DNA of 64,000 nt from Fonticella tunisiensis (GTDB lineage Bacteria > Bacillota > Clostridia > Clostridiales > Caloramatoraceae): the NCBI RefSeq assembly GCF_004364155.1, contig NZ_SOAZ01000012.1:1-64000 (forward strand), in the 5' to 3' direction. The translations under genes and the position numbers were made by a program. Shown here piece after piece: positions 1-64,000 of this stretch. How positions within the stretch are numbered: the stretch's first letter is position 1; every line of letters begins with the position of its first letter. A model generated the notes under the pieces. That model was not told the DNA's origin. It did no database searches and was given only the letters and a program-made list of their open reading frames with translations.

Positions 1-70
1 CGGCCTTTTTCCCTTCCAAAATTTCAATAAAATAGAAAAAATCTAATTTCCTATAAAGAAAAAAGCTTTA

Positions 71-211
71 CTGGAAATTAGATGCGAAATCTCTGATGCT
101 CCTGTATCCAGTTCCTTCATTCTAAACTTCAAATTCATGATTAATATTTTTCGTATTATACTCAATACCAAGTTTATGATTTTCTCTAGCTACTTTAGGT
201 GTATCTGTCAT
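71..211 (-). pseudogene. possible transposase-like remnant
   Basis: Read on the minus strand from an ATG at 211, a 29-codon stretch begins MTDTPKVAREN and stops. The same frame then continues with a segment containing GYRSIRDFASNF before another stop. The GYRSI-type motif resembles the helix-turn-helix start of IS3-type OrfA proteins, but this is a weak visual resemblance. No intact element, terminal repeat or partner ORF is seen. The rest of 1-684 holds no convincing gene; a small GC-rich hairpin lies around 535-560 (aaggggttacccccctt). Confidence 0.2.
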
Positions 212-684
212 TTTCTAACTAATCTAGACATAAAGATACCTCAATTTAATAACTTTTATTTTTAATATTACTTTTAATGGAGATGATATGAACTCTCGTT
301 AACTGTGCTCTTTTCACTTCACATTGGTTATTTTATAGTTTCGAATTATATGAAGTTAATATTTTTTAAAACTTGCCTATGATAGAGACGATATTCACTT
401 TAATATGTAATACTTCTTAGTTAACCGTCCCTAGTACCTATCCCAAAGTCTTTGTTTCAACCTACTTCCTCTCTATCCTCGCAACGCACTCCACGTTGGT
501 TTTAGCTATAAATTGATAATATTGCGCAGAAAAATAAGGGGTTACCCCCCTTTACCCACTGTAACAACAGAAATTTGTTATTCACTTTTTTATGCGTAAT
601 ATCATATAACTGGTAGAATAACAAGAAAATAAAACTAGGTATTTTATAATATCCTATATTTATCACCATTATTTTCCATTTATA

Positions 685-1560
685 TTATTGTAACTCTTTA
701 CGTTTTTTATCATTAATAATTCTATGATACTCCTTTGATATTTTATAATTTGTGTTCAAAATACTATACAACATAGCTATTGGAATAATTAACACATAAA
801 AATTAGTAAAGTGAGTTTTATGGTAAACAAATCCTTGAAAGAAAAATAAAAAGGAGATTCCTGTTAATATTAGTATTGTTTCTAAAATTGTTAACTTTAA
901 ATATATGTTTTTCTTGTAATATAATTTATTCTTATAATCGTTTATTAAAATAAGACCAAAAATAATCGGAATTGAAAAAAGTATTATACTATTCCTATTA
1001 TCACTTTGTTTCAATATAGGCGGAATAATTATATACAAAATAATTATTAAAATAAACACTATAGATGCCAAAATTGAACACTTTATAATATTTTCTATAT
1101 GAGATTCATTAGACCTTTGTCCTATGATAACTCTAGAACCATATTTTATTCCATCTCTAATTGAAATTTTAGGATTTTCATCTTTATCAGCATTGAATGA
1201 TGAATATCTTTTGCAGTAAAGTGTCATAAAAAAAGTTAAAAGTCCCAAAGTCAACTGACTAATAAAAACATAAATGAAAATTGTAGATTTGATATTTAAA
1301 GTCGATAAATACCATCCTGCAATCAATGTTAACAAACTTATAATAACACTTGAGACAAAAACCCCCTTCACAAATCTTGATTTAAAGTCTGTTGTTCTAA
1401 TAATCTTGCTACACAAAAGTAACAAAATAGAATAAGTAAAATAATGGGACAAGCTCCATAGATCAATTATTCTTCCAAAATATGAAGATAACATACCAAA
1501 AATCAAACTATTTACATTTAATATCAATAAAGTAGCTATATACAAATTCCATTTTTTCAT
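685..1560 (-). CDS. polytopic membrane protein, candidate immunity/partner of GG-peptide A
   Basis: I do not recognise the family. The roughly 291-residue product is very hydrophobic, with about eight membrane segments and a Lys/Arg/Glu-rich C-terminus, and no signal peptide beyond the first segment. The ATG at 1560 is chosen because GGAGATTGATT sits just upstream; an ATT/ATG two codons earlier has no better site. It directly follows the double-glycine peptide gene at 1670-2089 in the same orientation, as the last gene of the cluster. By analogy with class II bacteriocin loci, where an immunity membrane protein follows the structural gene, it is inferred to protect the producer. It shares no obvious sequence with the other membrane partner at 2302-2910, consistent with peptide-specific roles. 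Nothing visible supports an enzymatic function. Confidence 0.6.
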   Translation of the reverse strand: MKKWNLYIATLLILNVNSLIFGMLSSYFGRIIDLWSLSHYFTYSILLLLCSKIIRTTDFKSRFVKGVFVSSVIISLLTLIAGWYLSTLNIKSTIFIYVFISQLTLGLLTFFMTLYCKRYSSFNADKDENPKISIRDGIKYGSRVIIGQRSNESHIENIIKCSILASIVFILIIILYIIIPPILKQSDNRNSIILFSIPIIFGLILINDYKNKLYYKKNIYLKLTILETILILTGISFLFFFQGFVYHKTHFTNFYVLIIPIAMLYSILNTNYKISKEYHRIINDKKRKELQ

Positions 1561-1669
1561 AATCAATCTCCTATGTTTAATTGTTATAACCGCAATGACT
1601 TCTTATCAATAATTCAAGACAGTCATTGCAGTTATAGTTAATTTCTACGCAATGTTGATTAGTAAAATA

Positions 1670-2089
1670 CTATTTTACAGAAGAATCTATTCCGTATGGT
1701 ATTCCCCACCTTGAATACTTTATTCCAATCTCAAGACCTTTACCTTGAATTAAGGCATCTGCAATATCATAACCTAATCCACTAATAGCAGCCAAACCTA
1801 TAATACCTAACACCCAACCTACTGGTCCTGAAAACGCTCCTAACCTAGCACTTATAGCTGCCCATCCTGCAGCTATTATACGATATACTTTCCATGTTCC
1901 TAATGCAACGAGTGTTGCCCCAACCGGATTGATTCCTGCCGCTAAAAATGTCCCTTTACAAAAACCCCAAAGAGTAGCATGTGAAATATAAACTCCCCCA
2001 TCTACATACTCCATTTCATCTCTGTCAATATCCACGAAGCTGCTTGGCAATTGCAATTCGTACTTTCTTTGCAATGCAAATGCACCCAT
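1670..2089 (-). CDS. double-glycine-leader bacteriocin-like peptide A (139 aa)
   Basis: The N-terminus is a textbook C39-processed leader: LQLPSSF at residues 12-18, EM at 25-26 and a Gly-Gly pair at 31-32, so cleavage after residue 32 would free a mature peptide of about 107 residues. The mature part starts VYISHATLW, is rich in Gly, Ala and Ile, and has hydrophobic stretches likely to insert in membranes; it contains one Cys. That is large for a class II bacteriocin (usually 30-60 residues). The leader is nearly identical to that of the peptide at 2907-3329 while the mature parts differ completely. The ATG has a good site (AAAGGAG). The upstream DNA is part of a 1240-bp-spaced duplication. 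Function as an antimicrobial or signalling peptide is inferred from the leader and neighbours only. Confidence 0.7.
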   Translation of the reverse strand: MGAFALQRKYELQLPSSFVDIDRDEMEYVDGGVYISHATLWGFCKGTFLAAGINPVGATLVALGTWKVYRIIAAGWAAISARLGAFSGPVGWVLGIIGLAAISGLGYDIADALIQGKGLEIGIKYSRWGIPYGIDSSVK

Positions 2090-2268
2090 GTTTAAATACT
2101 CCTTTCATTTAAATTATATATTATTAAAGGCATCTGCAGCTGCCTTTAATAACCAATTAATTAAATTTTATCCCTATTTGTTCCATGAAGTATTTCATAT
2201 AAGTTATTTTCTCGTACTTCACTCTTGTTTCAGTAACCATCCCTAGAGTAAGGTTTACTCTTTTGCCT
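2011..2268 (-). repeat. leader/adaptor-end duplication, copy A
   Basis: This segment matches 3251-3508 at a constant offset of 1240 bp with only a few differences. It carries, in minus-strand order, the last ~37 codons of the HlyD-type adaptor, the intergenic spacer with ribosome binding site, and the leader coding region of the GG-peptide. Similarity ends in the leader just before the Gly-Gly pair on one side and about 15 bp of deletion into the adaptor on the other. Confidence 0.85.
2157..2268 (-). pseudogene. 3'-end remnant of the HlyD adaptor gene
   Basis: On the minus strand this reads VNLTLGMVTETRVKYEKI and onward to a stop, identical to the end of the complete adaptor at 3397-4509 apart from the last residue (Asn for Asp). 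It has no start and no upstream adaptor sequence, so it is a by-product of the duplication that created the second leader. Confidence 0.8.
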
Positions 2269-2301
2269 TTTTATATGTTTTCTTTGATAACCATACAAAC
2301 A

Positions 2302-2910
2302 CTATAGGTTATTAATATTGTCTTTATTAACAATATTATATATCCACTTACCTAATAGCAAATATATGGTTATAACAAACATTAAATATATTATTCTTAA
2401 GAATAATATATTTTTTAAAAAGATAGCACGATACAGAACAAAAAAGGTAAATGTGGACAAAATAATCAATGGTAATGCTGTGAATATGAACCATTTTATT
2501 TTATATCCTTTTTTTGCTTCATAACAATTCTGCAAAACTTCACAATTACAATTTAATAGTTCAAATGGTTTATCTGCTTTAAATTTATTAACTTTTATAT
2601 TGATATTCTCAGCACTTTTTGTTTTAAATGATAGAATAGCATTATACGGTTTACCAAACATTTGATTATCACTTGTACCTGAAAGAAGCACTACAAACCA
2701 ATAAAATATCATTAAAAATATTCCTTTCTTATCTTCAAAAAGAAAATTTACAAATTTTATCGTTATAGTTTTCTCAAGATTATCTTCTAATTCTACAAAT
2801 ATACAATCTTTCTTATAATTGAGGGGTAATTCTTTACCGTTACAAGTAATAAGGCATTTATAATTATCCTTATAATATTTATTTTCAATCGATAATATCA
2901 TATTAATCAC
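2302..2910 (-). CDS. membrane protein, candidate immunity/partner of GG-peptide B
   Basis: I do not recognise this roughly 200-residue protein. It has a polar N-terminal part (about residues 1-65), one hydrophobic segment near 65-80, a second polar part, and two strong membrane segments near 140-190. The start is a GTG overlapping the stop of the preceding GG-peptide gene by four bases (an ATG lies three codons on), with no strong ribosome binding site, so translation is probably coupled. That coupling to the 140-aa GG-peptide argues for a dedicated partner, most simply an immunity protein. The composition is more AT-rich than the chromosomal genes further right. The alternative is an accessory protein for peptide maturation. 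Confidence 0.6.
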   Translation of the reverse strand: MINMILSIENKYYKDNYKCLITCNGKELPLNYKKDCIFVELEDNLEKTITIKFVNFLFEDKKGIFLMIFYWFVVLLSGTSDNQMFGKPYNAILSFKTKSAENINIKVNKFKADKPFELLNCNCEVLQNCYEAKKGYKIKWFIFTALPLIILSTFTFFVLYRAIFLKNILFLRIIYLMFVITIYLLLGKWIYNIVNKDNINNL

Positions 2911-3329
2911 AATACAATATTATTATTCACGGCTCCATCTGAAAAATAGTCAGCTGCAAATGCAACTATTCCACCTATGGATGTAAAACTACCGAGATTT
3001 GGGATTAAAAGATTTAGTAAAGAACTCCCCGTTATATTGAACAAAGCACTTCCGGCCGCTCCAACTGCCTTTGTGACAGCCCAGCCAATTATTCCACTTA
3101 ATTTACCAGCATATCTTTTTAATAATGAGATTGCAGCAGTTCTTCCCAAGTACTTTAGAGGTGCCATCGCCCATCCTAGTGGTGTAGCCAGTAATAATGC
3201 GTCTACTGGAATACTTACATACCATCTTGGAAACCCTCCCTCAATATATTCCATTTCATCTCTGTCAATATCCACGAAGCTGCTTGGCAATTGCAATTCG
3301 TACTTTCTTTGCAATGCAAATGCACCCAT
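2907..3329 (-). CDS. double-glycine-leader bacteriocin-like peptide B (140 aa)
   Basis: The first 28 residues are identical to those of peptide A, followed by IEGG at 29-32, so processing after Gly32 would leave a mature peptide of about 108 residues beginning FPRWYVS. The mature part is hydrophobic and Gly/Ala/Leu-rich with several Lys/Arg, without Cys, and ends in a short polar tail. The ATG is preceded by AAAGGAG. The gene lies between the adaptor gene (3397-4509) and a coupled membrane-protein gene. Known class II precursors use the same leader logic, with a C39 peptidase removing the leader during export. The length is unusual for that class. The mature sequence does not match any bacteriocin I know. 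Confidence 0.7.
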   Translation of the reverse strand: MGAFALQRKYELQLPSSFVDIDRDEMEYIEGGFPRWYVSIPVDALLLATPLGWAMAPLKYLGRTAAISLLKRYAGKLSGIIGWAVTKAVGAAGSALFNITGSSLLNLLIPNLGSFTSIGGIVAFAADYFSDGAVNNNIVL

Positions 3330-3508
3330 GTTTAAATACTCCTTTCATTTAAATTATATATTATTAAAGGCATCTGCAGCTACCTTTAATAACCAATTAA
3401 TCAAATTTTATCCCTATTTGTTCCATGAAGTATTTCATATAAGTTATTTTCTCGTACTTTACTCTTGTTTCAGTAACCATTCCTAGAGTAAGGTTTACCC
3501 TTTCACCT
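3251..3508 (-). repeat. leader/adaptor-end duplication, copy B
   Basis: Partner of 2011-2268 (offset 1240 bp). Here the adaptor part is still joined to an intact adaptor gene, so this is the likely parental copy. Confidence 0.85.
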
Positions 3509-4509
3509 TTTTTATCCGTAAGATATGTTTTCTCAGGTTTTACCTTTACCTTAAAATAAACATTCCCTTTTTCATTATCTATCGTGGCGTCTTCATCTAT
3601 GGATATAACCCTTCCCTTTAAAGTTCCATATTCGGCTTGGTTTAAGCCGCCTACTGCAAGGGATACTTCATCCCCCACATGTATTCTAGGTCTATCGCTG
3701 CTTGGTATAAGAGTTTCTACTATTATATCACCATCATTACTTGATATGGTGCCTATTAAACTTCCTCCTTGAAGTACTACGCCTTTTTTAAGAGATATAT
3801 TTAAGTGAACCTTTCCATTACTGGGAGCATAAAGCTTGTACTCTTCAGTTGATTGAGAAATAGATGCCTTTTGTATCTCCAGCTTACTTCTTTCCATTTC
3901 TAGCTGCTTTCTCTCATTAGTAAAGGATAGGATTATATCATAATATAACTGATCTTTTTTTATTTTTACCTGCTCCTTATTCTGTTTTATTTGTTCCTCC
4001 GTATAATTCTGTTTTTTAAGTGCTTCTTCATCTATGTTATACTCTTTTAGCTTTATATAGCTATTTACAAGTTTGTTGTAAAATTCTGCTTCATCTGCGT
4101 TTTTCTTATTAAAAGTATTTGTTCCTTTGGCTGCATCATTTTCTGCTCTCTTTAAAAGTTCAATTCTTTTATTCAAAACCTCAATCTGTCCCTCTATCTG
4201 TTGAAGCTGATATTTAGGCTCCGGAGAGTTAAACACTATGAGTAAATCCCCCTCTTTTACCTCTTTTCCTTCTTCAACATAAACCTCCTTAATTTCTCCT
4301 GATACCTTTGCCATTATGTTGCTCTTTTTTTCAGTGGTTATAATTCCTTGTCCTTTAACTACAAAGGTTTTAACAGATTTTGTACTCCACACAAGAAAAG
4401 CAATAACCAGTGCTAGAACAACTAAAATTATATACATCAAAAACCTTGGAGGATTTTTATCATAAAGAAGTCTACTATCCGTTATTTCATTTAAACTATA
4501 TACCTTCAA
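3397..4509 (-). CDS. HlyD-family secretion adaptor (membrane fusion protein)
   Basis: This 370-residue protein has a short cytoplasmic N-terminus, one membrane helix at about residues 24-44, then a biotinyl-lipoyl-like half (VSGEIKEVYVEEGKEVKEGD), a long Lys/Glu-rich coiled coil at about 90-215, the returning lipoyl half and a beta-barrel domain. That is the layout of the accessory proteins that work with C39-type ABC exporters in Gram-positive bacteriocin loci. The TTG at 4509 is chosen because AGGAGG lies nine bases upstream; the gene overlaps the end of the 165-aa gene by 14 bases. The gene appears intact although its exporter partner is broken. Its last 37 codons are duplicated at 2157-2268. 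Confidence 0.85.
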   Translation of the reverse strand: MKVYSLNEITDSRLLYDKNPPRFLMYIILVVLALVIAFLVWSTKSVKTFVVKGQGIITTEKKSNIMAKVSGEIKEVYVEEGKEVKEGDLLIVFNSPEPKYQLQQIEGQIEVLNKRIELLKRAENDAAKGTNTFNKKNADEAEFYNKLVNSYIKLKEYNIDEEALKKQNYTEEQIKQNKEQVKIKKDQLYYDIILSFTNERKQLEMERSKLEIQKASISQSTEEYKLYAPSNGKVHLNISLKKGVVLQGGSLIGTISSNDGDIIVETLIPSSDRPRIHVGDEVSLAVGGLNQAEYGTLKGRVISIDEDATIDNEKGNVYFKVKVKPEKTYLTDKKGERVNLTLGMVTETRVKYEKITYMKYFMEQIGIKFD

Positions 4510-4993
4510 GTGCTAAGTCCTCCTTTTGTACTTCCATAAATACATCCGCAACTATTTTATTTCCATTTTTATCAACAAATACAGTATAGCTATCACCTTT
4601 AAGCTTTATATCATTCTCAAAGGCGTGAAGCTGAAGCTTAGAATAAGCAAATTGAAGATTTTCTTCCTTTTCTGAAAATCTGGCAAATAGACAATTTGGA
4701 ACTCTTAACAGACTTTTAAACTCATAAGGCTCTTCAATATTATGTATAGGATTTTTAAGCTGTACCATTAGTTTCAAAATAATCTTAACTTGTCCACTTT
4801 CATCTGCCGATGCTGCTGAATAGTTTATCATAGGCCCAACTATGGAATTTCCCTTAGATTTTATATAGCTTTCCATCATATAAGCTATCTTATTTATATC
4901 CATAAACTCATTTTCTCTTACCTCTCTAATAAGTACATTGTTTAATTTTAGTGTCTTATTCTCCCTTAAAATTATCTTTTCACCTGTACTCAT
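4496..4993 (-). CDS. unrecognised 165-aa cytoplasmic protein of the peptide-export cluster
   Basis: No signal peptide or membrane segment is visible. The pattern of short beta-like segments, with LNNVLIREVRENE near the start and GNSIVGPMINYSAAS near residues 48-62, loosely recalls GyrI-like/DUF5085-type small-molecule-binding folds, but I cannot assign a family with confidence. The start codon lies inside the end of the exporter gene (14-bp overlap) and the stop overlaps the adaptor start, so it is translated as part of the export operon. A chaperone or regulatory role for the peptides is possible but unsupported beyond position. Confidence 0.55.
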   Translation of the reverse strand: MSTGEKIILRENKTLKLNNVLIREVRENEFMDINKIAYMMESYIKSKGNSIVGPMINYSAASADESGQVKIILKLMVQLKNPIHNIEEPYEFKSLLRVPNCLFARFSEKEENLQFAYSKLQLHAFENDIKLKGDSYTVFVDKNGNKIVADVFMEVQKEDLALEGI

Positions 4994-5509
4994 ATATATC
5001 GTTATCCCCCTCTTCTCCTGTTATACCTTCGTTATTTGCATATGCAATTTCTTCTTTTGCCTTATCTATTGAGGAATCTAACTCTCCAACCTGACTTATG
5101 TAAAGTTTATTGTAATAACCCTTTTTCTTTAAAAGTGTTTCATGATCTCCAACCTCAACTACTCTTCCCTTATCCATAACATATATAATGTCACAATTTC
5201 TAATAGTGGATAATCTATGGGCTATTATAAGCATGGTTAGATTCTTTCCCTTAACAAACAGGGTATCGTAAATCTTCGCCTCACTTATAAAGTCAAGGTT
5301 GCTTGTGGCTTCATCAAGAATTAAAAACTTGGATTTCTTAATTAAAGCCCTTGCAAGAGCAAGCCTTTGTCTCTCTCCTCCTGATAACCCTCCGCCAGCT
5401 TCATCCAGGAAGGTATCATACTTTGCTGGAAGTTTTTCTATAAAAGAGTTACAACCAGCAGCTTCACAGGCATCTTTTATTTCTTGATAGCTTGCACTAC
5501 CTTTATTAA
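4980..5509 (-). pseudogene. bacteriocin ABC exporter, 3' fragment (ATPase C-terminal half)
   Basis: Read on the minus strand from about 5509, the frame starts NKGSASYQEIKDACEAAGC and contains the signature LSGGERQRLALARAL, Walker B with FLILDEATSNLD and the H-loop IIAHRLSTIRNCD, ending in an acidic tail. No Walker A or Q-loop is present upstream. It is out of frame with the 5' part at 5477-6355, so only an internal ATG (5234) could start a very short product. Compared with a normal ~720-residue C39 exporter, roughly 300 residues are missing between the two parts. Confidence 0.8.
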
Positions 5510-6355
5510 CGACAGTGATATGGATGTAAGAACATTCTTAATAGTAAAGGCGTCACTAAACCTCGTTAATATATCCCCTACTTTCCTGGTTGTAAAAAAC
5601 TGCATGGGTAACTTATAGACATGCTTAAAGTAGCCTAAAAGTAGTGGAATATCTATTTTTTGAGATAGGTATAGAAGCATGTGCTGCCTTATGGATGATA
5701 GAATAATTTGTGTGACTCCTAAAACTAAAAATCCTATTACAAATATTTTAAGTTGATTTTTTAATCCATAGGGAAGTATCTCATCCATGAGTATTTTGTT
5801 AAAGAAGGATGAAGCTATGCCTAAAACTGTAAGTATTACTGAGGCTATAATGCTATAAATAAACAATGCCCTTTGAGGTAAAAGTAAACTTATAAATTTA
5901 GACAGCATACTGCCGCTTTTATTTTTTCCTGAAGAAAACTCATTGTTAGGAACCATTAGAAGAAAAATGCCATCAAAATTCTTAAAGAATTCATCTATCT
6001 CCTTCTTTTCTACTCCCTTTGCAGGATCTAAAATTATAACCTTGTCCTTTTTAACCCTATGTATAACTACAAAGTGGCTAAGGCCTTCATCCGTTATAAC
6101 ATGGGCAATTGCAGGTAAAGTGTATTTGCTCATAAAGCCCTGCTTGTCCACTCTAATAGCTCTTGTATCAAACCCCAGTCTTTTTGCACCATCCTCCAGT
6201 CCCTTTAAGGTTGTTCCCTTAATATCTGTTCCCAATATGTCTCGTAATTTTGTTATAGTAATTTCTTTTTTATAATACATACAGACTGTTGCAAGACATG
6301 CTGCCGCACAATCAGTCATGTCATGCTGTTTTACTAAATATTTTTTGTAGCTCAC
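5477..6355 (-). pseudogene. bacteriocin ABC exporter, 5' fragment (C39 peptidase plus partial membrane domain)
   Basis: The 292-residue frame begins with a GTG preceded by AAAGGGAG. Residues 1-135 form a C39 peptidase with the conserved Gln and Cys in VKQHDMTDCAAAC, the His in LSHFVVIH and Asp in ILDPAKG, so the leader-cutting site looks intact. From about 155 it runs into the ABC membrane domain (two or three helices and the FTTRKVGDILTRFSD coupling segment), then stops at 5477 just past a junction where the reading frame jumps to the ATPase end. The rest of the membrane domain and Walker A are absent. It is the first gene of the peptide-export operon. Either the exporter is dead, or the truncated peptidase works with a transporter encoded elsewhere; an assembly collapse is the third possibility. 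Confidence 0.8.
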
Positions 6356-6607
6356 ATCAATTCTCCCTTTATGACAAACATTTTTTGACTAAATGAAATT
6401 ATTACAGATATAAATTGATATTTTTTTAACATTTGTAATTATTATACATAAATATATTAAATTATGGCAACATTTTTCACTAGTAAAATTTCGACATTTT
6501 ACCATTATGGTAGAAAGATACTACTGATATGCCAAGCACCGGAGAAAATAGTTTTTTTAACCTCACTATTTGAGAATAATTAAAAAGAAAATTAGGAGAT
6601 GAATTAG

Positions 6608-6826
6608 ATGGCATTAACCCTTCAAATGGTCTTCTAAAATCAGCTTGGAAAGAACGTTTCAATTAGCATTCCTGAGGTTGGAGAGGGCCTAACCCCAGCT
6701 GAAATGAAGGCTCTCATGAAGCTTATAGTTTCCAGGAACATCTTCGGCAGCATCGGAGGAGATTTAGTTTGGCTTATGGAGGCAAACTAAATCTCCAGGG
6801 ATGTTCAGGAAGTTGCAGTAAGATAG
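6608..6826 (+). pseudogene. DUF2922-like small protein gene with two in-frame stops
   Basis: From an ATG at 6608 with GGAG upstream, 72 codons in one frame read MALTLQMVF-stop-NQLGKNVSISIPEVGEG, later LTPAEMKALMKLIVSRNIF, GGDLVWLMEAN-stop and ISRDVQEVAVR. This matches the DUF2922 pattern of small (about 70 aa) clostridial/bacillar proteins of unknown function, which usually sit beside a DUF1659 gene. The stops are TAA at 6635-6637 and 6788-6790. No DUF1659 partner is seen. The frame is otherwise intact, so decay looks recent. Confidence 0.65.
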
Positions 6827-6834
6827 TGGAGTGA

Positions 6835-7150
6835 GAAAGTGCCGGCTTGTATCTTAGAAATGTCAAACAGTTTTATTTCATCAAACCATTTGTTAGGAAG
6901 TGCCATATTGATAAGGAAAGATGCTGAATTTATCCATCTCAACATTGATATTTTCTCAAATTCTCCTTTATACCCAATTCTTCTAAGTTGCTTATGCAGG
7001 GCTTTCCAGGATTTTCAGTCCTTCATCTTCTTCATTCTAAGTCTTCTTCGTATCCATCCCATGATGTCCCTAAACCGTTGCCGATTATGCCCTTGCTTAC
7101 GGGTTGTCTTCCTGTTTATAAGGCGACAAGGCTTCTTTCAGCCTATCTGC
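6835..7150 (-). pseudogene. group II intron reverse transcriptase/maturase, C-terminal remnant
   Basis: On the minus strand one frame contains RFRDIMGWIRRRLRMKKMKD, a stop, then KSWKALHKQLRRIGYKG, KISMLRWINSAS and MALPNKWFDEIKLFDI. The WIRRRLRM, rW.nS and ALPNKWF blocks are typical of the C-terminal end of group II intron-encoded proteins. The catalytic YADD region is absent and one stop interrupts the frame, so only the tail of a dead intron ORF remains. A plus-strand open frame over the same bases is just its antisense shadow. Confidence 0.65.
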
Positions 7151-7174
7151 TCATCAAACATGCTGGGCGTACAT

Positions 7175-7209
7175 AAAAGGCACTATGATTTACAAATCAT
7201 AGTGCCTTT
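7175..7209 (-). terminator. intrinsic terminator of the amino-acid ABC operon
   Basis: A near-perfect stem pairs aaggcactatgatt with aatcatagtgcctt around a 4-base loop, followed on the minus strand by TTTT. It lies 20 bp past the ATPase stop codon. Confidence 0.85.
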
Positions 7210-7228
7210 GGTGAGCCTTCACCTATAA

Positions 7229-7966
7229 TCATATTTTCAAGGTGCGCTTCAGGAATTCTCTCGTACGTTCCTGTGTTGGATTGTTGAAGATTTGCTCAGG
7301 TGTTCCTTCTTCTACGATGACTCCCTTATCCATAAATACAACTCGGTCGGATACTTCCCTTGCAAATCCCATTTCATGGGTTACTACAAGCATTGTAAGT
7401 CCACTTTCAGCAAGTTCCTTCATAACTTTAAGAACTTCTCCCACCATCTCCGGGTCAAGGGCAGAAGTTGGTTCATCAAAAAGCATTACATCTGGCTCCA
7501 TGGAAAGTGCCCTGGCGATAGCTACACGTTGCTTTTGTCCGCCTGATAGCTGCTTTGGTTTTGCGTTAATATATTTATCCATTCCAACGACCTTCAAATA
7601 TTTCATGGCCACCTTTTCAGCCTCTTCTTTAGAGCGCTTTAGCACCTTCATTTGGCCTACTATACAGTTTCCTAAAACATCATGGTTATTAAACAGGTTA
7701 AACTGCTGAAACACCATGCCAAGCTTTGTACGGTATGCACGGGTGTCATGCTTGTCATCTAATATATTTTCTCCCTTATAGATGATTTGTCCACTGCTAG
7801 GTTTTTCTAATAGGTTAATACAGCGAAGAAGGGTTGATTTGCCGGATCCTGATGAGCCTATTATGCTAACTACCTCTCCTTTATTTACTGAAAAATCAAT
7901 GTCTCTTAAAACTTCATGATTTCCAAAGGATTTGCTTAAGTGCTGTACTTCAATTATTTTTTCCAT
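7229..7966 (-). CDS. amino-acid ABC transporter ATPase (probable lysine uptake)
   Basis: This 245-residue protein energises uptake with the permease and binding protein encoded just upstream. It has Walker A at residues 37-45 (GSSGSGKST), a Q-loop in MVFQQFNLF, the signature [15 protein letters not shown], Walker [13 protein letters not shown] and the switch His in VVTHEMGFA: the layout and length of the polar amino acid (GlnQ/HisP) family. The ATG is preceded by AGGAGG. It is the last gene of a three-gene operon ending in a strong terminator. The lysine riboswitch ahead of the operon, rather than the ATPase sequence, points to lysine as substrate. Confidence 0.92.
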
Positions 7967-7980
7967 AATTCCACCCTCCT

Positions 7981-8763
7981 TTACCTGTTATTACCATTGA
8001 CACTTTGGGTTCTGCGAAGTGTGTCTTCAGGGGTTTCCACCTGCATTTGGTTGGCATACATAATATAGTTCTCCGGTCCATCCATTTTTCTTTCGATGTA
8101 GCGTAAAATCCTTGTTACTGTAAAGGTCATTACAAAATACAAAACGCTTGCAACGAAAAAGGTTTCGAAATATCTAAAGTTGATTCCTGAAATTGATTTT
8201 GTTTGGAAAAACAATTCCGATACAGCAATCACGTTAAGAACTGAGGTGTCTTTTATATTAATAACAAACTCATTACCTATTGCCGGCAAGATGTTACGGA
8301 TAGCCTGAGGCAATACCACATTAATCATGGTTTGAAAATGTGTCATACCTATAGCATAAGCTGCTTCAAACTGCCCTTTATCAACAGAAATAATACCGCC
8401 ACGGACTATTTCCGACATGTAAGCTCCTGTATTTATGGATACTATAAGTATCGCTGCATTTAGTTTGTTCATATCTATACCAAAGAGTAAAGCAGAACCA
8501 TAGTAAATTACCATCGCTTGCACAATCATAGGTGTTCCGCGAAATACTTCTATATAAATACCAAGAATTGAATTTATTATCTTAAGAGTTACCCTCTTCC
8601 CCCCACGTTCAGGCATTGGAATAGTACGTATAATTCCTACTATTAGCCCGATAATAAAGCCTAAAATTGTACCAATGATGGAGATAAAGAGCGTCATACC
8701 TGCTCCCCTGAGAAACATCGGCCAATTTTCCGAAACAATTTTTATCATCCAATCAAAGCTCAT
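7981..8763 (-). CDS. amino-acid ABC transporter permease (probable lysine uptake)
   Basis: The 260-residue membrane protein belongs to the HisM/GlnP family. There are about five membrane segments, a [20 protein letters not shown] start, and the ATPase-contacting EAA loop around [20 protein letters not shown]. The start has GGAGG at the right spacing. It sits 14 bp before the ATPase gene and 65 bp after the binding-protein gene, all under the lysine riboswitch. It probably works as a homodimer, since no second permease gene is present. Confidence 0.92.
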
Positions 8764-8828
8764 CTTTCTCCTCCTTTAAAACATCACAAAACCGAATGCA
8801 TCAAAATGCACCCGGTTTCATATGATAA

Positions 8829-9677
8829 TTATTTTGCTGCTGGTTGATTCTTGATGGCATTGTCCATAATAGCTTTACGCTGTTCTTCAGAAATACCTGA
8901 TAATATCTCATTTATCTTCTTAGTTAAAGGACTGCCCTTTGCAACACCTACAGCTACAGCAGTATCCTCTTCTGAAGTTTTAAATCCATCCTTAAATTCT
9001 ATCATTTTAAAATTTGGATTTGCAGCTTCAGCACTAATACCTTCTGGACGCTCTGATACATATCCATCAATCATTCCTGATTCAAGAGCAACTCTCATGG
9101 CAGGGAAATTATCCATAGCAGGTTGCTTTTTTACCCCTTTAATCTGGTCTATAACTGAATAGTGGAAGGTATTTAATTGGGCCGTTATCTTTGCTCCATT
9201 GAAATCCTGAATAGAAGAAGCCCCTTCATATTTTCCACCTTTTTTGACAACCATAACTAAATCTGATTTGTAGTAGTTGTCTGAAAAGTCTATTGTCTTT
9301 TTACGTTCTGCTGTTGGCGACATACCTGCTATTATTGCATCTATTTTCCCTGAAGTTAATGCAGGTACAAGTCCATCCCATTCAGTTTTAACAATGACTA
9401 GCTTCTTACCTAATCCTTCTGCAATTTTCTTAGCAATTTCCACGTCATATCCGCCTGCATATTCTGCGCTTCCTTCGATTTTAACGGCACCATTTGAATC
9501 ATCCGTTTGGGTCCAGTTAAAGGGCGCGTATCCTGCCTCCATGCCCACCCTAAATACTTCATCGTCAGCTCCTGAGGATGATTTTGTATTTACTGAACTG
9601 CTGCCTGCTTTACAGCCTGTTAGCAACATAATAGCTGATAGGGCTATTGCTATTAATGTTATTAATCTCTTTTTCAT
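8829..9677 (-). CDS. amino-acid-binding lipoprotein (probable lysine)
   Basis: This 282-residue solute-binding protein has a lipoprotein signal ending LLTGC at about residue 22, so it is lipid-anchored outside the membrane. The mature part has the family-3 signature: RVGMEAGYAPFNWTQ, YDVEIAKKIAEGLGKKL, DAIIAGMSPTAERKKTIDFS and a C-terminal AVGVAKGSPL segment. The ATG is preceded by AAGGGGG. Substrate lysine is inferred from the riboswitch upstream; binding residues were not checked against a lysine-specific structure. Confidence 0.9.
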   Translation of the reverse strand: MKKRLITLIAIALSAIMLLTGCKAGSSSVNTKSSSGADDEVFRVGMEAGYAPFNWTQTDDSNGAVKIEGSAEYAGGYDVEIAKKIAEGLGKKLVIVKTEWDGLVPALTSGKIDAIIAGMSPTAERKKTIDFSDNYYKSDLVMVVKKGGKYEGASSIQDFNGAKITAQLNTFHYSVIDQIKGVKKQPAMDNFPAMRVALESGMIDGYVSERPEGISAEAANPNFKMIEFKDGFKTSEEDTAVAVGVAKGSPLTKKINEILSGISEEQRKAIMDNAIKNQPAAK

Positions 9678-9724
9678 ATTTAATTCCCCCTTTTGTTATT
9701 AAAAATATGGTAAGTTTTTAAAAA

Positions 9725-9760
9725 TAAAAAAGGCCATTCTGATTTTTCCCTCAGATGGCG
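9725..9760 (-). terminator. riboswitch-controlled terminator (distal)
   Basis: On the minus strand GCCATCTGA pairs with TCAGAATGGC (one bulge) and is followed by six or more T. Its 5' arm is preceded by AAATGAAATAGC, which can pair instead with the 3' strand of riboswitch helix P1, giving a readable on/off switch. Confidence 0.75.
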
Positions 9761-9792
9761 CTATTTCATTTGTGGGGGATCAAAACAAATAT

Positions 9793-9818
9793 AAAAACCT
9801 GAGGTAAACTCAGGCCGC
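9793..9818 (-). terminator. hairpin with T-run between aptamer and distal terminator
   Basis: CCTGAG and CTCAGG pair around a 5-base loop and are followed on the minus strand by TTTTTATATTTG. It could be a second terminator or a spacer hairpin inside the expression platform. Confidence 0.55.
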
Positions 9819-9852
9819 AATATGCATAATTGCTCCTAATCCCCTTCCTTCC

Positions 9853-10050
9853 CCAAATGAGATAGCACAACTCAATAAACCGGGACGTTTATTGAGACAG
9901 TCCTACAGCTCTTAACTGTAGGCCCAGCAAGTAATACTGAGGATATTACAAGCTTCGGCGATATTTCCTTCTCCCCAGGCTCATTGCTCCCTCACGCTCC
10001 ACCAGGGACTGTTAAATACCGCGCCTCTACCTCACTTGTAAAAGTGAGGT
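9853..10050 (-). ncRNA. lysine riboswitch (L box)
   Basis: On the minus strand the conserved L-box pieces occur in order: GAGGTAGAGGCGCG, ttaACAGTC, GGGGAGAAGGAAATATCGCC, GAAGCTT, TGCTGGGCC, GGACTGTCTC and a loop hairpin over AATAAACG/CGGTTTATT. Helix P1 joins GTGAGGTAG with CTATCTCAT. Its 3' strand can alternatively pair with 9760-9771, which would break the terminator at 9725-9760. High lysine is therefore expected to shut off the ABC operon. Confidence 0.9.
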
Positions 10051-10238
10051 CTTATTAAATTATATGTTAAAGTTTACATTACGATTGTGTTCTTGTCAAC
10101 ATCCTATAATATTTTTTTACAATAAGTTTAATGTAAATTTTTAACAAGCAAATGAAAAGGGATTTGTACTCCCTTCCAAAACAACCATATCAGCTAATTC
10201 AAATTAGTCCCCTATTATTGGGCACTGTGTAAAATTTT

Positions 10239-10276
10239 CATTCAATAACTCATAACTCATGAGCCTGTCACTTTAG
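10239..10276. repeat. 38-bp direct repeat, copy 1
   Basis: The 38 bp beginning CATTCAATAACTCATAACTC and ending TCACTTTAG recur exactly at 12102-12139, same orientation, 1863 bp away. Copy 1 overlaps the last codons of the phosphatase gene, so copy 2 probably derives from that gene end. Confidence 0.85.
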
Positions 10277-11074
10277 TGCAAACTTCTCTATTACGTGTGC
10301 CACTCCGTCTTCTTCGTTGGATTTTGATACATAATCAGCTATTCTTTTCAAACTGTCGGTGGCATTACCCATGGCAACCCCAAGGCCCGCAAATTCAATC
10401 ATGTGCATATCGTTTTCCGCGTCTCCAACGCATATAACTTCTTCCCTCTTTATTCCAAGATGTTTAGCCAGGGCTTCAACTCCCCTGCCCTTGTTGCTGT
10501 TTGGACTTAATATCTCCAGGCTGCGGGGCATGCTCCTTACCATAGTGTATCTTTGGGATAGCTCTTCGGGAATACACTTTATGGCATTTGTCAGGATTTC
10601 TTCCTCCTCTGCTATGGCCATCTTGATTATTTCGTCATCCATTGAAACCTTACTAAAATCCATCTCCTTTATTGGGAATCCGTTTACAATAGACTCTATC
10701 TGGGTATAAGGGTTATCCCTTGGGGTTATAAGCCCATGCTCCTTCGAAAATGCATGAATATGCAGCCCCAGTTTTTTGCTCAATTCATATATTACATGAA
10801 CATCTTTCCCTAATAATACGTTTTTACTTATAATCTCTCCTGTTTTCACATTCTGTACCAGAGCACCGTTATAGCTTATTACATAGTCCTCCTCTGAAAC
10901 AAGCCCCAGGGCTTCAAGATAGTTTCTTATCCCCTTCGTTGGTCTTCCGGAGGCAATTACTACTCTGATTCCTCTTTCCCTGGCCTTTCTCACTGCATGT
11001 ATTGTTTTTTCCGACAAGCTTTTGTCATCTCTTAGCAGCGTTCTATCCATATCAAGCGCTATTAACTTATACAT
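10268..11074 (-). CDS. Cof-type HAD-superfamily sugar/nucleotide phosphatase
   Basis: This 268-residue protein shows the four HAD motifs: LDMDRTLL near the start (nucleophile Asp, acid/base Asp), VIASGRP, a Lys in the third region and CVGDAENDMHMIEFAGLGVAM near the end. The large cap insert and KGRGVEALAKHLGI segment place it in the Cof/YidA group, which dephosphorylates small phosphorylated metabolites of uncertain identity. The ATG at 11074 has GGGGATG-type Shine-Dalgarno sequence; a TTG one codon earlier is less likely. It stands alone, between the lysine riboswitch region and debris. Confidence 0.9.
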   Translation of the reverse strand: MYKLIALDMDRTLLRDDKSLSEKTIHAVRKARERGIRVVIASGRPTKGIRNYLEALGLVSEEDYVISYNGALVQNVKTGEIISKNVLLGKDVHVIYELSKKLGLHIHAFSKEHGLITPRDNPYTQIESIVNGFPIKEMDFSKVSMDDEIIKMAIAEEEEILTNAIKCIPEELSQRYTMVRSMPRSLEILSPNSNKGRGVEALAKHLGIKREEVICVGDAENDMHMIEFAGLGVAMGNATDSLKRIADYVSKSNEEDGVAHVIEKFALK

Positions 11075-11234
11075 CAATTACATCCCCTTTAACTCAAGCA
11101 GTTTTGCTGTAATTCTAAAAAGCTATTTAAAATATATTCGTCATTAAATTTCAAAATCCTCTAAATATTTACATAAAAAACTTTTAAAAATCGGTGCATC
11201 TATAATCTTCTTACACTAACAGTTTGAACATAAA

Positions 11235-11690
11235 TTATCTTCGCTGCATAATAAGGTATAAATGTAGTTTTAAATGGGGATACAATATGTCCATCTTAAA
11301 ATAGCAGGAAGAAAACGAGGTAAAGAAAGAGCTTGAAAATCTTATTACATCCTTTGGAAACTTCGCCTTTTTCAACAACTCCCTTTCAGGCCTTTCAAAA
11401 TGGCCAATGCCCCATATAATACCCTTTACAAGCATAATTTCACCCAAAGCAATTTCTGAAATAAATTGTGATAGGTGTATATTTAACATATTTTATTACA
11501 TTAGAAGGAATTAGAAAAGGCATTAGGAAAGCTGATATTTGCATCAACAACAACTTCTGCCTTCAGTTTTTCTACAAGGTAGAGTACAGGGATACCACCG
11601 ATTAACTTCTCCTTAACCTTATGAACATTTGGGAATTTGGATATGAGTTTACAAGGAAGATTTTGAAAATCTATGTTTAGAAATTTAAAG
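11235..11690 (-). other. coding-like but broken stretch, unrecognised
   Basis: On the minus strand 11690 to about 11510 reads LISKFPNVHKVKEKLIGGIP, then VLYLVEKLKAEVVVDANISF before a stop. A different frame (ATG at 11489) then gives 84 codons including IIWGIGHFERPERELLKKAK. The first stretch looks like real protein sequence but has no start and I cannot name the family. It may be the tail of a lost gene. The remainder of 11075-12148 contains the repeat element at 11781-12080 and otherwise nothing I can identify. Confidence 0.25.
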
Positions 11691-11780
11691 GGGAGGAACC
11701 CCCTTTAGATTTGTAGGGCAAGGCTATGTGCAACGTCATCAACTTAAGAAGCCAATATTTGTATTCCGGATAATAGTAGA

Positions 11781-12080
11781 ACTAAGCGGAGATAAAAAAT
11801 ATATGGAATGGACCATAAAGCGAGGCAAAAAGCCTAAATGGCTTTTTGCGGGAAAATTAACCACAAAAGCGGCGTTAAAATTTTCCCAGTGGGCGTAGCC
11901 GTTAGAGTTCTTTGCGAAGTGATACAGCAGAACCTTAGAAGGTTCGTGGTATTTGAGCGCCAGCGAGTTTCACGAGCCTTCTTAGGTGCTGCAAATCACG
12001 AGCCAATATAATTTAGGTTTTGAAACGGCTAATATCTTGTAAAATATTAGTATATATAGGCGCAGAGCCGCTTAATTTAA
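11781..12080 (-). repeat. dispersed palindromic element, diverged long variant
   Basis: It starts with the shared GCGGAGATAAAAAATATAT end and contains the central hairpin AGAAGGTTCGTGG...CACGAGCCTTCT with the conserved loop GAGCGCCAGCGAGTT. It also has an extra internal block (about 11830-11890) including its own hairpin AAAAAGCC/GGCTTTTT. It lies just past the glycosyltransferase gene end. Confidence 0.65.
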
Positions 12081-12101
12081 ACTCAAGTACTAAGCACTAA
12101 A

Positions 12102-12139
12102 CATTCAATAACTCATAACTCATGAGCCTGTCACTTTAG
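12102..12139. repeat. 38-bp direct repeat, copy 2
   Basis: Exact copy of 10239-10276, placed 9 bp beyond the stop codon of the methyltransferase-glycosyltransferase gene. Confidence 0.85.
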
Positions 12140-12148
12140 ATGCATTTT

Positions 12149-13783
12149 TTACTCTAACGAATTAAATAGAAACTCTTCTAGCTTCGGTATAATATTTTCT
12201 GGTGAAAACTTTAATGCTGTTTCGCGTCCATTGTGTGATAAAAGCAACCTAGCGTTTTCATTCTCTAAGAGATATCCAACCGCTCCGGCTAGTGAATCAA
12301 TATCTCCCGGTTCTGCAACTAATGCATTAAATCCAGGAATTACATAATCTGAAATTCCCCCACAATCTGTTGTAACTACTGGTGTACCCGATGCCATTGC
12401 TTCTAAAGGTATCATGCCGAAGCCTTCATACCAGGATGTGAATAAACAAATATCTGCATTTCTGTATTCCTTAGCCAAGATATGCTGTGCCGGTTTTTCA
12501 ATAAATTCTATTGGAAAACTTATGCCACTAATATTCGGTATGACTTGGCAAATCCATTTTACTTTAAATCTATATCCCAATGTCCAAAGTTTTTGTAATG
12601 ACTTTAATGCAATATTAAACCCTTTAAATCTTAACACAGGATTACCAACTAACAAAATAGTATTATTGAATTCATGCTTACTTGGATAATAAAAATTACA
12701 ATCAATAAAATTTGAGATTATTGTTGAGTCTTTATTATATCTTACTTTTAAAATTTTCTGTATTATTGACGAAACAGACGCAAGTTTTATATTTGAGGAA
12801 TAACAGTTAACTAATACTTTTCTAACAATACTATCCATAAACAAATTGTTAAAATCTCCAAATATCCACTCATTACCCTGTTCCCAATAAACTAACGGAA
12901 TATCTGAATCTTTTAGTTCCAATACTTGTTGAATCCACCCGACGAAAAGTACATCACATTCTTCCGTGTACTTTGTATAGCTTTCATTATAAGGCACCAG
13001 TATATTTTTAAACGTATTTACTTCTAACCAATCTGGTAATACAGATTGATCATTATCGCCCCTATAAAATGCAAAAATATTATGCCCTCTTTTACTTAAT
13101 TCGTTCATTTGTAATAAAAGCATTTTCATACCGCCAGTTAAATTTTTATGTGGCAGAATATAACCAATATTCAATTTTTTATCACTTAATTTTGGTTTAG
13201 TAGTTATTTTTTTATTGTCTTTTAATGATACTTTCTGAGGAAAAATATGAAATATTTGTGCTGCATTATCGCCTATATTAATTTGTTTAAAGCTAAAATC
13301 ATATTTTGAAAAATCGATTATAGACCATCGGCTAAGATGATGTTCCATATAATTACCTAAATACTCTTCTTGATAATCAGGAAAAAGAGGAGTAGAGATA
13401 ATTAACGATTTATTAGTGTACAATAATAGATTATTAATTAATTTAAATCCTTCTTCCTTAGTAAAATGTTCTAAAACATCAATTAGCAGGATGCAATCAT
13501 ATTTTGGAAGACCAAAATTCAATATTTCAAAAACATCTCCATAATAGATTTTATTATATATATAATCATGTATAGGGTTTCTATATCTAGCAAACCCTTC
13601 TATACCATCAATAATTATTTTCCAATTTTCTTTGTCATACCTTCCTTGAGCAATGTCTAAGGATTCCCTTAAAAGAGCCCCATATTTCCCAAATCCGATT
13701 CCAACATCTAGTATTGAAGTTGGTTGCAGACTTACTACTTGTTCAATTATATCTGGAATTGCTTGGTACCAACTTGTTGGCAT
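12149..13783 (-). CDS. methyltransferase-glycosyltransferase fusion, probable flagellin modification
   Basis: This 544-residue protein has two parts. Residues about 1-190 are a Rossmann SAM-dependent methyltransferase (ILDVGIGFGKYG near residue 27, YDCILLIDVLEHFTKEEG near 108). Residues about 205-540 are a GT4-type glycosyltransferase (IGYILPHKNLTGG start, VGNPVLRFKGFNIAL in the middle, and the acceptor/donor block FTSWYEGFGMIPLEAMASG with TTDCGG). I start at 13783 because GGGAGGACAATATA lies before that ATG; the longer frame to 13816 has no such site. The flagellin gene and a second glycosyltransferase lie just upstream on the same strand, so a role in decorating flagellin is likely but inferred. 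It could alternatively act on surface polysaccharide. Confidence 0.85.
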   Translation of the reverse strand: MPTSWYQAIPDIIEQVVSLQPTSILDVGIGFGKYGALLRESLDIAQGRYDKENWKIIIDGIEGFARYRNPIHDYIYNKIYYGDVFEILNFGLPKYDCILLIDVLEHFTKEEGFKLINNLLLYTNKSLIISTPLFPDYQEEYLGNYMEHHLSRWSIIDFSKYDFSFKQINIGDNAAQIFHIFPQKVSLKDNKKITTKPKLSDKKLNIGYILPHKNLTGGMKMLLLQMNELSKRGHNIFAFYRGDNDQSVLPDWLEVNTFKNILVPYNESYTKYTEECDVLFVGWIQQVLELKDSDIPLVYWEQGNEWIFGDFNNLFMDSIVRKVLVNCYSSNIKLASVSSIIQKILKVRYNKDSTIISNFIDCNFYYPSKHEFNNTILLVGNPVLRFKGFNIALKSLQKLWTLGYRFKVKWICQVIPNISGISFPIEFIEKPAQHILAKEYRNADICLFTSWYEGFGMIPLEAMASGTPVVTTDCGGISDYVIPGFNALVAEPGDIDSLAGAVGYLLENENARLLLSHNGRETALKFSPENIIPKLEEFLFNSLE

Positions 13784-13959
13784 TATATTGTCCTCCCTAA
13801 GTATATTTAATTCCACTTCAGAAATATATTTTATATATTAATATGCATTTTAACAACATCAGACAATAACCATTATTAGGAAAATTTCAAGGTTTTTATG
13901 AAACTTTAAGTCAATTTTTGACCTAAGGTTATCTTGTGTATTTCTTTTTTCATAATTTT

Positions 13960-14257
13960 ACCCTATTTTACCTAAAAATGAGCACAGCTATCTCAAATAA
14001 TTTTGTGAGGTTTTCAATGTGTTAATCACCAGTTTTATACAGGAGCTGTTGTAGCAAAATCAAATTTCTTACCTTTAAGAAATCATTATCCCAATTATAA
14101 TCAACAACTTAATTTATAACACTTTTCGCAATCTCTTAAGTTTTGTCTTAATAATCAATATCAATAATTATAATTTCATCAACATAATTTTTATACTGTT
14201 TAAGCAATTTTTAAAGTTATTTTCTTCATTCTTAACAATCATACATAAACTTATCAT
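13960..14257 (-). pseudogene. decayed family-2 glycosyltransferase
   Basis: From an ATG at 14257 the minus strand reads MISLCMIVKNEENNFKNCLN, which aligns with the start of the intact gene at 14288-15430 (LSLCMIVKNEEKF). A one-base deletion then shifts the frame to NYVDEIIIIDIDY, with later stops, EIAKSVIN, VVDYNWDNDFLKVRNL and LYKTGD. These match the DEAIIVDTGSTDNT, KWENDFSKARNLS and TGDW blocks of the neighbour. It is therefore a broken tandem paralogue reduced to its N-terminal part. Beyond it, to 13784, the spacer shows nothing else. Confidence 0.75.
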
Positions 14258-14287
14258 AAAATCACCAAGTTAATGTTAATATTAATA

Positions 14288-15430
14288 TTATAATAAATTC
14301 TTTATCAGGCTATTGAATTCAATTAATATTTCATAAAGCTTATTTCTCTCAAGAAATTCTCTAGTTTCGTTTATTCCTTTCCTCAATATATTATTCTTAT
14401 CAAACACACCCTCAATGTACATAGATGCAGCCTTCATTATTTCACCTTTTTTTTCATATATTTTAGCAATTTTAAATTTTGGATAGAAACTTCCAATTCC
14501 CTTAACACTTACAAAATCTCTATTTTCTCCAATTTCAATACATTTTTTATATGCTTCTATTGCTTTTTCCAAATCACCTTTTCCTTCATATGCTTCACCT
14601 AAATTAAAATATAAATCTGGTATGTTATTTATTTCTCCTGTCACACCCTCTAAAAAGATGATACAATCATCATATTTCTTAAGACGATTTAATATTGAAG
14701 GAATTCTATTTAAAATATCAAATTCATAAAAAGTAACTTGATTTGCATACTTATAATTCAATTGTTCATTGCATTTAAAAAAATATTTCAATGATTCTTC
14801 ATAATTTCCTTCAGAAAAGCAAGTAACTCCTAAATTATATAAGATAAAAGGATTATTAGGATCTTTATTATATTCATCTTTCAACAATGTTAAATTTCTA
14901 TTTAATTTATTCTTTGATTCATAAACTTTCTTTAAATAACCGAAGTGATATATTTTCGCTATATCTTCGGGTACATCCACAATCTTATCTGCTTCTATTC
15001 GTACTTGTTCATGAATTCTTCCAGAATATCTATATTTGTTTCTAAATATTTTTGCATAAACATTAGTATATAAAATATCTCCATCATTAACTACATGATA
15101 AAATGGAATTCTAATGCCTTCATAGTGACATTTTTCAATATACTTTCTTAACTTATCTGTTGCAACCAACTTTTCATCTGCATCCAGCACAAGTATCCAA
15201 TCTCCAGTAGCATTTTCAATAGATAAGTTTCTAGCCTTTGAAAAATCATTCTCCCATTTTGTTTCAATTAATCTTACTTTATTGTCAAAACTTTTTATAA
15301 TTTCTCTTGTATTATCAGTAGACCCTGTATCAACAATTATGGCCTCATCAACTAAAGGTAATGAGTTATCAAGGCACATTTTAATAAATTTTTCTTCATT
15401 TTTAACTATCATACAAAGGCTTAATTTCAA
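14288..15430 (-). CDS. family-2 glycosyltransferase with TPR repeats, probable flagellin glycosylation
   Basis: This 380-residue protein has an N-terminal GT-A domain with SLCMIVKNEE, IIVDTGSTDNT (nucleotide-sugar binding), KARNLSIENATGDWILVLDADE (DxD-type metal site) and a RIHEQVRIE segment. It is followed by several tetratricopeptide repeats (FILYNLGVTCFSEGNYEESLKYF and DLYFNLGEAYEGKGDLEKAIEAYKK are clear). GT2-TPR proteins of this type are common in clostridia next to flagellin genes. The TTG at 15430 is preferred because AAGGGG lies eight bases upstream; the GTG at 15439 abuts that site. It lies 110 bp downstream of flagellin, after a hairpin. Confidence 0.85.
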   Translation of the reverse strand: MKLSLCMIVKNEEKFIKMCLDNSLPLVDEAIIVDTGSTDNTREIIKSFDNKVRLIETKWENDFSKARNLSIENATGDWILVLDADEKLVATDKLRKYIEKCHYEGIRIPFYHVVNDGDILYTNVYAKIFRNKYRYSGRIHEQVRIEADKIVDVPEDIAKIYHFGYLKKVYESKNKLNRNLTLLKDEYNKDPNNPFILYNLGVTCFSEGNYEESLKYFFKCNEQLNYKYANQVTFYEFDILNRIPSILNRLKKYDDCIIFLEGVTGEINNIPDLYFNLGEAYEGKGDLEKAIEAYKKCIEIGENRDFVSVKGIGSFYPKFKIAKIYEKKGEIMKAASMYIEGVFDKNNILRKGINETREFLERNKLYEILIEFNSLIKNLL

Positions 15431-15486
15431 AATACACACCCCTTAAAAATATAACCAATTACAGTAATTGGCTTCAAATTTTGACT

Positions 15487-15528
15487 CATAAAATTTTGGA
15501 GCCAGATATCTGACTCCAAAATTTTATG
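15487..15528 (-). terminator. strong hairpin after flagellin
   Basis: A 42-bp near-perfect inverted repeat (CATAAAATTTTGGAGYCAGAT arms) lies 13 bp past the flagellin stop. No long T-run follows, so it may act as a partial terminator or an mRNA-stabilising 3' structure that keeps flagellin message high relative to the glycosyltransferases. Confidence 0.6.
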
Positions 15529-15540
15529 AAAAATATTATA

Positions 15541-16362
15541 TTATCTTAGTAATTGTAGAACACCCTGTGGTTGCTGGTTAGCCTGTGCAAGCATTGCCTG
15601 TGCAGCTTGTGCTAAGATATTATTTTTACTGAACTGCATCATTTCTTTGGCCATATCTACATCTCTAATTCTTGATTCTGCTGCTGATAGGTTTTCTGAT
15701 TCAGTATTTAAATTAGTAATAGTATGTTCTAATCTATTTTGTAATGAACCTATATATGCCCTTGAAGTTGATATTTTTGCGATTGCACTATCAATAGTAG
15801 AAATTGATGCCTGTGCAAATGTTGAACTTGAAACAGTTAAAGTAGCCACGCCTAAAGTGCTTGCATCTGCTTGAACAGACGCAAGGTTAAGAGACATTTG
15901 ATCATAAGAATTATGAGTGGAACCAATTTGGAATGATATTGATCCTGTAGCATTTAACAAATTAGTTCCGTTAAAGTTTGTAGACTGTGCAATATGATCA
16001 ATCTCATCCTTTAATGCACTAATTTCGGTAGCTATTGCATCCCTATCTAATGTAACGTTAGTATCATTAGCAGCTTGAACAGCAAGTTCTCTCATTCTTT
16101 GAAGAATTGCATGAGTTTCATTTAATCCGCCTTCAGCAGTTTGAACAAGTGAAACTGCATCCTGTGCATTTCTTGATGCTTGGTCAAGACCTCTTATTTG
16201 TGCTCTCATCTTTTCTGATATTGCAAGACCTGCTGCGTCGTCTCCTGCTCTGTTGATTCTAAGTCCTGATGAAAGCTTTTCCATTGACTTTCCAGAATTT
16301 ACAGTGTTGATTCCAAGCTGTCTGTATGCGTTCATCGCATTAAGATTGTGGTTGATTATCAT
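15541..16362 (-). CDS. flagellin
   Basis: The 273-residue product is the filament subunit, exported by the flagellar type III apparatus. The N-terminal D0/D1 block is clear (MIINHNLNAMNAYRQLGINT, KLSSGLRINRAGDDAAGLAI, RGLDQASRNAQDAVSLVQTA) as is the C-terminal one (ESENLSAAESRIRDVDMAKE, ending QANQQPQGVLQLLR). The variable centre is short, so D2/D3 are essentially missing. The ATG at 16362 is chosen over an upstream in-frame ATG because the GGAGGG site sits just before it. Upstream RNA carries a CsrA-like site and an inverted repeat. Glycosyltransferase genes follow downstream. Confidence 0.95.
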   Translation of the reverse strand: MIINHNLNAMNAYRQLGINTVNSGKSMEKLSSGLRINRAGDDAAGLAISEKMRAQIRGLDQASRNAQDAVSLVQTAEGGLNETHAILQRMRELAVQAANDTNVTLDRDAIATEISALKDEIDHIAQSTNFNGTNLLNATGSISFQIGSTHNSYDQMSLNLASVQADASTLGVATLTVSSSTFAQASISTIDSAIAKISTSRAYIGSLQNRLEHTITNLNTESENLSAAESRIRDVDMAKEMMQFSKNNILAQAAQAMLAQANQQPQGVLQLLR

Positions 16363-16390
16363 ACTAGATCCCTCCATGAATTTTTTTGTG

Positions 16391-16402
16391 AACATCCTTG
16401 TC
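16391..16402 (-). promoter_or_regulatory. candidate CsrA-binding site in the flagellin leader RNA
   Basis: The minus strand reads ACAAGGATGT, the core of the published CsrA consensus. A second GGA lies in the Shine-Dalgarno region (ATGGAGGGATC, about 16365-16376). Paired sites of this kind are known on the Bacillus subtilis flagellin leader, where CsrA blocks translation. No csrA gene is in this window. Confidence 0.5.
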
Positions 16403-16415
16403 CACAAGTTTTATG

Positions 16416-16434
16416 TCAAGCCATTTTGGCTTGA
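16416..16434. promoter_or_regulatory. inverted repeat in flagellin upstream region
   Basis: TCAAGCC and GGCTTGA flank ATTTT, forming a perfect 7-bp stem about 55-70 bp before the flagellin start. It could be an operator or a leader-RNA hairpin next to the CsrA-like site. A short palindrome CCTGATCAGG lies nearby (about 16459-16468). I could not find a clear sigma-28 promoter. Confidence 0.4.
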
Positions 16435-16549
16435 TAGACAAAGTTAATACGCATTTACCTGATCAGGTTTTTTAAATTTTATATACTAACTTTTCTACTT
16501 ATTTTATCGTGGTGTTTTTTAAAAGCTTTATACCCTTGCATAAAAAATT

Positions 16550-16816
16550 TTTAATTCAATTCGTTGTGCTAGTTCATGGGCTAAGCGGAGATAAAAAATA
16601 TATGAAATTCACATAAAGCGGGCAACTAGAAGTTCTTGGCGAAGGGATGCAGAAAAATCCTAGAACTTTCGTGACTTAAGCAAGGCGAGTTTAACGAAAG
16701 TTCTTGATTTTTCAAATCCCGAGCCTTAGAACTTCTTTGCTAAGCGTGCTGGTGAATGAAATATATTTTTTATTGCAGCGCTGATCTGTAAATTTATTTA
16801 GCACAACGGATTAATT
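16550..16816 (-). repeat. dispersed palindromic element, full-length copy
   Basis: Both ends carry the terminal inverted repeat (TTCGTTGTGCTA at the left, GCACAACGGATTAATT at the right). Inside are the inner arms GCGGAGATAAAAAATATATG and CATTCACC-type, and a central hairpin with ACGAAAGTTCT arms around the loop TTAAGCAAGGCGAGTTT. No ORF. It lies between the flagellin promoter region and the oligopeptide operon terminator. Confidence 0.8.
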
Positions 16817-16900
16817 CAAGTTTTTCTAAATCATCGATTTTATATAACCTCTACAATTTCAGATGCACTTTGATAAACACACAAATTACCTATGGAAATT

Positions 16901-16940
16901 AAAAGAGAGCCGCTGAATGGGGGAGTTGTACGGCTCTTTT
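16901..16940 (-). terminator. intrinsic terminator of the oligopeptide ABC operon
   Basis: AAAAGAGCCGT pairs with an AGCGGCTCTCTTTT arm. The hairpin lies 9 bp past the ATPase stop, with T-rich sequence on the minus-strand side. Confidence 0.7.
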
Positions 16941-16948
16941 ATCTATTA

Positions 16949-17911
16949 TCAATATAAGTGGCATGCCACCCTATGGTTTTGGCCAACATCCTTAAGTTCA
17001 GGCTCCTTCTTTTTGCATATTTCCATACAGCTCTGGCAGCGGGTATGGAAGCGGCACCCCTCTGGAGGATTTAATGGACTTGGCACATCACCTGAAAGAA
17101 TTATTCTCTCCCTCTTTTTAGCGGGGTCAGGCACGGGTATTGCAGATAATAGGGCCTTCGTATAGGGGTGCAGGGGATTATCGTACAGGCTGTCGGCGTC
17201 GCCAATCTCCACAAGCTTTCCTAAATACATTACCCCGACGCGGTCGCTTACATGCTTTACAACATTGAGCCCATGGGCAATAAATAAATAGGTGAGTTTA
17301 AACTCCTTCTGCAGGTCATCAAGTAAATTCAAAACCTGAGCCTGTATGGATACGTCAAGGGCCGATACAGGTTCATCGCAGACTATAAGCTTGGGATTTA
17401 CGGCCAGGGCCCTTGCAATTCCAACCCTCTGCCTCTGTCCCCCGCTGAACTCATGGGGATATCTGTTTCTATGATAGCTTGCAAGGCCAACGTATTCTAA
17501 CAGCTTTAAAACCCTTTTTTCAACCTCTTCCCCCTTTGCGAGCCTGTTAATCTTTATTGGTTCTGCAATTATATCCCCTACGGTCATCCTTGGGTTTAAT
17601 GAAGCATAGGGGTCCTGAAATATTATTTGAATGTTTTTTCTAAATTCCCTTTCCTCTGCTCCCTTTAGCTTTGTAATATCCTTTCCTTCAAACCTTACTT
17701 CACCGGATGTAGGCTTCAGCAGGTTTACAAGCATTCTGCCAGTTGTGGATTTACCGCATCCTGACTCCCCAACAAGGCCTAATGTCTCTCCCCTATATAT
17801 TTTAAAGGACACATCGTCCACGGCCTTTACATATTCAACGGATTTTTTTAAAAAACCCGATTCAACAGGAAAATATTTTTTCAAGTTTACTACTTCCAAT
17901 AAAGCTTCCAT
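16949..17911 (-). CDS. oligopeptide/dipeptide ABC transporter ATPase (DppF/OppF type)
   Basis: This roughly 320-residue ATPase has Walker [10 protein letters not shown] near residue 49, the Q-loop [15 protein letters not shown], signature [15 protein letters not shown], Walker [15 protein letters not shown] and the C-terminal family extension with a Cys cluster ([21 protein letters not shown]) that is common in the Opp/Dpp pair and may bind an Fe-S cluster. The ATG at 17911 follows GGAAGG; the longer frame overlaps the preceding gene. It is the last gene of a four-gene permease/ATPase block and pairs with the ATPase just upstream. Confidence 0.93.
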
Positions 17912-17913
17912 AA

Positions 17914-18891
17914 TCACACCTTCCCTTCCTTATGGTTAAGATACCTAAAGCATCTAACCTGTCTTCCTTCGTACTCAACAAGGGGAGGCACTTCCTTTTT
18001 ACAAATCTCCTCACACCTGTGGCATCTATCGGCAAAGGCGCACCCTTTAGGCATATTGAGTGGATTTGGCACAACTCCCGGTATCATAAAGAGCTTATCA
18101 TGCTTTTCATCAACCCTGGGTATGGAAAGGAGAAGCCCCTCTGTATACGGATGCAGAGGCCTTTCGAATATTTCCATGACAGTTCCCTTTTCAACAACCT
18201 TTCCGCAGTACATTACAACAACCCTGTCGGATACCTCCGCAACTACTCCAAGGTCATGGGTTATAAGAAGAATTGAGGTGCCGAGCTTATCCTTAAGCTT
18301 TAGCATCAAATCAAGAATTTGGGCCTGTATGGTAACGTCAAGGGCTGTTGTGGGCTCATCTGCAATTAAAAGCTCCGGACCGCAGGCAAGTGCCATGGCA
18401 ATCATAACTCTCTGCCTCATGCCTCCGCTTAGCTGATGGGGGTAGTCCTTTACCCTCTTTTCAGGGGAAGGAATTCCAACCAGTTCAAGCATCTCAATGG
18501 ACTTTTTAAGTGCTTCCTCCCTACTCATATTCTTATGTTTGATCAGGGCTTCAGATATCTGTTTGCCTATTGTAAATACAGGGTTTAGGGAGGTCATGGG
18601 CTCCTGAAAAATCATTGATATCTCGTTTCCCCTTATATTTTGAAGCTCCTTCTTAGTTTTTTTCAGCAGATCCTCTCCCTTAAAAAGTATTTCCCCATCT
18701 ATAACTTTTCCGGGAGGGTTTGGGATAAGTCCCATAATCGACAGGGATGTTACACTTTTCCCGCTTCCCGATTCTCCAACGATGGACACTACCTCTCCCC
18801 TATCGATTTCAAAATCTACTCCATCAACGGCATTTACAACGCCGCCCTTTACCTTAAACTGAGTTTTAAGATTCTTTACCTGCAACAACAT
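17914..18891 (-). CDS. oligopeptide/dipeptide ABC transporter ATPase (DppD/OppD type)
   Basis: The roughly 325-residue partner ATPase carries Walker [11 protein letters not shown]-loop [12 protein letters not shown], signature [15 protein letters not shown], Walker [15 protein letters not shown] and the same C-terminal Cys-rich extension ([21 protein letters not shown]). An ATG at 18891 preceded by AAGGTGG is preferred to the in-frame GTGs at 18900-18903. It follows the DppC-type permease gene with almost no gap, so the genes are cotranscribed. Confidence 0.93.
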
Positions 18892-18904
18892 ATCAAGCAC
18901 CACC

Positions 18905-19798
18905 TTACTTTCTAAGTTTTGGGTCTAAAGCATCCCTAAGACCATCGCCAAACAAATTGAATGCAAGCACTGTTATGGTGATTGCAATTCCCGGAAAGAG
19001 GACTATATGTGGTGCGTTATAAAAGTATCCCCTGCCAGCTCCGAGCATGCTTCCCCACTCAGCTTGCGGCGGCTGAATCCCGAGGCCTAAAAATCCCAGG
19101 GCTGATGTCTCAAGAATGGCTGTGGAAATTCCAAGGGTTGCTCGGACAATAATGGGTGACATAACATTTGGAAGAATATGTTTAAATATTATTCCCATAT
19201 CGTTATTCCCAATGGCTTTAGCAGCCTGTACGTATTCATTTTCTTTAACCGACAATATGGAACCCCTTACAATTCTTGCATATTCCGGAATTGTAACAAT
19301 GCTTATGGCTATAATTGCTTTATCGATTCCCTTTCCCAGTGCGCTCATAAATGCGATTGCCAGAAGCAGGGATGGAAAGGCTAAAATAATGTCCATTAAC
19401 CTCATAATGTACATATCTATCTTTCCTCCATAATATCCTGCAAAGGAGCCGAATATTATGCCTGCCGTTAGAGCTATTGCTACTGCTGTAATTCCAACTC
19501 TTAAAGATATTTTCGTCCCGTCAATAATTCGGCTAAAAATATCCCTTCCCTGTTCATCGGTTCCGAAGATATGTGCCGATGATGGTTTTTGCAGGCTTTC
19601 AGCCAGCACACCTGTATTCGGATCATAGGGCATCAGGTATTTTCCAAATAGGGCAATTAATATCAAAATAACTATAATGGAAAGCCCCACCATAGCTGCT
19701 TTATTTTTTACAAGCTCACTCCATATATTTCTCCAGGGAGAACTCGTTTTTTCCACTCCTCCCTCCAGCATTACATTTTCTTCACGATTTAGTTCCAT
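18905..19798 (-). CDS. oligopeptide/dipeptide ABC permease (DppC/OppC type)
   Basis: This 297-residue inner-membrane permease has the cytoplasmic N-terminus typical of the C subunit, a first helix near residue 38, the FGTDEQGRDIFSRIIDGTKI motif that marks DppC/OppC, about five further helices and the ATPase-contacting EAA loop (EYVQAAKAIGNNDMGIIFKH). It ends FGDGLRDALDPKLRK, the conserved C subunit tail. GGAGG precedes the ATG. It pairs with the B-type permease encoded 11 bp upstream. Confidence 0.94.
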   Translation of the reverse strand: MELNREENVMLEGGVEKTSSPWRNIWSELVKNKAAMVGLSIIVILILIALFGKYLMPYDPNTGVLAESLQKPSSAHIFGTDEQGRDIFSRIIDGTKISLRVGITAVAIALTAGIIFGSFAGYYGGKIDMYIMRLMDIILAFPSLLLAIAFMSALGKGIDKAIIAISIVTIPEYARIVRGSILSVKENEYVQAAKAIGNNDMGIIFKHILPNVMSPIIVRATLGISTAILETSALGFLGLGIQPPQAEWGSMLGAGRGYFYNAPHIVLFPGIAITITVLAFNLFGDGLRDALDPKLRK

Positions 19799-19808
19799 AA
19801 TATACCTC

Positions 19809-20813
19809 CTAAGAATACTTTATCCTTGGATCAAGGTATGCATATAAAAGGTCAACAGCAAGGTTTACAAGTACAAACACCACTGCAAGCAATATAACCG
19901 CTCCCTGAACAACCGGGTAATCGGATTTTAATATGGCTTCAACCGTATAACTTCCGACTCCAGGCCAGGAAAATACGGTTTCTGTTAAAACAGCACCCCC
20001 AAGCAGTGAGCCAAGCTGAAGCCCTATAACCGTAATTATTGGAATAAGAGCGTTTCTCAAAGCATGCTGTAAAATTACAACCTTTTCAACAAGGCCCTTT
20101 GCCCTTGCAGTACGAATATAATCCTGTCCTATTATTTCAAGCATTGTAGATCTTGTCATACGTGCAATTATGGCCGTTGAGTATGAGCCAAGTGCAACTG
20201 CAGGAAGTATTATGTGGGATAGGGCACTTTTAAATGATGCCATATTGCCTGTGAGCAGGCTGTCTATCAAATAAAAACCTGTAATATGTGCTGGTTCAAG
20301 GCCTATTTGTATTCTGCCTGCAACTGGAAGCAGGTGCATTTGTACGGCAAAAATAACTATTAAGATTAAACCCAGCCAGAAAATAGGCATGGACACTCCA
20401 AGTAGCGCAAATACCATGCCGATATAATCAACAATTGAATTCTGTTTAACAGCTGAAATAACTCCAATTGAAATTCCAAAAATCGATGCGATTATAATAG
20501 CAGCTAAAGCAAGCTCAATTGTGGCAGGAAATCTCGACAGTATTTCCTTTACCACCGGCGTCTTTGTTATTAGTGAGCTTCCAAGGTCACCCTGAAGTGC
20601 CCCCTTTAAAAAATCCCAGTACTGCACATAAAGTGGATTATTAAGCCCAAGCTCCTGCCTCAACTTTTCAATTTGTTCTGCTGTTGCATGCTGCCCCAGT
20701 ATGATGCTGGCAGGATCTGCTTGAAAGACATGCATTACCACAAATACCATTATTGATACGCCTAATAGCACAGGTATTAGAAGTATCAATCTCTTTATTA
20801 TATACTTTACCAT
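19809..20813 (-). CDS. oligopeptide/dipeptide ABC permease (DppB/OppB type)
   Basis: The roughly 334-residue permease starts MVKYIIKRLILLIPVLLGVS, the standard B-subunit opening, followed by the PADPASIILG segment, about six helices, the EAA loop (GQDYIRTARAKGLVEKVVIL) and the end LLYAYLDPRIKYS. The ATG at 20813 is used because GGGAGGAAGAAAG lies before it; the frame extends to 20858 without a site. A terminator-like hairpin (20866-20900) and a palindromic repeat separate it from the binding-protein gene, so expression may be uncoupled from that gene or reduced. Confidence 0.93.
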   Translation of the reverse strand: MVKYIIKRLILLIPVLLGVSIMVFVVMHVFQADPASIILGQHATAEQIEKLRQELGLNNPLYVQYWDFLKGALQGDLGSSLITKTPVVKEILSRFPATIELALAAIIIASIFGISIGVISAVKQNSIVDYIGMVFALLGVSMPIFWLGLILIVIFAVQMHLLPVAGRIQIGLEPAHITGFYLIDSLLTGNMASFKSALSHIILPAVALGSYSTAIIARMTRSTMLEIIGQDYIRTARAKGLVEKVVILQHALRNALIPIITVIGLQLGSLLGGAVLTETVFSWPGVGSYTVEAILKSDYPVVQGAVILLAVVFVLVNLAVDLLYAYLDPRIKYS

Positions 20814-20865
20814 CTTTCTTCCTCCCAATAAATTTGTAAACCTGACATCAGGCAACAAGATATAT

Positions 20866-20900
20866 AAAAAGGAAATAACGTTTTATTAACGTATTTCCTT
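20866..20900 (-). terminator. intrinsic terminator inside the oligopeptide operon
   Basis: AAGGAAATACGTT pairs with AACGTTATTTCCTT (one bulged base) and is followed on the minus strand by TTTTTATATAT. It lies between the binding-protein gene and the permease genes, just before the DppB-type start. Confidence 0.7.
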
Positions 20901-20913
20901 AGCTCATTATAAA

Positions 20914-21132
20914 CAAGCGGAGATAAAAATATATGAAATTCACATAGAGCGTGCACTTAGAAGTTCTAGGCGAAGGGATGCAGAAAAATCCTAGAACTTT
21001 CGTGACTTAAGCAAGGCGAGTTTAACGAAAGTTCTTGATTTTTCAAATCCCAAGCCTTAGAACTTCTATGCTAAGCATACTAGTGAATGAAATATATTTT
21101 TTATCGCAGCGTCTTTTTAAATTCGAAGCCAG
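20914..21132 (-). repeat. dispersed palindromic element inside the oligopeptide operon
   Basis: It closely matches the 16550 copy over the inner arms (AAGCGGAGATAAAAATATAT, AATATATTTTTTATCGCAGC) and the central ACGAAAGTTCT hairpin with the TTAAGCAAGGCGAGTTT loop. The outer terminal repeats are degenerate (CAGCACAGCAAG on the right). Confidence 0.75.
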
Positions 21133-21146
21133 CACAGCAAGTCAAT

Positions 21147-22709
21147 TTATTCCTTATCTACATCCTTTAAATATACAGCTCCTGTTGGATGTAAAGTAAA
21201 CCCTTTAACCTTTGGTGAATATGCCGCCATATCCATTGCATTTGAAATAGGAAGCCATGGAGCATCTACTGCTAATATTTCCTGAATCTCTTTGTATACG
21301 TTATTTCTCTCTTCTCCATTTGGCAGCCTTCTTGCCTTTGCTAAAAGCTCATCAACCTTTGGATTGCTGTATTTTGCAGCATTTAATGATGATTTTATTT
21401 CGTTTGAATCCAGCAGGGACAGGAAGTTGTCTGCATCACCGTTGTCTCCAACCCATCCGTAGAACAATATATCGCCTTCACCCTGTGCAGCCTTTTGCTT
21501 GTACTCTGTCCATGGATAAACCTCTATTGTAGCTTTTATACCAACCTTGGCAAGATAATTTTGTACTGCCTCAGCAAGCTTCTGTCCGTTTACAGGGTTG
21601 TATGGCCTTGGGTTTGAGTAGGTAATCATCTTAATTTCAAGATTTTCTTTGCCAGCTTCCTTTAAAAGTGCCTTTGCTTTTTCTACATCGTATTTATATG
21701 GCTGCACCTTATCGTTATATCCAGGAATAAAGTCTGGAAGGTAGGTGTTTGCAACCGATGCATATCCCTGGTATAAATATTTAACAAGTTCATCCCTGTC
21801 AATGGCGTGTGAAACTGCTTCCCTTAATTTCGGATCGTTAAATGGCGCCCTTGAAGTATTAAATGCCATGTAGTTGATATTCATTCCCTTACCCTTAAAT
21901 ATCTGAATCTTGTTGTCTTCAAGCTTTTTAATATCGTTTGGATCAACTCCGTCTATTATATCAACGGAACCCGTTATAAGCTCGCTTGCACGAACTGAAT
22001 TTTCCTTTGTTATTTTAAATACTACGGTGTCAACCTTTGCCTTTTCTCCCCAGTAGTCCTCATTCTTTGCCAGTGTAACGGATTGCCCTTTATCCCATTT
22101 AACGAACTTAAAGGGACCCGTACCCACCGGGTTTTCAATGAACTTATCTCCATATTTTTGAACAGCTGCAGGGCTTACAATTGGTGCTGCAAGGCTCATT
22201 GCAAGGTTAGCCAAGAACGGCGTGTATGGCTGCTTTAATATGAATTTTACAGTATAATCATCAACCTTTTGAACCTTTTCAACCGGTCCAAATGTAAATG
22301 AAGCGTATGGCATATCATCAGTTGCCTTTGGGGGTAGCTGACGTTCAACGCTAAACACTACAGCATCTGCATTGAAGGGTGTTCCATCATGAAACTTTAC
22401 CCCCTGGCGAAGTTTAAAGGTGTACTCCTTTCCATCGGGGCTAACTGTCCATTCCGTTGCAAGGGATGGCTCTATCTCTGTGGAGTTAGGCTTATATTTA
22501 ACCAGCCCCTCATATACATTTACAATTATCTTTGCGGATTCTCCATCATCTACATAGGCCGGGTCCAATCCTCTGGGGTCTGCACCCTGTGCATAAATTA
22601 ATGTTTTAGGCTTTTTTGAACCTGTTTGAGTGCCTTTACCGCATCCTGAAAGGAGCGTTGTGGCAGCAATAAGTGCAATAATTAAAGAAGCCAATACCTT
22701 GTTTTTCAT
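21147..22709 (-). CDS. oligopeptide/dipeptide-binding lipoprotein (family 5)
   Basis: This 520-residue extracellular binding protein has a lipoprotein signal ending LLSGCG at about residue 23. Family-5 hallmarks include LDPAYVDDGESAKIIVNVYE, LATEWTVSPDGKEYTFKLRQ, VKFHDGTPFNADAVVFSVER, the NPVGTGPFKFVKW block and a C-terminal DAPWLPI segment. The ATG has a GGAAGG site. It is the first gene of the oligopeptide operon but is separated from the permease genes by 330 bp of repeat and terminator, which suggests it is made in excess. The peptide size preference cannot be read from the sequence. Confidence 0.92.
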   Translation of the reverse strand: MKNKVLASLIIALIAATTLLSGCGKGTQTGSKKPKTLIYAQGADPRGLDPAYVDDGESAKIIVNVYEGLVKYKPNSTEIEPSLATEWTVSPDGKEYTFKLRQGVKFHDGTPFNADAVVFSVERQLPPKATDDMPYASFTFGPVEKVQKVDDYTVKFILKQPYTPFLANLAMSLAAPIVSPAAVQKYGDKFIENPVGTGPFKFVKWDKGQSVTLAKNEDYWGEKAKVDTVVFKITKENSVRASELITGSVDIIDGVDPNDIKKLEDNKIQIFKGKGMNINYMAFNTSRAPFNDPKLREAVSHAIDRDELVKYLYQGYASVANTYLPDFIPGYNDKVQPYKYDVEKAKALLKEAGKENLEIKMITYSNPRPYNPVNGQKLAEAVQNYLAKVGIKATIEVYPWTEYKQKAAQGEGDILFYGWVGDNGDADNFLSLLDSNEIKSSLNAAKYSNPKVDELLAKARRLPNGEERNNVYKEIQEILAVDAPWLPISNAMDMAAYSPKVKGFTLHPTGAVYLKDVDKE

Positions 22710-22947
22710 TTCCTTCCTCCCCCTTTGATTAATTTAAGGATATATAAAATATAATATATTTTTAATATGTATTCACTTTGTATTTATACACATGTTTTTA
22801 ATAAAATTTTTTAATTCATTTTTTGTAATCATTTTAATTTATCATTAATTAGTCTTAATTCTATCATAGAAATTCACCACATGCAATATCCATTTATTAA
22901 AATTTCATTTTACATTAAATTCGACATATTTCGCTATGTTTTTTATT

Positions 22948-22962
22948 AATTTTATGAAATAT
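22948..22962. promoter_or_regulatory. possible CodY-like box upstream of the oligopeptide operon
   Basis: AATTTTATGAAATAT matches 12 of 15 positions of the CodY consensus AATTTTCWGAAAATT. Peptide transporters are frequent CodY targets. The region 22710-23128 is very AT-rich, so a chance match is quite possible. Nothing else is visible in this spacer. Confidence 0.25.
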
Positions 22963-23128
22963 TTTCATTGTGTACATTTATTCTGTGAAATTTTATATAA
23001 TTCATGTTTCATATTTTCGACATAAATTCAGTTTTTAATATATAATTCCCATTCATAAACTTTGATTGGCAGCATAATCATGCAATTATGGATGTGCCTG
23101 AATTACCAGAGTTTGTTAACCGTCCCCT

Positions 23129-23176
23129 AATACAAACAAAGGGACGTGATTATCTCACATCCCTTTGTTTGTATTA
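23129..23176. terminator. long perfect hairpin after recJ
   Basis: AATACAAACAAAGGGA pairs perfectly with TCCCTTTGTTTGTATT around a 16-base loop. It lies 25 bp past the recJ stop. T-runs are weak on both strands, so it is terminator-like rather than canonical. Confidence 0.5.
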
Positions 23177-23200
23177 AAAAGCTTTCCAATTTTCCTGCTT

Positions 23201-24988
23201 TTACTCCCTAACCCTGTAGTCCTCAAGTATCAGCTGAATGGACCTTGTATTGTTCCATTCATTTATAGCCGGCTTAAACAATAGATCCATTCTAAGATCT
23301 GCTCCCTGTGGATCTAAAATTACATCATCCACCATATCCACACCGTATATTTCACTAAGCTTTTCCCTTAGAACATCAGTTTCATAGAAAGCTACAGCAT
23401 TTATTGTTGCTCCGCTTTTGCTGTCCCTGCATGTTAGCCTGAAGTGCTCTCTGTTCTGCCCCATCAAAAATATTCTGTCTATGTATAAATCTTTAGCCAT
23501 AAAGAGGGGTTCCCTGTTTCCCTTCCCAAAGGGTTCAAGCCTTTCAAGGTCATCTATAAGATTAAACGTAACATCGCCAACTTCAATCTCATCGTCTATA
23601 TCAACCTTGCAAACAAGGTCCTCATCGGTTAAGGTGCACTGGCTGTTCAGCCTTTCCCTGAACAGGGGTATGTTCTCAGCTAAAAGGGAGAAGCCCGCTG
23701 CCATAGGATGTCCACCTGCAGCAAGAAGGATATCCCTGCACTTTGATATCTCCTCAAACATGTCGTACTCCTCAATTGACCTTCCCGATCCCTTTGCCTT
23801 ATCCTTTGCATTTGTAATTACATAGGCAGGCCTGTTATATCTTTCCCTTATTCTTCCTGCAATGATTCCCGCTAAACTTTCATGGAGATCCTCCCTGTAA
23901 ACAACAAGTACCCTGTCATTTTTGAGGCTGCTGCTTTCTATTTCCATGAATATCTCTTCAAGGGCCTTATCCGTCATTTCCTGTCTTTCCTGATTAAGCC
24001 TTCTAAGCTCCTTTGCAAGCTCTAAAGCTCTTTTTTCATCTTCACACATAAGAAGCTCAACTGAAAGGTTTGCAGTATCCAGCCTTCCCGTGGCGTTAAT
24101 GCATGGCCCTATCTGAAAGCCTATATTTCCCGCCCTTATTTTTCTTCCATCAAGCCCTACCTCCTTAATAAGGGCCCTGAGGCCAATGTTTCTTGTTTCG
24201 TTTATCATCCTGAGTCCCATGCTTACAAGTATTCTGTTTTCATCAACTAAATCCACAACGTCGCACACGGTTCCTATTGCTGCTATTTCTATAAGCTCAT
24301 AAAGCTCCTTTGTATCTATTTTAAGCTTGTGGTAAAGGGTGTGAACAAATTTAAAGGCAACGCCTGCGCCGCAAAGACCTTTAAAGGGATAATCACAGTC
24401 CCTCCTTTTAGGATTTATTACCGCGTCTGCTTCGGGGAGTATGTCCCTTTCTACACCGTTTTCGTCCACTGTAAATGGAACCTCGTGATGATCAGTTACA
24501 ACAACCTCCATGCCCAGGCTCTTTGCAAGTGCAACCTGCTCTACACAGGATATTCCGTTGTCGCAAGTTATAATAACCTGACACCCCTCGTGGGCGAGCC
24601 TTTTAACAGCCTCGCTGTTCATGCCATAACCCTCTTCTATTCTATGGGGTATGTGGTATGAAACGTTTGCACCGCACCTTTTTAGCCCCTTATACATTAT
24701 GGTTGTGCTTGTAACCCCGTCGCAGTCGTAATCCCCGTAGATAACTATTTTTTTACCAGACTTTATTGCATTTATTATTATATCTGTTCCTCTGTCCATA
24801 TCCTTCATATGCCTCGGACTGTGGAGGTGTTTAAGCTTAGGGTTTAAAAACTTAACCATCTCCTCCGGTGTTTCAATCCCTCTATTTACGAGTATCTCAG
24901 CAATAAATCTATTTACTCCTGCTTCCTTTGCTATTCTATCTATATCGCTGTTATGCTTTCTTGATTTTAGCCTCCATCTTTTTTCCAT
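23201..24988 (-). CDS. recJ: single-stranded-DNA-specific exonuclease RecJ
   Basis: This 595-residue 5'-3' exonuclease acts in recombination and mismatch/base-excision repair. The DHH domain metal ligands are plain: VIYGDYDCDGVTST near residue 80, ITCDNGISC, VVTDHHEVP and a later FQIGPCINATGRLDTANL. The DHHA1 part carries the GGHPMAAGFS motif near residue 425, and an OB-like C-terminal domain follows. The length is at the short end for RecJ, consistent with the core protein without the extra C-terminal domain of many Firmicute RecJ. GGAGG precedes the ATG. It stands alone, with a full palindromic element immediately upstream in its promoter region. Confidence 0.95.
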   Translation of the reverse strand: MEKRWRLKSRKHNSDIDRIAKEAGVNRFIAEILVNRGIETPEEMVKFLNPKLKHLHSPRHMKDMDRGTDIIINAIKSGKKIVIYGDYDCDGVTSTTIMYKGLKRCGANVSYHIPHRIEEGYGMNSEAVKRLAHEGCQVIITCDNGISCVEQVALAKSLGMEVVVTDHHEVPFTVDENGVERDILPEADAVINPKRRDCDYPFKGLCGAGVAFKFVHTLYHKLKIDTKELYELIEIAAIGTVCDVVDLVDENRILVSMGLRMINETRNIGLRALIKEVGLDGRKIRAGNIGFQIGPCINATGRLDTANLSVELLMCEDEKRALELAKELRRLNQERQEMTDKALEEIFMEIESSSLKNDRVLVVYREDLHESLAGIIAGRIRERYNRPAYVITNAKDKAKGSGRSIEEYDMFEEISKCRDILLAAGGHPMAAGFSLLAENIPLFRERLNSQCTLTDEDLVCKVDIDDEIEVGDVTFNLIDDLERLEPFGKGNREPLFMAKDLYIDRIFLMGQNREHFRLTCRDSKSGATINAVAFYETDVLREKLSEIYGVDMVDDVILDPQGADLRMDLLFKPAINEWNNTRSIQLILEDYRVRE

Positions 24989-25010
24989 ATTCCGTCCTCC
25001 AAAGAGTTAA

Positions 25011-25322
25011 TTTAACTCGTTGTGCCAGATAAATTTACAGATCGACGCTGCGATAAAAAATATATTTCATTCACCAGTACGCTTAGCAAAGAAGTTCTAA
25101 GGCTCGGGATTTGAAAAATCAAGAACTTTCGTTAAACTCGCCTTGCTTAAGTCACGAAAGTTCTAGGATTTTTCTGCATCCCTTCGCCAAGAACTTCTAA
25201 TTGCCCGCTTTATGTGAATTTCATATATTTTTTATCTCCGCTCAGCCCCTGAACTAGCTGCAGATGAATAATTGTTCACCAATATGAATGAAAATATCTT
25301 TCAGAGTAGCACAACGAATTAA
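25011..25322 (+). repeat. dispersed palindromic element, reference full-length copy
   Basis: Best complete copy. Left terminus TTAACTCGTTGTGCC and right terminus GCACAACGAATTAA are inverted repeats. Inner arms GCGATAAAAAATATATTTCA and ATATATTTTTTATCTCCGC pair. The core forms a long hairpin from AGAAGTTCT to AGAACTTCT with apical loop AAACTCGCCTTGCTTAA. No ORF. It occupies most of the gap between recJ and the coiled-coil gene. Confidence 0.85.
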
Positions 25323-25343
25323 TTTATATATATTATAACAGAA

Positions 25344-25384
25344 AAAAGTAACCAGAGGGTGTTTACCACCATCTGATTACTTTT
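25344..25384 (-). terminator. intrinsic terminator after the coiled-coil gene
   Basis: AAAAGTAATCAGATGG pairs with a CCCTCTGGTTACTTTT arm, followed on the minus strand by more T. It lies directly after the stop codon at 25390. Confidence 0.75.
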
Positions 25385-25389
25385 AAAAC

Positions 25390-25885
25390 TCATTTCACAG
25401 CCTTTAGTTCAACGATTTCAGCCCAGTTTTCGGCAGTTGCCCTAACAACCCTTGATAAATCCTTTTGTATCTCCTTTACCCTTCCTAAAGTATCTTTGAT
25501 AGATAATTCTATAATATCCAACCTTTCAGCTATGGACTTACCATCCTTGTCCTTTGCCCTTTCAAGCTGTTCTGTTGATGCACTTTGAACTTCTGCAAGG
25601 ATTTCAATACTTCTATTTACATTTTCAAGCATTATCGTATTCCTATCCGTTCTATCCCTTAATTCCTTTATATCCTTCTCCATAACATCCATTCTGCCAT
25701 TCATTGTACTTATGTCGTTTTGCATTACATCCATTCTTCCGTCTATAGTATTTATATCATTCTGCACTGTGTCCATTCTTTTGTTTAAAGTACTAATATC
25801 ATTCTGCACTATGTCTATTCTTTTGTTTATATTGCCTATATCGTTTTGGATAACTTTGTAACACATCAAGAATCTCTCTATCCAT
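25390..25885 (-). CDS. coiled-coil protein with 14-residue repeats, possibly frameshifted at its start
   Basis: The 159-residue frame from 25869 is almost wholly coiled coil. About five 14-residue repeats of the form VQNDISTLNKRMDT occupy residues 7-75, followed by helical segments up to LSRVVRATAENWAEIVELKA. Small proteins like this are common in clostridia, often starting MDREIL. Such a start exists here: an ATG at 25885 with a GGTGG site gives MDREILDVLQS, but a single-base shift is needed to join it to VIQNDIGN. Either the gene is frameshifted or translation begins at the weaker internal ATG. It is the last gene after the Wadjet operon on the same strand, 55 bp downstream of jetD. No function is known to me. 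Confidence 0.6.
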
Positions 25886-25940
25886 CTTTACCACCACCTA
25901 TTTAAATTTTATCATAAAAAATCAATAACTCCACATCATC

Positions 25941-27233
25941 CTACCCAGACATATATTTATTTATATCCTCTATATATCTGTCAGTTAAAAGTTCCTGGTA
26001 TGCGGCTAAACCTTTATTCCTGATGTGTTCTCCAAGGGTCTTAAGCTCAGGGCTTTTTAAATTATCAAGCTTTTTAAGCCTAATCTCCTCCAGTACCTCA
26101 TTTGATTTTATCCCTTCGTAGTCCTCTATACTATATCTCCAGAGCACCAGCTTTTCTCCATACCTTTTTTTAAGCCTGTCTGCGATTAGAAGTCCCTCTG
26201 GATCAAAGTCTCCGGAGTAATATATATAGTCGACATTATCAATGATCCTATCCAAAAGCACAAGGGAGGCCAGCTTTATCTGGCCGCAGGTGCATACAAG
26301 GGGAGGCCTTTTCTCCCTTGTGCTGTACAGGACTTCACTAAATACAGTTGGGTTTTCAAATACAAAAATCTTTCCCGATGGGCTTAATATATAATCTATT
26401 TCAGACAGGTTCCAAAGGGATACCTGAAGTGGTTCTCCAAGACTATAAAAACCCTCCCATCCCCTGTGAACCTTCCCATTTCTGTACGCCAAAAGCCCGC
26501 TGATTGCTGTGTAATTTGAAATCTCATCCGCTATAATACCAGCGCTGTATAATGCTTCTGCCTTATCCTCCGCTCCCTTTGGATATTGAATACCTAAAAA
26601 ATATGAAATACCATACATAAGAAGCCTTCCGCAGTTCCTGTCCATGTCAAAGGTATGGGGGTTTCTGCTTATTTTAGATGAAAAAAGGGCAAGCCTCGTG
26701 GCATTTCTCTCATTAAAAGTAAGCTCATTTAATGCCTTCATAGTAAGGATTAACGCTTCTTTTAAGCTTTCCCTTTCCCTGTCATATTTCTGAAGTATCA
26801 TCCTATAGGCGTTGTCTCTACTTTCAAGTATGGATTTCAGCCACTTCCATGACCTTGTTCCTTGAAAACTATACAGTATTTCATCAAAAAAGCTGCTTTT
26901 TTCAAGTTCATATATATCCCGCTCTTTCCTTTTGGAGATAAGCTCCTCGCCAAAATACCCCATTAAAACCCTTTCAAAATCTACTCCTGAAAACCTTGTA
27001 TCCTCAAGGGCCTTTACCAGTTTTTCAACCTTTATGGAGGCTGACTTCCTGCTGTAGTAGTCCTTTTTAAAAAGCCCGGAAAGTGCTTCCCTTTCATCCT
27101 GGGTTAAGTTGTTTATAACCACGGTTCCCCCCAGGCTGCCAAGGGACCTGTACTTCTCCCTTATGCCCTCGAATAGCCTCTTAAAACCTTTATCGGATTT
27201 AAAGTATTCAATGCAACTTTTCTCCAGACTCAT
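25941..27233 (-). CDS. jetD: Wadjet type II protein JetD (TOPRIM-type nuclease subunit)
   Basis: This 430-residue protein corresponds to the TIGR02679/DUF2399 family. The C-terminal third carries a TOPRIM-like fold with a conserved Glu in FVFENPTVFSE, then DYIYYSGDFDPEGLLIADRL with the metal-binding DxD. In characterised Wadjet systems JetD is the subunit that cuts circular plasmid DNA after the SMC-like complex has extruded it. The ATG overlaps the jetC stop by one base (TGATG). Order and family match a type II system. The catalytic residues look intact. Confidence 0.88.
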   Translation of the reverse strand: MSLEKSCIEYFKSDKGFKRLFEGIREKYRSLGSLGGTVVINNLTQDEREALSGLFKKDYYSRKSASIKVEKLVKALEDTRFSGVDFERVLMGYFGEELISKRKERDIYELEKSSFFDEILYSFQGTRSWKWLKSILESRDNAYRMILQKYDRERESLKEALILTMKALNELTFNERNATRLALFSSKISRNPHTFDMDRNCGRLLMYGISYFLGIQYPKGAEDKAEALYSAGIIADEISNYTAISGLLAYRNGKVHRGWEGFYSLGEPLQVSLWNLSEIDYILSPSGKIFVFENPTVFSEVLYSTREKRPPLVCTCGQIKLASLVLLDRIIDNVDYIYYSGDFDPEGLLIADRLKKRYGEKLVLWRYSIEDYEGIKSNEVLEEIRLKKLDNLKSPELKTLGEHIRNKGLAAYQELLTDRYIEDINKYMSG

Positions 27234-30200
27234 CACACAACAAGCTCCTTAACCCTTCCGTTCCAGTGATACCTTATAACCGTTACAAACTTTGCGTTGT
27301 CGGGCCTTATAAGCTCGCTGATTGACAGTGATGGAACGGTATCGTAGTCTCCCCAGAGTATCTGGGAATTTATTATAAAGTCAAGGTTAAGTTCATTTAA
27401 AAGCCTGAACATATCCCTAATGTTCTTCTCGTCAACTCCCGCAAAGGCCTCATCCAGGGATATGAGCCTTGGGCAGTCCTTTCTTGCGCCTTCATACCTT
27501 GCGTATACCGCTGAAAAGAGGGGAACGTACATGGTCATTGCCTTTTCCCCACCGCTGAACTGGAAGAAGGCGTTGTTTGTCAGTTCCTTCCTGGGCTGGC
27601 CTGTCTTTATAAAAAACAGCTTAAACTCAAACCACTTCCTGTAGTCAAGTATTTCCCTCATTATGCTGTGGAAGGACTGGCTTTTTCCCGTATCCTCCTG
27701 AATTCTTCTAGCCTCTGAAATCTTAGATCTGAAGTGCTCAGAGAGTTTATTAAGGTCAGATTCCTTCATAAGGCTTCCTTCCTGCTTTAAAAGCTCAACA
27801 AGCTCCTTTGTGTCAAGCTGACCTTCGCTTTCAGCCCTTTTGCTGGTCCACCTGAGGCTGAAGGACAATCCACTTGAGGTGTTCATGGTCTCCATAAGCT
27901 CGTTCATCTTCTTAACCCACTGCTCGCTGTGGTATATTTTAGCCCTTATCTTCTTGCTTATATTTTTAACGAGTATATCCTCAAAGAGCTGCCTGTCGCT
28001 CTCCTTTAAAAGCCCTTCGTTTTCCTCTATTCCTTCCTTTATAAAGTCGAGAAGCTTATAAAAGTCAACGTCCCTTCCCCTTATCTTACCTGTTATCGAA
28101 AGCCTTTTACCCTTTGAAAGGGCCTCCGCTATTTCGGGGAGTTCTCCCTCGGTATCCTTTTCAAATATGTTCTCCATTTTTAAAATATATTCCCTGAGAT
28201 ACTGTGTGTTTTCAGTAAACCTTTCATAGAGCTTATTTACATAATCCTCCCTCTGGTTTTTATCAGGGAGCTTTATCTCCCTTATAACAAACCATGCTCC
28301 CTTTAAGGGATCCTCAATTTCAGGAAGGTTCAGGAACCTCAAGTTGTATTCCTCAATAAAGGCATCCCTGTATATTTCAAGAATCCTTTCCTTTAAAGCT
28401 ATCCTTTCATTTAATGAATGAAGTTCATCTACTGACGCTCTATAAAGGTTTTCTCCCTTTGCCCTCCTGTCTATTTCCCTTTCAATGAGCCCTGGAAGCT
28501 CATTTATAAGCTTTAAGCACTCCTCTATTTCCTTCTTTACCTCCTCATAATTGGAAAGCTTTAGCTGATCCTCAAGGGAGGATTTGAGATTTTCTGCCTC
28601 CTTGAGCTTTCTGTCCCTGATATTTATATCAAAGCTCAGGTTTTCTATGTCTATCTCCACATTTTCCTTCTCATCCTCAAGCCTTTTCACGTTTTCAATG
28701 TTTCTAACAAGCTCCTGATGGAGATTGTCAAGCTCATATAGAAGCTCCCTGTATTCTCCTGCTGCTTCAACGGCTGCGTCATATACCTCAAGGGATGATC
28801 TTAAGTTTATTTTATGGGTAAAATCATATACCCTCTGATTCAATTCCTTTAGCTCATCGTAAATCCTTTTTTCCTCCCTTTCCCTTTTTAAAACCTCTTC
28901 CTCACTTTTTCGAAGGTTAAACTCAGCATCCCTGAGTTCATTTAAGGCCACTTTAAGGTCCATGTCCTTAGGAAAGGCATTCAGCTCTTCCCTTAAAGCC
29001 CCAAGCCTTACTAAAACCCTTTCCTTTTCATCCTCTATGGCTCTTATCTGCATTTTTATATCTTCAAGCTCCCTGGTCAGGCTTTCTATCATCTCCTCCC
29101 TGAACCTTTTTCTGGCGGATGCCCCTATAAACCTTGGAACATATGTTTTTGACGTTTTACCTTTAAGTATTCCTATGCCATACTCTCCCTTTTCATTGAT
29201 GTATGTTCTGCTGCTCTCCTCATCAATTAAAATGCTCTTTAATACATTGTCTATATCCACCGCTGTTATGCCTTCTACATCTATCTTCTCAGGCCTTAAA
29301 AGTTCAGAGAGATCATGCATTAAAAAACCTGGGGATGGAAAAATGTATTTATCCGCCATATCAGAGTCGGTTTCTAGAACTCTGCTTTTAAATGAAGAAG
29401 GCACAATAAGGGCATCGAGAAGACCCATATCCATTAGGGCCTCTTCAATCCTTCCCTTAACTTCATCGGATAAGTCTTCTCTAAAGTCCACGGCCCTGTA
29501 AAGGGGTATATAGGGTATACCTTCTTCATCAAGCCTTTTTCTGTTAAGCATTACCTTTTCACTTCTTTCAGGCTCGGGATCCCTTTTGTTTTTCCATTCC
29601 TTTATTTCATTTTCAATCTCATCCCTTTTCTTTTCAAGATTTTCCAGATCGAACCCGAGCCTTGATATTTCCCTGTTAAATCCATCTTCATATATGCTGT
29701 ATTCATCCCTTACTATTGAGGTTATTTCATCATAGCTGCTGCTGTAGTTGAAGTTGTTTATGGCCCTTGATATGCTGACTAACCCGTCATCGGATATCAA
29801 AAGCTCCCTGTTTCCTTTCCTCCAGGTGTATACCTTTTCGATAAGCTCCTCCTTCGTTTCAGAAAGAAGAAGCCTTACCTCATCAACCCTTTTAAGTTTC
29901 ATCTCCCTTTCAGCCTTTGCCCCTTCAAGCTCCTGAAGGGCCCTGTCGTATTCGCTGTTTTTCCTCTCCCTTTCAAGTATTGCTGACCTTCCATCCTCAA
30001 TACACTTTACATGCTTTTTAAATGCATTTTTGATATATGAAAAGTCGTACCTTTTATCTATACTCCTTGTTATCTCATCCTTCATGAAGCTCTGCTCATC
30101 AAATGCAAACTCACCTGCAAGGCCATCCATTTCATCCAGTCTTTCCTTTATGCTCTGGATTTGAATGTTCTCCCTTTCCCTGTGCCCCTTTATTTCATGG

Positions 30201-31306
30201 TAGAGCTGCCTTTCCCTGCTCTTTTTTCCATCAAGCTGCTTTAGTTTTTCAGCCCTTTCACTTTCAAGCTCCTCAATGTTTTTTCCCACCTCAAGGAGCC
30301 TCTCTCTTATTTTTATGCTGTCGTGCACCTCAAGCTGCTTTTTCTTTTGTTCAGCAGCAGCCCTTCTTATCTTAAGATCATCCACCTTCCTTGAGGCATC
30401 CTCATATTCTTCCTTTGCATTATCCCTCTTTTCCTCAAGGGCCCTTTTGTCCTTTAAAAGCCCTTCATATTCCCTTGAAGCGTTTATATAGGACTTTGCC
30501 TTGTCTACAAGGATAAAACGGTTATACCTGTCATAGGCGTCCATTATCTTCTCAGCAGCCTTTTGGCTCTCCTTCAGCTCCTCAAGCCTGCTCTTTATGT
30601 TGTCCATATTCTCTATAGCCTCTGACATTGGCCTTAAATCATCCTCAGACAATGGCTGAAGGGAGTTTTCCATTATCTCATAAACAACCGTTGGCTTAAA
30701 ATCCTTTGAAAGCTTTGGGGTCCTAAGCTGAACTAAAAGCTTTATAAGCTCGTCATACTCCTCTATGTCGTCAAAACCAAACAGGAGGTCGTTTACCATC
30801 TTCATGTAGTCACCCTGGGTTTCAGTTATCCTTCCTCCTCCTGCTATCCTGTTCTCCAATTCCTTTTTGCTTAAGGGCAGCTTATCCCCCACATCCTTAT
30901 AAAGATAAAAATCCTTTCCAACCCTTCTGCCGTCGGTTATTGAAAAGCCCCAGGATTGAAGCGGCTTTCCCCTCTGAGCCTTAAAACCCATTCCAATGGT
31001 CAGATAGTTTTCGCTCTTTTCCTTTTTAAACTCCATATAAAGGTATGCAGTGTTTTCATCCCTTTCCTCATCCTCATCAAGGAGGTAGTTTTCAAGCCTC
31101 CTTGCCTTTGAGCCAAAGGGATCAAGCCTCTCGGGGCTCTTGTTTCCGTCAAGTAGAAGAGGTATGAAGCTCTGCATGGTTACGGACTTTCCAGAACCGT
31201 TTGAGCCCCTTAAAAGAAGCCTTCCATCTGAAAAGCTGAATTCCTCATCGTCGTAATACCAGAAATTTATAAGTCCTGCCCTGTTTATTATCCACCTGTT
31301 ACTCAT
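27233..31306 (-). CDS. jetC: Wadjet type II protein JetC (SMC/MukB-like ATPase)
   Basis: The 1357-residue ATPase has an N-terminal head with Walker A GSNGSGKS at residues 34-41, two very long Glu/Lys/Arg-rich coiled-coil arms (about 240-480 and 740-1010) around a hinge-like region, and a C-terminal head with the signature FQFSGGEKAMTMYVPLFSA and Walker B CPRLISLDEAFAGVD. This is the TIGR02680 family. It is the loop-extruding motor that detects and reshapes plasmid DNA. The start overlaps jetB by 8 bp and the end overlaps jetD. No frameshift is seen across 4 kb. Confidence 0.92.
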   Translation of the reverse strand: MSNRWIINRAGLINFWYYDDEEFSFSDGRLLLRGSNGSGKSVTMQSFIPLLLDGNKSPERLDPFGSKARRLENYLLDEDEERDENTAYLYMEFKKEKSENYLTIGMGFKAQRGKPLQSWGFSITDGRRVGKDFYLYKDVGDKLPLSKKELENRIAGGGRITETQGDYMKMVNDLLFGFDDIEEYDELIKLLVQLRTPKLSKDFKPTVVYEIMENSLQPLSEDDLRPMSEAIENMDNIKSRLEELKESQKAAEKIMDAYDRYNRFILVDKAKSYINASREYEGLLKDKRALEEKRDNAKEEYEDASRKVDDLKIRRAAAEQKKKQLEVHDSIKIRERLLEVGKNIEELESERAEKLKQLDGKKSRERQLYHEIKGHRERENIQIQSIKERLDEMDGLAGEFAFDEQSFMKDEITRSIDKRYDFSYIKNAFKKHVKCIEDGRSAILERERKNSEYDRALQELEGAKAEREMKLKRVDEVRLLLSETKEELIEKVYTWRKGNRELLISDDGLVSISRAINNFNYSSSYDEITSIVRDEYSIYEDGFNREISRLGFDLENLEKKRDEIENEIKEWKNKRDPEPERSEKVMLNRKRLDEEGIPYIPLYRAVDFREDLSDEVKGRIEEALMDMGLLDALIVPSSFKSRVLETDSDMADKYIFPSPGFLMHDLSELLRPEKIDVEGITAVDIDNVLKSILIDEESSRTYINEKGEYGIGILKGKTSKTYVPRFIGASARKRFREEMIESLTRELEDIKMQIRAIEDEKERVLVRLGALREELNAFPKDMDLKVALNELRDAEFNLRKSEEEVLKREREEKRIYDELKELNQRVYDFTHKINLRSSLEVYDAAVEAAGEYRELLYELDNLHQELVRNIENVKRLEDEKENVEIDIENLSFDINIRDRKLKEAENLKSSLEDQLKLSNYEEVKKEIEECLKLINELPGLIEREIDRRAKGENLYRASVDELHSLNERIALKERILEIYRDAFIEEYNLRFLNLPEIEDPLKGAWFVIREIKLPDKNQREDYVNKLYERFTENTQYLREYILKMENIFEKDTEGELPEIAEALSKGKRLSITGKIRGRDVDFYKLLDFIKEGIEENEGLLKESDRQLFEDILVKNISKKIRAKIYHSEQWVKKMNELMETMNTSSGLSFSLRWTSKRAESEGQLDTKELVELLKQEGSLMKESDLNKLSEHFRSKISEARRIQEDTGKSQSFHSIMREILDYRKWFEFKLFFIKTGQPRKELTNNAFFQFSGGEKAMTMYVPLFSAVYARYEGARKDCPRLISLDEAFAGVDEKNIRDMFRLLNELNLDFIINSQILWGDYDTVPSLSISELIRPDNAKFVTVIRYHWNGRVKELVV

Positions 31307-32468
31307 TATCTACAGCTACCTCCCTGTTTATTTCAAGCCCTGCTTTAAAATCATCAGGATATCGTCCTACTATCTTTCCTGCAAGGGGCATTATTTTTAT
31401 TTCCCTTCCGCCGTTTATCTCCTCTATCATGTTAAAGCCCCTCATGTAATTTCTTATCTCATCTATAAGCCTGTCAAGGCTCATCTCCCTGTATTCCTTG
31501 CTCCAGCCGGGGGAATTTTCATCCCTTAGGCTTTTCACCATGGAATCAAAGGCCGCACCTGATATCGTTATGGTGTCATCCTTTTCAGGTTTAAGCTCCC
31601 CATTCTCTATAAGGCTTCTTATTAGGTAGTTCATTTGAAGCACTATTTCACTTATAGCCCTGTTTTCAGGGAAGGTGTCCTTAAAGCTGTGGCTCTCTGG
31701 GAGAAGAACCATTGCACCGTTTCTATGGACATGAAGGCTTAATCCAAGGTATTTTTCCAGGTCGTTTTCAATTACGCTCCTAAAGTTTTTAATATATGCA
31801 TAGTCAGGGTCTTCAGGGCCCTCATTATATACAACGGGGGACATTATAAGTCTTCTGTAAACCCTCTGGCGCCTAATTGTACCCCTTTCTCTGTCAATTT
31901 CAGCAAGCTCCTCCTTTTCAATATCCCTGTAGGAATTGTAGTTTAGTATGTTTACCGCAAAGTTCCTTACAAAATACCTTGAAAGCCCTGTGCTTTCATA
32001 TAGAACCTCCAGGCTCTGGTCGTTTGCAAAGCCGCTGTCATCCCCATCGTCAACCTTTATAATTCCAATTTTAGCTGCAAATCGAAGGACCTTAACAAGG
32101 CATTTTCTATGTCTGAAAAGAGTCCAATCAACCCTTTCATCTCCCGGGTAGTTTGCCTGTATAAACTCAGTAACGCTTGAAAGTACAAACTGCTCCTCAC
32201 GTCCCCTATCTTCAAGAAACATAAGAAGAAGGCATAGGAAGGCATATTCCATGGTGCTTTCAAATTCCTGTATGCCCATCCACTCCTCAGCCTTGCCCGG
32301 GATTTTCTCAAGCTTTATGAGGTAGGGGTTTACTATAACATGATATCCAAGCTTTTCATTTAAAAAGGATTTGTATTCAGGAAGGCTGTCCTTTACTCTG
32401 TAGTACAGCTCCTTATCATCATCCTTGCTTATCCAGTAGTTTTCAAGTAGTATTTCAAGTTCCCTCAT
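31299..32468 (-). CDS. jetB: Wadjet type II protein JetB (KITE/MukE-like)
   Basis: The 389-residue protein belongs to TIGR02678/DUF2398. Recognisable parts are YRVKDSLPEYKSFLNEKLGY near the start, EYAFLCLLLMFLEDRG, the winged-helix region with FRHRKCLVKVLRFAAKIGII, and YEGTGL-type segment LYESTGLSRYFVRNF. JetB binds the JetA kleisin and the JetC heads. It overlaps jetA by 4 bp (ATGA) and jetC by 8 bp, so the subunits are translationally coupled. Confidence 0.9.
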   Translation of the reverse strand: MRELEILLENYWISKDDDKELYYRVKDSLPEYKSFLNEKLGYHVIVNPYLIKLEKIPGKAEEWMGIQEFESTMEYAFLCLLLMFLEDRGREEQFVLSSVTEFIQANYPGDERVDWTLFRHRKCLVKVLRFAAKIGIIKVDDGDDSGFANDQSLEVLYESTGLSRYFVRNFAVNILNYNSYRDIEKEELAEIDRERGTIRRQRVYRRLIMSPVVYNEGPEDPDYAYIKNFRSVIENDLEKYLGLSLHVHRNGAMVLLPESHSFKDTFPENRAISEIVLQMNYLIRSLIENGELKPEKDDTITISGAAFDSMVKSLRDENSPGWSKEYREMSLDRLIDEIRNYMRGFNMIEEINGGREIKIMPLAGKIVGRYPDDFKAGLEINREVAVDNE

Positions 32469-33955
32469 AGCTCACTCTCCGGTTCAAAAATCAATTTGTA
32501 TGCTGGCATTTCAAACTCACCATCTTCGCATACCACCCTGCACCTTTTATTATCCTTTGGGGCAAGTACCCTGTAGAGCCTTCCATGCTCTGTCTTGGAT
32601 GTTCCATCCATGGTGCTTATACCCTTTGTCAGCCATCTTAAAAGGGTTCCCCTGACATTTGAATCTATTACAGGAAGGCTTTCAAAATCTATTACGCCGT
32701 TTTTTATGAAGCTTTCCATTATTTTCTTTTCCTCCTGCCTGGATTTCATTACCTTCTCAAGCATCTCGGCCTTCCTTTGTGTATTATCGGTGATTGGAGT
32801 TCTTTTTCCCTTTTCCCTGTAGGTTCTAACCCTTGGTTTTATTGTGTATATATAGGCTTCCTCGTCAAAGACCCCTGAATTTATGCTCTCTGTCCTTCTT
32901 TCAAAGTCACCCTTTATGTGCCTTGGGCTTAATATTCCAAGGGATAGGGCCGACAGCTTATGGGCTTCGCTTATATCCCTGCAGGACAGGAACATCTCGG
33001 CAAGTTTTTTATACTCTTCCTTTCTATTGGCGGCGCTGTTTCTGCTTTCAGAAATCTGAGATGCGTAGCGGGTTATCTTCCTTATTATTTCATTGGTTAT
33101 GTCAAAGAGCCTTACTGCCTCGCTCTCCCTGCCGCCTTCCCCCAGGAACCATCCCTTAATGTTGTTCCATTTTCCCATTATGTTGTCAAATATATCTCCC
33201 TCAGGTACCTCCATATCAAGCCTTGGTATGGACATTTCGTAGGAAAGTACCTTTTCCATAACCCTTCTCTCATCCTCCCGAGATATTCCTTTTAAAATGC
33301 TCTCTATGGCGTTTACGTTATACTGGAGCCCCTTTATAAAATCCCTGAGGTAGTCTATAAACTTTTCCTTATATATCAAAAACTGCCTGCTCTTCATCAT
33401 TTCCTCAGCCTTTAAGCTGTAAAAGTCCCCTATATAGTCCTGATAGTTCTGGTTTAGCCTTCTAAAGTTATCGTTTAGAGCTCTCCACCATGAGCCTGCT
33501 GTTTTTTCATCCTCATCCGCCATTTTTGAAAACCTTTGAAGGTACTCCTTGAGCCTCTCAAGCAGGGATGGCTCAAGGGAAGCATTTTCAACAAAGAGGT
33601 TTTCAAGCTTTATTGTCATTCTTTCTATTTCAACTGAATATTCCGAGAGCTGATATCTGAACTGCTTGTTTTTGAACTCCTCAACTGTCGATACCCTTGA
33701 TGTGTCCTGTATAGGTATCAGGTTTTTCCATTCAACTAAAACGTCAAGATCCTGCTTTAAAAGGTCCATGGTATAACCCTCAAATTCACTGTGCTTTTTA
33801 AGCTCCTCATAGACCTCTTCCTTATACATCCAGTATTTCATCTTCTCGTATTGAAGATAGAAAAACCTCATTATTGTCCTGTATCTCCATGCATTATCTG
33901 CCGTAAGGTATCTCGTTTCATCTATCTGTTTTGTAAGTTTGTTGTTTATCTCCAT
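32465..33955 (-). CDS. jetA: Wadjet type II protein JetA (kleisin/MukF-like)
   Basis: The 496-residue protein matches TIGR02677/DUF2397: an N-terminal winged-helix region beginning YLTADNAWRYRTIMRFFYLQ, a long helical middle and a C-terminal winged helix ending EFEMPAYKLIFEPESEL. It bridges the JetC heads. GGAGGATATCC precedes the ATG. It is the first gene of a tightly packed four-gene operon. The 73-bp gap to the SDR gene must contain the promoter or the operon reads through; no clear promoter was identified. Confidence 0.9.
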   Translation of the reverse strand: MEINNKLTKQIDETRYLTADNAWRYRTIMRFFYLQYEKMKYWMYKEEVYEELKKHSEFEGYTMDLLKQDLDVLVEWKNLIPIQDTSRVSTVEEFKNKQFRYQLSEYSVEIERMTIKLENLFVENASLEPSLLERLKEYLQRFSKMADEDEKTAGSWWRALNDNFRRLNQNYQDYIGDFYSLKAEEMMKSRQFLIYKEKFIDYLRDFIKGLQYNVNAIESILKGISREDERRVMEKVLSYEMSIPRLDMEVPEGDIFDNIMGKWNNIKGWFLGEGGRESEAVRLFDITNEIIRKITRYASQISESRNSAANRKEEYKKLAEMFLSCRDISEAHKLSALSLGILSPRHIKGDFERRTESINSGVFDEEAYIYTIKPRVRTYREKGKRTPITDNTQRKAEMLEKVMKSRQEEKKIMESFIKNGVIDFESLPVIDSNVRGTLLRWLTKGISTMDGTSKTEHGRLYRVLAPKDNKRCRVVCEDGEFEMPAYKLIFEPESEL

Positions 33956-34028
33956 GGATATCCTCCGTATTTCAACGTTATCATTTTAAATATTGACATA
34001 CCTGCCTATAAATATACTAATACAATTT

Positions 34029-34772
34029 TTATATCACATATCCTCCATTTGGGCTTATAACCTGCCCCGTTATAAAGTCCGCCTCCCTTGATGCCAAAAA
34101 CAGAGCACATGCAGCAATATCCTCCGCAGTCCCAAGCCTCATAAGGGGAGTTTCCTGCCTTAACTCCTCAAGCTCCTCCTCGCTGTAGGGAGAAAGCATG
34201 TCCGTCTTTATAATTCCAGGGGCTATGCAGTTGACCTGAATGTTTGAAGGCCCAAGCTCCTTTGCAAGGGCCTTTGTAAGGCCGATAACCCCAGCCTTTG
34301 CTGCGGAATAATGCACCTCGCAGGAAGCTCCAACAATCCCCCATATGGAGGAAATGTTTATTATTTTCCCTCTTTTTTCCGAGATCATATGCTTTAAAAC
34401 CTCCTGGGTACAGTTAAATATCCCCTTCAGGTTTACATCCATCATATCGTCCCATTCTTCCTCCGTTATGTCTATAAAAAGCTTGCTTTCAGCTATTCCT
34501 GCGTTGTTAACTAAAACATCAACTCCCCCAAACTCCCTTATACAGTAGTCGACCATGGATTTAACCTCGTCCCTCCTGGATACGTCTGCCCTAAAAAGCC
34601 TGACACTTAAATTTTCACTTGAAAGTTTTTCATATAGGGTAATGGCGCTTTCTACGGATTGGTTGTAATTTATAAGGACACTGCATCCCCTGCGTGCAAA
34701 GGCCTCAGCTATTGCTCTTCCTATACCCCTCGAGGCACCGGTTACTATGATATTCTCAGGATATTTATACAT
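34029..34772 (-). CDS. short-chain dehydrogenase, FabG/YmfI-like
   Basis: This 247-residue NAD(P)-dependent reductase has the TGASRGIG nucleotide motif near residue 11, NNAG, the catalytic Ser (INISSIWG), YxxxK (YSAAKAG) and an ending ITGQVISPNGGYVI. The block SSIWGIVGASCEVHYSAAKA is typical of the group annotated as elongation factor P 5-aminopentanone reductase (YmfI), which finishes the EF-P modification; FabG itself usually sits in a fatty-acid operon, absent here. AAGGAGG precedes the ATG. It stands alone upstream of the Wadjet genes. Confidence 0.85.
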   Translation of the reverse strand: MYKYPENIIVTGASRGIGRAIAEAFARRGCSVLINYNQSVESAITLYEKLSSENLSVRLFRADVSRRDEVKSMVDYCIREFGGVDVLVNNAGIAESKLFIDITEEEWDDMMDVNLKGIFNCTQEVLKHMISEKRGKIINISSIWGIVGASCEVHYSAAKAGVIGLTKALAKELGPSNIQVNCIAPGIIKTDMLSPYSEEELEELRQETPLMRLGTAEDIAACALFLASREADFITGQVISPNGGYVI

Positions 34773-35015
34773 TTTGTCCTCCTTAAATATTTTTTCAATA
34801 TTCTCATACGAAAGCTAAAGGCTGTTTGGTTTACCATTCTATTACCTATAAATGTAAAGGTTATCCAAAGCTGAATTTCTAAACTATCATCATATCAAAA
34901 ATTGTGCCACAGCCATTGGAAAATGGCAAGGGAGTTTCAAGTCTTCCGGCTGTTCTTCATAAAAATTCCTCATCGGTGGAAACCTATTATGTAGATTTCA
35001 TTGGGAGGGATTGTT

Positions 35016-35699
35016 TTGTTTGAACCTTTAAACATTACAATAAGGGTTTTGCTTGCAATTGTACTTTTGTTCACATCAACAAGGCTTTTAAACAAAAGAA
35101 GCCTTTCAAACCTTACCTACTTTGACTTTGTAGCATCCTCCCTCCTTGGAACAATTGCTGGAAACCTGGCTTTCAACTTAAGGGTACATATTTTAAATTT
35201 CATACTTTCCATATTCCTTGTTACAGTAATAATATTACTGGTATCCTATATATCCCTAAAATTCAGGCCCTTTAGAAGATTTGTTGCAGGTCATCCCGCC
35301 GTTATAATACATAATGGAAAAATACTTGAACGCAATATGAAATGCCTTAACTATTCCTTTGATTATCTAACCCAACAGCTGAGGGAGGAAAAAATTTTTG
35401 ATATAGGTCAGGTTAAGTCTGCCGTGCTTGAGCCCGATGGAAAGCTGAGCATACAACTTAAATCCAAAAACAGACCCTTAACCCCAAAGGATTTAAACCT
35501 AACACCTCAAAAAGAATTCCTGGCTGCTGAGCTGATACTCGATGGAGAGATAATAGAAAACAACTTAAGGATAAGGAATGTGGATAATGAGTGGCTTATA
35601 AATGAGCTTAAAAAGAAAGGTGTAAACGACGTTAAAAACGTTGCCTTTGCAGCCATAGGATCCAATGGAAATCTATATGTGGATCTTTATAGGGATTAA
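35016..35699 (+). CDS. YetF/DUF421-family membrane protein
   Basis: The 227-residue protein has three N-terminal membrane helices (to about residue 80), then the soluble DUF421 domain with RRFVAGHPAVIIHNGKILE, a DYLTQQLREEKIFDIGQVKSA region and an acidic C-terminal part. Such proteins occur widely in Bacillus and Clostridium (YetF and relatives) and are of uncertain function. The TTG at 35016 is used because GGGAGG precedes it by the right distance; the frame extends to 35001 through that site. It is followed by a bidirectional terminator shared with the convergent VanY-like gene. Confidence 0.85.
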   Translation: MFEPLNITIRVLLAIVLLFTSTRLLNKRSLSNLTYFDFVASSLLGTIAGNLAFNLRVHILNFILSIFLVTVIILLVSYISLKFRPFRRFVAGHPAVIIHNGKILERNMKCLNYSFDYLTQQLREEKIFDIGQVKSAVLEPDGKLSIQLKSKNRPLTPKDLNLTPQKEFLAAELILDGEIIENNLRIRNVDNEWLINELKKKGVNDVKNVAFAAIGSNGNLYVDLYRD

Positions 35700-35700
35700 A

Positions 35701-35733
35701 GAAGGGACATTTTGCAGCTTAAAATGTCCCTTC
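35701..35733. terminator. bidirectional terminator
   Basis: GAAGGGACATTTT pairs with AAAATGTCCCTTC around a 7-base loop, between two convergent genes. Confidence 0.8.
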
Positions 35734-35734
35734 T

Positions 35735-36682
35735 TCAACTATTTTGCATTCCTATATATTCCTCCAGCGTAATGTTCTTACTCATTATTTCTTCTGCGGC
35801 TTCCCTGCCTACATAACGTATGTGCCAAGGCTCATAGCTATAGCCTGTTATGCTTTCCTTTCCCTTAGGATATCTTATTATAAATCCGTACTCAGCTGCA
35901 TGGGATCTTAGCCATTTTCCTTCAGGAGTATTTCCAAAGGATTCTTTAAGGGTATATCCTAAAGATGCACAGGAAACATCCATCGCAAGGCCAGTTTGAT
36001 GTTCACTCTGACCTGGATATGCGCTTATCTTTCTAGCTTCTGTTTCTCCAAGCTGTGCTGCATGCCTTGCAAATAAACTTTTTTGATATTCATAGGACCT
36101 GAAGCCTGAAACAGCTGCAAGGATTATACCATCCTTTTGTGCTGCTGCAAATAAACTATTGAGGGCTTCAGCAGCTTCTCTCCTCATTCTATTGTTTCCC
36201 CTTTTACCTTTGTACAAAACGTTAACTTTTACCAAGTCTGATGGCTCCCAGTTTGCAGGCAGATAGCTCCTTTTATTAACTAAAACCATTGTACTTTGAA
36301 GGTTTGTAACCAAAACTGCTCCCTGAATATTTGAGCTGGTCGTATTTTTCTGGCTTGAGCTGCCTTTAGCTTTGGTAGATGGCTGCTGATTTTGGAGCTT
36401 TGATTTGTTTGCACTGCCATTGCTTGCTTTAGTTGTGCTCTGATTGCTTTCTACTGTTTCATTCTTCTTACTGCTTTGGACAGTACCTTGCAAAGCCTCA
36501 GGTGCTTTTGCTGCTGACTCCCTGGTTTTTTCATGAAGGCTGTTATTATTACTTGCCACAGCATTTTGTGCTGCTGATAAATTTTTCGATTCATTGGATA
36601 CACGAAAATTATTGTCTCCACCGCATGAAATCAATATAGTTGAAATTGCTAAAAGCATTGAAATAAACTTTGTCCCGTGCAT
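35735..36682 (-). CDS. D-alanyl-D-alanine carboxypeptidase (M15B, VanY-like) lipoprotein
   Basis: This 315-residue protein has a lipoprotein signal ending LISCGG, a Ser/Asn/Lys/Gln-rich low-complexity linker (about residues 25-125) that can span the wall, and a C-terminal M15 peptidase domain. Zinc and catalytic residues are seen in SEHQTGLAMDVSC (His, Asp), the preceding VSGFRSYEYQKSLF and EPWHIRYVG (His). It trims the terminal D-Ala of peptidoglycan stem peptides in ordinary cells; no vanHAX genes are near, so vancomycin resistance is not implied. It faces the YetF-like gene across a shared terminator. Confidence 0.9.
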   Translation of the reverse strand: MHGTKFISMLLAISTILISCGGDNNFRVSNESKNLSAAQNAVASNNNSLHEKTRESAAKAPEALQGTVQSSKKNETVESNQSTTKASNGSANKSKLQNQQPSTKAKGSSSQKNTTSSNIQGAVLVTNLQSTMVLVNKRSYLPANWEPSDLVKVNVLYKGKRGNNRMRREAAEALNSLFAAAQKDGIILAAVSGFRSYEYQKSLFARHAAQLGETEARKISAYPGQSEHQTGLAMDVSCASLGYTLKESFGNTPEGKWLRSHAAEYGFIIRYPKGKESITGYSYEPWHIRYVGREAAEEIMSKNITLEEYIGMQNS

Positions 36683-36844
36683 TTAATAATCACCCGTACA
36701 CTTAAAATCTTTTGTCCCTTTAGTACTTACATTTTCTAATTATGCCCATATTATTACATAAAAATACTTATTGTACAATATCATTGTAAAAATTATTCGT
36801 TTAATATACAAGTTCCAAATATTATTCCTAACTTTAAAAAATCT

Positions 36845-36990
36845 TAATTTAAAGCGTTGTGTTACTCTGAAAAGCCCATTAAAATAAAAGCAGAAAATAT
36901 ATTCAGACAGACGCTTCGATAAAAAATATTTCATTCACCAGTACGCTTAGCAAAGAAGTTCTAAGGCTCGGGATTTGAAAATTGAAAAAC
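36845..36990 (+). repeat. dispersed palindromic element, left half only
   Basis: The left end (AAGCGTTGTGTTACTCTGAA), inner arm (CGATAAAAAATATTTCATTC) and half of the hairpin (AAGAAGTTCTAAGGCTCGGG) are present, then the similarity stops. It shares its left-end subtype (CTCTGAAAAGCCCATT) with 49630-49737. The remaining gap to 37077 shows nothing else. Confidence 0.7.
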
Positions 36991-37077
36991 GGCTATCAAT
37001 ACGTTTTCTTGTAATATATTGAAAATATATATAGAATTAAAATATAGTCGTTAATAAGATGCGTTAGGGGGGCTATA

Positions 37078-37755
37078 ATGAAGAATAGAATATGGGAAAT
37101 AGATTTTCTCAGGGGAATCGCAATCGTTCTTATGGTCATATTTCATTTAATTTATGACTTAAGCGATTTTTACTCATATAATATAGAATACTTAAGTGGC
37201 TTCTGGTATTATGAGGGTAAGCTATCGGCAATCCTATTTATGCTCATCTCGGGCATAAGCTGCAGCTTCAGTAGAAATAACCTTAAAAGGGGAGCCTTTG
37301 TGTTTAGTGCTGGAATGATATTGACTTTATTTACCCTTATAACCTTTCCATCGATGTACATAAGGTTTGGTATACTTCATCTTCTTGGCGCAAGTATGAT
37401 AATATATCATTTTATAAGAAGAGTTAAAAACATTTACCTTATCATTTTTTCTGCTGTAATCATATCGCTGGGAAATATATTTTCAAATATGACTGTAAAA
37501 AGCCCATTTTTGTTTATGCTGGGGCTGCGGGATGCGAACTTTGCCTCCCTCGACTATTATCCTCTTCTCCCGTGGCTTGGAGTCTTTCTACTTGGCGTAG
37601 TTCTTGGAAGGATTCTTTATAAAGAAAGGAAAAGTCTCTTTAAGTTTGAACCTAAATTTAATCCCTTATCGTACATGGGACAGCATTCCCTTTTAATATA
37701 TTTTGTGCATCAACCAGTACTTCTTGCAGCACTATATATTATTCATAAAATATAA
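37078..37755 (+). CDS. DUF1624-type membrane protein (HGSNAT-like acyltransferase fold)
   Basis: The 225-residue polytopic protein has about seven membrane helices. It begins with the characteristic IWEIDFLRGIAIVLMVIFHL (RG and His near residue 22), and has GISCSFSRNN, RFGILHLLGAS, LPWLGVFLLGVVLG and HSLLIYFVHQPVL. Relatives are annotated as heparan-alpha-glucosaminide N-acetyltransferase-like; they move acyl groups across the membrane onto sugars. The actual substrate here is unknown. The ATG has a GGGGGG site. A palindromic element lies on each side. Confidence 0.85.
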   Translation: MKNRIWEIDFLRGIAIVLMVIFHLIYDLSDFYSYNIEYLSGFWYYEGKLSAILFMLISGISCSFSRNNLKRGAFVFSAGMILTLFTLITFPSMYIRFGILHLLGASMIIYHFIRRVKNIYLIIFSAVIISLGNIFSNMTVKSPFLFMLGLRDANFASLDYYPLLPWLGVFLLGVVLGRILYKERKSLFKFEPKFNPLSYMGQHSLLIYFVHQPVLLAALYIIHKI

Positions 37756-37757
37756 TG

Positions 37758-38018
37758 AAGGTAGATAATATCTACAGACCGACGCGGAGATAAAAAATAT
37801 ATTCCAGCCGCTGCTACGCTTCGCAAAGAAGTTCTATGGCACCGGATTCGCACAGCCTAAGAAGGTTCGTGAACTCGCTCTCGCTCAGACACCACGAACC
37901 CTTCTAAGGCTCTGCTTCATCCTATGTGCCAAGAACTTCTAATTGCTTGCTAAAATGCTGCCTGCATATATTTTTTATCTCCGCTTTAGTTCTTGAACTG
38001 GAACAACGGATTAATTTA
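37758..38018 (+). repeat. dispersed palindromic element, sequence-diverged copy
   Basis: It has the subtype left end GGTAGATAATATCTACAG, arms GCGGAGATAAAAAATATAT and ATATATTTTTTATCTCCGC, and right end GGAACAACGGATTAATTT. The hairpin arms read AAGAAGGTTCGTG and CACGAACCCTTCT rather than the ACGAAAGTTCT of other copies, so both strands of the stem have changed together. The loop is AACTCGCTCTCGCTCAGA. Confidence 0.8.
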
Positions 38019-38063
38019 AAAACTGTTTTCATAATATTGTGGTGAATTTTGTTTCATGCAGAG

Positions 38064-38957
38064 CTACTCTTTATAAATAAACTCCACAACAGCCTTTATT
38101 AAGTCTTCGGGGTTATCGACAAAGGGAACATGTCCACTGTCCTTTAAGATAACAAGCTCAGCATTATCTCCTATTCCATCCTTAATCTCCCTTGCCATGT
38201 CCATTGTAACAAGCTTATCCTTATCCCCCTGAACAACAAGCACAGGCATAGTTATCCTGTCAACTTCGCCAGTTCCATTAACAACACCGTTATTCACGTG
38301 TGAAATATTGAAAATGCTTAGGCCGTAGTTGAAATCTACTATGTTCCTTTGCTTTGTAATTTCCTCGGCATATTTATCGTACCTTGATTCGTCAGGTTTT
38401 TTAATTGTATAAATTTCCGAGTCACATATCTTTTTTATGTCAGCCACGTTTTTCTTTTCAAATGTGCTTTTAAGATAGGAAAGAAGCCTCGTCATTTCAG
38501 CTTTTGTTTTTACATATTGCCCCTGCATTGGCCTGTTTAGAAGGTTTCTTTTAAATACGGGATAGCCCTTTATGCTGCTTGAATCTATAAGTATTAGCTT
38601 TTTTATGAGTTCAGGATAATCAGATGCAAGCTGCATTGCAACTGTTCCACCTGCCGACCATCCCGCTGCAATTATTTCTTTAAGTCCCAGTGCATCTGCA
38701 AAGAGCTTTATGTCGTCTGATAAATCTTTTATGGTTTCTATTGGTTTATTATATGTTGAAGCTCCAAATCCTCTGAGATCAACTGCATACATCCTGAAGT
38801 TTTCAGGCATGTTCTCCATAAAGATATCCCAGTTTAAGGATGAACTCATATTTCCGTGAATTAAAAGAAGAGTTCGATCCCCCTCCCCCGCTTCCCTGTA
38901 ACCCAGAGTTTCCCCGTTTGAAAGTTCAAGGGTTTTAAAAACAATATTCTTACCCAT
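38064..38957 (-). CDS. alpha/beta-hydrolase
   Basis: The roughly 297-residue hydrolase shows the oxyanion HGNMSSS, the nucleophile elbow GWSAGG near residue 100, the acid Asp in VQGDKDKLV and the catalytic His in DSGHVPFVDNPE near the end, plus a mobile cap region (about 140-210). The triad looks complete. The substrate cannot be told; relatives include esterases, haloperoxidase-like and carboxylesterase enzymes. The ATG at 38957 follows AGGTGA. It is a single gene between two copies of the palindromic element. Confidence 0.88.
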   Translation of the reverse strand: MGKNIVFKTLELSNGETLGYREAGEGDRTLLLIHGNMSSSLNWDIFMENMPENFRMYAVDLRGFGASTYNKPIETIKDLSDDIKLFADALGLKEIIAAGWSAGGTVAMQLASDYPELIKKLILIDSSSIKGYPVFKRNLLNRPMQGQYVKTKAEMTRLLSYLKSTFEKKNVADIKKICDSEIYTIKKPDESRYDKYAEEITKQRNIVDFNYGLSIFNISHVNNGVVNGTGEVDRITMPVLVVQGDKDKLVTMDMAREIKDGIGDNAELVILKDSGHVPFVDNPEDLIKAVVEFIYKE

Positions 38958-39055
38958 AAATATCACCTACACAATTTATTAATAAAAAGCTCCTAATATA
39001 TACTCTATGCCTTATGATGCTTTTTTGATATAGCAACTTTTTATGCAAGTTTTTT

Positions 39056-39140
39056 TTAAGAGACGCTGCGATAAAACAATATATTTCATTCACCAATGCC
39101 CTTGGCAAAGAAATTCTAAGGCTTGGGATTTGAAAAAAAG
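39056..39140 (+). repeat. dispersed palindromic element, fragment
   Basis: This left-half fragment reads GACGCTGCGATAAAACAATA and AAATTCTAAGGCTTGGGATT, then diverges before the central loop. The terminal repeat is missing. Confidence 0.6.
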
Positions 39141-39217
39141 AAGTATTGTTGAAGGAATGATGGTTGATTTAAGTTCAATATAAAAGGCAGATGGCCTATA
39201 AAACCACCTACCCTAAG

Positions 39218-39376
39218 CTATTCAACTTTATTGCTGTTTTTTATATCCCTGCAGTATCCTCCGCAGCATCCTCTTACACTAATGTTTTCTGCTTTGCCCT
39301 TCACCTTTCCTCTATAAAGCATTATATAAACTGCAATGACCGCAGCAATAAAAATTCCTCCGATTATGTAGGACAT
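39218..39376 (-). CDS. small Cys-rich single-pass membrane protein (FeoB-associated-like)
   Basis: This 52-residue ORF starts at an ATG with GGAG upstream. One N-terminal membrane helix (MSYIIGGIFIAAVIAVYIML) is followed by a basic stretch and a Cys motif RGCCGGYCRDI. The layout matches the small FeoB-associated Cys-rich membrane proteins of clostridia, but no feoAB is present here. It lies 19 bp downstream of larE on the same strand, so it is probably cotranscribed and may serve metal or sulfur handling. The family call is tentative. Confidence 0.6.
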   Translation of the reverse strand: MSYIIGGIFIAAVIAVYIMLYRGKVKGKAENISVRGCCGGYCRDIKNSNKVE

Positions 39377-39394
39377 TGTTCATCTCCTCAATCT

Positions 39395-40204
39395 CTATCT
39401 GTTAAGCACTTCGTTCATGCTGCCAGTTCTATAACCCTTTAAATCCAAAGTTACATAATTAAACCCTATCTCTTTTAATCTATCTGCAACCTTGTCCATA
39501 ATTTCAGCCGAGAAGAATTTCTCCCTTTCCTGTGGCGCCACCTCAATTCTTGCGATTTCCCCATGATGCCTTACTCTAAGCTGTCTAAATCCAAGGTCGA
39601 TTAAGAATTGCTCGGCCGCATCTATCATGTTGAGCTTTTCCCTTGTTATCTCCTGCCCATATGGAACCCTTGATGACAGGCAGGCAAAGGATGGCTTGTT
39701 CCAGGTTGGAAGCCCCATTTCTCTGGATAATGCCCTTATATCAGTTTTAGAAAGTCCTGCCTCAATGAGGGGACTTCTAACGCCAAGCTCCCTGGCTGCC
39801 TTCATTCCCGGCCTATAGTCCCCTGTGTCATCTCCATTAGAACCGTCTAATACAAAATTGTATCCCCTTTCCCTTGCTATAGCTGTAAGCTTTGAAAACA
39901 GCTCATTCTTGCAGTAATAGCATCTGTTTTCAGGGTTCTTTGCGAAGCCTTCAATTTCAAGTTCTTCAGATTCTATAACCATATGATTAGCGTTTATTTC
40001 CTTTGCAAATTTTATAGCCTCCCTCATCTCCCTTTCAGGAAAGGTTGAGGATGATGCTGTAACCGCCAGCACTTTATCCCCAAGTGTATCCTTGGCAACC
40101 TTAAGAAGAAATGTGCTGTCAACACCTCCCGAGAAGCCAATAACAACGCTTTCCATATCTTTAAGTATATTCTTTAGTTTTTCAAGTTTTTGGTCTAAAT
40201 TCAT
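39395..40204 (-). CDS. larE: LarE-type ATP-dependent sulfur transferase
   Basis: The 269-residue PP-loop enzyme (GFSGGVDSTFLLKVA near residue 25) activates a pyridinium dicarboxylate substrate and donates sulfur during synthesis of the nickel-pincer nucleotide cofactor of lactate racemase. The motifs DGSNGDDTGDYRPG and PSFACLSSRVPYG agree with LarE. A CYYC pair plus the Cys in FACLSS is the three-Cys pattern of LarE proteins that use an Fe-S cluster rather than sacrificing a single Cys. The ATG at 40204 follows AAAGGGGGAA; the longer frame lacks a site. larB/larC are not in the window, so another substrate is possible. Confidence 0.82.
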   Translation of the reverse strand: MNLDQKLEKLKNILKDMESVVIGFSGGVDSTFLLKVAKDTLGDKVLAVTASSSTFPEREMREAIKFAKEINANHMVIESEELEIEGFAKNPENRCYYCKNELFSKLTAIARERGYNFVLDGSNGDDTGDYRPGMKAARELGVRSPLIEAGLSKTDIRALSREMGLPTWNKPSFACLSSRVPYGQEITREKLNMIDAAEQFLIDLGFRQLRVRHHGEIARIEVAPQEREKFFSAEIMDKVADRLKEIGFNYVTLDLKGYRTGSMNEVLNR

Positions 40205-40410
40205 ATGTATTCCCCCTTTTAAATCTATTATACACCTTTTCATGTTAAGCTTAAAAGTAAATTGTGTGGATTTTATGAAGATTTATTTCAACATTTTACA
40301 CCATAATGCAACTTTTTATCAAAAATAATTTGTTTCTTCATAAAATCTTAACATAGCAGGTTTAATATATAGCTAAAGCGCTAAAGTTTTTGATGGGTTA
40401 ATCCCTCCAT

Positions 40411-40451
40411 CTAAATAAACCAGGGCATACTCAAAGCTCTGGTTTATTTAG
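40411..40451. terminator. hairpin terminator after the 54-aa gene
   Basis: CTAAATAAACCAG pairs with CTGGTTTATTTAG around a 15-base loop, 20 bp past the stop at 40471. Confidence 0.65.
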
Positions 40452-40470
40452 TGAATTCCCTGAAGCTTTA

Positions 40471-40635
40471 TTATCTATTGGGATCATATTTGTAATTTGT
40501 AATTATCTGAGTTGATATATCGTCATCATCTCCATAGTATTCAGCGTTAGTATCTACATCATCCAGTGGAAATATGCTCTTAAACTGTTCTCTTCTTGCT
40601 TCACGTCGAGTATATTCTATCCTTTTTCTTGCCAT
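40471..40635 (-). CDS. unrecognised small acidic/basic protein (54 aa)
   Basis: I do not recognise it. The start at 40635 is supported by a strong AAGGAGG site. The product begins with a very basic segment (MARKRIEYTRREARREQF) and continues with an acidic one (YYGDDDDIS), without membrane segments. It stands alone with its own terminator, and its promoter would lie in or next to the deleted palindromic element at 40651-40817. The good Shine-Dalgarno sequence is the main evidence that it is real. Confidence 0.6.
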   Translation of the reverse strand: MARKRIEYTRREARREQFKSIFPLDDVDTNAEYYGDDDDISTQIITNYKYDPNR

Positions 40636-40650
40636 TGTACCAATCCTCCT

Positions 40651-40817
40651 TAAATTAACGGGTTGTGCCAGTTTTATCATCAAAGCAAAGATAAAAACAT
40701 ATGAAATTCACATTTTTCAAATTCCAAGCCTTAGAACTTCTTTAATAAGCGTGCTGGTGAATGAAATATATTTTTTATCACAGCATCGATCTGTAAATTT
40801 ATTTAGCACAACAAGCT
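40651..40817 (-). repeat. dispersed palindromic element with central deletion
   Basis: Both ends are present (TTAACGGGTTGTGCC; TTTAGCACAACAAGCTAAAT) with the inner arms AAGATAAAAACATATGAAAT and AATATATTTTTTATCACAGC. The hairpin apex and one strand (about 95 bp relative to 16550-16816) are gone. Confidence 0.75.
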
Positions 40818-40846
40818 AAATTATATTTTCTCTAAAAGATTGGTTT

Positions 40847-43108
40847 TTATACTCCATACCTCTTTATAACTTCAAGCTGTTTTTCGGCTTCGTTAGCTGG
40901 TAAAGGCCTGCTGAACAGATATCCCTGTCCTATATTGCACCTGTTTCTCGTTAAAAAATCAGCCTGTTCTCTGGTTTCTATTCCTTCAGCAATCGTACTG
41001 AAGTTAAGGCTGCTGCCCATATCTATTATGGTTTTGACAAGGGTTGATATTCTTTCATCATTTACAATACCATTTACAAAGGACTTATCTATCTTTAAGA
41101 TATCTATAGGAAGATGTTTTAATACGCTTAGGGATGAATAGCCCATGCCAAAATCATCAACGGATATTTTTATTCCAGCTTCCTTCAATTCATTTAAAAT
41201 GGTTAAAAGTTCATCAACATCAAGCATTATTCCCTCGGTTATTTCCAGTTCAAGATACTTTGCTTCAAGCCCTGTTTCCTGCAGCACCTTCTTTACAGTT
41301 TTAACAAAATCCTTTTTCTGAAGCTGACGTACCGATATATTAACTGCAATACTCATTTGATGGTATCCTTTATCATGCCAATCCTTGATTTGCTTACATG
41401 CGGCTTTAAGAACCCATTCTCCAATAGGTATAATAAGACCCGTTTCCTCAGCTAAAGGTATGAATTCAGAAGGCGGTACGACTCCAAGTTTCGGGTGCTT
41501 CCATCTTATAAGGGCCTCCATTCCTACTATATCCCCTGTAGAAAGGTCCACCAGAGGCTGGTAGTATAGTATAAACTCGTTGTTTTTTATAGCCCTTCTA
41601 AGTCCACTCTCCAGGTTCATTTTTCTAGTTATTTGATCGTTAAGGCTTGAGTTATAAAATTGATAGCAGTTTTTTCCCTTTTCCTTGGCAAGATACATGG
41701 CCGAATCGGCATATTTAATCAGTGTATCCACATCATCCCCATCGGACGGATATATGCTTATACCTATGCTGGGAGTTATGTAAATTTCCCTTCCATCCAT
41801 TACGAATGGACGGGATATTTTATCTATGATCTTTTCCGCGCAGCATCTAAGCTCCTCCTTATCCACTGCCTTACGAATCACTATAAACTCGTCCCCTCCA
41901 TGTCTGAATATGGTGTATGGCTCCTCTGCGCAGAAGCTCAGCCTTTGTGCCATGAGCTTTAGGACCCTATCCCCATAGATGTGGCCCAGGGTATCGTTTA
42001 TCATTTTAAATCTATCAAGGTCTATAAATATTACTCCTACATTTTCACCCTTTTTAGCAGCATCCCTTATGGCTTTTTTGAGGCTGCTTCTCATCATATT
42101 ACGGTTTGGCAGACCTGTAACAGCATCATAATGTGCCAATTGATTTATCCTATCTTCAATCTTCTTTCTCCCGGTAATATCGCGGATTTGCTGTATTACC
42201 CCTGTTATATTTCCTTTATCGTCCCTTAAAGGATATGCATATATTTCAAACCATTTTTTCTCCCCCGATGGATAGGTATACTCTGAAATCGTCGTATGAG
42301 GTGTTCCCTGTTTCATAGTTTTAACAGATGAGCAGTCAGCGCAGATCTGTTTGTTCTCTCCAAATGCATCCCTGCGGCAAATCCTCTCTTCAATTGGGAG
42401 CCATTTCTTATACCATTCATCCATCGTTTTATTGGTACGTATTATTTTAAAATTCCTGTCAATAACAGCAATTCCATCCTGTATTGAATCAAAAACGTCC
42501 GACAGGAATTTTTCCTTTTCCTTAAGTGCCCTTTCCATAGATTTTCTTTCGGTTACATCATTGAATGTACTCATAACGGCTTTTTGCCCCTCATATATTA
42601 CGTTTACAGATACAATCTCAACATCTATCTCCTTCCCGTCAACCCTGACAAGCCTCTGATCCTTTATCCCTATATATTTTCCTTCCAGTGCTTCCTGAAC
42701 CCTTGCGGTGGCAACTTCAGCACAGTCAGGATGAATAAAGTCGTAAACATGTCTTCCTATTAGTTCTTCCGGTTTTTCAGCCCCCAAAACATCCACGCAG
42801 GCAGGGTTTGCATAAATTATTATTCCTTCCCTGTAAATAACTATTGGTTGAGGTAATATGTCCATAAGACTTCTATGCAATTTCTCACCTTCAGAAATCT
42901 CCTTTTTCCTTAGGCCTGGTTCTTTTAAACGGAATTTTGCTTTACCATGCCGGACCATAAACAACCAGAACGCTATAAAAATCAGGATAGAGAGCAATGT
43001 TCCAAATGCCATTAGATGTATATAAAAAAAGTGTATACGTAAGATAAAATAAATTACAACTATTCCAATCATTATTAACAAACCAGCAATCCTAACGTTG
43101 TATTTCAT
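40847..43108 (-). CDS. membrane-anchored PAS-GGDEF-EAL cyclic-di-GMP protein
   Basis: The roughly 753-residue protein has two N-terminal membrane helices (about 1-55), then two PAS domains (VIYREGIIIYANPACVDVLG; SIQDGIAVIDRNFKIIRTN), a diguanylate cyclase domain with an intact GGDEF (FRHGGDEFIVI) and a phosphodiesterase domain with EALIRWKHP, NISVRQL and DDFGMGYSSL, so both active sites look complete. The second PAS contains CRRDAFGENKQICADC, a Cys-rich stretch that could sense redox. It would set c-di-GMP level, for example for motility. The ATG at 43108 with GGGGGATT is preferred over 43135. It stands alone. Confidence 0.9.
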   Translation of the reverse strand: MKYNVRIAGLLIMIGIVVIYFILRIHFFYIHLMAFGTLLSILIFIAFWLFMVRHGKAKFRLKEPGLRKKEISEGEKLHRSLMDILPQPIVIYREGIIIYANPACVDVLGAEKPEELIGRHVYDFIHPDCAEVATARVQEALEGKYIGIKDQRLVRVDGKEIDVEIVSVNVIYEGQKAVMSTFNDVTERKSMERALKEKEKFLSDVFDSIQDGIAVIDRNFKIIRTNKTMDEWYKKWLPIEERICRRDAFGENKQICADCSSVKTMKQGTPHTTISEYTYPSGEKKWFEIYAYPLRDDKGNITGVIQQIRDITGRKKIEDRINQLAHYDAVTGLPNRNMMRSSLKKAIRDAAKKGENVGVIFIDLDRFKMINDTLGHIYGDRVLKLMAQRLSFCAEEPYTIFRHGGDEFIVIRKAVDKEELRCCAEKIIDKISRPFVMDGREIYITPSIGISIYPSDGDDVDTLIKYADSAMYLAKEKGKNCYQFYNSSLNDQITRKMNLESGLRRAIKNNEFILYYQPLVDLSTGDIVGMEALIRWKHPKLGVVPPSEFIPLAEETGLIIPIGEWVLKAACKQIKDWHDKGYHQMSIAVNISVRQLQKKDFVKTVKKVLQETGLEAKYLELEITEGIMLDVDELLTILNELKEAGIKISVDDFGMGYSSLSVLKHLPIDILKIDKSFVNGIVNDERISTLVKTIIDMGSSLNFSTIAEGIETREQADFLTRNRCNIGQGYLFSRPLPANEAEKQLEVIKRYGV

Positions 43109-43364
43109 AAAATCCAATCCCCCAAATGCCATCATATAAAGTCAGCGTATTTGAAAGTCGCAATTGATTTATATCTCCATATCCTTTCCATAATTTGTAA
43201 GTATACATAAAATAACTATTTATGTGAATAGAATCATAAATAATAGTTCTACAAAAAATATTTAATTCCTTCATATTTCGATAGTTTAATCATAAAAATT
43301 ATAATCTATCCTCGCTCTACAAAGATGTCGATAATTTTATACTTATAGGTTGACTATAAAGAAA

Positions 43365-43390
43365 GAGCCATATCCAGTGTGATATGACTC
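43365..43390 (-). terminator. terminator of the iron-uptake operon
   Basis: GAGTCATATC pairs with GATATGGCTC around a 6-base loop and is followed by TTTCTTT on the minus strand. Confidence 0.7.
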
Positions 43391-43422
43391 CCTATTTATG
43401 TACAATTTGCTATAACTGTAAG

Positions 43423-44097
43423 TTATGCGCTTTCACGCTCATCAACAGTTCTTCCATCCATAAGTTTTATTAACCTATCTCCCATCATTCCTATTTCGGG
43501 GTCATGGGTTACAATTACGATGGTATGGCCATTTTTGTGCAGTTTCTTAAACAAATCTAAGATAATTTTACCGTTTGTCCTGTCTAAGTTCCCAGTTGGC
43601 TCGTCAGCAAGAATAAGTGAAGGTTGATTAATAAGTGCCCTTGCGATGCTCACCCTTTGCTGCTCTCCTCCGGATAGATGTGCAGGAATATGTTCAAGCC
43701 TATGCCCTAATCCTACAAGCTCCAGGGCTTTTTTAGCTTCTTCTTCATCAACCATGCTGTGAAAATGCTGGGCAAGCATTACATTTTCAAGGGCAGTTAG
43801 ATAAGGTATTAAATGATACTGCTGGAAAACTAAACCTATATTTTCTCTCCTAAATTTAGCCATTTCATTTTGAGATAGTTTTGTCACTTCCGTTCCATTG
43901 ATAATTATTGAGCCATTAGTTGGCCTATCCAGACAGCTTAAAATATTTAAAAGGGTTGTTTTTCCCGATCCGGACGGCCCCATTATATTTACCCATTCGC
44001 CCTTTCTAATGACAATGTTTAAATCCTTCAAAACATGTGTTTTGTCATCATAGGATTTTGATAGGTTCGTTGTTACAATCATATCATTTTTATCCAT
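43423..44097 (-). CDS. ABC ATPase of the FTR1-associated FtsX-type system
   Basis: This 224-residue MacB/LolD-type ATPase has Walker A GPSGSGKTT near residue 41, Q-loop VFQQYHLI, signature LSGGEQQRVSIARAL, Walker B LILADEPTGNLD and H-loop IVTHDPE. It would power the two FtsX-like permeases encoded directly upstream; ABC proteins of this class usually do mechanical work rather than solute import. GGGGGA precedes the ATG, and 1 bp separates it from the permease stop. The set parallels the ATPase of the Campylobacter p19-Ftr iron locus. Confidence 0.88.
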   Translation of the reverse strand: MDKNDMIVTTNLSKSYDDKTHVLKDLNIVIRKGEWVNIMGPSGSGKTTLLNILSCLDRPTNGSIIINGTEVTKLSQNEMAKFRRENIGLVFQQYHLIPYLTALENVMLAQHFHSMVDEEEAKKALELVGLGHRLEHIPAHLSGGEQQRVSIARALINQPSLILADEPTGNLDRTNGKIILDLFKKLHKNGHTIVIVTHDPEIGMMGDRLIKLMDGRTVDERESA

Positions 44098-44098
44098 G

Positions 44099-45370
44099 TT
44101 ATTCCCCCCTCAGTGTCACTACAGGATCGATCTTTATAGCTTGCCCTACAGGTATTTTGCTGGAAATTAAAACAAGCAAAACAGTTATAATTAAAGTAAT
44201 GGGTATCACAGTAACGTGGAAGCTTATAAATGTATTAAATACGCTCTTCCCAATTACCTGTGCCATTAAAAAACCTAAAATATATCCAATTGCTCCACCC
44301 GCTAAACCTATTGCACTTGCCTCCAGGTAAAAGATTTCAGCAATTTTTTTATTTTCAGCTCCAATTGCTTTCATCATTCCCACTTCTTTTCTTCTCTCTA
44401 AAACTGTAGTCGTCATAGTGCTCATAACACTAAGACCCGAGCCGACTAAAGTTAAAATAGTTACCAAAATCATTAAGAATAGTATTTTACCCTGAATATT
44501 TCCTTCAGCTTTGGAAATCTGGCTTAAGACTCTAGCTCTGGTTCCTGGTATTTGTTTTTCGATTTGTGATGCAACCTTATCAATAGGATTTTTGTTGGTA
44601 AGTACGCTGACCTGAATTAAATTAACCTGCGATTCTCTGTTAAATAGCTTTTGTGCCTCATTTAGCTTTATAAATACCTGGTTATCTTCAGAACCTCCTG
44701 TGCTTACAATACCAACAAGCCTAAACTTCTTTGGTTCATATTCCCCATTATCTATCCCGGACAGTATATTAAGGGGCCACCGTTTTGATGCATCACCATT
44801 GGCATTTTGAGATGCTGAAGTTGTTGCATCAACCTGTGTCTGATTAGAATCTTTTACTTCTGTTTGCTTTTTATAAGATTCTTTTCTAATGTTTAAAACA
44901 ACATCGTCACCAATCCTATATCCCAACTGAGCTGCAACCTTTGCACCTATCATAATAGTGCTTTCGCTGCTGCTGTCATCATTCCAACTACCTTCAACTT
45001 TCCACCAGGGGCTTATTTTTTTTATATTTTCATAGTTACCGCCAACGATAACAACATTCTGCTCTTTAATCTTTCCTACGCTGTAGATATAGGGGGCAAA
45101 ACCATATATATTGGCCGATATGTTCGAATTATTCAACTCATTTACTTCATCCATGGATATTAATTGCCAGTTAGTTTCTCTATTTTCATCCGGAAGAATT
45201 ACTAAATTAGCACCAAATGCTCTTAACTCCTTTGCCATCTTTCCATTTAAATCCAGTGAAATATTTAGCAATATAGAGATCATTGAAGCTCCCATTACAA
45301 CAGCAAGTACGGCAACTAAAATTCTATTTTTTCTGTTTTTAATTGATTTAAAAACAACTCTTTTCAGCAT
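44099..45370 (-). CDS. FtsX-like permease 2 of the FTR1 operon
   Basis: The roughly 423-residue protein has the MacB-type layout: one N-terminal helix (about 15-38), a large extracytoplasmic domain (about 45-285, including a Gln/Asn/Ser-rich insert near 185), then three helices within the FtsX domain (STMTTTVLERRKEVGMMKAI, IPVGQAIKIDPVVTLRGE at the end). The ATG at 45370 is my choice; GTG codons at 45379 and 45400 are alternatives, with AAAGGA between them. It is clearly paralogous to the permease upstream, so the two probably form a heterodimer with the ATPase. Confidence 0.85.
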   Translation of the reverse strand: MLKRVVFKSIKNRKNRILVAVLAVVMGASMISILLNISLDLNGKMAKELRAFGANLVILPDENRETNWQLISMDEVNELNNSNISANIYGFAPYIYSVGKIKEQNVVIVGGNYENIKKISPWWKVEGSWNDDSSSESTIMIGAKVAAQLGYRIGDDVVLNIRKESYKKQTEVKDSNQTQVDATTSASQNANGDASKRWPLNILSGIDNGEYEPKKFRLVGIVSTGGSEDNQVFIKLNEAQKLFNRESQVNLIQVSVLTNKNPIDKVASQIEKQIPGTRARVLSQISKAEGNIQGKILFLMILVTILTLVGSGLSVMSTMTTTVLERRKEVGMMKAIGAENKKIAEIFYLEASAIGLAGGAIGYILGFLMAQVIGKSVFNTFISFHVTVIPITLIITVLLVLISSKIPVGQAIKIDPVVTLRGE

Positions 45371-45392
45371 CCTAAGTCTCACCGTCCTTTCC

Positions 45393-46676
45393 CTATTCAC
45401 CTCTTAATACTATAACAGGATCAATTTTAAGTGCATTTCTAATTGGTATGAGGCAGCCTATAAGGGTAATTCCAATGGCAATGATAATAGTTAAAGGAAA
45501 TACTATAACATTTACTACAATCCTGGAATTAAATACGGCATTACCTATTAACTGAGCCAAGCCAATTCCTGCACCATAACCTATCACACCACCTATTATA
45601 CCTATAGCACTTATCTCCGTCATAAATAGGGCAAGCGTTTGGGATGTTTGAGCTCCTATAGCCTTTATGATACCTATTTCCTTTCTTCTCTCCAGAATGC
45701 TTGTGGTCATTGCCGTCATTACTCCTAAAGCTGAAGCAGCAACTGCTACAAGGGTTATGAGCATCATCATAAGCTTAATCTTCTTTAGAAAATTCCCCTG
45801 GGCACTGGCTATTTGTTCAATTGGCTGTGCATCCGATCCTGTGATTACCTCCTCAATTTGAAGGGCAATGGAGCTTATATAAGGTGTACAGTACCAGCGG
45901 TCATATTCTTCCTTAGTCATTTTAGTTATATCTCGTTTTGCAAACTCATCTTCGGGCGTAATCGCTGCACTAACTTTTATTTCAGAGATTTTTCCTTTAA
46001 GCCCCATTAAATCCTGTACAATAGAAAGATTGGTAAATATCTGGTTTTCCTCTTCTCCACCTGTATGTAAGATACCAACAACTTTTAAATCAATACTTTT
46101 ACCGTTGTATCTGATTCTAATAACATCCCCAACTTTGTTTTTTAGCTGTTTTGCTGCGGCAGCGCCTAGTATTGCCTCAGGCTTGTTATCTTCATCATTT
46201 ATCCACTTACCGTCAACCGTCCACCATGAAGAAACGGTTTTTACACCTGCCTTAGTCGTCTTAAATGTTTCATCCGGGATTTCAAGTTCCTTTTCAAACC
46301 ATGTTCCAGTTAAAACTATACTTTCATTCTTAGGACCAGCCTTTACTACTGTATTTAGTGAAGGGGAAAATCCAAGAATATTGTATTTCCAAAATATCTT
46401 TTTTATCTTATAAAGCTCGTCTTCCCTTAAATAATTTTGTTGTTTATTGGAGCCATAATTAACACCTCCGATTTCCAGCTGGATACCATCATCCTTTGGC
46501 TTAACAATGATATTAGCTCCATAGGAACTTAATTCTTTACCCACCTTTTCTTCTATGTTTAAATATACACCTGCAAGAGCTGAAATAAGCGAGGCGCCCA
46601 TTATAACTGCTATAACCGCTAAGGCTATTTGTTTTCTTCGAATCTTAAAGGATTTCAAAATTATTCTTCTATACAT
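45393..46676 (-). CDS. FtsX-like permease 1 of the FTR1 operon
   Basis: The 427-residue paralogue of the preceding entry has the same arrangement: N-terminal helix near 12-32, periplasm-type domain with GANIIVKPKDDGIQLEIGG, and C-terminal FtsX block (TAMTTSILERRKEIGIIKAI, ending IDPVIVLRGE). GGGGGTTGTTAC precedes the ATG. It follows the FTR1-DUF2318 gene by about 50 bp. The ABC part is thought to support iron uptake or cofactor handling in related loci; the exact role is unknown. Confidence 0.87.
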   Translation of the reverse strand: MYRRIILKSFKIRRKQIALAVIAVIMGASLISALAGVYLNIEEKVGKELSSYGANIIVKPKDDGIQLEIGGVNYGSNKQQNYLREDELYKIKKIFWKYNILGFSPSLNTVVKAGPKNESIVLTGTWFEKELEIPDETFKTTKAGVKTVSSWWTVDGKWINDEDNKPEAILGAAAAKQLKNKVGDVIRIRYNGKSIDLKVVGILHTGGEEENQIFTNLSIVQDLMGLKGKISEIKVSAAITPEDEFAKRDITKMTKEEYDRWYCTPYISSIALQIEEVITGSDAQPIEQIASAQGNFLKKIKLMMMLITLVAVAASALGVMTAMTTSILERRKEIGIIKAIGAQTSQTLALFMTEISAIGIIGGVIGYGAGIGLAQLIGNAVFNSRIVVNVIVFPLTIIIAIGITLIGCLIPIRNALKIDPVIVLRGE

Positions 46677-46728
46677 GTAACAACCCCCTCATAACTTATA
46701 AACAATGAACAGCATAATGGGGAGGAGG

Positions 46729-48042
46729 TTATTTTACCACTCCCCCTGCAAATACATTTTTGGAAGCTGCCAAATCCCCTACTTTTACAACAATATTGTT
46801 ATTTACAACTTCAGTTTTAATAGGGATTGGATTACATCCACCCGGATATCCTATTGTTGTCATAGGTATAGGTGCATTACAATTTTTGCAGATTATATTA
46901 TCTATGTTACCTTGTTCCTGGAAGTATCCTATTGCACCACATATGTCACATGCATCTAATCCACTGCTAACAGCATTTCCAGGTCTTTTTACCAGAATGA
47001 ATCGTACATTTACCCCATCAACTTCATATGCATACTTGCTCATTATATTTTCTTTAAGGCTCTCCAATGGAATTTTGATTTCTCCATTCACCGCTGAAAT
47101 CATCTGTGGATTTGGGTCGAATACAGGTCTTGTAGCCTGGGAATACAAATTGAATCCAAGTATTAAATTTATAGCTAAGGCTGACACAATAACTGCCTTC
47201 TTCCACATCCTGTCCCTTTGAATTTCAGCCAGTCTCTTTCTTTTCTCTGCCCCTGTTTCTTCTTTTACTCCTTCTATTTCAATATTTGTATTTTTACTGT
47301 CTAACAGCACCATTACAATTGGAAGGGTTAGAAGCATCATTGAAATTATTACAGTAGAGTTATCCCTTACTATTAAACCAATTATTTTCATAGCAAGCTG
47401 ACCTAGAGGTATAATTCCAACCTCTCCAAACTCATGAAGTCCACCTGCAAAGAGCCTTACAACAAGTATCATTAAAATCCAGCTGGTAACTTTAAAGAAC
47501 CTTGAAAGATTGATTTTAAGACTGCCTCTAATGAAGAATACTGCAAATAGCACAGAAAGGGCTATACCGACAAGTCCTCCTAAAAAACTCAAAAATGCAT
47601 TACTTTCAGTAGTTAAAGCTGTCATAAATAGCACAGTTTCAATTCCTTCTCTAAACACCATAAAAAATGTAAATGCTAAAATTCCTATACCTTGTTTTTT
47701 CAAATCTTTATCACTGCTTTGATTTACAATGTTATGTAGCTTCTCTTCCATCTCATTTTTTATATTCTTTGAAGTTTTCTGCATCCAGATAACCATGCTT
47801 CCTACAAATACCGCTGCTGTAAAGAACATAATCCCTTCTAATACTTCATTTTCAGGATCAAACCCTATTAAATTGAAAATTACTGCACCCAAAATGCTTG
47901 CAACTACGGCTAAAGCTAAACCAAAATAAGCATGCTTTTTTAGTTCAAATTTTTCGGTTTTGTTCAGATATGCAACAATAATACCAACTACCAATGCCGC
48001 TTCAATACCTTCCCTTAAGGTAACAACTAAAGCTTCTATCAT
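46729..48042 (-). CDS. FTR1-type iron permease fused to DUF2318
   Basis: Residues 1-265 are an FTR1 permease with seven helices and two REGIE motifs (VVTLREGIEAALVVG; MVFREGIETVLFMT) that bind ferric iron in this family. After one more helix (near 290), residues 310-437 are a DUF2318 domain with Cys pairs (CDICGAIGYF, CKNCNAPIPM, then GGCNPIP), probably a metal or cluster site outside the membrane. In Campylobacter and others FTR1, P19 and DUF2318 are separate genes followed by two FtsX permeases and an ATPase; here the first and last are fused and P19 is missing. The ATG at 48042 with AAAGGATG is preferred over 48063. A Fur-box-like site lies 125 bp upstream. Confidence 0.88.
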   Translation of the reverse strand: MIEALVVTLREGIEAALVVGIIVAYLNKTEKFELKKHAYFGLALAVVASILGAVIFNLIGFDPENEVLEGIMFFTAAVFVGSMVIWMQKTSKNIKNEMEEKLHNIVNQSSDKDLKKQGIGILAFTFFMVFREGIETVLFMTALTTESNAFLSFLGGLVGIALSVLFAVFFIRGSLKINLSRFFKVTSWILMILVVRLFAGGLHEFGEVGIIPLGQLAMKIIGLIVRDNSTVIISMMLLTLPIVMVLLDSKNTNIEIEGVKEETGAEKRKRLAEIQRDRMWKKAVIVSALAINLILGFNLYSQATRPVFDPNPQMISAVNGEIKIPLESLKENIMSKYAYEVDGVNVRFILVKRPGNAVSSGLDACDICGAIGYFQEQGNIDNIICKNCNAPIPMTTIGYPGGCNPIPIKTEVVNNNIVVKVGDLAASKNVFAGGVVK

Positions 48043-48166
48043 ATTTTTCATCCTTTCATTCATAAAATTTACTTAAATATTTATGTTTGTTTTTAACAAT
48101 CAAGCTTAGTATATATCAAAAATTTACCCTTCTACTTAAGCTTTACACCCCTCCTCTAAAATATAT

Positions 48167-48181
48167 TGACATTCATTCTCA
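48167..48181. promoter_or_regulatory. Fur-box-like operator of the iron operon
   Basis: On the minus strand TGAGAAT-G-AATGTCA matches 12 of 14 positions of the 7-1-7 Fur consensus TGATAATNATTATCA. It lies 125 bp ahead of the FTR1 gene, within the likely promoter region. Confidence 0.6.
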
Positions 48182-48188
48182 TCTAACC

Positions 48189-48232
48189 TTCAAAAATATT
48201 AATCTCTACTAGTAGAGATTAATATTTTTGAA
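48189..48232. repeat. perfect 44-bp palindrome
   Basis: TTCAAAAATATTAATCTCTA is followed by CT|AG and its exact reverse complement, with no loop bases at all. It sits 8 bp from the Fur-box-like site. It may be an operator, or a rho-independent terminator for a transcript entering from the right. The remaining gap up to 48610 shows no gene. Confidence 0.7.
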
Positions 48233-48617
48233 ACTAAAATTTATCATAATAAATGTAATTTATAGAAACTTAGTGAATAATTGATAAATGCTATCATTCT
48301 AAAGATAATTATAATTGATAACTTTAATCAATACAAGCATTTTTGTGAAAAAATTATTTATGTCTAAAACACTGCCCCGTCCTAAAGGAGTGCAAGTCTT
48401 TTATACAGTTTTTAATGTATGTTGCTTATTCTATATAAAAATTTTTTGTAAGTGCAACTGATTCTTCTTTAATAATTTTGTTCCAATCGTTCCGAACTAT
48501 GTTAAACCTCTGTCAAAGCATAGAGCATAAGGAAATTCTTTTGATGGGCATTTATTAGATGTTTATTCAAAATCTATCTATTATTAAAATAATATTGTAT
48601 AATAATGTTATAATAAA

Positions 48618-48672
48618 TAAAGAGGTGATGGAGTTCACCTTTAATTGCCATTGTGCTGATGGCTCCTGCTTT
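48618..48672 (+). ncRNA. fluoride riboswitch (crcB motif)
   Basis: The signature pieces are in order: GAGGTGATGGAGTTCACCT (stem with GATGG and GTTC), TTAATTGCC and GCTGATGGCTCCTGC. The 3' part overlaps the following terminator, so fluoride binding can release transcription. It stands 50 bp before the fluoride-channel gene. Confidence 0.88.
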
Positions 48673-48695
48673 ATATCATAAAGTAGGAGTTTTAT
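48663..48695 (+). terminator. riboswitch-controlled terminator
   Basis: CTCCTGCTTTAT pairs with ATAAAGTAGGAG and is followed by TTTTATTTT. The 5' arm is shared with the fluoride aptamer. Confidence 0.8.
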
Positions 48696-48719
48696 TTTAT
48701 ATACGAAGGAGGATTGAAA

Positions 48720-49085
48720 TTGCAGCAGATATTTTATGTAGGCATTGGAGGCTTTATAGGAGCATCACTCAGGTATATAATATCCACTAATTCCGTGAAA
48801 TGGTTTGGAGATTATCTTCCATATGGTACTCTAATTGTAAACGTGGCTGGAGGCTTTTTAATTGGGCTTATAATGGAACTAAGCCTTATAACTGAACTAA
48901 TCCCCTCGAATTTAAGGCTTTTTCTCACAACAGGTATTATGGGAGGGCTTACAACCTTTTCAACCTTCAGTTATGAGACCATAAAAATGTTTTCTGATGG
49001 CAGCTATTTGCTCGGACTTTTGAATATATTCTTAAACCTTTTTTTAAGCCTTTTCGGGGTGTGGCTCGGGAAAGCAATCATATAA
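48720..49085 (+). CDS. crcB: fluoride channel CrcB/FluC
   Basis: The 121-residue protein has four helices and the family motifs GGFIGASLRYI, FGDYLPYGTLIVNVAGGFLI (pore Asn) and TTGIMGGLTTFSTFSYE (Phe box and central sodium site). It exports fluoride as a dual-topology dimer. Many Gram-positives carry two crcB genes side by side; here there is one. The TTG at 48720 is chosen since AAGGAGG lies six bases before it; the TTG at 48714 abuts that site. The fluoride riboswitch upstream confirms the function. Confidence 0.93.
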   Translation: MQQIFYVGIGGFIGASLRYIISTNSVKWFGDYLPYGTLIVNVAGGFLIGLIMELSLITELIPSNLRLFLTTGIMGGLTTFSTFSYETIKMFSDGSYLLGLLNIFLNLFLSLFGVWLGKAII

Positions 49086-49154
49086 ACGCCTCGATATCCT
49101 TGAATATGTCTTAATAATATTATAAAATGTTAATAGGATACGTTAGGAGTGTTT

Positions 49155-49595
49155 ATGATGGTTAACATTAATTCTGCAGAAAAGATATTCAAGGAAAAGG
49201 GATTTAAACTTACCAACCAGAGGAAGGCCATAATAGAAGTACTCCTTGAACATAGAGATCAATTTTTAAGCGTTGAGGAAATATTTTTAAAATCGAAGGA
49301 AAAATATCCTCAAACAAATCTTTCAACCATATATAGAAACCTTGAAATGATGGAAAAAACTGACATCGTTCATAAAACAACGGTAAACGGTACATCGTCC
49401 TATTACCAGCTCATATGTGATGAATGTCACCATCACCATGTAATATGCAAAAACTGCGGCAAAACCGGAGTCATAGATTTTTGCCCCATGGACAGCATAA
49501 GCTCCATTATTTCAAACAGCGATTTCATAGTAACTGACCATAAAATCGAATTATATGGATATTGTAAAAATTGTGCAAAAAAAGCGGAGAAATAA
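49155..49595 (+). CDS. Fur-family metal regulator, probably Zur
   Basis: The roughly 146-residue regulator has a winged-helix DNA-binding part (KLTNQRKAIIEVLLEH, TNLSTIYRNLEMMEKTDIVH) and a C-terminal dimer/metal domain with a His-rich DECHHHHVICKNCG and CKNCAKK, giving two CxxC structural zinc pairs. Its position facing the zinc-uptake genes suggests a zinc sensor, but Fur itself cannot be excluded, given the Fur-box-like site nearby. AGGAG precedes the ATG at 49155. A terminator overlaps its stop codon. Confidence 0.85.
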   Translation: MMVNINSAEKIFKEKGFKLTNQRKAIIEVLLEHRDQFLSVEEIFLKSKEKYPQTNLSTIYRNLEMMEKTDIVHKTTVNGTSSYYQLICDECHHHHVICKNCGKTGVIDFCPMDSISSIISNSDFIVTDHKIELYGYCKNCAKKAEK

Positions 49596-49607
49596 TTCCT
49601 CCGCTTT
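49581..49607 (+). terminator. terminator overlapping the regulator stop codon
   Basis: AAAGCGGAG pairs with CTCCGCTTT, followed by TGTATTT. Confidence 0.75.
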
Positions 49608-49629
49608 TGTATTTATATAAGTATATATT

Positions 49630-49737
49630 AATTAAACTCGTTGTGCTACTCTGAAAAGTCCATTGGAATAAAGGTAGATAATATCTACAGGTAGGCGCTG
49701 CGATAAAATATATTTCATTCACCAGCACGCTTAGCTA
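49630..49737 (+). repeat. dispersed palindromic element, left part, running into znuA
   Basis: It has left end TTAAACTCGTTGTGCTACTC, GGTAGATAATATCTACAG and inner arm GCGATAAAATATATTTCATT, ending CAGCACGCTTAGC exactly at the stop codon of the znuA gene. The element thus forms, or replaced, the 3' end of that gene. Confidence 0.75.
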
Positions 49738-50637
49738 TTTCAAGCTGTTATATATCTTTTCAAGATTGTACCTCATGCTCTCAAGATAATCCTTTCCGTC
49801 CTCCCTGCTCTCTATTGTATATATCTTTTCAACCTTTGCTCCTATTTCCCTTGCAAGGGTTTCTGAAACCTTTGGGCTTGCCATAGACTCCGAAAATATG
49901 GTTTTAACATTGTTATTTTTAGCATATTCTACAAGTTCCTTGAGCTTTTTAGCACTTGGCTCGCCCTCTGCAAATACGTTTTCAACGCTGTTTTGTTCAA
50001 GTCCAAAGTCCCTGCACAGGTATGCGAAGGCTGCATGGCCTGTTACGAACTTCTTATTGGTAACCTTATCAAATTTTTCCCTGTACTCGTTGTAGAGGCT
50101 GTCAAGCTGTGATGCAAAGGCATTGTAGTTGCTCTCATAAAAATCCCTGTTTGCTCCATCCGCCTTTATAAGCGCATCTTTGATATTTCCAGCCTGTACT
50201 TTAGCTTCCTTAAGGCTAAGCCATATATGAGGATCAAATGCATCATGATCTTCATCTCCGCTGGCTTTAATGAGGCTTACCCCCTTTGAGGAATCTACAA
50301 CTATCAATTTCCTGTTATCGATAGAACCAAGCACCCTATCCACCCAGTTCTCCATTCCGAGTCCGTTATAAACAAACACCTTTGCATTTCCTATAGCTTC
50401 AATATCCTTCGCCCTCGGTTCAAAATCATGGGGCTCCATTCCCTCTGGTACAATCATCTGAACCTCAACCTTGTCCTTGCCAATTGCCTCTACAAACTCC
50501 TTTAGTGGGTTAATACTCACCATAACCTTAATTTTTCCAGAGGTATCTGTGCTTCCACTATTAGAATTGCTGCTGCATGAGGACAACACTCCAATCATAA
50601 TCATTGCAACAATAATTGCAGCAAATTTTCTATGCAT
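49735..50637 (-). CDS. znuA: zinc-binding lipoprotein of a Znu-type ABC transporter
   Basis: This 300-residue cluster-9 metal-binding protein has a lipoprotein signal (VLSSCSS), then VSINPLKEFVEAIGKDKVEV, PEGMEPHDFEPRAKDIEAI (first His ligand), an unusually short HDAFDPHIWLSLKEAK loop (more His), TGHAAFAYLCRDFGLEQ and FSESMASPKVSETLAREIG. His/acid placement fits zinc or manganese. The ATG at 50637 with GGGGTGATT is clearly better than the frame start at 50715. It is divergent from znuC/znuB with a candidate operator between. The C-terminus abuts a palindromic element, but its last residues look normal. Confidence 0.9.
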   Translation of the reverse strand: MHRKFAAIIVAMIMIGVLSSCSSNSNSGSTDTSGKIKVMVSINPLKEFVEAIGKDKVEVQMIVPEGMEPHDFEPRAKDIEAIGNAKVFVYNGLGMENWVDRVLGSIDNRKLIVVDSSKGVSLIKASGDEDHDAFDPHIWLSLKEAKVQAGNIKDALIKADGANRDFYESNYNAFASQLDSLYNEYREKFDKVTNKKFVTGHAAFAYLCRDFGLEQNSVENVFAEGEPSAKKLKELVEYAKNNNVKTIFSESMASPKVSETLAREIGAKVEKIYTIESREDGKDYLESMRYNLEKIYNSLK

Positions 50638-50662
50638 AAAATCAATCACCCCGCATTTTAGT

Positions 50663-50677
50663 TGCAAATATTTTGCA
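50663..50677. promoter_or_regulatory. candidate Zur operator between znuA and znuCB
   Basis: TGCAAAT-A-TTTTGCA is a 7-1-7 inverted repeat with one mismatch, placed in the 137-bp divergent promoter region. It has the geometry of Fur-family sites. Which Fur-family protein binds it is inferred from the neighbours. Confidence 0.45.
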
Positions 50678-50774
50678 TTTAGGTATATAATAAATGTGAA
50701 TTTAATATTTGTCAATCAGGTTATATATATTTGGGATAGCCATTTTACACAAACAATTTTCTGGAGGTTAACAC

Positions 50775-51428
50775 ATGCTTGAAATTGAAAACTTGTATTT
50801 TTCTTATAATAGATCTTCCACCTATCTTCTTAACGACATAAATCTAAAAGTTCCAAAGGGAAGCTATGTTTCAATAGTTGGAGATAATGGATGTGGAAAA
50901 AGCACACTTGTAAAACTAATACTCGGGGAGAAAAAGCCTTTAAAAGGTACTATTAAATTATATACAAACAGAATAGGCTATATTCCCCAGAGGGTTGAAG
51001 GGTTTAATCCTCAATTTCCCATAACCGTATCTGAAATGCTAAACGTCCACAGAAAAGCACTAGGCATGAAGGGTTTAAGATTAAACGACAGCATTTTAGA
51101 GAAGGTAGGAATGAAGGAATATAAAAATTCACTGATAGGAAATCTATCCGGTGGACAGCTTCAAAAGGTATTCATAGCCAGGGCACTTATGGGGCAGCCT
51201 GAACTTTTGGTCCTCGATGAACCCTCCACGGCAGTTGATGTTCAAAGCCAGAGGGAGATATACAGCATAATAAAAGGGCTTAACAAGGACTTTGGGGTTA
51301 CCGTTATTTCAGTTGAGCACAACTTAAATGCCGCTCTTTTAAATTCCACACATATATTTAAGATTGAAAATGGAAAAGGCATTCTATTTTCAGTAGATGA
51401 ATATACAGCAATGCTCCAGGAGGTATAA
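50775..51428 (+). CDS. znuC: zinc ABC transporter ATPase
   Basis: The 217-residue ATPase has Walker A GDNGCGKST near residue 36, a Q-loop in IGYIPQRVEG, signature LSGGQLQKVFIARAL, Walker B LLVLDEPSTAVD and H-loop VISVEHNL, all typical of the ZnuC/AdcC group. GGAGG precedes the ATG. It is followed immediately by the membrane-component gene. Confidence 0.92.
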   Translation: MLEIENLYFSYNRSSTYLLNDINLKVPKGSYVSIVGDNGCGKSTLVKLILGEKKPLKGTIKLYTNRIGYIPQRVEGFNPQFPITVSEMLNVHRKALGMKGLRLNDSILEKVGMKEYKNSLIGNLSGGQLQKVFIARALMGQPELLVLDEPSTAVDVQSQREIYSIIKGLNKDFGVTVISVEHNLNAALLNSTHIFKIENGKGILFSVDEYTAMLQEV

Positions 51429-51432
51429 ATCG

Positions 51433-52230
51433 ATGTTTCAATATAGTTTTATGAGAAATGCCCTCTTAGCATCACTGCTTATCTCAATATTATACCCATC
51501 CATAGGTATGTTTTTGGTTCTGAAAAGGCAGTCAATGATAGGAGATACACTATCCCATGCGTCATTTGCAGGGGTTGCCCTGGGAGTTTTACTGGGTATT
51601 AACCCAATCCTGAGTGCATTTATTTTTACATCCATCGCAGGCCTTTTGATAGAAGGGCTCAGAGTCTACTATAAAAGATATGCCGAACTCATACTTGTAA
51701 TAATACTTACCCTTTGTGTTGGAATCGCAATAACCATAATAAGCATGGGGAAAGCAAGCGCCAATGTCAATTCATTTTTGTTCGGAAGTATATTAACGGT
51801 ATCTGACAGGGACCTCCTTACTATTCTGGTTATGAATGTAATTTCAATAACTGCACTTATGCTTCTATACAATAAACTTATATATACAACCTTCGATGAA
51901 GAAGGTGCTCGCATTGCCGGAATAAAAGTAAAACTTGTAAATTATATATTTGCACTCATCGTTGGTGCCACAATATCTGCATCTATAAGGATTATGGGAA
52001 TACTTGTGCTTTCATCCATGCTCATTATACCTGTTGCAGCAAGCCTGCAGCTTGGAAAAGGTTTTAAGCAAACACTTGTCTTTTCTATACTGTTTGGCTT
52101 TATAGATATAATTGGAGGACTTATAATTTCCTATTACATTAACAGTGCTCCGGGTGGAGTTATTGCTTTAACATCTGTTTTTGTACTTTTTATTGTACTT
52201 TTAACAAGACGATTCTATTTAGTCCCCTGA
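51433..52230 (+). CDS. znuB: zinc ABC transporter permease
   Basis: The 265-residue ABC-3 family permease has about eight helices. It starts MFQYSFMRNALLASLLISIL and contains KRQSMIGDTLSHASFAGVAL (the conserved His-Ala-Ser loop), FGSILTVSDRDL and LSSMLIIPVAASLQL. The ATG at 51433 is preceded by GGAGG four codons back, at the end of znuC; the frame starting at 51397 overlaps znuC and lacks a site. It would form the channel for metal delivered by the divergent lipoprotein. Confidence 0.92.
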   Translation: MFQYSFMRNALLASLLISILYPSIGMFLVLKRQSMIGDTLSHASFAGVALGVLLGINPILSAFIFTSIAGLLIEGLRVYYKRYAELILVIILTLCVGIAITIISMGKASANVNSFLFGSILTVSDRDLLTILVMNVISITALMLLYNKLIYTTFDEEGARIAGIKVKLVNYIFALIVGATISASIRIMGILVLSSMLIIPVAASLQLGKGFKQTLVFSILFGFIDIIGGLIISYYINSAPGGVIALTSVFVLFIVLLTRRFYLVP

Positions 52231-52426
52231 AGAGTTTGTAGCGTAATTCCTGCTGCATGGCAGTATGGATTATCTAGAAAATTACTTGCATATGGATGAG
52301 GTGAAACAAGGAACAAGCAAGTCCTAGAAATTCTGTTTTTTAAGTTAAGAAAAATGTCCTGATTTTCATGCCTTTCAGCGAAATATGAGTTTTTAGGCAC
52401 CTTTAATTGTATTTCCCAAAAAATTA

Positions 52427-52452
52427 AAGCTGCCAGGAATTTTGGCAGCTTA
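52427..52452 (-). terminator. terminator overlapping the metQ stop codon
   Basis: AAGCTGCCA pairs with TGGCAGCTT, followed on the minus strand by TAATTTTTT. Confidence 0.8.
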
Positions 52453-53259
52453 TTTTACTTCAAATCCCGGCACTACCGCACCATTATATTTTTCCTTCAT
52501 GTAATCGGCCATTTCCTTGGATTGAAGTGCACTTAAAAGAGCCTTTATACGCTCATCATCTTTCAATTCCGGCCTTGTAACAAGAACGTTAGGGAACATT
52601 GACCTTGCATCCTCCAGTACCAATGCCTCCTTGACAGGTGATATACCGGCGCCCAGGGCATAGTTTCCTGTAATAACATCTAAATCAACATCATCCAAAA
52701 CTCTAGGAAGCTGTGCGGCTTCTACGGGCTTAAACTTAAATTCATACGGATTTTCTACAACATCCTTAATATCTGCCTTTAATCCTACCCCTTCCTTTAC
52801 CTTAAGCAATCCGTTTATCTCAAGAAACAGCAGTGCCCTTGCCTCATTTATAGGGTCATTGGGTAATGCTAAAGTGGAACCCTTTTTAATATCCTTAAGA
52901 TTTTTTATTTTATGCGAATATAGCCCCATTGGATTTAAGTTTACCCTTCCAAGGGCAACTAAGTTTGTGTTGTTCTGTGCATTAAAGTTATTTAGAAAAG
53001 GTTCATGCTGAAACAAATTTGCATCTATATTTCCCTCTACCAGAGCCTTATTTGGTGTAACATAATCGTTGAATTCAACTATCTCAAGCTTTATGCCCTT
53101 TTCCTTTAATTTGGGTTCAACAAACTTTAATAAATCACTGTGGGGTACCGGAGTAACTCCAACCTTTAAAATCTTATCATCTGCTTTCTTGCTGCATCCG
53201 GTTAATAAAACCCCTGCTGCTATTATAAAAATTAAAGCTTTACTAAGTATATTTTTCAC
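52450..53259 (-). CDS. metQ: methionine-binding lipoprotein MetQ (NlpA family), orphan
   Basis: The 269-residue lipoprotein (signal ending LLTGCSK) has the NlpA signature: KVGVTPVPHSDLLKFV, LEIVEFNDYVTPNKALVEGN, DANLFQHEPFLNNF, LALPNDPINEARAL and the ending ALQSKEMADYMKEKYNGAVV. It binds methionine for the MetNI ABC importer, but neither metN nor metI is beside it. The SAM riboswitch directly upstream supports methionine as ligand. The start is well placed after a GGAGG site. Confidence 0.9.
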   Translation of the reverse strand: MKNILSKALIFIIAAGVLLTGCSKKADDKILKVGVTPVPHSDLLKFVEPKLKEKGIKLEIVEFNDYVTPNKALVEGNIDANLFQHEPFLNNFNAQNNTNLVALGRVNLNPMGLYSHKIKNLKDIKKGSTLALPNDPINEARALLFLEINGLLKVKEGVGLKADIKDVVENPYEFKFKPVEAAQLPRVLDDVDLDVITGNYALGAGISPVKEALVLEDARSMFPNVLVTRPELKDDERIKALLSALQSKEMADYMKEKYNGAVVPGFEVK

Positions 53260-53336
53260 AAATATTCCTCCTCAACAGAATAAATATATTATACGTACTC
53301 TTTTTTAAATCGCGATTATTTATATTTTTAGGTATT

Positions 53337-53366
53337 AAAAAAACCTCTTTCGATGAAAGAGGTCTG
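53337..53366 (-). terminator. SAM-riboswitch terminator
   Basis: GACCTCTTTC pairs with GAAAGAGGT through a short loop and is followed by seven T on the minus strand, between the aptamer and metQ. Confidence 0.85.
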
Positions 53367-53371
53367 CGGCC

Positions 53372-53488
53372 GCATGTGAATTCTCTCTCATCTGTCAGCA
53401 TATGCTGCTGGAATTAGCACCTTGCAATAGATTGCTGGTTGCCGGGCTTCATCGGGCCAGTCCCTCCGCCTCTCTTGATAAGAGTTCC
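53372..53488 (-). ncRNA. SAM-I riboswitch (S box)
   Basis: The minus strand carries the S-box core in order: CTTATCAAGAGAGGCGGAGG, GACTGGCCCGATGAAGCCCG, GCAACC, AAGGTGCTAATTCCAGCAG and ACAGATGAGAG, whose end closes helix P1. SAM binding is expected to favour the terminator and switch metQ off. Confidence 0.93.
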
Positions 53489-53636
53489 TATTTAATTTAT
53501 TGAAAATAAGTATACTTTGTTATATATTCTATGTCAATATATCTTTCTAAACTTTTTCTCAATTTTCTGGATCGTCCACTAATACCATATAACAATTCTT
53601 TCAAATAGTTTTTAAATACAAAAATAAATGCAAATG

Positions 53637-54272
53637 TCACCTATTCAGTTCGATGAATTCTTCAACAAGCTCCTTTAGCGCTTTTCCTTTCCTATATTTT
53701 TCATGTCTAAACGCTAAAAGCGAAGAAATTAAAGCCCCAGCCGCATCAGCTATTATATCAAGCATTGTATCAACAAGGCTTCCCTTTTGCATAAAGAGGC
53801 CGAATATGTGGTCCATTAAAAACTCATATATCTCCCATACTGACCCAAGACTTAGGGAAAAGCTAAAGGTAAAAATCGCCGCCATAGCAGGAGTCAGCTT
53901 AATATCCTTATCAAATTTACGATTTATAACAAATATAAGAAGATAGCCGATAGTACCAATTATAACTCCTGACAAAGCATGGAGCACTATATCCCACCAC
54001 CAGAATCTATCGTAGAAGGAGTTGATAGTTCCGAGGTAGTTAGCCGAAAAAACATATATTATCATTATCATCCATATATTTTGTGGAAACCTTATATGCA
54101 ACTTGCTTACTGCTGCTGGAATTAAAAATATAATGACAAGGGTTGCTGCTGCAGTTACGAAATTTACATAATTGCGATTAAGAAGGTTTGACAATGAAGA
54201 TGTAACAAATAGCATCGCTATTACAACTGTAAGTAAGATATTAAATTTTTTATTGGTAGAATTGGCCTTCAT
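53637..54272 (-). CDS. polytopic membrane protein (YjdF/DUF2238-like)
   Basis: The roughly 211-residue protein has six membrane segments. Conserved-looking loops are FYDRFWWWDIVLHALSGVII (acidic/His residues), SVWEIYEFLMD and DTMLDIIADAAGALISS, the pattern of YjdF/DUF2238 proteins, whose function is unknown. The ATG at 54272 with GAGGTG six bases before is preferred; 54293 is the frame start. It stands alone between the metQ riboswitch and the thiamine region. Confidence 0.75.
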   Translation of the reverse strand: MKANSTNKKFNILLTVVIAMLFVTSSLSNLLNRNYVNFVTAAATLVIIFLIPAAVSKLHIRFPQNIWMIMIIYVFSANYLGTINSFYDRFWWWDIVLHALSGVIIGTIGYLLIFVINRKFDKDIKLTPAMAAIFTFSFSLSLGSVWEIYEFLMDHIFGLFMQKGSLVDTMLDIIADAAGALISSLLAFRHEKYRKGKALKELVEEFIELNR

Positions 54273-54408
54273 TCCCTTCACCTCATTTTTCATTTTACGT
54301 TTGAATGAATAAAGCGTTTATTTGTTCAGTTATAATGTATGCATTTTACTTGCATTTTAAATCTAAACATATAATCCTGCTTCCTTTCCATATCTTCGCA
54401 CTATATTA

Positions 54409-54441
54409 ACTCGTTGTGCTGGATAAATTTACAGATCGGCT
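54409..54441 (+). repeat. solo end of the dispersed palindromic element
   Basis: Only the left terminus survives: TTAACTCGTTGTGCTGGATA and AATTTACAGATCGGC, matching 25011-25045. The rest of the 54273-54520 gap shows nothing else. Confidence 0.65.
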
Positions 54442-54522
54442 CCAATTTTCCCTTTAATTAATAACTTGATTTTAATTTAAGTTATGTTAAAATTTAACTA
54501 AAAGAATGAATTGAATAAATTA

Positions 54523-54622
54523 CCGGCACTAGGGGAGCTGGAATTGGCCAGCTGAGATAAGGATTCCGGAAAAACCTTGACCCTTGTACCTGATCTGGAT
54601 AATGCCAGCGTAGGGAAGTGCT
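54523..54622 (+). ncRNA. TPP riboswitch (THI box)
   Basis: The core motifs are present: GCACTAGGGGAG, GCTGAGATAAGGA, GACCCTTGTACCTGATCTGG, ATAATGCCAGCGTAGGGAAG. The AGATAAGGA segment is complementary to TCCTTATCT (54662-54670) inside the terminator's 5' half and loop, giving an alternative pairing that would open transcription without TPP. Confidence 0.93.
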
Positions 54623-54653
54623 ATTTATATGCATTTTAATTTGTATATTTAAT

Positions 54654-54687
54654 GGCACAAATCCTTATCTGGGTTTGTGCTTTTTTA
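54654..54687 (+). terminator. TPP-riboswitch terminator
   Basis: GCACAAA pairs with TTTGTGC and is followed by TTTTTTATTT. The internal TCCTTATCT can pair back with the aptamer. Confidence 0.85.
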
Positions 54688-54715
54688 TTTCTTAACATGA
54701 AGGGAGGTATAGATC

Positions 54716-55207
54716 TTGAATACAAGAAAACTTACTTTTTCAGCAATGCTAATCGCAACAGGTACAATCCTTGGTAATATAATTTACATACCTGTTGGAG
54801 CATCAAAATGCTTCCCGGTCCAGCATGCCATCAACGTTATTTCAGCAGTTTTGCTAGGCCCCTGGTATGCCCTTTCAAACGCTTTTTTAATTTCACTTCT
54901 CAGGAACATCCTTGGTACAGGCTCTCTTTTAGCATTTCCAGGCAGCATGATAGGAGCATTTCTTGCAGGCGTTGTATTTAAAAGAACAGGGAGCAAGCTT
55001 TTTGCCTCTATTGGAGAAGTATTTGGAACGGGTATACTGGGAGGAATTGCTGCATATCCCGTTGCAAAGTTTGTAGTGGGAAAGGATGCAGCGGTGCTTT
55101 TCTATGTAGTTCCCTTCCTTATAAGTACCATAGGAGGAAGCATTATAGGATACGTTCTTGTTAGCATATTTGAAAAAAATGAAATGTTAAAAAAACTAAC
55201 AGCATAG
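54716..55207 (+). CDS. thiW: ThiW, thiazole-precursor ECF transporter S component
   Basis: The 163-residue membrane protein has about five helices and the ThiW pattern LIATGTILGNIIYIPVGASKCFPVQHAINVI. ThiW is thought to capture the thiamine thiazole moiety for the ECF importer. The TTG start follows GGGAGGTATAGATC. It is the first gene after the TPP riboswitch and precedes thiD by 11 bp. Confidence 0.9.
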   Translation: MNTRKLTFSAMLIATGTILGNIIYIPVGASKCFPVQHAINVISAVLLGPWYALSNAFLISLLRNILGTGSLLAFPGSMIGAFLAGVVFKRTGSKLFASIGEVFGTGILGGIAAYPVAKFVVGKDAAVLFYVVPFLISTIGGSIIGYVLVSIFEKNEMLKKLTA

Positions 55208-55218
55208 GAGGTAAAAAT

Positions 55219-56025
55219 ATGAAGAAAGTACTTACAATTGCAGGTTCAGACAGCAGCGGTGGTGCAGGAATTCAGGCGGATTTAAAGACCTTTTCTGCCC
55301 ACGGAGTTTTTGGAATGAGCGTAATTACAGCAGTAACAGCTCAAAACACACAGGGTGTCTTTGCTGTTCAGGATATATCAAAGGATATTATTGCAAAACA
55401 GATAGAGGTAATTTTTGAGGATATAGATGTTGACGCAGTAAAGATCGGAATGGTATCTCAAATAGATACTATAAATACCATTGCAGAGGAGCTAAAAAAA
55501 TACAATGCTAAAAATATTGTACTTGACCCTGTTATGATATCCAAAAGCGGGTTTGACCTTTTAAGGCCCGAGGCAAAGGATGCCCTTATTAAAAACCTTC
55601 TGCCAATAGCAACGATAATTACGCCAAATATACATGAGGCAAGAGCAATTACCGGTATGGAAATTAAAAATATAAATGACATGGAAATGGCAGCAAAAGC
55701 CATATTCGAAATGGGTCCAAAGAACGTCCTTGTAAAGGGAGGGCATCTTGAGGAGGATGCAACTGATGTTCTCTTTGACGGATATGAAATAAATCACTTT
55801 AAGTCCCATAGAATTAATACAAAAAATACACATGGAACGGGATGCACCCTCTCTTCTGCCATTGCTTCGAATTTAGCCCTTGGCTACTCAATATTTGAGG
55901 CAGTTGAAAGGGCCAAGGAATACATTACAGTTGCAATTGAACACTCCCTGTCCATTGGAAAGGGTGTTGGTCCAACAAACCATTTCTATACACTATACAA
56001 GAAAGCAGGTGTTTTAAATGAATAA
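55219..56025 (+). CDS. thiD: hydroxymethylpyrimidine (phosphate) kinase ThiD
   Basis: The 268-residue ribokinase-fold enzyme phosphorylates HMP and HMP-P. It shows TIAGSDSSGGAGIQADLKTF at the N-terminus, DAVKIGMVSQ, VLDPVMISKSGFDLL, ITPNIHEARAITG and the anion hole/catalytic KNTHGTGCTLSSAIA with the Asp-equivalent region. GGAGG precedes the ATG. It overlaps the next gene by 8 bp. Confidence 0.94.
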   Translation: MKKVLTIAGSDSSGGAGIQADLKTFSAHGVFGMSVITAVTAQNTQGVFAVQDISKDIIAKQIEVIFEDIDVDAVKIGMVSQIDTINTIAEELKKYNAKNIVLDPVMISKSGFDLLRPEAKDALIKNLLPIATIITPNIHEARAITGMEIKNINDMEMAAKAIFEMGPKNVLVKGGHLEEDATDVLFDGYEINHFKSHRINTKNTHGTGCTLSSAIASNLALGYSIFEAVERAKEYITVAIEHSLSIGKGVGPTNHFYTLYKKAGVLNE

Positions 56026-57256
56026 CGAAACAAAAAACAACTTAACAGCATTTAATTTTCTATTTTTATGGTTTGGTGCTGCAATATCAATTGCAGAGAT
56101 AATGACAGGAAGTCTCATAGCACCCCTTGGCTTTAAAACAGGATTTTTAGTTATTTTGCTTGGACATGCCATAGGAACTGCAATACTGGTTTTAGGTGGA
56201 GTTATCGGAACAGAGGAAAGAATCCCGGCAATCATGTCCACAAGAATATCCTTTGGATCATATGGTTCCTATTTATTTTCGATTTTAAACGTTCTTCAGC
56301 TCATTGGATGGACGGCAGTTATGATCATATCCGGAGGGCGTTCGATAAACATAATAAGCAAAACGCTGTGGTCATTTGACAGCATTAACTTCTGGTCCAT
56401 CGTTATAGGACTTCTTGTTTGCCTTTGGATTGTATCTGGAAGTGCAGGCTTTAAGAAGATAAATACTGCGGCTGTTTTTCTCCTGCTTATTTTAACCATT
56501 GTTTTAAGCTTTATAGTCTTTAAAAATGGAGAACTCTTTACAAAGCAGGCTACAGGAAACATGAGCTTTGGAGGGGCTTTAGAATTAAATATAGTTATGC
56601 CTCTATCCTGGCTTCCCTTGATTGCCGACTACACAAGGTTTGCTAAAAGCAAAAAAGGGGCAGTATCAGGAAGTTTTATAGGATACTTTGTTGCAAGCTC
56701 CTGGATGTACCTTGTTGGGCTTGGCGCTGCAATACTCTTTGAAAACCCTGACGTTGGAGCTATAATGACTGCTGCCAACCTGGGATTTGCAGCCCTTGGA
56801 ATAATCGTTCTGGCAACAGTTACAACTACCTTTATGGATGTCTACTCAGCAGGGGTAACCTTCTTAAACATAATGCCAAATTTAAATGAAAAAACAGTTT
56901 CTGTTATTATGGGAGTTATAGGTACTATAGTTGCAATTGTTGTACCTATTGAACAGTATGAGAGCTTCCTATATGCAATAGGATCGGTGTTTGCTCCTCT
57001 GTTTGCAATACTCTTTACTGACTACTTCATAATTAAAAAGCGCACAAGGATTCAGGATAACCTTATAATCGATTGGGGAGCCATGATCGTGTGGATCATT
57101 GGAGTTGTTCTATACTATATACTTATTAAATTCGATTTCATTTTGGGCTCAACCGTCCCTGTAATGATATTAACTTCGTTGATTTATATTTTATCCTGGA
57201 GGTGGATTGAAAATTGGAAATACTTAAGGAAATCTCAAAACTCCTATCAGGGGTAA
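56018..57256 (+). CDS. cytX: CytX-type hydroxymethylpyrimidine transporter (NCS1 family)
   Basis: The 412-residue transporter has about twelve helices and the NCS1 pattern: FNFLFLWFGAAISIAEIMTG, GHAIGTAILVLGGVIGTEER, MPLSWLPLIADYTRF and ITDYF-like LFTDYFIIKKR. CytX proteins of thi operons import HMP or a precursor. Its start overlaps thiD and its end overlaps the thiM start, showing tight coupling. Confidence 0.9.
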   Translation: MNNETKNNLTAFNFLFLWFGAAISIAEIMTGSLIAPLGFKTGFLVILLGHAIGTAILVLGGVIGTEERIPAIMSTRISFGSYGSYLFSILNVLQLIGWTAVMIISGGRSINIISKTLWSFDSINFWSIVIGLLVCLWIVSGSAGFKKINTAAVFLLLILTIVLSFIVFKNGELFTKQATGNMSFGGALELNIVMPLSWLPLIADYTRFAKSKKGAVSGSFIGYFVASSWMYLVGLGAAILFENPDVGAIMTAANLGFAALGIIVLATVTTTFMDVYSAGVTFLNIMPNLNEKTVSVIMGVIGTIVAIVVPIEQYESFLYAIGSVFAPLFAILFTDYFIIKKRTRIQDNLIIDWGAMIVWIIGVVLYYILIKFDFILGSTVPVMILTSLIYILSWRWIENWKYLRKSQNSYQG

Positions 57257-58032
57257 GGGAAAAAAAACCCCTCATCCATAACATCACAAACTATGTTACA
57301 GTAAACGACTGTGCAAATATAATATTAGCCCTCGGCGGTTCCCCTGTTATGGCCGACGATATAGATGAAGTTGAAGAAATGACTTCAATTGCATCATCCC
57401 TTGTTATAAACATCGGTACCCTAAATTCAAGAACCATTGAACCCATGATACGTGCAGGCAAAAAGGCAAATGAAGCAGGAATACCTGTAATTTTTGACCC
57501 GGTTGGAATTGGGGCCACAACACTAAGGACTAAAACTGCTGAGAGGCTTATAAATGAAGTTAAGTTCTCGGTAATAAGAGGGAACATGTCTGAGATTAAA
57601 ATATTGGCAGGCATTGACGCCAGAATAAAGGGAGTGGATTCAACGGAGGGCACCCACGGAGGTGAAGAAATAGCCCTAAGCCTTGCAATGCGCCTGGGAA
57701 GCGTTATTGCAATTACAGGTGCAAAGGACATCATATCAGATGGAAAAAGGCTGTGCACAATAGAAAACGGGCACAAAATGCTTTCAATGGTTACAGGAAC
57801 AGGCTGCATGAGTACATGCCTTATTGGAACCTATTCAGGAGTAACAAATGATTACTACCTAAGTGCAGCAGCAGGCATTTTAACAATGGGTCTTGCAGGG
57901 GAAAAGGCATATAAGAGCCTTAGGAAAGGGGAAGGAACAGGAACCTTTAGAATGAGGCTGTTTGATAGCATATACAACCTGTCTGAAGGGGACATTATGG
58001 AAGGTGGAAGAGTATATGAAAAACAAGATTGA
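57214..58032 (+). CDS. thiM: hydroxyethylthiazole kinase ThiM
   Basis: The 272-residue kinase phosphorylates the thiazole alcohol. Motifs include [49 protein letters not shown] and the catalytic [12 protein letters not shown] (Cys in the anion hole). The TTG start follows GGAGGTGGATTGAAAA, inside the end of cytX (43-bp overlap). Confidence 0.93.
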
Positions 58033-58654
58033 TGTTAACTACAGCCTTTATCTTGTCACTGACAGGGGAATATTAAATGGAAGGGATCTTAAAGAGGCCG
58101 TGGAGGAGGCTATATTAGGAGGCGTAACCCTCGTACAGCTTAGGGAAAAGGCAGCTTCAACCCTTGAATTTTATAACACAGCATTGAGGGTAAAGGCTGT
58201 AACAGATAAATATAACATCCCCCTTATAATAAATGACAGGCTCGACATCGCCCTTGCTGTTGATGCGGCAGGGCTTCATGTGGGACAGGATGATATGCCT
58301 GCCCACATAGCAAGAAAAATACTGGGACCTGATAGGATACTTGGAGTATCCACAGCAAATTTAAAAGAAGCACTAAAGGCACAGGAGGACGGCGCTGACT
58401 ATATAGGAGTTGGAGCCATGTTTCCAACAATCAGCAAAAGCGACACAAGGGACGTTACCCTTGATGAGCTTAAAAGGATTAAGGAAAGTATAAAAATACC
58501 CGTTGTTGCAATAGGCGGGATAAACCAAAACAACGTAAAACAGATTATTGAGTTAGGCGCAGACGGAGCAGCAGTCATCTCTGCAATACTCGGCAGAAAG
58601 GATATTAAGCAGGCTGCCCTCGAGCTTAAGAAAAAGCTCAACGGAGACAGTTGA
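58016..58654 (+). CDS. thiE: thiamine-phosphate synthase ThiE
   Basis: The 212-residue TIM-barrel enzyme joins HMP-PP and thiazole phosphate. It carries [70 protein letters not shown] and [12 protein letters not shown]. The ATG at 58016 follows GGAAGGTGG; the frame start at 57962 has no site. It ends an operon that can salvage HMP and thiazole but has no thiC/thiG here. Confidence 0.94.
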
Positions 58655-58673
58655 TAAAAGTTTAAACTACTTA

Positions 58674-58732
58674 GGGACAGTTAATAACTTTTTAGCCTAA
58701 TGAGGCTAACTTAAAAAAGAATGAACTGTCCC
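58674..58732 (+). terminator. long hairpin after thiE
   Basis: The outer arms GGGACAGTT and AACTGTCCC enclose an inner AGCC/GGCT stem. The T-run after it is weak. It begins 20 bp past the thiE stop codon. Confidence 0.5.
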
Positions 58733-58841
58733 CTATTTGCTTCGAAATTCTTAACATCCTCTTCTAAAGATTTTCCCGCTTTAAAGGGCTTGATACCATA
58801 TATCCATATGTGCTTAATGAAGCGTGAATTATATCGTAAAT

Positions 58842-58870
58842 AAAAACCGGGCAATTAAGCCTGGTTTTTA
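58842..58870. terminator. bidirectional terminator
   Basis: AAAAACCGGGC pairs with GCCTGGTTTTT around AATTAA, with T/A runs on both sides. It lies 5 bp past the stop of the surface-protein gene. Confidence 0.85.
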
Positions 58871-58875
58871 TTATA

Positions 58876-61800
58876 TTATTCAGCCTTTCTTTTACGAACT
58901 ACCATAAATACCCCTGCACCTAAAGCAAGAATGCCCAGTGTTATAAGAAGGTTTCTATCAACGGGTGACCCTGTCTTGGGAATAACCTTTGAACCATCTG
59001 AACTTATTGGTGTATCTATTCCGCCAGAATTTCCTGGTTGCTCTATATTCCCTGGTGTAGTTGTTTCATTAGCTTTTACAACGATTTTACATTCTGCACT
59101 ATAGCTTCCGTCCTCAGTGGTTACAGTTATTGTTGCCTTTCCTTCCTTTAATGCCGTTACCTTTCCATTGTTATCTACCCTGGCCACAGCTTCGTTGTCA
59201 GACTTCCAGCTAACATTCTTGTTTGTTGCATTATCAGGAGTTATTGATGCCTTAAGGTTTAATGTATCTCCAACCTTAAGCTCGGCATTCGTTTTATCAA
59301 GGCTTATTCCTGTTACTAACACAGCTGAATTTACCAGAACAATCTCTGAAGTGTTTCTAACCCTTATTCTGTGCCCCTCCGGATCCTCTGATGCAAGACC
59401 AACTGCACTTACAACATCACCCACCTTAATTCTTCTATCCCATTTACCGAGCATGTCAGGATTGTCTGTATCATCTCCAATATATCCATTTACATATATT
59501 CTTGCTTCTCCACTGCCATCATCAAGGAATAGTGAGTTCTCTGTCATTTTTGTTACCTTACCTTCAACCTTAACAAGCCATCCTTCATTTTCCTCAAGCA
59601 TACTCTCGTAGGTTTTCATTACCCTTGGTTCAACAAGCTCTATGTTGCTGCCCAATATTTCAATGTCATAGTTTTCATTTGAAAGCTGAAGCTCAGCATC
59701 CCCATCATACTGGTCAACCTTTCCTATTACCCTAACCTTTGAACCAAGCGGAAGGGACTTGTTTGAAACACCAAACACTGTAATTCCACCAGTTTCGTCC
59801 TGAACATAGAATACGTCAAAGAAGGCTGTATTTTTAACTGCTGCCTTTGAAGCTGCCGTGACTCTTCCTTCAACCATGAACTTCTTTCCAAGGTTATCTA
59901 AAATTCCATCCCTGTCTTTATCTTCCCTAACCTGTGCGATAGTTGAAAGCTTAGGCCTTGTCATCCAGCCAAGTATGTTTTGTGTTATCTGCCTGTTTGC
60001 ATATTCGTTATCTCCTGTAGTTTCAAAGTCTGAGAAGAAGGTTGTTCCTGCAACTATTAGCTTACCTCCTCCAGGAAGAACTTCTGCTGCAAGGGAGTAA
60101 ACGTTACCCTTCTCAACCGGAGCTGCATCATTTTGAAGGTCGGAATCTAATGTTTCTGTTGTTTCGTGGCCCTTTATAAGCCAATCAACAGCCGAATCAC
60201 TTCCACCATCTTTAAGTATCACAGAGCATCCGCTGTATGCACTGTAGGTAAGCCCCTCTGGAATGTTGTTCGTGAGTCCATATTTTGTTGATACATAATC
60301 ATCAAAATATAGTCTATATTCCTGTCCCCCATTTGAAGTTTTATCTATGACCTCATCATCGTTAAACCTCAGGTTAGAGCCTATAGCTTCAAGAATTCTG
60401 TTGCCCTGATTTGAGTTCTCATAGGCTTTTTCGGTTACACCTTTATCATTGTAATCTGCCCTTGATGTTATGATAAGTGAACCGCCATTAGTCACGAAGT
60501 TCTTTATTACATCTATCTCTGCATCTGTAAAGTTTGACCTAAAGAGATTATATCTTGAATCATCCTTACTTTGAGGGTCTGTTATTATAAGAATCCTTGC
60601 ATCCCGCAAATCCTCTTGTGTTAAGGCGTCCTTATTCTCATAAAACAGGAACTTTCTATCTGAAAGTATTCCCTTAAGGGCAGTTATTTTGTTTGAATAG
60701 TCTCCGCTAACATACTGATTATAGTGTCCCGCATCTACTACAACCTTTACTATGTCATCCTTATTGGCAACCTCAACCTTTGTACTTGCTGTAAATGCTC
60801 TGTCCTCTCCATTTATGTTAAGGGTCGTGGCTGCATATATGATGTAGCTGCCTGCCTTATCAGGCGTCCAGTTAATTAATGTGTCGGCTGTTCCTCTAAT
60901 TGGTATTTCTGAAATTGTTTTTTCCTCTATTTTGTTTTCTGGTTTTATTTCGTTTACGAAGAATTCAACCTTTACATCCTTTAGGGCCTCATCGCCATTA
61001 TTAAAAAGTGTTGCCTTTAAATCCACCGGGTTATTGGTAATATAGATATTTTGGGAAGCCTCAACCTTTGATATTCCTGCTGATATATTGGCCCCTGTCC
61101 AAACCGGTGCTGTAACTGCAATATCTTTATCTTCCTGATCAACTCTTACATAATAGTATGAGTATTGTGGACTTAAGGTTAAACTCCAATCCGCAGTATT
61201 TGAATCAAAATTCTTAGATGCCGCAACAACTCCACCGTTGGTTATTATTGAAACCTTGCCTATTTTATCGGATATATCAGGGTCCTGAATACTTATATTT
61301 ATATCAAGGGATGATGGATTTGAAAGGAAGGAGCCCATCACCTTGTCATTAGCCTTAAACATTATCCTGAGGTTCTCATCTTCAGTTGCGTATACCCTCA
61401 TCTTTCTTAATGCATCATATACGTACTCCCTTGAAAGTGCCGGTGCTAAAACCACTGTCCTTGCAGTATTTGCAGTTACCCAATTGGCCTTATGGTTGTC
61501 CTGGTTATTTGTTGGAGCCACGTGCCACCCCTTATCAAGTGCCCTGGTATAATATTCATAGCTTGGAAAGTATCCTGAGCCCCTAACCGGACCCTCACCG
61601 TTTCCCACTTCTATAAGATTTACTACACTGTCAACCTGAGGGTCATAATATCCAAAGTCGCCAAAGTCCCCGAATGTGGTTCCCGGATGGTTGAACTGGG
61701 ATATGGACATAGGATATTTCTTTATTTCATTGTAGTACATTGGAAGGTCAACCGATTTACCATCTATCTTGCTGTTTCTTGAAAGAAATCCTGGAGTATT

Positions 61801-64000
61801 AAAGGTATTTATGTGTCCCCAACCTCCTGTGCTTCCGCTCCAGGTCATTTCAAATCCTGCAATGGCTGCAAACTTACCATCTTCATTGTACTTATCTGCA
61901 ATTTCATGGAGTTTCTTCCACTCGTTGCTTGCAGAACCATCGGCAAGGGTTGCACTTGTATCATTGTCAAGGGAATTTGAGTGGTCAGTTACTGCGAAGA
62001 AATCGGCCTTTGCAGTATTTTTCGCCCAGTCATAGGCCTCCTCAGGGGTTCCCTGTCCATCAGAGTAGTTTGTATGGCTGTGGAGCTGTCCAAAGTATAT
62101 GTTATACTCTTCCTTACCAACATAAAAGTTCCATTCCATTATGCCGGTGTTTGGAACAGGTGCCTTGTCCCTTAATTCAAGCTTAACATAGTGGATCCCC
62201 TTTGAAAGGTCCTGCTCCGGTGTGTAGGATATTCCATCCTCTGTAATAACTGCCTTATCTGTAACATCGGTATTATCCAGGTACAACCTTGCTGAGCCTG
62301 TATCAATTCCAGACCCTGTATCTTTGTATTTAGCGCTTATAACAGGCCTTAAATTTTCCCCTGTAAATTCACCACTTCCGGGTGTCATATCAGAGATTTC
62401 AGGGCCTAAAAGGTCTGAATCGGTAATATTTACTTTATATGGAGAGTTTTTATCCTCCGGGGATGTTACTGTATTTGTTCCGTCTGTAGCTTCAATATAA
62501 TATTCAAGCCCTGTAGTGCTTAGATCCTCCCTTGGAATCGATGCTGAATAGTTGCCATTTAAAAGTTCCATTTCCATAGACTTATAGGTTGTTTGTCCAA
62601 TTGCTCTGTAGTAAAGCTTAACTGCCGCAACCCTTTTATTGTCCGTAACCTTTGCGGTTATATCAAGGTTTGCAGATGTACTCCCTTCAGTAACGGGATC
62701 GTGTGTTATAGCAGGAGGTGTTGTATCCTCTCCTACTGTTCCACCCTCAAAGCCGTCCATAGTATGTATACCCAGGTCATCAAAATAATTTATATTCTTA
62801 ATATCCCACTCCTTTGACGGATCGAAGGCATCGCTTGAATTGCTATCACCTTTTGTAACCGTGCTTTTTCTAATGAGTGTATGGTCGACTGTTGCACCGC
62901 TTCCCCATGATGTACCGGGGTCAAAACCTACCTGGCCGAAGGAATCTATAACTACTCCATCGTGCTCAAGGGTTAAGGCATCATCACCATTAAAGTTTGC
63001 AACTCCTGAGATTATATCGGCTCTACTCTTTATTGCATCAGCTGCACTGCTGTTTGCAATTACATATACATCCCCATTTGCCAATGTTCCTGCGAGATTT
63101 AAAGTATTGCCTGGTGTTGTAGAACCATTTGAGTAAAGCTTTAGAGTATACTTTGACAGATCTACATCTTTACCGGTTCCATTGAATATCTCAATTGCCT
63201 TGTTGTTGCTGCTACCCTCAATGTACTCCGATATGAAAAGGTCGTCAGCAAACACACCCTGATGTAGAACAATGTCTGAGGTATTTCTAACCCTTAGCTG
63301 ATAATCCTTATATTGCGAAACTATTGCCGTTACATCTACCTTGTCCCCTTCCTTAATATCCATTAAAGAAGGTATTTTATAGATATTAATCGTTCCAGTG
63401 TCATCGGTAAGGGTCGTATTTCCTGTTGTGTTTATAGCCCCAAGGATTGCTCCCTTAATCTTTACGAGCTGGCCTTCATAGGCTTCCCCTATTTGGCTTA
63501 TTTTTACAACCTTTGGCTGTGGGAGTGCATTATTGCTGCTTTCAGCAGTAACGTCTGAATTTGACGCAGGCTTTATTTCAAGCAGACCATTGTATATTGC
63601 AAGGGGACCCTTTACAACTATCTGGTCTCCAACCTTTAAATCAAGCCCATATTTATACACATTAATTCCTGCAGCATCGTCCTGTATATAGTAGTTGCTC
63701 CCATCTACCCAGGTTACTATTCCTCTGACCGCTACAATTGTGTTCTCAGGCTTCTGCCTGGCTTCAGCTATAGAAAGAATACTTGCCGGCTTAACTGTAA
63801 CTTCACAGGTATCCCTATATCCTCCATCCTCTGTTATTGCAGCAATTATGGCCTTTCCTTCCTTTATGCCCTTAACTACTCCGCCATTTACCTGTGCAAC
63901 GGTTTCATCGCTCGATGACCAGATTATATTTTTGTTTGTTGCATCCTGAGGCTGAACCCATGCTTCAAGGGTTATTGCGTTTCCAACCTCAACCTCTGCA
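58876..64000 (-). CDS. giant sortase-anchored surface protein with PHP-type phosphoesterase domain (5' end outside window)
   Basis: The minus-strand frame is open to the right edge, so about 1,700 C-terminal residues are seen. In order: a BIG2 Ig-like domain (about 64000-63790), two OB-fold modules (63780-63250), a lamin-tail-like domain (FISEYIEGSSNNKAIEIFNG, 63250-62850), Ig-like segments, a CehA-type PHP domain (FGQLHSHTNYSDG, FFAVTDHSNSLD, SQFNHPGTTFGD, TNNQDNHKA; 62100-61390), a CARDB-like domain, a DUF4350-like region (VVVDAGHYNQYVSGD), two more OB modules (59890-59330), a second BIG2 (59330-59070) and a sorting signal VIPKTGSPVDR plus helix plus RKRKAE. The metal-binding His/Asp residues of the PHP part look intact, so a wall-bound nuclease or phosphoesterase is likely. 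IPKTG departs from LPXTG at the first residue. Confidence 0.85.
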   Translation of the reverse strand, partial: AEVEVGNAITLEAWVQPQDATNKNIIWSSSDETVAQVNGGVVKGIKEGKAIIAAITEDGGYRDTCEVTVKPASILSIAEARQKPENTIVAVRGIVTWVDGSNYYIQDDAAGINVYKYGLDLKVGDQIVVKGPLAIYNGLLEIKPASNSDVTAESSNNALPQPKVVKISQIGEAYEGQLVKIKGAILGAINTTGNTTLTDDTGTINIYKIPSLMDIKEGDKVDVTAIVSQYKDYQLRVRNTSDIVLHQGVFADDLFISEYIEGSSNNKAIEIFNGTGKDVDLSKYTLKLYSNGSTTPGNTLNLAGTLANGDVYVIANSSAADAIKSRADIISGVANFNGDDALTLEHDGVVIDSFGQVGFDPGTSWGSGATVDHTLIRKSTVTKGDSNSSDAFDPSKEWDIKNINYFDDLGIHTMDGFEGGTVGEDTTPPAITHDPVTEGSTSANLDITAKVTDNKRVAAVKLYYRAIGQTTYKSMEMELLNGNYSASIPREDLSTTGLEYYIEATDGTNTVTSPEDKNSPYKVNITDSDLLGPEISDMTPGSGEFTGENLRPVISAKYKDTGSGIDTGSARLYLDNTDVTDKAVITEDGISYTPEQDLSKGIHYVKLELRDKAPVPNTGIMEWNFYVGKEEYNIYFGQLHSHTNYSDGQGTPEEAYDWAKNTAKADFFAVTDHSNSLDNDTSATLADGSASNEWKKLHEIADKYNEDGKFAAIAGFEMTWSGSTGGWGHINTFNTPGFLSRNSKIDGKSVDLPMYYNEIKKYPMSISQFNHPGTTFGDFGDFGYYDPQVDSVVNLIEVGNGEGPVRGSGYFPSYEYYTRALDKGWHVAPTNNQDNHKANWVTANTARTVVLAPALSREYVYDALRKMRVYATEDENLRIMFKANDKVMGSFLSNPSSLDINISIQDPDISDKIGKVSIITNGGVVAASKNFDSNTADWSLTLSPQYSYYYVRVDQEDKDIAVTAPVWTGANISAGISKVEASQNIYITNNPVDLKATLFNNGDEALKDVKVEFFVNEIKPENKIEEKTISEIPIRGTADTLINWTPDKAGSYIIYAATTLNINGEDRAFTASTKVEVANKDDIVKVVVDAGHYNQYVSGDYSNKITALKGILSDRKFLFYENKDALTQEDLRDARILIITDPQSKDDSRYNLFRSNFTDAEIDVIKNFVTNGGSLIITSRADYNDKGVTEKAYENSNQGNRILEAIGSNLRFNDDEVIDKTSNGGQEYRLYFDDYVSTKYGLTNNIPEGLTYSAYSGCSVILKDGGSDSAVDWLIKGHETTETLDSDLQNDAAPVEKGNVYSLAAEVLPGGGKLIVAGTTFFSDFETTGDNEYANRQITQNILGWMTRPKLSTIAQVREDKDRDGILDNLGKKFMVEGRVTAASKAAVKNTAFFDVFYVQDETGGITVFGVSNKSLPLGSKVRVIGKVDQYDGDAELQLSNENYDIEILGSNIELVEPRVMKTYESMLEENEGWLVKVEGKVTKMTENSLFLDDGSGEARIYVNGYIGDDTDNPDMLGKWDRRIKVGDVVSAVGLASEDPEGHRIRVRNTSEIVLVNSAVLVTGISLDKTNAELKVGDTLNLKASITPDNATNKNVSWKSDNEAVARVDNNGKVTALKEGKATITVTTEDGSYSAECKIVVKANETTTPGNIEQPGNSGGIDTPISSDGSKVIPKTGSPVDRNLLITLGILALGAGVFMVVRKRKAE

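Follow-up and report, generated by a model that had tools for sequence, protein, structure and literature searches.

A putative two-cassette bacteriocin-immunity array behind a C39-ABC, DUF5085-like and HlyD export operon in Fonticella tunisiensis

At the start of a contig of Fonticella tunisiensis, two large precursors with double-glycine (GG) leaders are each followed by a membrane protein of their own, and we read the locus as a two-cassette bacteriocin-immunity array lying behind a dedicated C39-ABC/DUF5085-like/HlyD export operon, with cassettes exchanged through a 5' arm; we put the probability of this reading at about two in three. The stretch of DNA that was analyzed, referred to here as the window, is 64,000 nucleotides long and begins at contig base 1. 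The features of the locus are as follows, in gene order.

6355-4980, minus strand: C39-ABC exporter, both remnants, first in gene order
5477..6355, minus strand: N-terminal part of the exporter, with the C39 peptidase and the start of the membrane domain (Peptidase_C39, E 2e-38), residues 1-284, then a frameshift
4980..5512, minus strand: C-terminal ATPase part of the exporter, corresponding to residues 575 to the end of relatives, in another frame (tblastn against intact exporters)
4496..4993, minus strand: DUF5085-like protein, 165 aa, between exporter and hlyD
3397..4509, minus strand: HlyD-type accessory protein, 370 aa (HlyD_3, E 3.8e-15)
3360..3393, minus strand: hairpin before cassette A, loop GCTGCAGA with a palindromic hexamer (fold z -2.95)
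2907..3329, minus strand: precursor A, 140 aa; leader 3234-3329 (32 codons), mature part 2910-3233 (108 aa)
2302..2910, minus strand: membrane protein A, 202 aa, GTG start at 2910; putative immunity protein for A
2157..2272, minus strand: truncated copy of the hlyD 3' end located 5' of cassette B; it comprises the stop and the 37-38 codons before it and has 95% identity to HlyD residues 334-370
2120..2153, minus strand: hairpin before cassette B, same loop (fold z -3.24)
1670..2089, minus strand: precursor B, 139 aa; leader 1994-2089, mature part 1673-1993 (107 aa)
685..1566, minus strand: membrane protein B, 293 aa, ~7 TM segments; putative immunity protein for B

The two leaders are identical at 30 of 32 residues and share the form MGAFALQRKYELQLPSSFVDIDRDEMEY(IE/VD)GG, and the mature parts, beginning FPRWYV in A and VYISHA in B, show no convincing similarity to each other. 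The frame of membrane protein A begins inside that of precursor A, with an overlap of 4 nt; membrane protein B lies 103 nt 3' of precursor B if the TTG at 1566 is used, and an ATG is present at 1560. An earlier sequence-only reading had proposed twin GG-leader precursors with unrelated mature parts and a separate membrane partner for each, all of which stands. It had also singled out the length of the mature parts, which is indeed unusual for class II bacteriocins generally but normal here, most intact relatives having mature parts of ~75-120 aa. Its expectation that the leaders are cut by a C39 exporter agrees with the presence of a C39 exporter locus, but the exporter is disrupted in the assembly. 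The combination that characterizes class II GG-leader bacteriocins, a double-glycine leader and a C39 exporter, is found at this locus, the exporter being interrupted here and intact in relatives. Formal membership in Bacteriocin_IIc (Pfam PF10439) fails at the curated cut-off of 27.1 bits, precursor B scoring 20.9 and precursor A 11.8; 5 of 29 relatives match the family at E <= 0.01, and Pfam and NCBIfam searches with the precursors returned no family above cut-off. A plasmid origin was rejected, since neither precursor A nor the DUF5085-like protein had a match among 72,556 plasmids. Elsewhere in the window, four riboswitches exceed their Rfam gathering scores (lysine, 9855-10037; fluoride, 48615-48675; SAM, 53385-53484; TPP, 54521-54633), and positions 58876-63660 encode a 1594-aa protein with matches to DUF5689, Lamin Tail Domain, OB-fold, DUF3604 and Big_2, which probably is a large, extracellular protein of the nuclease or phosphoesterase type.

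The leader lies inside a direct repeat of 278 nt (1995-2272 and 3235-3512) whose copies are 96% identical, and for that reason the sequence match between the leaders is far beyond chance. The resemblance of the leaders had been noticed before and is real, but the shared block also spans the 5' UTR and the end of hlyD, which had been missed. Each copy contains the leader, the 5' hairpin and the last ~38 HlyD codons, and is bordered by the Gly-Gly codons at one end and by a point inside hlyD at the other; a search of the genome found no copies besides these two. The hlyD tail ends 70 nt before precursor B, the same spacing as that of the full hlyD before cassette A, and its presence marks cassette B as a separate cassette.

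In several genera, C-terminal fragments of HlyD likewise precede additional or stand-alone cassettes (L039, L041, L043, L049, L057, three in L071, L083 and the window), terminating at most one residue from the HlyD terminus and 61-135 nt 5' of the precursor. The matches are strong in the window, L041, L043_3064, L057, L071_9300 and L083, and weak when taken alone in L043_1291 and L049 (both E 2e-3) and in two L071 cases (E ~1e-2). Such tails stand before about a third of the extra cassettes only and are thus common, not universal; several contigs of one MAG start inside HlyD tails, as expected of repeats. Given that several other genera have HlyD tails in front of extra cassettes, cassettes have probably been added or swapped by recombination through the end of hlyD, the UTR and the leader. 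These segments would together constitute a 5' homology arm through which homologous recombination could bring in new cassettes, leaving truncated hlyD tails behind and exchanging the mature part at the Gly-Gly border. If this is true, the hlyD tail records past swaps in the sequence and lets them be traced across genomes.

Within the order, a profile of both precursors matches 20 of 227 genomes. A scan limited to named genomes found relatives in Clostridium prolinivorans, C. intestinale, C. sartagoforme, C. gasigenes, C. paridis, C. frigoris, C. cibarium and C. simiarum, and further ones in Proteiniclasticum ruminis, Erysipelothrix, Streptococcus mitis, Helcococcus, Neobacillus, Eubacterium and others. 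The usual order in these relatives is exporter, DUF5085-like gene and HlyD, followed by one to several cassettes of a precursor and a membrane protein; in some genera, a cassette is placed between the exporter and the DUF5085-like gene. Their leaders are conserved, with P15, E25, Y28, G31 and G32 invariant, and their mature parts are diverse, so that the search of related genomes suggested by the sequence-only reading recovered the same leader with many unrelated mature parts. One mature type carries an HA..YY ... NPI.I.DG motif (L042:6931-7317, L047:7977-8396 and L056:8598-8954); its L056 member is clearly less hydrophobic than the other cargo and may act differently. A group II intron RNA (Rfam RF02001, 131 bits) lies within the cassette array of L039 (L039:8667-8838).

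The membrane partners follow the mature parts. Among 42 pairs of similar mature parts from different loci, 7 have recognizably similar downstream TM proteins; label permutation gave a mean of 0.73 and reached 7 in 1 of 5000 permutations, a figure that is indicative since the pairs are not independent. Window peptide B matches the L038 peptide at 2e-25 and their membrane partners match at 9e-8, and a relative of membrane protein B follows a B-family peptide in both L038 and L039; membrane protein A has no detectable relative. Because the TM partners co-vary with the mature parts, these comparisons support cognate toxin-immunity pairing, and membrane proteins A and B are our proposed immunity proteins. 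The earlier suggestion of a toxin/immunity diversification cassette swapped behind one leader is thus borne out, both by the one leader with its many mature parts and by this co-variation.

The cargo is shared with other carriers. Mature family A (alignments A4 and A6) also forms the C-terminal tip of WapA/YD-repeat proteins, in L114 (1868 aa) and L126 and, in partial or shorter form, in L124 and L125.

L114:6868-12474 (likewise L124, L125 and L126): WapA/YD-repeat protein whose C-terminal ~99 residues are the family A domain, with a small two-TM ORF on its 3' side

One Rhs tip and one GG cargo of the family are 43% identical over 99 residues. Family A also makes up the C-terminal domain of proteins of ~190-235 residues whose N-termini resemble signal peptides (L115, L127, L129, L130 and L133). 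Most of the carriers outside the GG loci have a TM protein of 56-66 residues directly downstream; the exceptions are L115, which is followed by a 134-residue TM protein, and L126, after which the TM ORF begins ~140 nt downstream. The homology to the Rhs/WapA tips is firm for the core C39 cargo of family A, and window peptide A is only a marginal member of that family, scoring 16.3 bits against the family built without it (shuffles at most 7.0). Window peptide B is a firm member of family B (58.4 bits leave-one-out), which has one carrier outside the GG loci, a Sec-type protein in L121 that scores 27.1 bits against the family without the window sequence (shuffles at most 10.9). An AlphaFold2 model of mature A was poor and of low confidence, with no PDB match. 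The sequence-only reading had named a match of the mature parts to non-exported proteins as evidence against it; instead, every non-GG relative with a complete N-terminus has either a signal-peptide-like N-terminus or an Rhs/WapA shell. In sequence, then, the cargo look like polymorphic membrane-toxin domains, and the ~100-residue domain probably acts on membranes.

A DUF5085-like protein is encoded in 20 of the 21 distinct loci that hold exporter and HlyD, loci that were picked by precursor and not by this gene; the exception is L083, whose contig begins at hlyD. In the reverse direction, the gene occurs in 3 of 260 sampled genomes, twice in such loci and once alone. This solitary gene (L137:7879-8406) has no match to a C39 exporter, HlyD or precursor in the 16-kb stretch examined. 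At 22.3 bits, below the cut-off of 30, the window protein fails formal membership in Pfam DUF5085; at E <= 0.01, 4 of the 21 orthologues match DUF5085 and 1 matches GyrI-like, and a PDB sequence search with the profile gave no match. An AlphaFold2 model of the protein (pLDDT 89, pTM 0.82) has a predicted GyrI-like (duplicated SHS2) fold, for which Foldseek returned the GyrI-like structures CtR107, CtaZ, BmrR and SbmC.

The literature that names DUF5085, to judge from the parts available, concerns mostly type VII secretion, together with a Staphylococcus secretome study. The DUF5085 proteins TipE and ExiAB neutralize the type VII membrane toxins TelE and EsxX inside the producer; the hydrophobic groove of ExiB holds the glycine-zipper helix of EsxX, and the polytopic ExiCD protect from outside (PMC10434224, PMC12744356). 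Because of this neutralizing activity within the producer, we consider the DUF5085-like protein, by analogy, to be probably a shared cytoplasmic cargo chaperone or a pre-export neutralizer. No LXG protein with a family A or B domain was seen in the genome samples, so the link to TelE and EsxX runs through the DUF5085 partner only. DUF5085-like proteins 41% and 34% identical are also present in MT839012.1 and MT835749.1, unannotated fecal 'Bacteriophage sp.' contigs of a phage collection that are possibly mislabeled bacterial DNA.

The exporter itself is interrupted. Its two remnants are 76-92% identical to the ~755-residue C39-ABC exporter of relatives, residues 1-284 reaching 91-92% against intact ones; residues 285-574 (~290 codons), a segment that takes in the greater part of the membrane domain and, judging by its position, the beginning of the ATPase, are absent, and the frame is shifted. 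A split or transposed exporter was rejected because the missing part was found nowhere else in the genome at high identity, the best match being 33% identical and thus no close copy, and the genome has no C39 domain other than that of this exporter. As judged from the assembled sequence, the exporter is either recently inactivated or misassembled. It is doubtful that misassembly accounts for the gap and that the organism has a fully active system. The remnants carry no further lesions, the C-terminal part being an open frame, the remaining genes are intact and the assembly consists of 64 contigs, all of which would suit such an error, but the missing part is on no contig at high identity, and disrupted exporters are common in the comparable blp and rtg loci: blpAB is intact in 23.5% of pneumococcal genomes (PMC4860687) and rtgA is disrupted in 59.1% (PMC7018657). 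With the exporter interrupted as assembled, the locus most likely no longer exports in this genome; it may be retained for immunity or be left over as a remnant.

Many cassettes are preceded by a hairpin. In the window, both copies lie between the hlyD stop and the RBS and have 13 bp with the loop G-CUGCAG-A. A strict scan found the element before 10 of 71 precursors, compared with 1.2% of random 300-nt stretches. Outside the window, hairpins of this kind lie upstream of precursors in L038, L039, L040, L041, L044, L045, L049, L055, L056 and L057. Among 12 hairpins, two looser cases having been added and the set chosen partly for stem pairing, changes on both sides occur at 7 of the 10 stem pairs. 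The inner hexamer of the 8-nt loop is palindromic in all but one (CTGCAG, CTCGAG and CTTAAG), with compensated changes; because the bases of these loop pairs lie too near each other to pair inside a single hairpin, the pattern suggests loop-loop contact between hairpin copies. The flanking loop G and A keep one strand orientation, which favors a hairpin acting as RNA rather than as a DNA operator. Comparison with the caiA RNA (Rfam RF02934) gave 27.9 and 25.5 bits, under the gathering cut-off of 55.5. Control of precursor expression is the obvious guess for its role.

Three further explanations start from the pairing of the precursors or from their leaders. The sequence-only reading had entertained a two-component bacteriocin, that is, a class IIb pair in which A and B act jointly on one target, and two precursors with one leader in one operon would fit it. 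Nevertheless, each precursor has its own membrane protein, against the class IIb criterion of a single immunity gene, the families occur singly elsewhere (L038 has a B-family peptide and a B-type partner alone, and many loci have one cassette), and the duplicated hlyD tail sets B apart; the existence of relatives with a single cassette led us to reject this candidate, which we regard as very unlikely. Pheromones, too, use GG leaders and C39 exporters, and the peptides could in principle have a signaling or other non-toxic role of this kind. Their ~100-residue length, their very high diversity, their co-varying membrane partners and the fact that family A sits where Rhs/WapA proteins carry their toxin make this highly improbable. 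Finally, the 96% identity and adjacency of the two arms would be expected if the second leader block were a plain tandem duplication followed by divergence and not an acquired cassette, but the similarity ends sharply at the GG codons, the mature parts fall into different families that occur apart from each other in other genomes, and membrane proteins A and B are not related, so we give this origin little credence.

In the exchangeable toxin-immunity array that we favor, each cassette would consist of a hairpin, an RBS, a 32-codon leader, a toxin domain of ~100 residues and a membrane immunity protein. In relatives with an intact locus, the hydrophobic precursor would be held in the cytosol by the GyrI-like protein and would lose its leader to the C39 domain, and the ABC exporter and HlyD would export the toxin, which would then perturb the membrane of sensitive neighbors while the cognate membrane protein protects the producer. 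The gene order, the repeat, the hlyD tails, the exporter gap, the co-occurrence, the co-variation and the sharing of domains can be read from the sequences themselves; the toxicity, the membrane target, the roles as chaperone and immunity protein and the mechanism of recombination are deduced from them. We tentatively go further and propose that the locus represents a bacteriocin export system not described before, served by a GyrI-like (DUF5085-type) chaperone of its own and carrying a shared repertoire of polymorphic membrane-toxin domains, which move among GG/C39, Sec and Rhs/WapA carriers and are exchanged through an arm reaching into hlyD, with a hairpin whose palindromic loop possibly kisses before many cassettes. 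The literature searched, a scope outside which most subscription journals fell, yielded no description of the C39/DUF5085-like/HlyD combination or of a domain common to GG peptides and Rhs proteins. If this proposal is true, the large GG-leader peptides of Bacillota are polymorphic membrane-toxin domains on a further delivery route and not odd class II bacteriocins, and a joint search of C39 loci, Sec precursors and Rhs/WapA proteins can uncover their repertoire of toxins and immunity proteins. The proposal would also hint at how cells hold hydrophobic pore-formers before export, with one GyrI-like chaperone for many cargo, and at how arrays gain new cassettes.

Several known systems share parts of this arrangement. 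In the Rhs/WapA polymorphic toxins, family A forms the C-terminal tip, in most cases with a small membrane protein encoded after it, and the displaced-cassette logic is similar (PMC3482391); in contrast, the window domain is a stand-alone exported peptide, and the available parts of that account do not name GG/C39 export among the delivery routes of polymorphic toxins. Perfrin of Clostridium perfringens is a bacteriocin of ~106 aa that makes up the C-terminal fragment of a longer precursor that is secreted, comparable to the Sec-type relatives, but has no reported GG leader (PMC3992141). Caulobacter Cdz (CdzC/CdzD/CdzI) combines a type I exporter, small bacteriocin-like proteins and a small membrane immunity protein; CdzC and CdzD are paired, contact-acting glycine-zipper proteins of 84-86 aa (PMC5380434), whereas the window peptides, with five GxxxG motifs in B and one in A, show no tandem GxxxGxxxG zipper, and, unlike Cdz, the window locus has a DUF5085-like protein.

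The type VII LXG toxin loci of TelE/TipE and EsxX/ExiABCD likewise place a DUF5085 protein beside a membrane-depolarizing toxin with polytopic membrane immunity (PMC10434224, PMC12744356), but the likeness is drawn via the DUF5085 partner only, delivery in our locus being by C39-ABC/HlyD with a GG leader and no LXG domain. The pneumococcal blp and rtg GG-peptide loci also have a C39 exporter with an accessory protein and several GG peptides with membrane partners, as well as modular variation and often disrupted exporters (PMC4860687, PMC7018657). Unlike these loci, for which the available parts of the accounts mention no DUF5085-like gene, the window has one, and its mature parts of ~100 aa and a shared block that reaches into hlyD set it further apart. 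By analogy, then, the system would work like the blp and rtg arrays, with a handling of membrane toxins that resembles that of type VII loci.

Follow-up and report, generated by a model that had tools for sequence, protein, structure and literature searches.

At one edge of the 64,000-nucleotide stretch of Fonticella tunisiensis DNA analyzed here (the window), an open reading frame (ORF) encodes a giant protein in which a PHP catalytic domain is combined with OB folds, a lamin tail domain (LTD) and a cell-wall sorting signal, raising the question of what such an enzyme would act on at the cell surface. A preliminary description, made from the sequence alone, had read this combination as pointing to the scavenging of extracellular DNA or nucleotides, and had called for extension of the contig towards the N-terminus, since a missing secretion signal would speak against that reading. 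The ORF (58876-64000, reverse strand) is open at the window edge and ends 560 bases beyond it, at C12:64560, when the contig carrying the window (C12; 97,571 bases, from a genome of 3.1 Mb that is 99.5% complete) is read further. The complete surface PHP protein comprises 1,894 aa; residues 188-1894 are encoded in the window, and the first 187 residues, containing the signal peptide and an N-terminal module, at C12:64000-64560. Its start ATG lies 5 bases after a run of seven G that forms a ribosome-binding stretch, and its signal peptide is MKGKREKRFLSLILALTFVLSNFMMFANVKKAIA, so that the extension yields a full ORF with the secretion signal in place.

From the N-terminus, the protein is composed of the signal peptide, an unassigned module, a Big_2 domain, two OB folds, the LTD and two Ig-like modules, followed by a CehA/McbA-type PHP domain with a beta-sandwich, a CARDB domain, a GATase-like domain, two further OB folds, a second Big_2 domain and the sequence IPKTG followed by a transmembrane stretch and the tail RKRKAE. 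In window coordinates, and with the basis of each assignment, these features are:

58876..64000 (-): surface PHP protein ORF, window part (ORF reading and contig extension)
63790..64000 (-): first Big_2 domain, about residues 171-257, the first 17 residues lying outside the window (Pfam)
63265..63789 (-): OB-fold pair 1 and 2, about residues 258-432 (DUF5689/OB matches; homologous pair in EEP and 5'-nucleotidase proteins)
62929..63246 (-): lamin tail domain, residues 439-544 (PF00932, 59.2 bits)
62101..62750 (-): two Ig-like modules ahead of the catalytic domain, approximate (second, residues 735-819, modelled; first bounded by inspection)
61096..62097 (-): CehA/McbA-type PHP with C-terminal beta-sandwich, residues 822-1155 (NF038032; model; PHP fold matches)
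61492..62082 (-): candidate metal ligands H827, H829, D834, H860, E904, H916, H958, D1021 and H1023 (invariance in 38 sequences)
60838..61041 (-): CARDB, residues 1174-1241 (19.5 bits, under the Pfam cut-off of 22.7)
59947..60753 (-): GIFT domain, class I GATase-like, non-catalytic (IFT52 Z 23.2, OST48 Z 21.5; no invariant Cys/His)
59335..59892 (-): OB-fold pair 3 and 4, about residues 1557-1742 (PF01336; model; Foldseek)
59086..59316 (-): second Big_2 domain, residues 1749-1825 (Pfam)
58879..58983 (-): sorting signal IPKTG, transmembrane stretch and RKRKAE tail (Gram_pos_anchor; TIGR01167)

The Pfam scan of the query matched the two Big_2 domains (100.9 bits), the LTD (59.2 bits against a cut-off of 34.3), OB folds through PF01336 (49.0 against 27) and DUF5689 (44.8 against 28.6), and DUF3604 (30.0 against 20.4). 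The N-terminal OB pair is supported by homology and the C-terminal pair by homology and a model with a pLDDT of 92, and the four or more OB folds, two BIG2 domains and lamin-tail-like domain listed in the preliminary description are thus borne out. The same holds for its IPKTG sorting signal, which is recognized by Gram_pos_anchor by a small margin (20.3 against a cut-off of 20.0) and by TIGR01167 (18.5 against 15.9). With a signal peptide, sorting motif, transmembrane stretch and basic tail, and a sortase above the Pfam cut-off encoded elsewhere in the same genome, the protein has the full set of features of a sortase-anchored protein. The only sortase gene detected in this genome (G000:C23:17766-21064) and a tandem 5'-nucleotidase match are some 0.9 kb apart, an arrangement resembling that reported for Bacillus subtilis, where yhcR adjoins its sortase gene yhcS (PMC3222306). 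Elsewhere in the window we observed lysine (9855-10037, reverse strand), SAM (53385-53484, reverse strand), TPP (54521-54633, forward strand) and fluoride (48615-48675, forward strand) riboswitches, the TPP riboswitch lying upstream of what appears by eye to be a thiW-thiD-cytX-thiM-thiE cluster (54716-58654) convergent with the PHP gene. None of the seven plasmid records recovered covers 80% of the query.

Assignment of the catalytic domain to the CehA/McbA family, as first proposed, is upheld by NF038032, which scores 108.1 bits over residues 822-1155 against a domain cut-off of 80. A model of 438 residues built with 38 sequences reached a pLDDT of 90.7, and its best solved matches are the predicted PHP phosphoesterases 2anu (Z 19.7; rmsd 2.9 over 203 residues) and 3e38 (Z 19.2), followed by PsfC (Z 15.9), the DNA endonuclease EndoQ bound to DNA (7k30, Z 14.8), Pol III, RNase AM and 2yb1 with AMP (Z 11-12), and PolX and PolC (Z 10-11); YcdX and histidinol phosphatase are also among the fold matches. 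Multi-domain Foldseek matches in the first list for this model were chance alignments, and re-inspection gave PHP folds. EndoQ, PolX and RNase AM, which are intracellular repair or RNA enzymes, share fold and ligand motifs with the query but are distant from it, at 12-22% identity on structural alignment. The metal-site motifs (HxH, H, E, H, H, DxH) are all present, in the order reported for PolX (PMC6616362); H958 is spaced much as in PolX and H916 less so, the latter being assigned as the motif III histidine by order. Structural modelling had been suggested as a check for loss of the metal ligands; the model is confident, and all nine candidates (H827, H829, D834, H860, E904, H916, H958, D1021, H1023) are invariant in 38 of 38 homologues. 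The surface protein is thus very probably an active metallo-phosphoesterase of some kind. It could instead be a non-catalytic adhesin or DNA-binding surface protein whose PHP domain is structural, as in some replicative polymerases, and its large content of Ig, OB and LTD modules would suit that role; with nine candidate ligands invariant in homologues this diverse, however, we regard this as extremely improbable. A second CehA/McbA-type PHP protein of 461 aa, 37% identical and without an obvious signal peptide, is encoded in the same genome (L004:7704-9089, G000:C2).

The preliminary description had also noted a DUF4350-like, GATase-like region and found it odd in a surface enzyme. A GATase-like domain is indeed present, with a GIFT fold; Pfam DUF4350 itself (PF14258) gave no match in the query at E<=0.1, and IFT52_GIFT reached 22.7 bits, under its cut-off of 27.2. 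Modelled together with the OB pair that follows it (pLDDT 92.0), the region aligns with the GIFT domain of IFT52 at Z 23.2 (rmsd 2.6, 217 residues) and with OST48 at Z 21.5, both above every amidotransferase listed. Since no Cys or His occurs among the invariant or near-invariant columns of 37 sequences, amidotransferase chemistry is not expected, and the region is a GIFT-type, non-catalytic module, sharing the fold of IFT52 and OST48 but here forming part of a bacterial surface enzyme. It is not peculiar to this protein, as GIFT matches also accompany an EEP domain (L051, weakly) and a 5'-nucleotidase with a purple acid phosphatase (L182). Foldseek matches of the C-terminal OB part include CST bound to telomeric single-stranded DNA, RMI1-RMI2 and the RPA14/32 OB folds; OB and GIFT folds bind proteins and sugars as well.

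One scan of species genomes yielded 437 relatives of the PHP domain, the closest in Clostridium polynesiense (75%), and the 79 loci kept for analysis are mostly from Clostridium, Lachnospiraceae and other Clostridia. Among 26 full-length relatives picked from these loci for diversity and scanned at E<=0.01, we found PF01336 in 21, GIFT in 10, LTD in eight, DUF4350 in eight, the Gram-positive anchor in six and SLH in four. The GIFT-OB part was detected in 6 of 199 genomes of the phylum, directly preceded by a PHP domain in five, one of which (G191) has a stop within the PHP stretch. In the sixth (G254), 5'-nucleotidase and purple acid phosphatase domains take the place of PHP; these are joined with GIFT in a single 1,559-aa protein (L182:1468-6144), and a 718-aa protein with CARDB-GIFT-OB and without a PHP match (G031; L047:4873-7029) adjoins a surface alpha-amylase gene. 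Nine other genomes of the phylum carry PHP in open frames of 701-757 codons (proteins of about 690-750 aa) without a GIFT-OB match; of three that were scanned, L183 has a weak DUF4350 match. Not all relatives, then, require OB domains. One orthologue (L039) has an in-frame TGA in the GIFT region, which may reflect gene decay or an error in the assembly.

To identify the enzymes that share this architecture, query residues 255-600 (OB-OB-LTD) were searched in 147 genomes of the order at E<=1e-8. The search returned 24 ORFs in 23 genomes, comprising 13 surface PHP proteins (query included), two PHP proteins without an obvious signal peptide, four EEP nucleases, one of which (L051) carries the weak GIFT match, and five UshA-type 5'-nucleotidases; a phosphoesterase domain is thus present in 24 of 24, a tally that covers one order and modules that could have spread for anchoring reasons. 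The two PHP proteins without an obvious signal peptide (L141, L142), from two other genomes, are versions of the 461-aa paralogue that bear the OB pair at the N-terminus, so OB-PHP coupling exists in apparently non-secreted proteins too. These partner domains bear on the possibility that the enzyme is a phosphodiesterase on non-nucleotide polymers, namely teichoic acids or phosphoglycans of its own wall or of other cells. Its wall location would be consistent with such substrates, and the OST48-like GIFT fold and the Fn3_assoc/CHB_HEX modules found in some relatives would fit glycan binding; yet nine of the nine non-PHP domains exchanged onto the OB-LTD part are EEP nucleases or 5'-nucleotidases, with no teichoic-acid enzyme among them, and we consider this explanation improbable.

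Surface DNases of the SpnA kind include SWAN of Streptococcus sanguinis. This protein combines OB folds, an EEP domain and an LPKTG signal (PMC4118848), and like the query it is secreted, carries a YhcR-type OB fold and is anchored to the wall; its catalytic domain is EEP (DNase I-like), whereas that of the query is PHP. The Shewanella extracellular nuclease ExeM (NF033680) likewise shares with the query a signal peptide, an LTD and a YhcR-like OB pair; its catalysis is by EEP, and the query has PHP together with GIFT, a second OB pair, Big_2 and a sortase anchor. The ExeM model matches only the LTD region of the query, at 99.2 bits against a cut-off of 1300, so the query is not a member of that family, and no EEP family is among its matches in the Pfam and NF model scans. 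In ExeM, deletion of the YhcR-like OB region or of the EEP domain is reported to abolish nuclease activity, and deletion of the LTD to weaken it in vitro (PMC6085458). Wall anchoring is also common to the query and to YhcR and YfkN of B. subtilis, which are described as nucleotide phosphoesterases, YhcR with OB folds; YhcR has a 5'-nucleotidase domain, and the query has none by Pfam, in contrast to 8 of 79 relatives. The chassis of ExeM, SWAN and YhcR, a signal peptide with OB folds and, in ExeM, an LTD, is thus found in the query as well. To our knowledge, no activity is known for any member of the surface PHP group. Our literature search found nothing on PHP with a lamin tail domain, and the accessible portions of the literature on CehA/McbA and on PHP with LPXTG mention no surface PHP nuclease and no giant wall-anchored architecture. 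CehA/McbA, the nearest named family, is known from the same portions for carbamate hydrolysis. By family membership the surface protein is of the CehA/McbA type; it may work like a surface nuclease.

A functional link to nucleotides is suggested by the eight relatives (L075, L077, L079, L081, L083, L085, L086, L088) in which PHP and 5'-nucleotidase are joined in one chain, a fusion confirmed by Pfam for L086 and L136 (by its length the same contig as L088); all eight are from Clostridium, so they may represent one or few fusion events. In a 60-genome panel, a 5'-nucleotidase C-terminal domain is present in 14 of 14 genomes with a surface PHP protein against 28 of the 46 others, and the product of one-sided p values within two families is 0.008, a value adjusted for family alone; these and the other counts span related genomes and are not phylogenetically independent, and at least 15 of the 79 kept loci overlap with the panel, so that counts from the two sets are not independent of each other. 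A surface PHP protein and a large EEP nuclease were found together in none of the 60 genomes, with 0.7 expected by chance, a difference too small to speak for or against mutual exclusion of the two.

Among 504 adjacent ORFs from 80 loci, one family stood out: in 44 of 79 relatives (e.g. L062, L067, L109) the PHP gene has a YibE/F (PF07907) membrane gene close by, located before or after it, on the same strand in 39 cases and within 371 bases in 42. YibE/F exceeds its Pfam cut-off in 7 of the 14 PHP genomes of the 60-genome panel, with a copy beside the PHP gene in all seven, and is adjacent to PHP in two further loci from other families of the phylum (L187, L188). A further set of loci combined seven PHP loci with 35 regions surrounding YibE/F genes elsewhere, seven fragmentary or weak matches having been set aside. 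A direct neighbour matches a phosphoesterase model for 21 of 45 YibE/F ORFs, as against 3 of 309 ORFs further off in the same loci; the 21 neighbours comprise 11 purple acid phosphatases, six PHP proteins, two 5'-nucleotidases and two alkaline phosphatases. Part of this excess is built in, because some of the neighbours had themselves served to construct the models for purple acid and alkaline phosphatases; the identification of nine neighbours with Pfam is free of this circularity. A phosphoesterase neighbour accompanies 19 of the 20 YibE/F ORFs with the greatest similarity to those linked to PHP; the exception is L039, where the in-frame stop in the PHP gene puts another ORF between. Other YibE/F copies, nearly all from one genus of the panel (g16), lie beside ZnuA, TerC or CobW genes. 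Individual instances of YibE/F beside these genes or beside secreted phosphoesterases of the four kinds (PHP, purple acid phosphatase, 5'-nucleotidase, PhoA-type) are L147-L157, L167, L168, L170, L173 and L175. RNA regulators were sought near PHP or YibE/F genes in 10 loci, and the one detected, a THF riboswitch (L068), is not linked to either in any system known to us.

This context groups the PHP protein with secreted phosphoesterases. YibE/F is classified as TC 9.B.141 (PMC3924187), and two YibE/F-like genes appear in a table of Staphylococcus aureus genes associated with reduced fitness in blood (PMC13227979); the accessible literature under its names yielded no assigned function. By analogy with TerC proteins, which are reported to metalate exported enzymes (PMC10550928), YibE/F may serve secreted metallo-phosphoesterases through metal supply, or may take up their phosphate; the copies beside ZnuA, TerC and CobW genes incline us slightly towards metal supply over pure phosphate transport. 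A Pfam search found no YibE/F in the genome of the window, although it detected the family in the control genomes of Lactococcus lactis and Corynebacterium glutamicum, so this proposal is not directly applicable to the query, whose 11 neighbouring ORFs have no match among the neighbours of its 79 relatives.

The same associations help to weigh the remaining explanations. As a surface phosphatase or cyclic phosphodiesterase, the protein would act on small molecules such as mononucleotides, sugar phosphates or signalling nucleotides, its OB folds binding polymer or cell-surface material only, with no cutting of polymers. Small-substrate PHP relatives among the fold matches (2yb1, YcdX, histidinol phosphatase), monophosphatases among the YibE/F neighbours (purple acid phosphatase, PhoA) and PHP proteins without a GIFT-OB match all lend it some weight. 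Four OB folds and the fusion of OB with PHP in proteins lacking an obvious signal peptide (L141, L142) suggest a polymer substrate instead, however, and a fused 5'-nucleotidase would be redundant if the PHP domain were itself a nucleotidase, leaving this explanation unlikely, if far from negligible. Hydrolysis of carbamates or esters, as the name CehA/McbA implies and as known members of the family perform on carbamates, agrees with an NF038032 score above the cut-off; but the OB folds, the LTD, the fused 5'-nucleotidase and a YibE/F family found beside four phosphoesterase kinds are the company of a phosphoesterase, and we judge it very improbable.

We therefore favour the reading in which the main role of the wall-anchored PHP protein is the scavenging of nucleic acids by polymer cleavage, with a probability of roughly 0.6. 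The module-swap tally, the 5'-nucleotidase fusions and the gene context give independent support to the nucleic-acid or nucleotide scavenging originally proposed, in line with the secretion signal and conserved ligands, although the OB and LTD modules by themselves do not prove a nucleic-acid substrate. The secreted, sortase-anchored enzyme would act at the cell wall and degrade nucleic acid or oligonucleotides outside the cell, with the four OB folds, and perhaps the LTD, holding the polymer while the PHP metal site hydrolyses phosphodiester bonds and possibly a terminal phosphate too. GIFT and CARDB would be non-catalytic spacers or binding modules, and separate surface 5'-nucleotidases would dephosphorylate the released nucleotides for uptake. 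PHP would have replaced the EEP or 5'-nucleotidase domain on a chassis like that of ExeM, SWAN and YhcR.

A broader proposal, possible but doubtful, is that PHP-type surface nucleases are widespread in clostridia as an additional fold on the nuclease chassis, where they would act in relay with 5'-nucleotidase. Many lineages would supply them with a dedicated YibE/F membrane protein that either metalates metallo-phosphoesterases after secretion (PHP, purple acid phosphatase, 5'-nucleotidase and alkaline phosphatase alike) or imports the phosphate they all release. If true, the YibE/F family would gain a function, and its role would be testable in laboratory strains carrying YibE/F. For this large family, with 437 relatives matched in one genome scan, the annotation after carbamate-pesticide hydrolases probably conceals an enzyme with which anaerobes scavenge nucleic acids at their surface; if so, PHP would constitute an additional catalytic fold on a chassis seen here otherwise with EEP and calcineurin-type domains.
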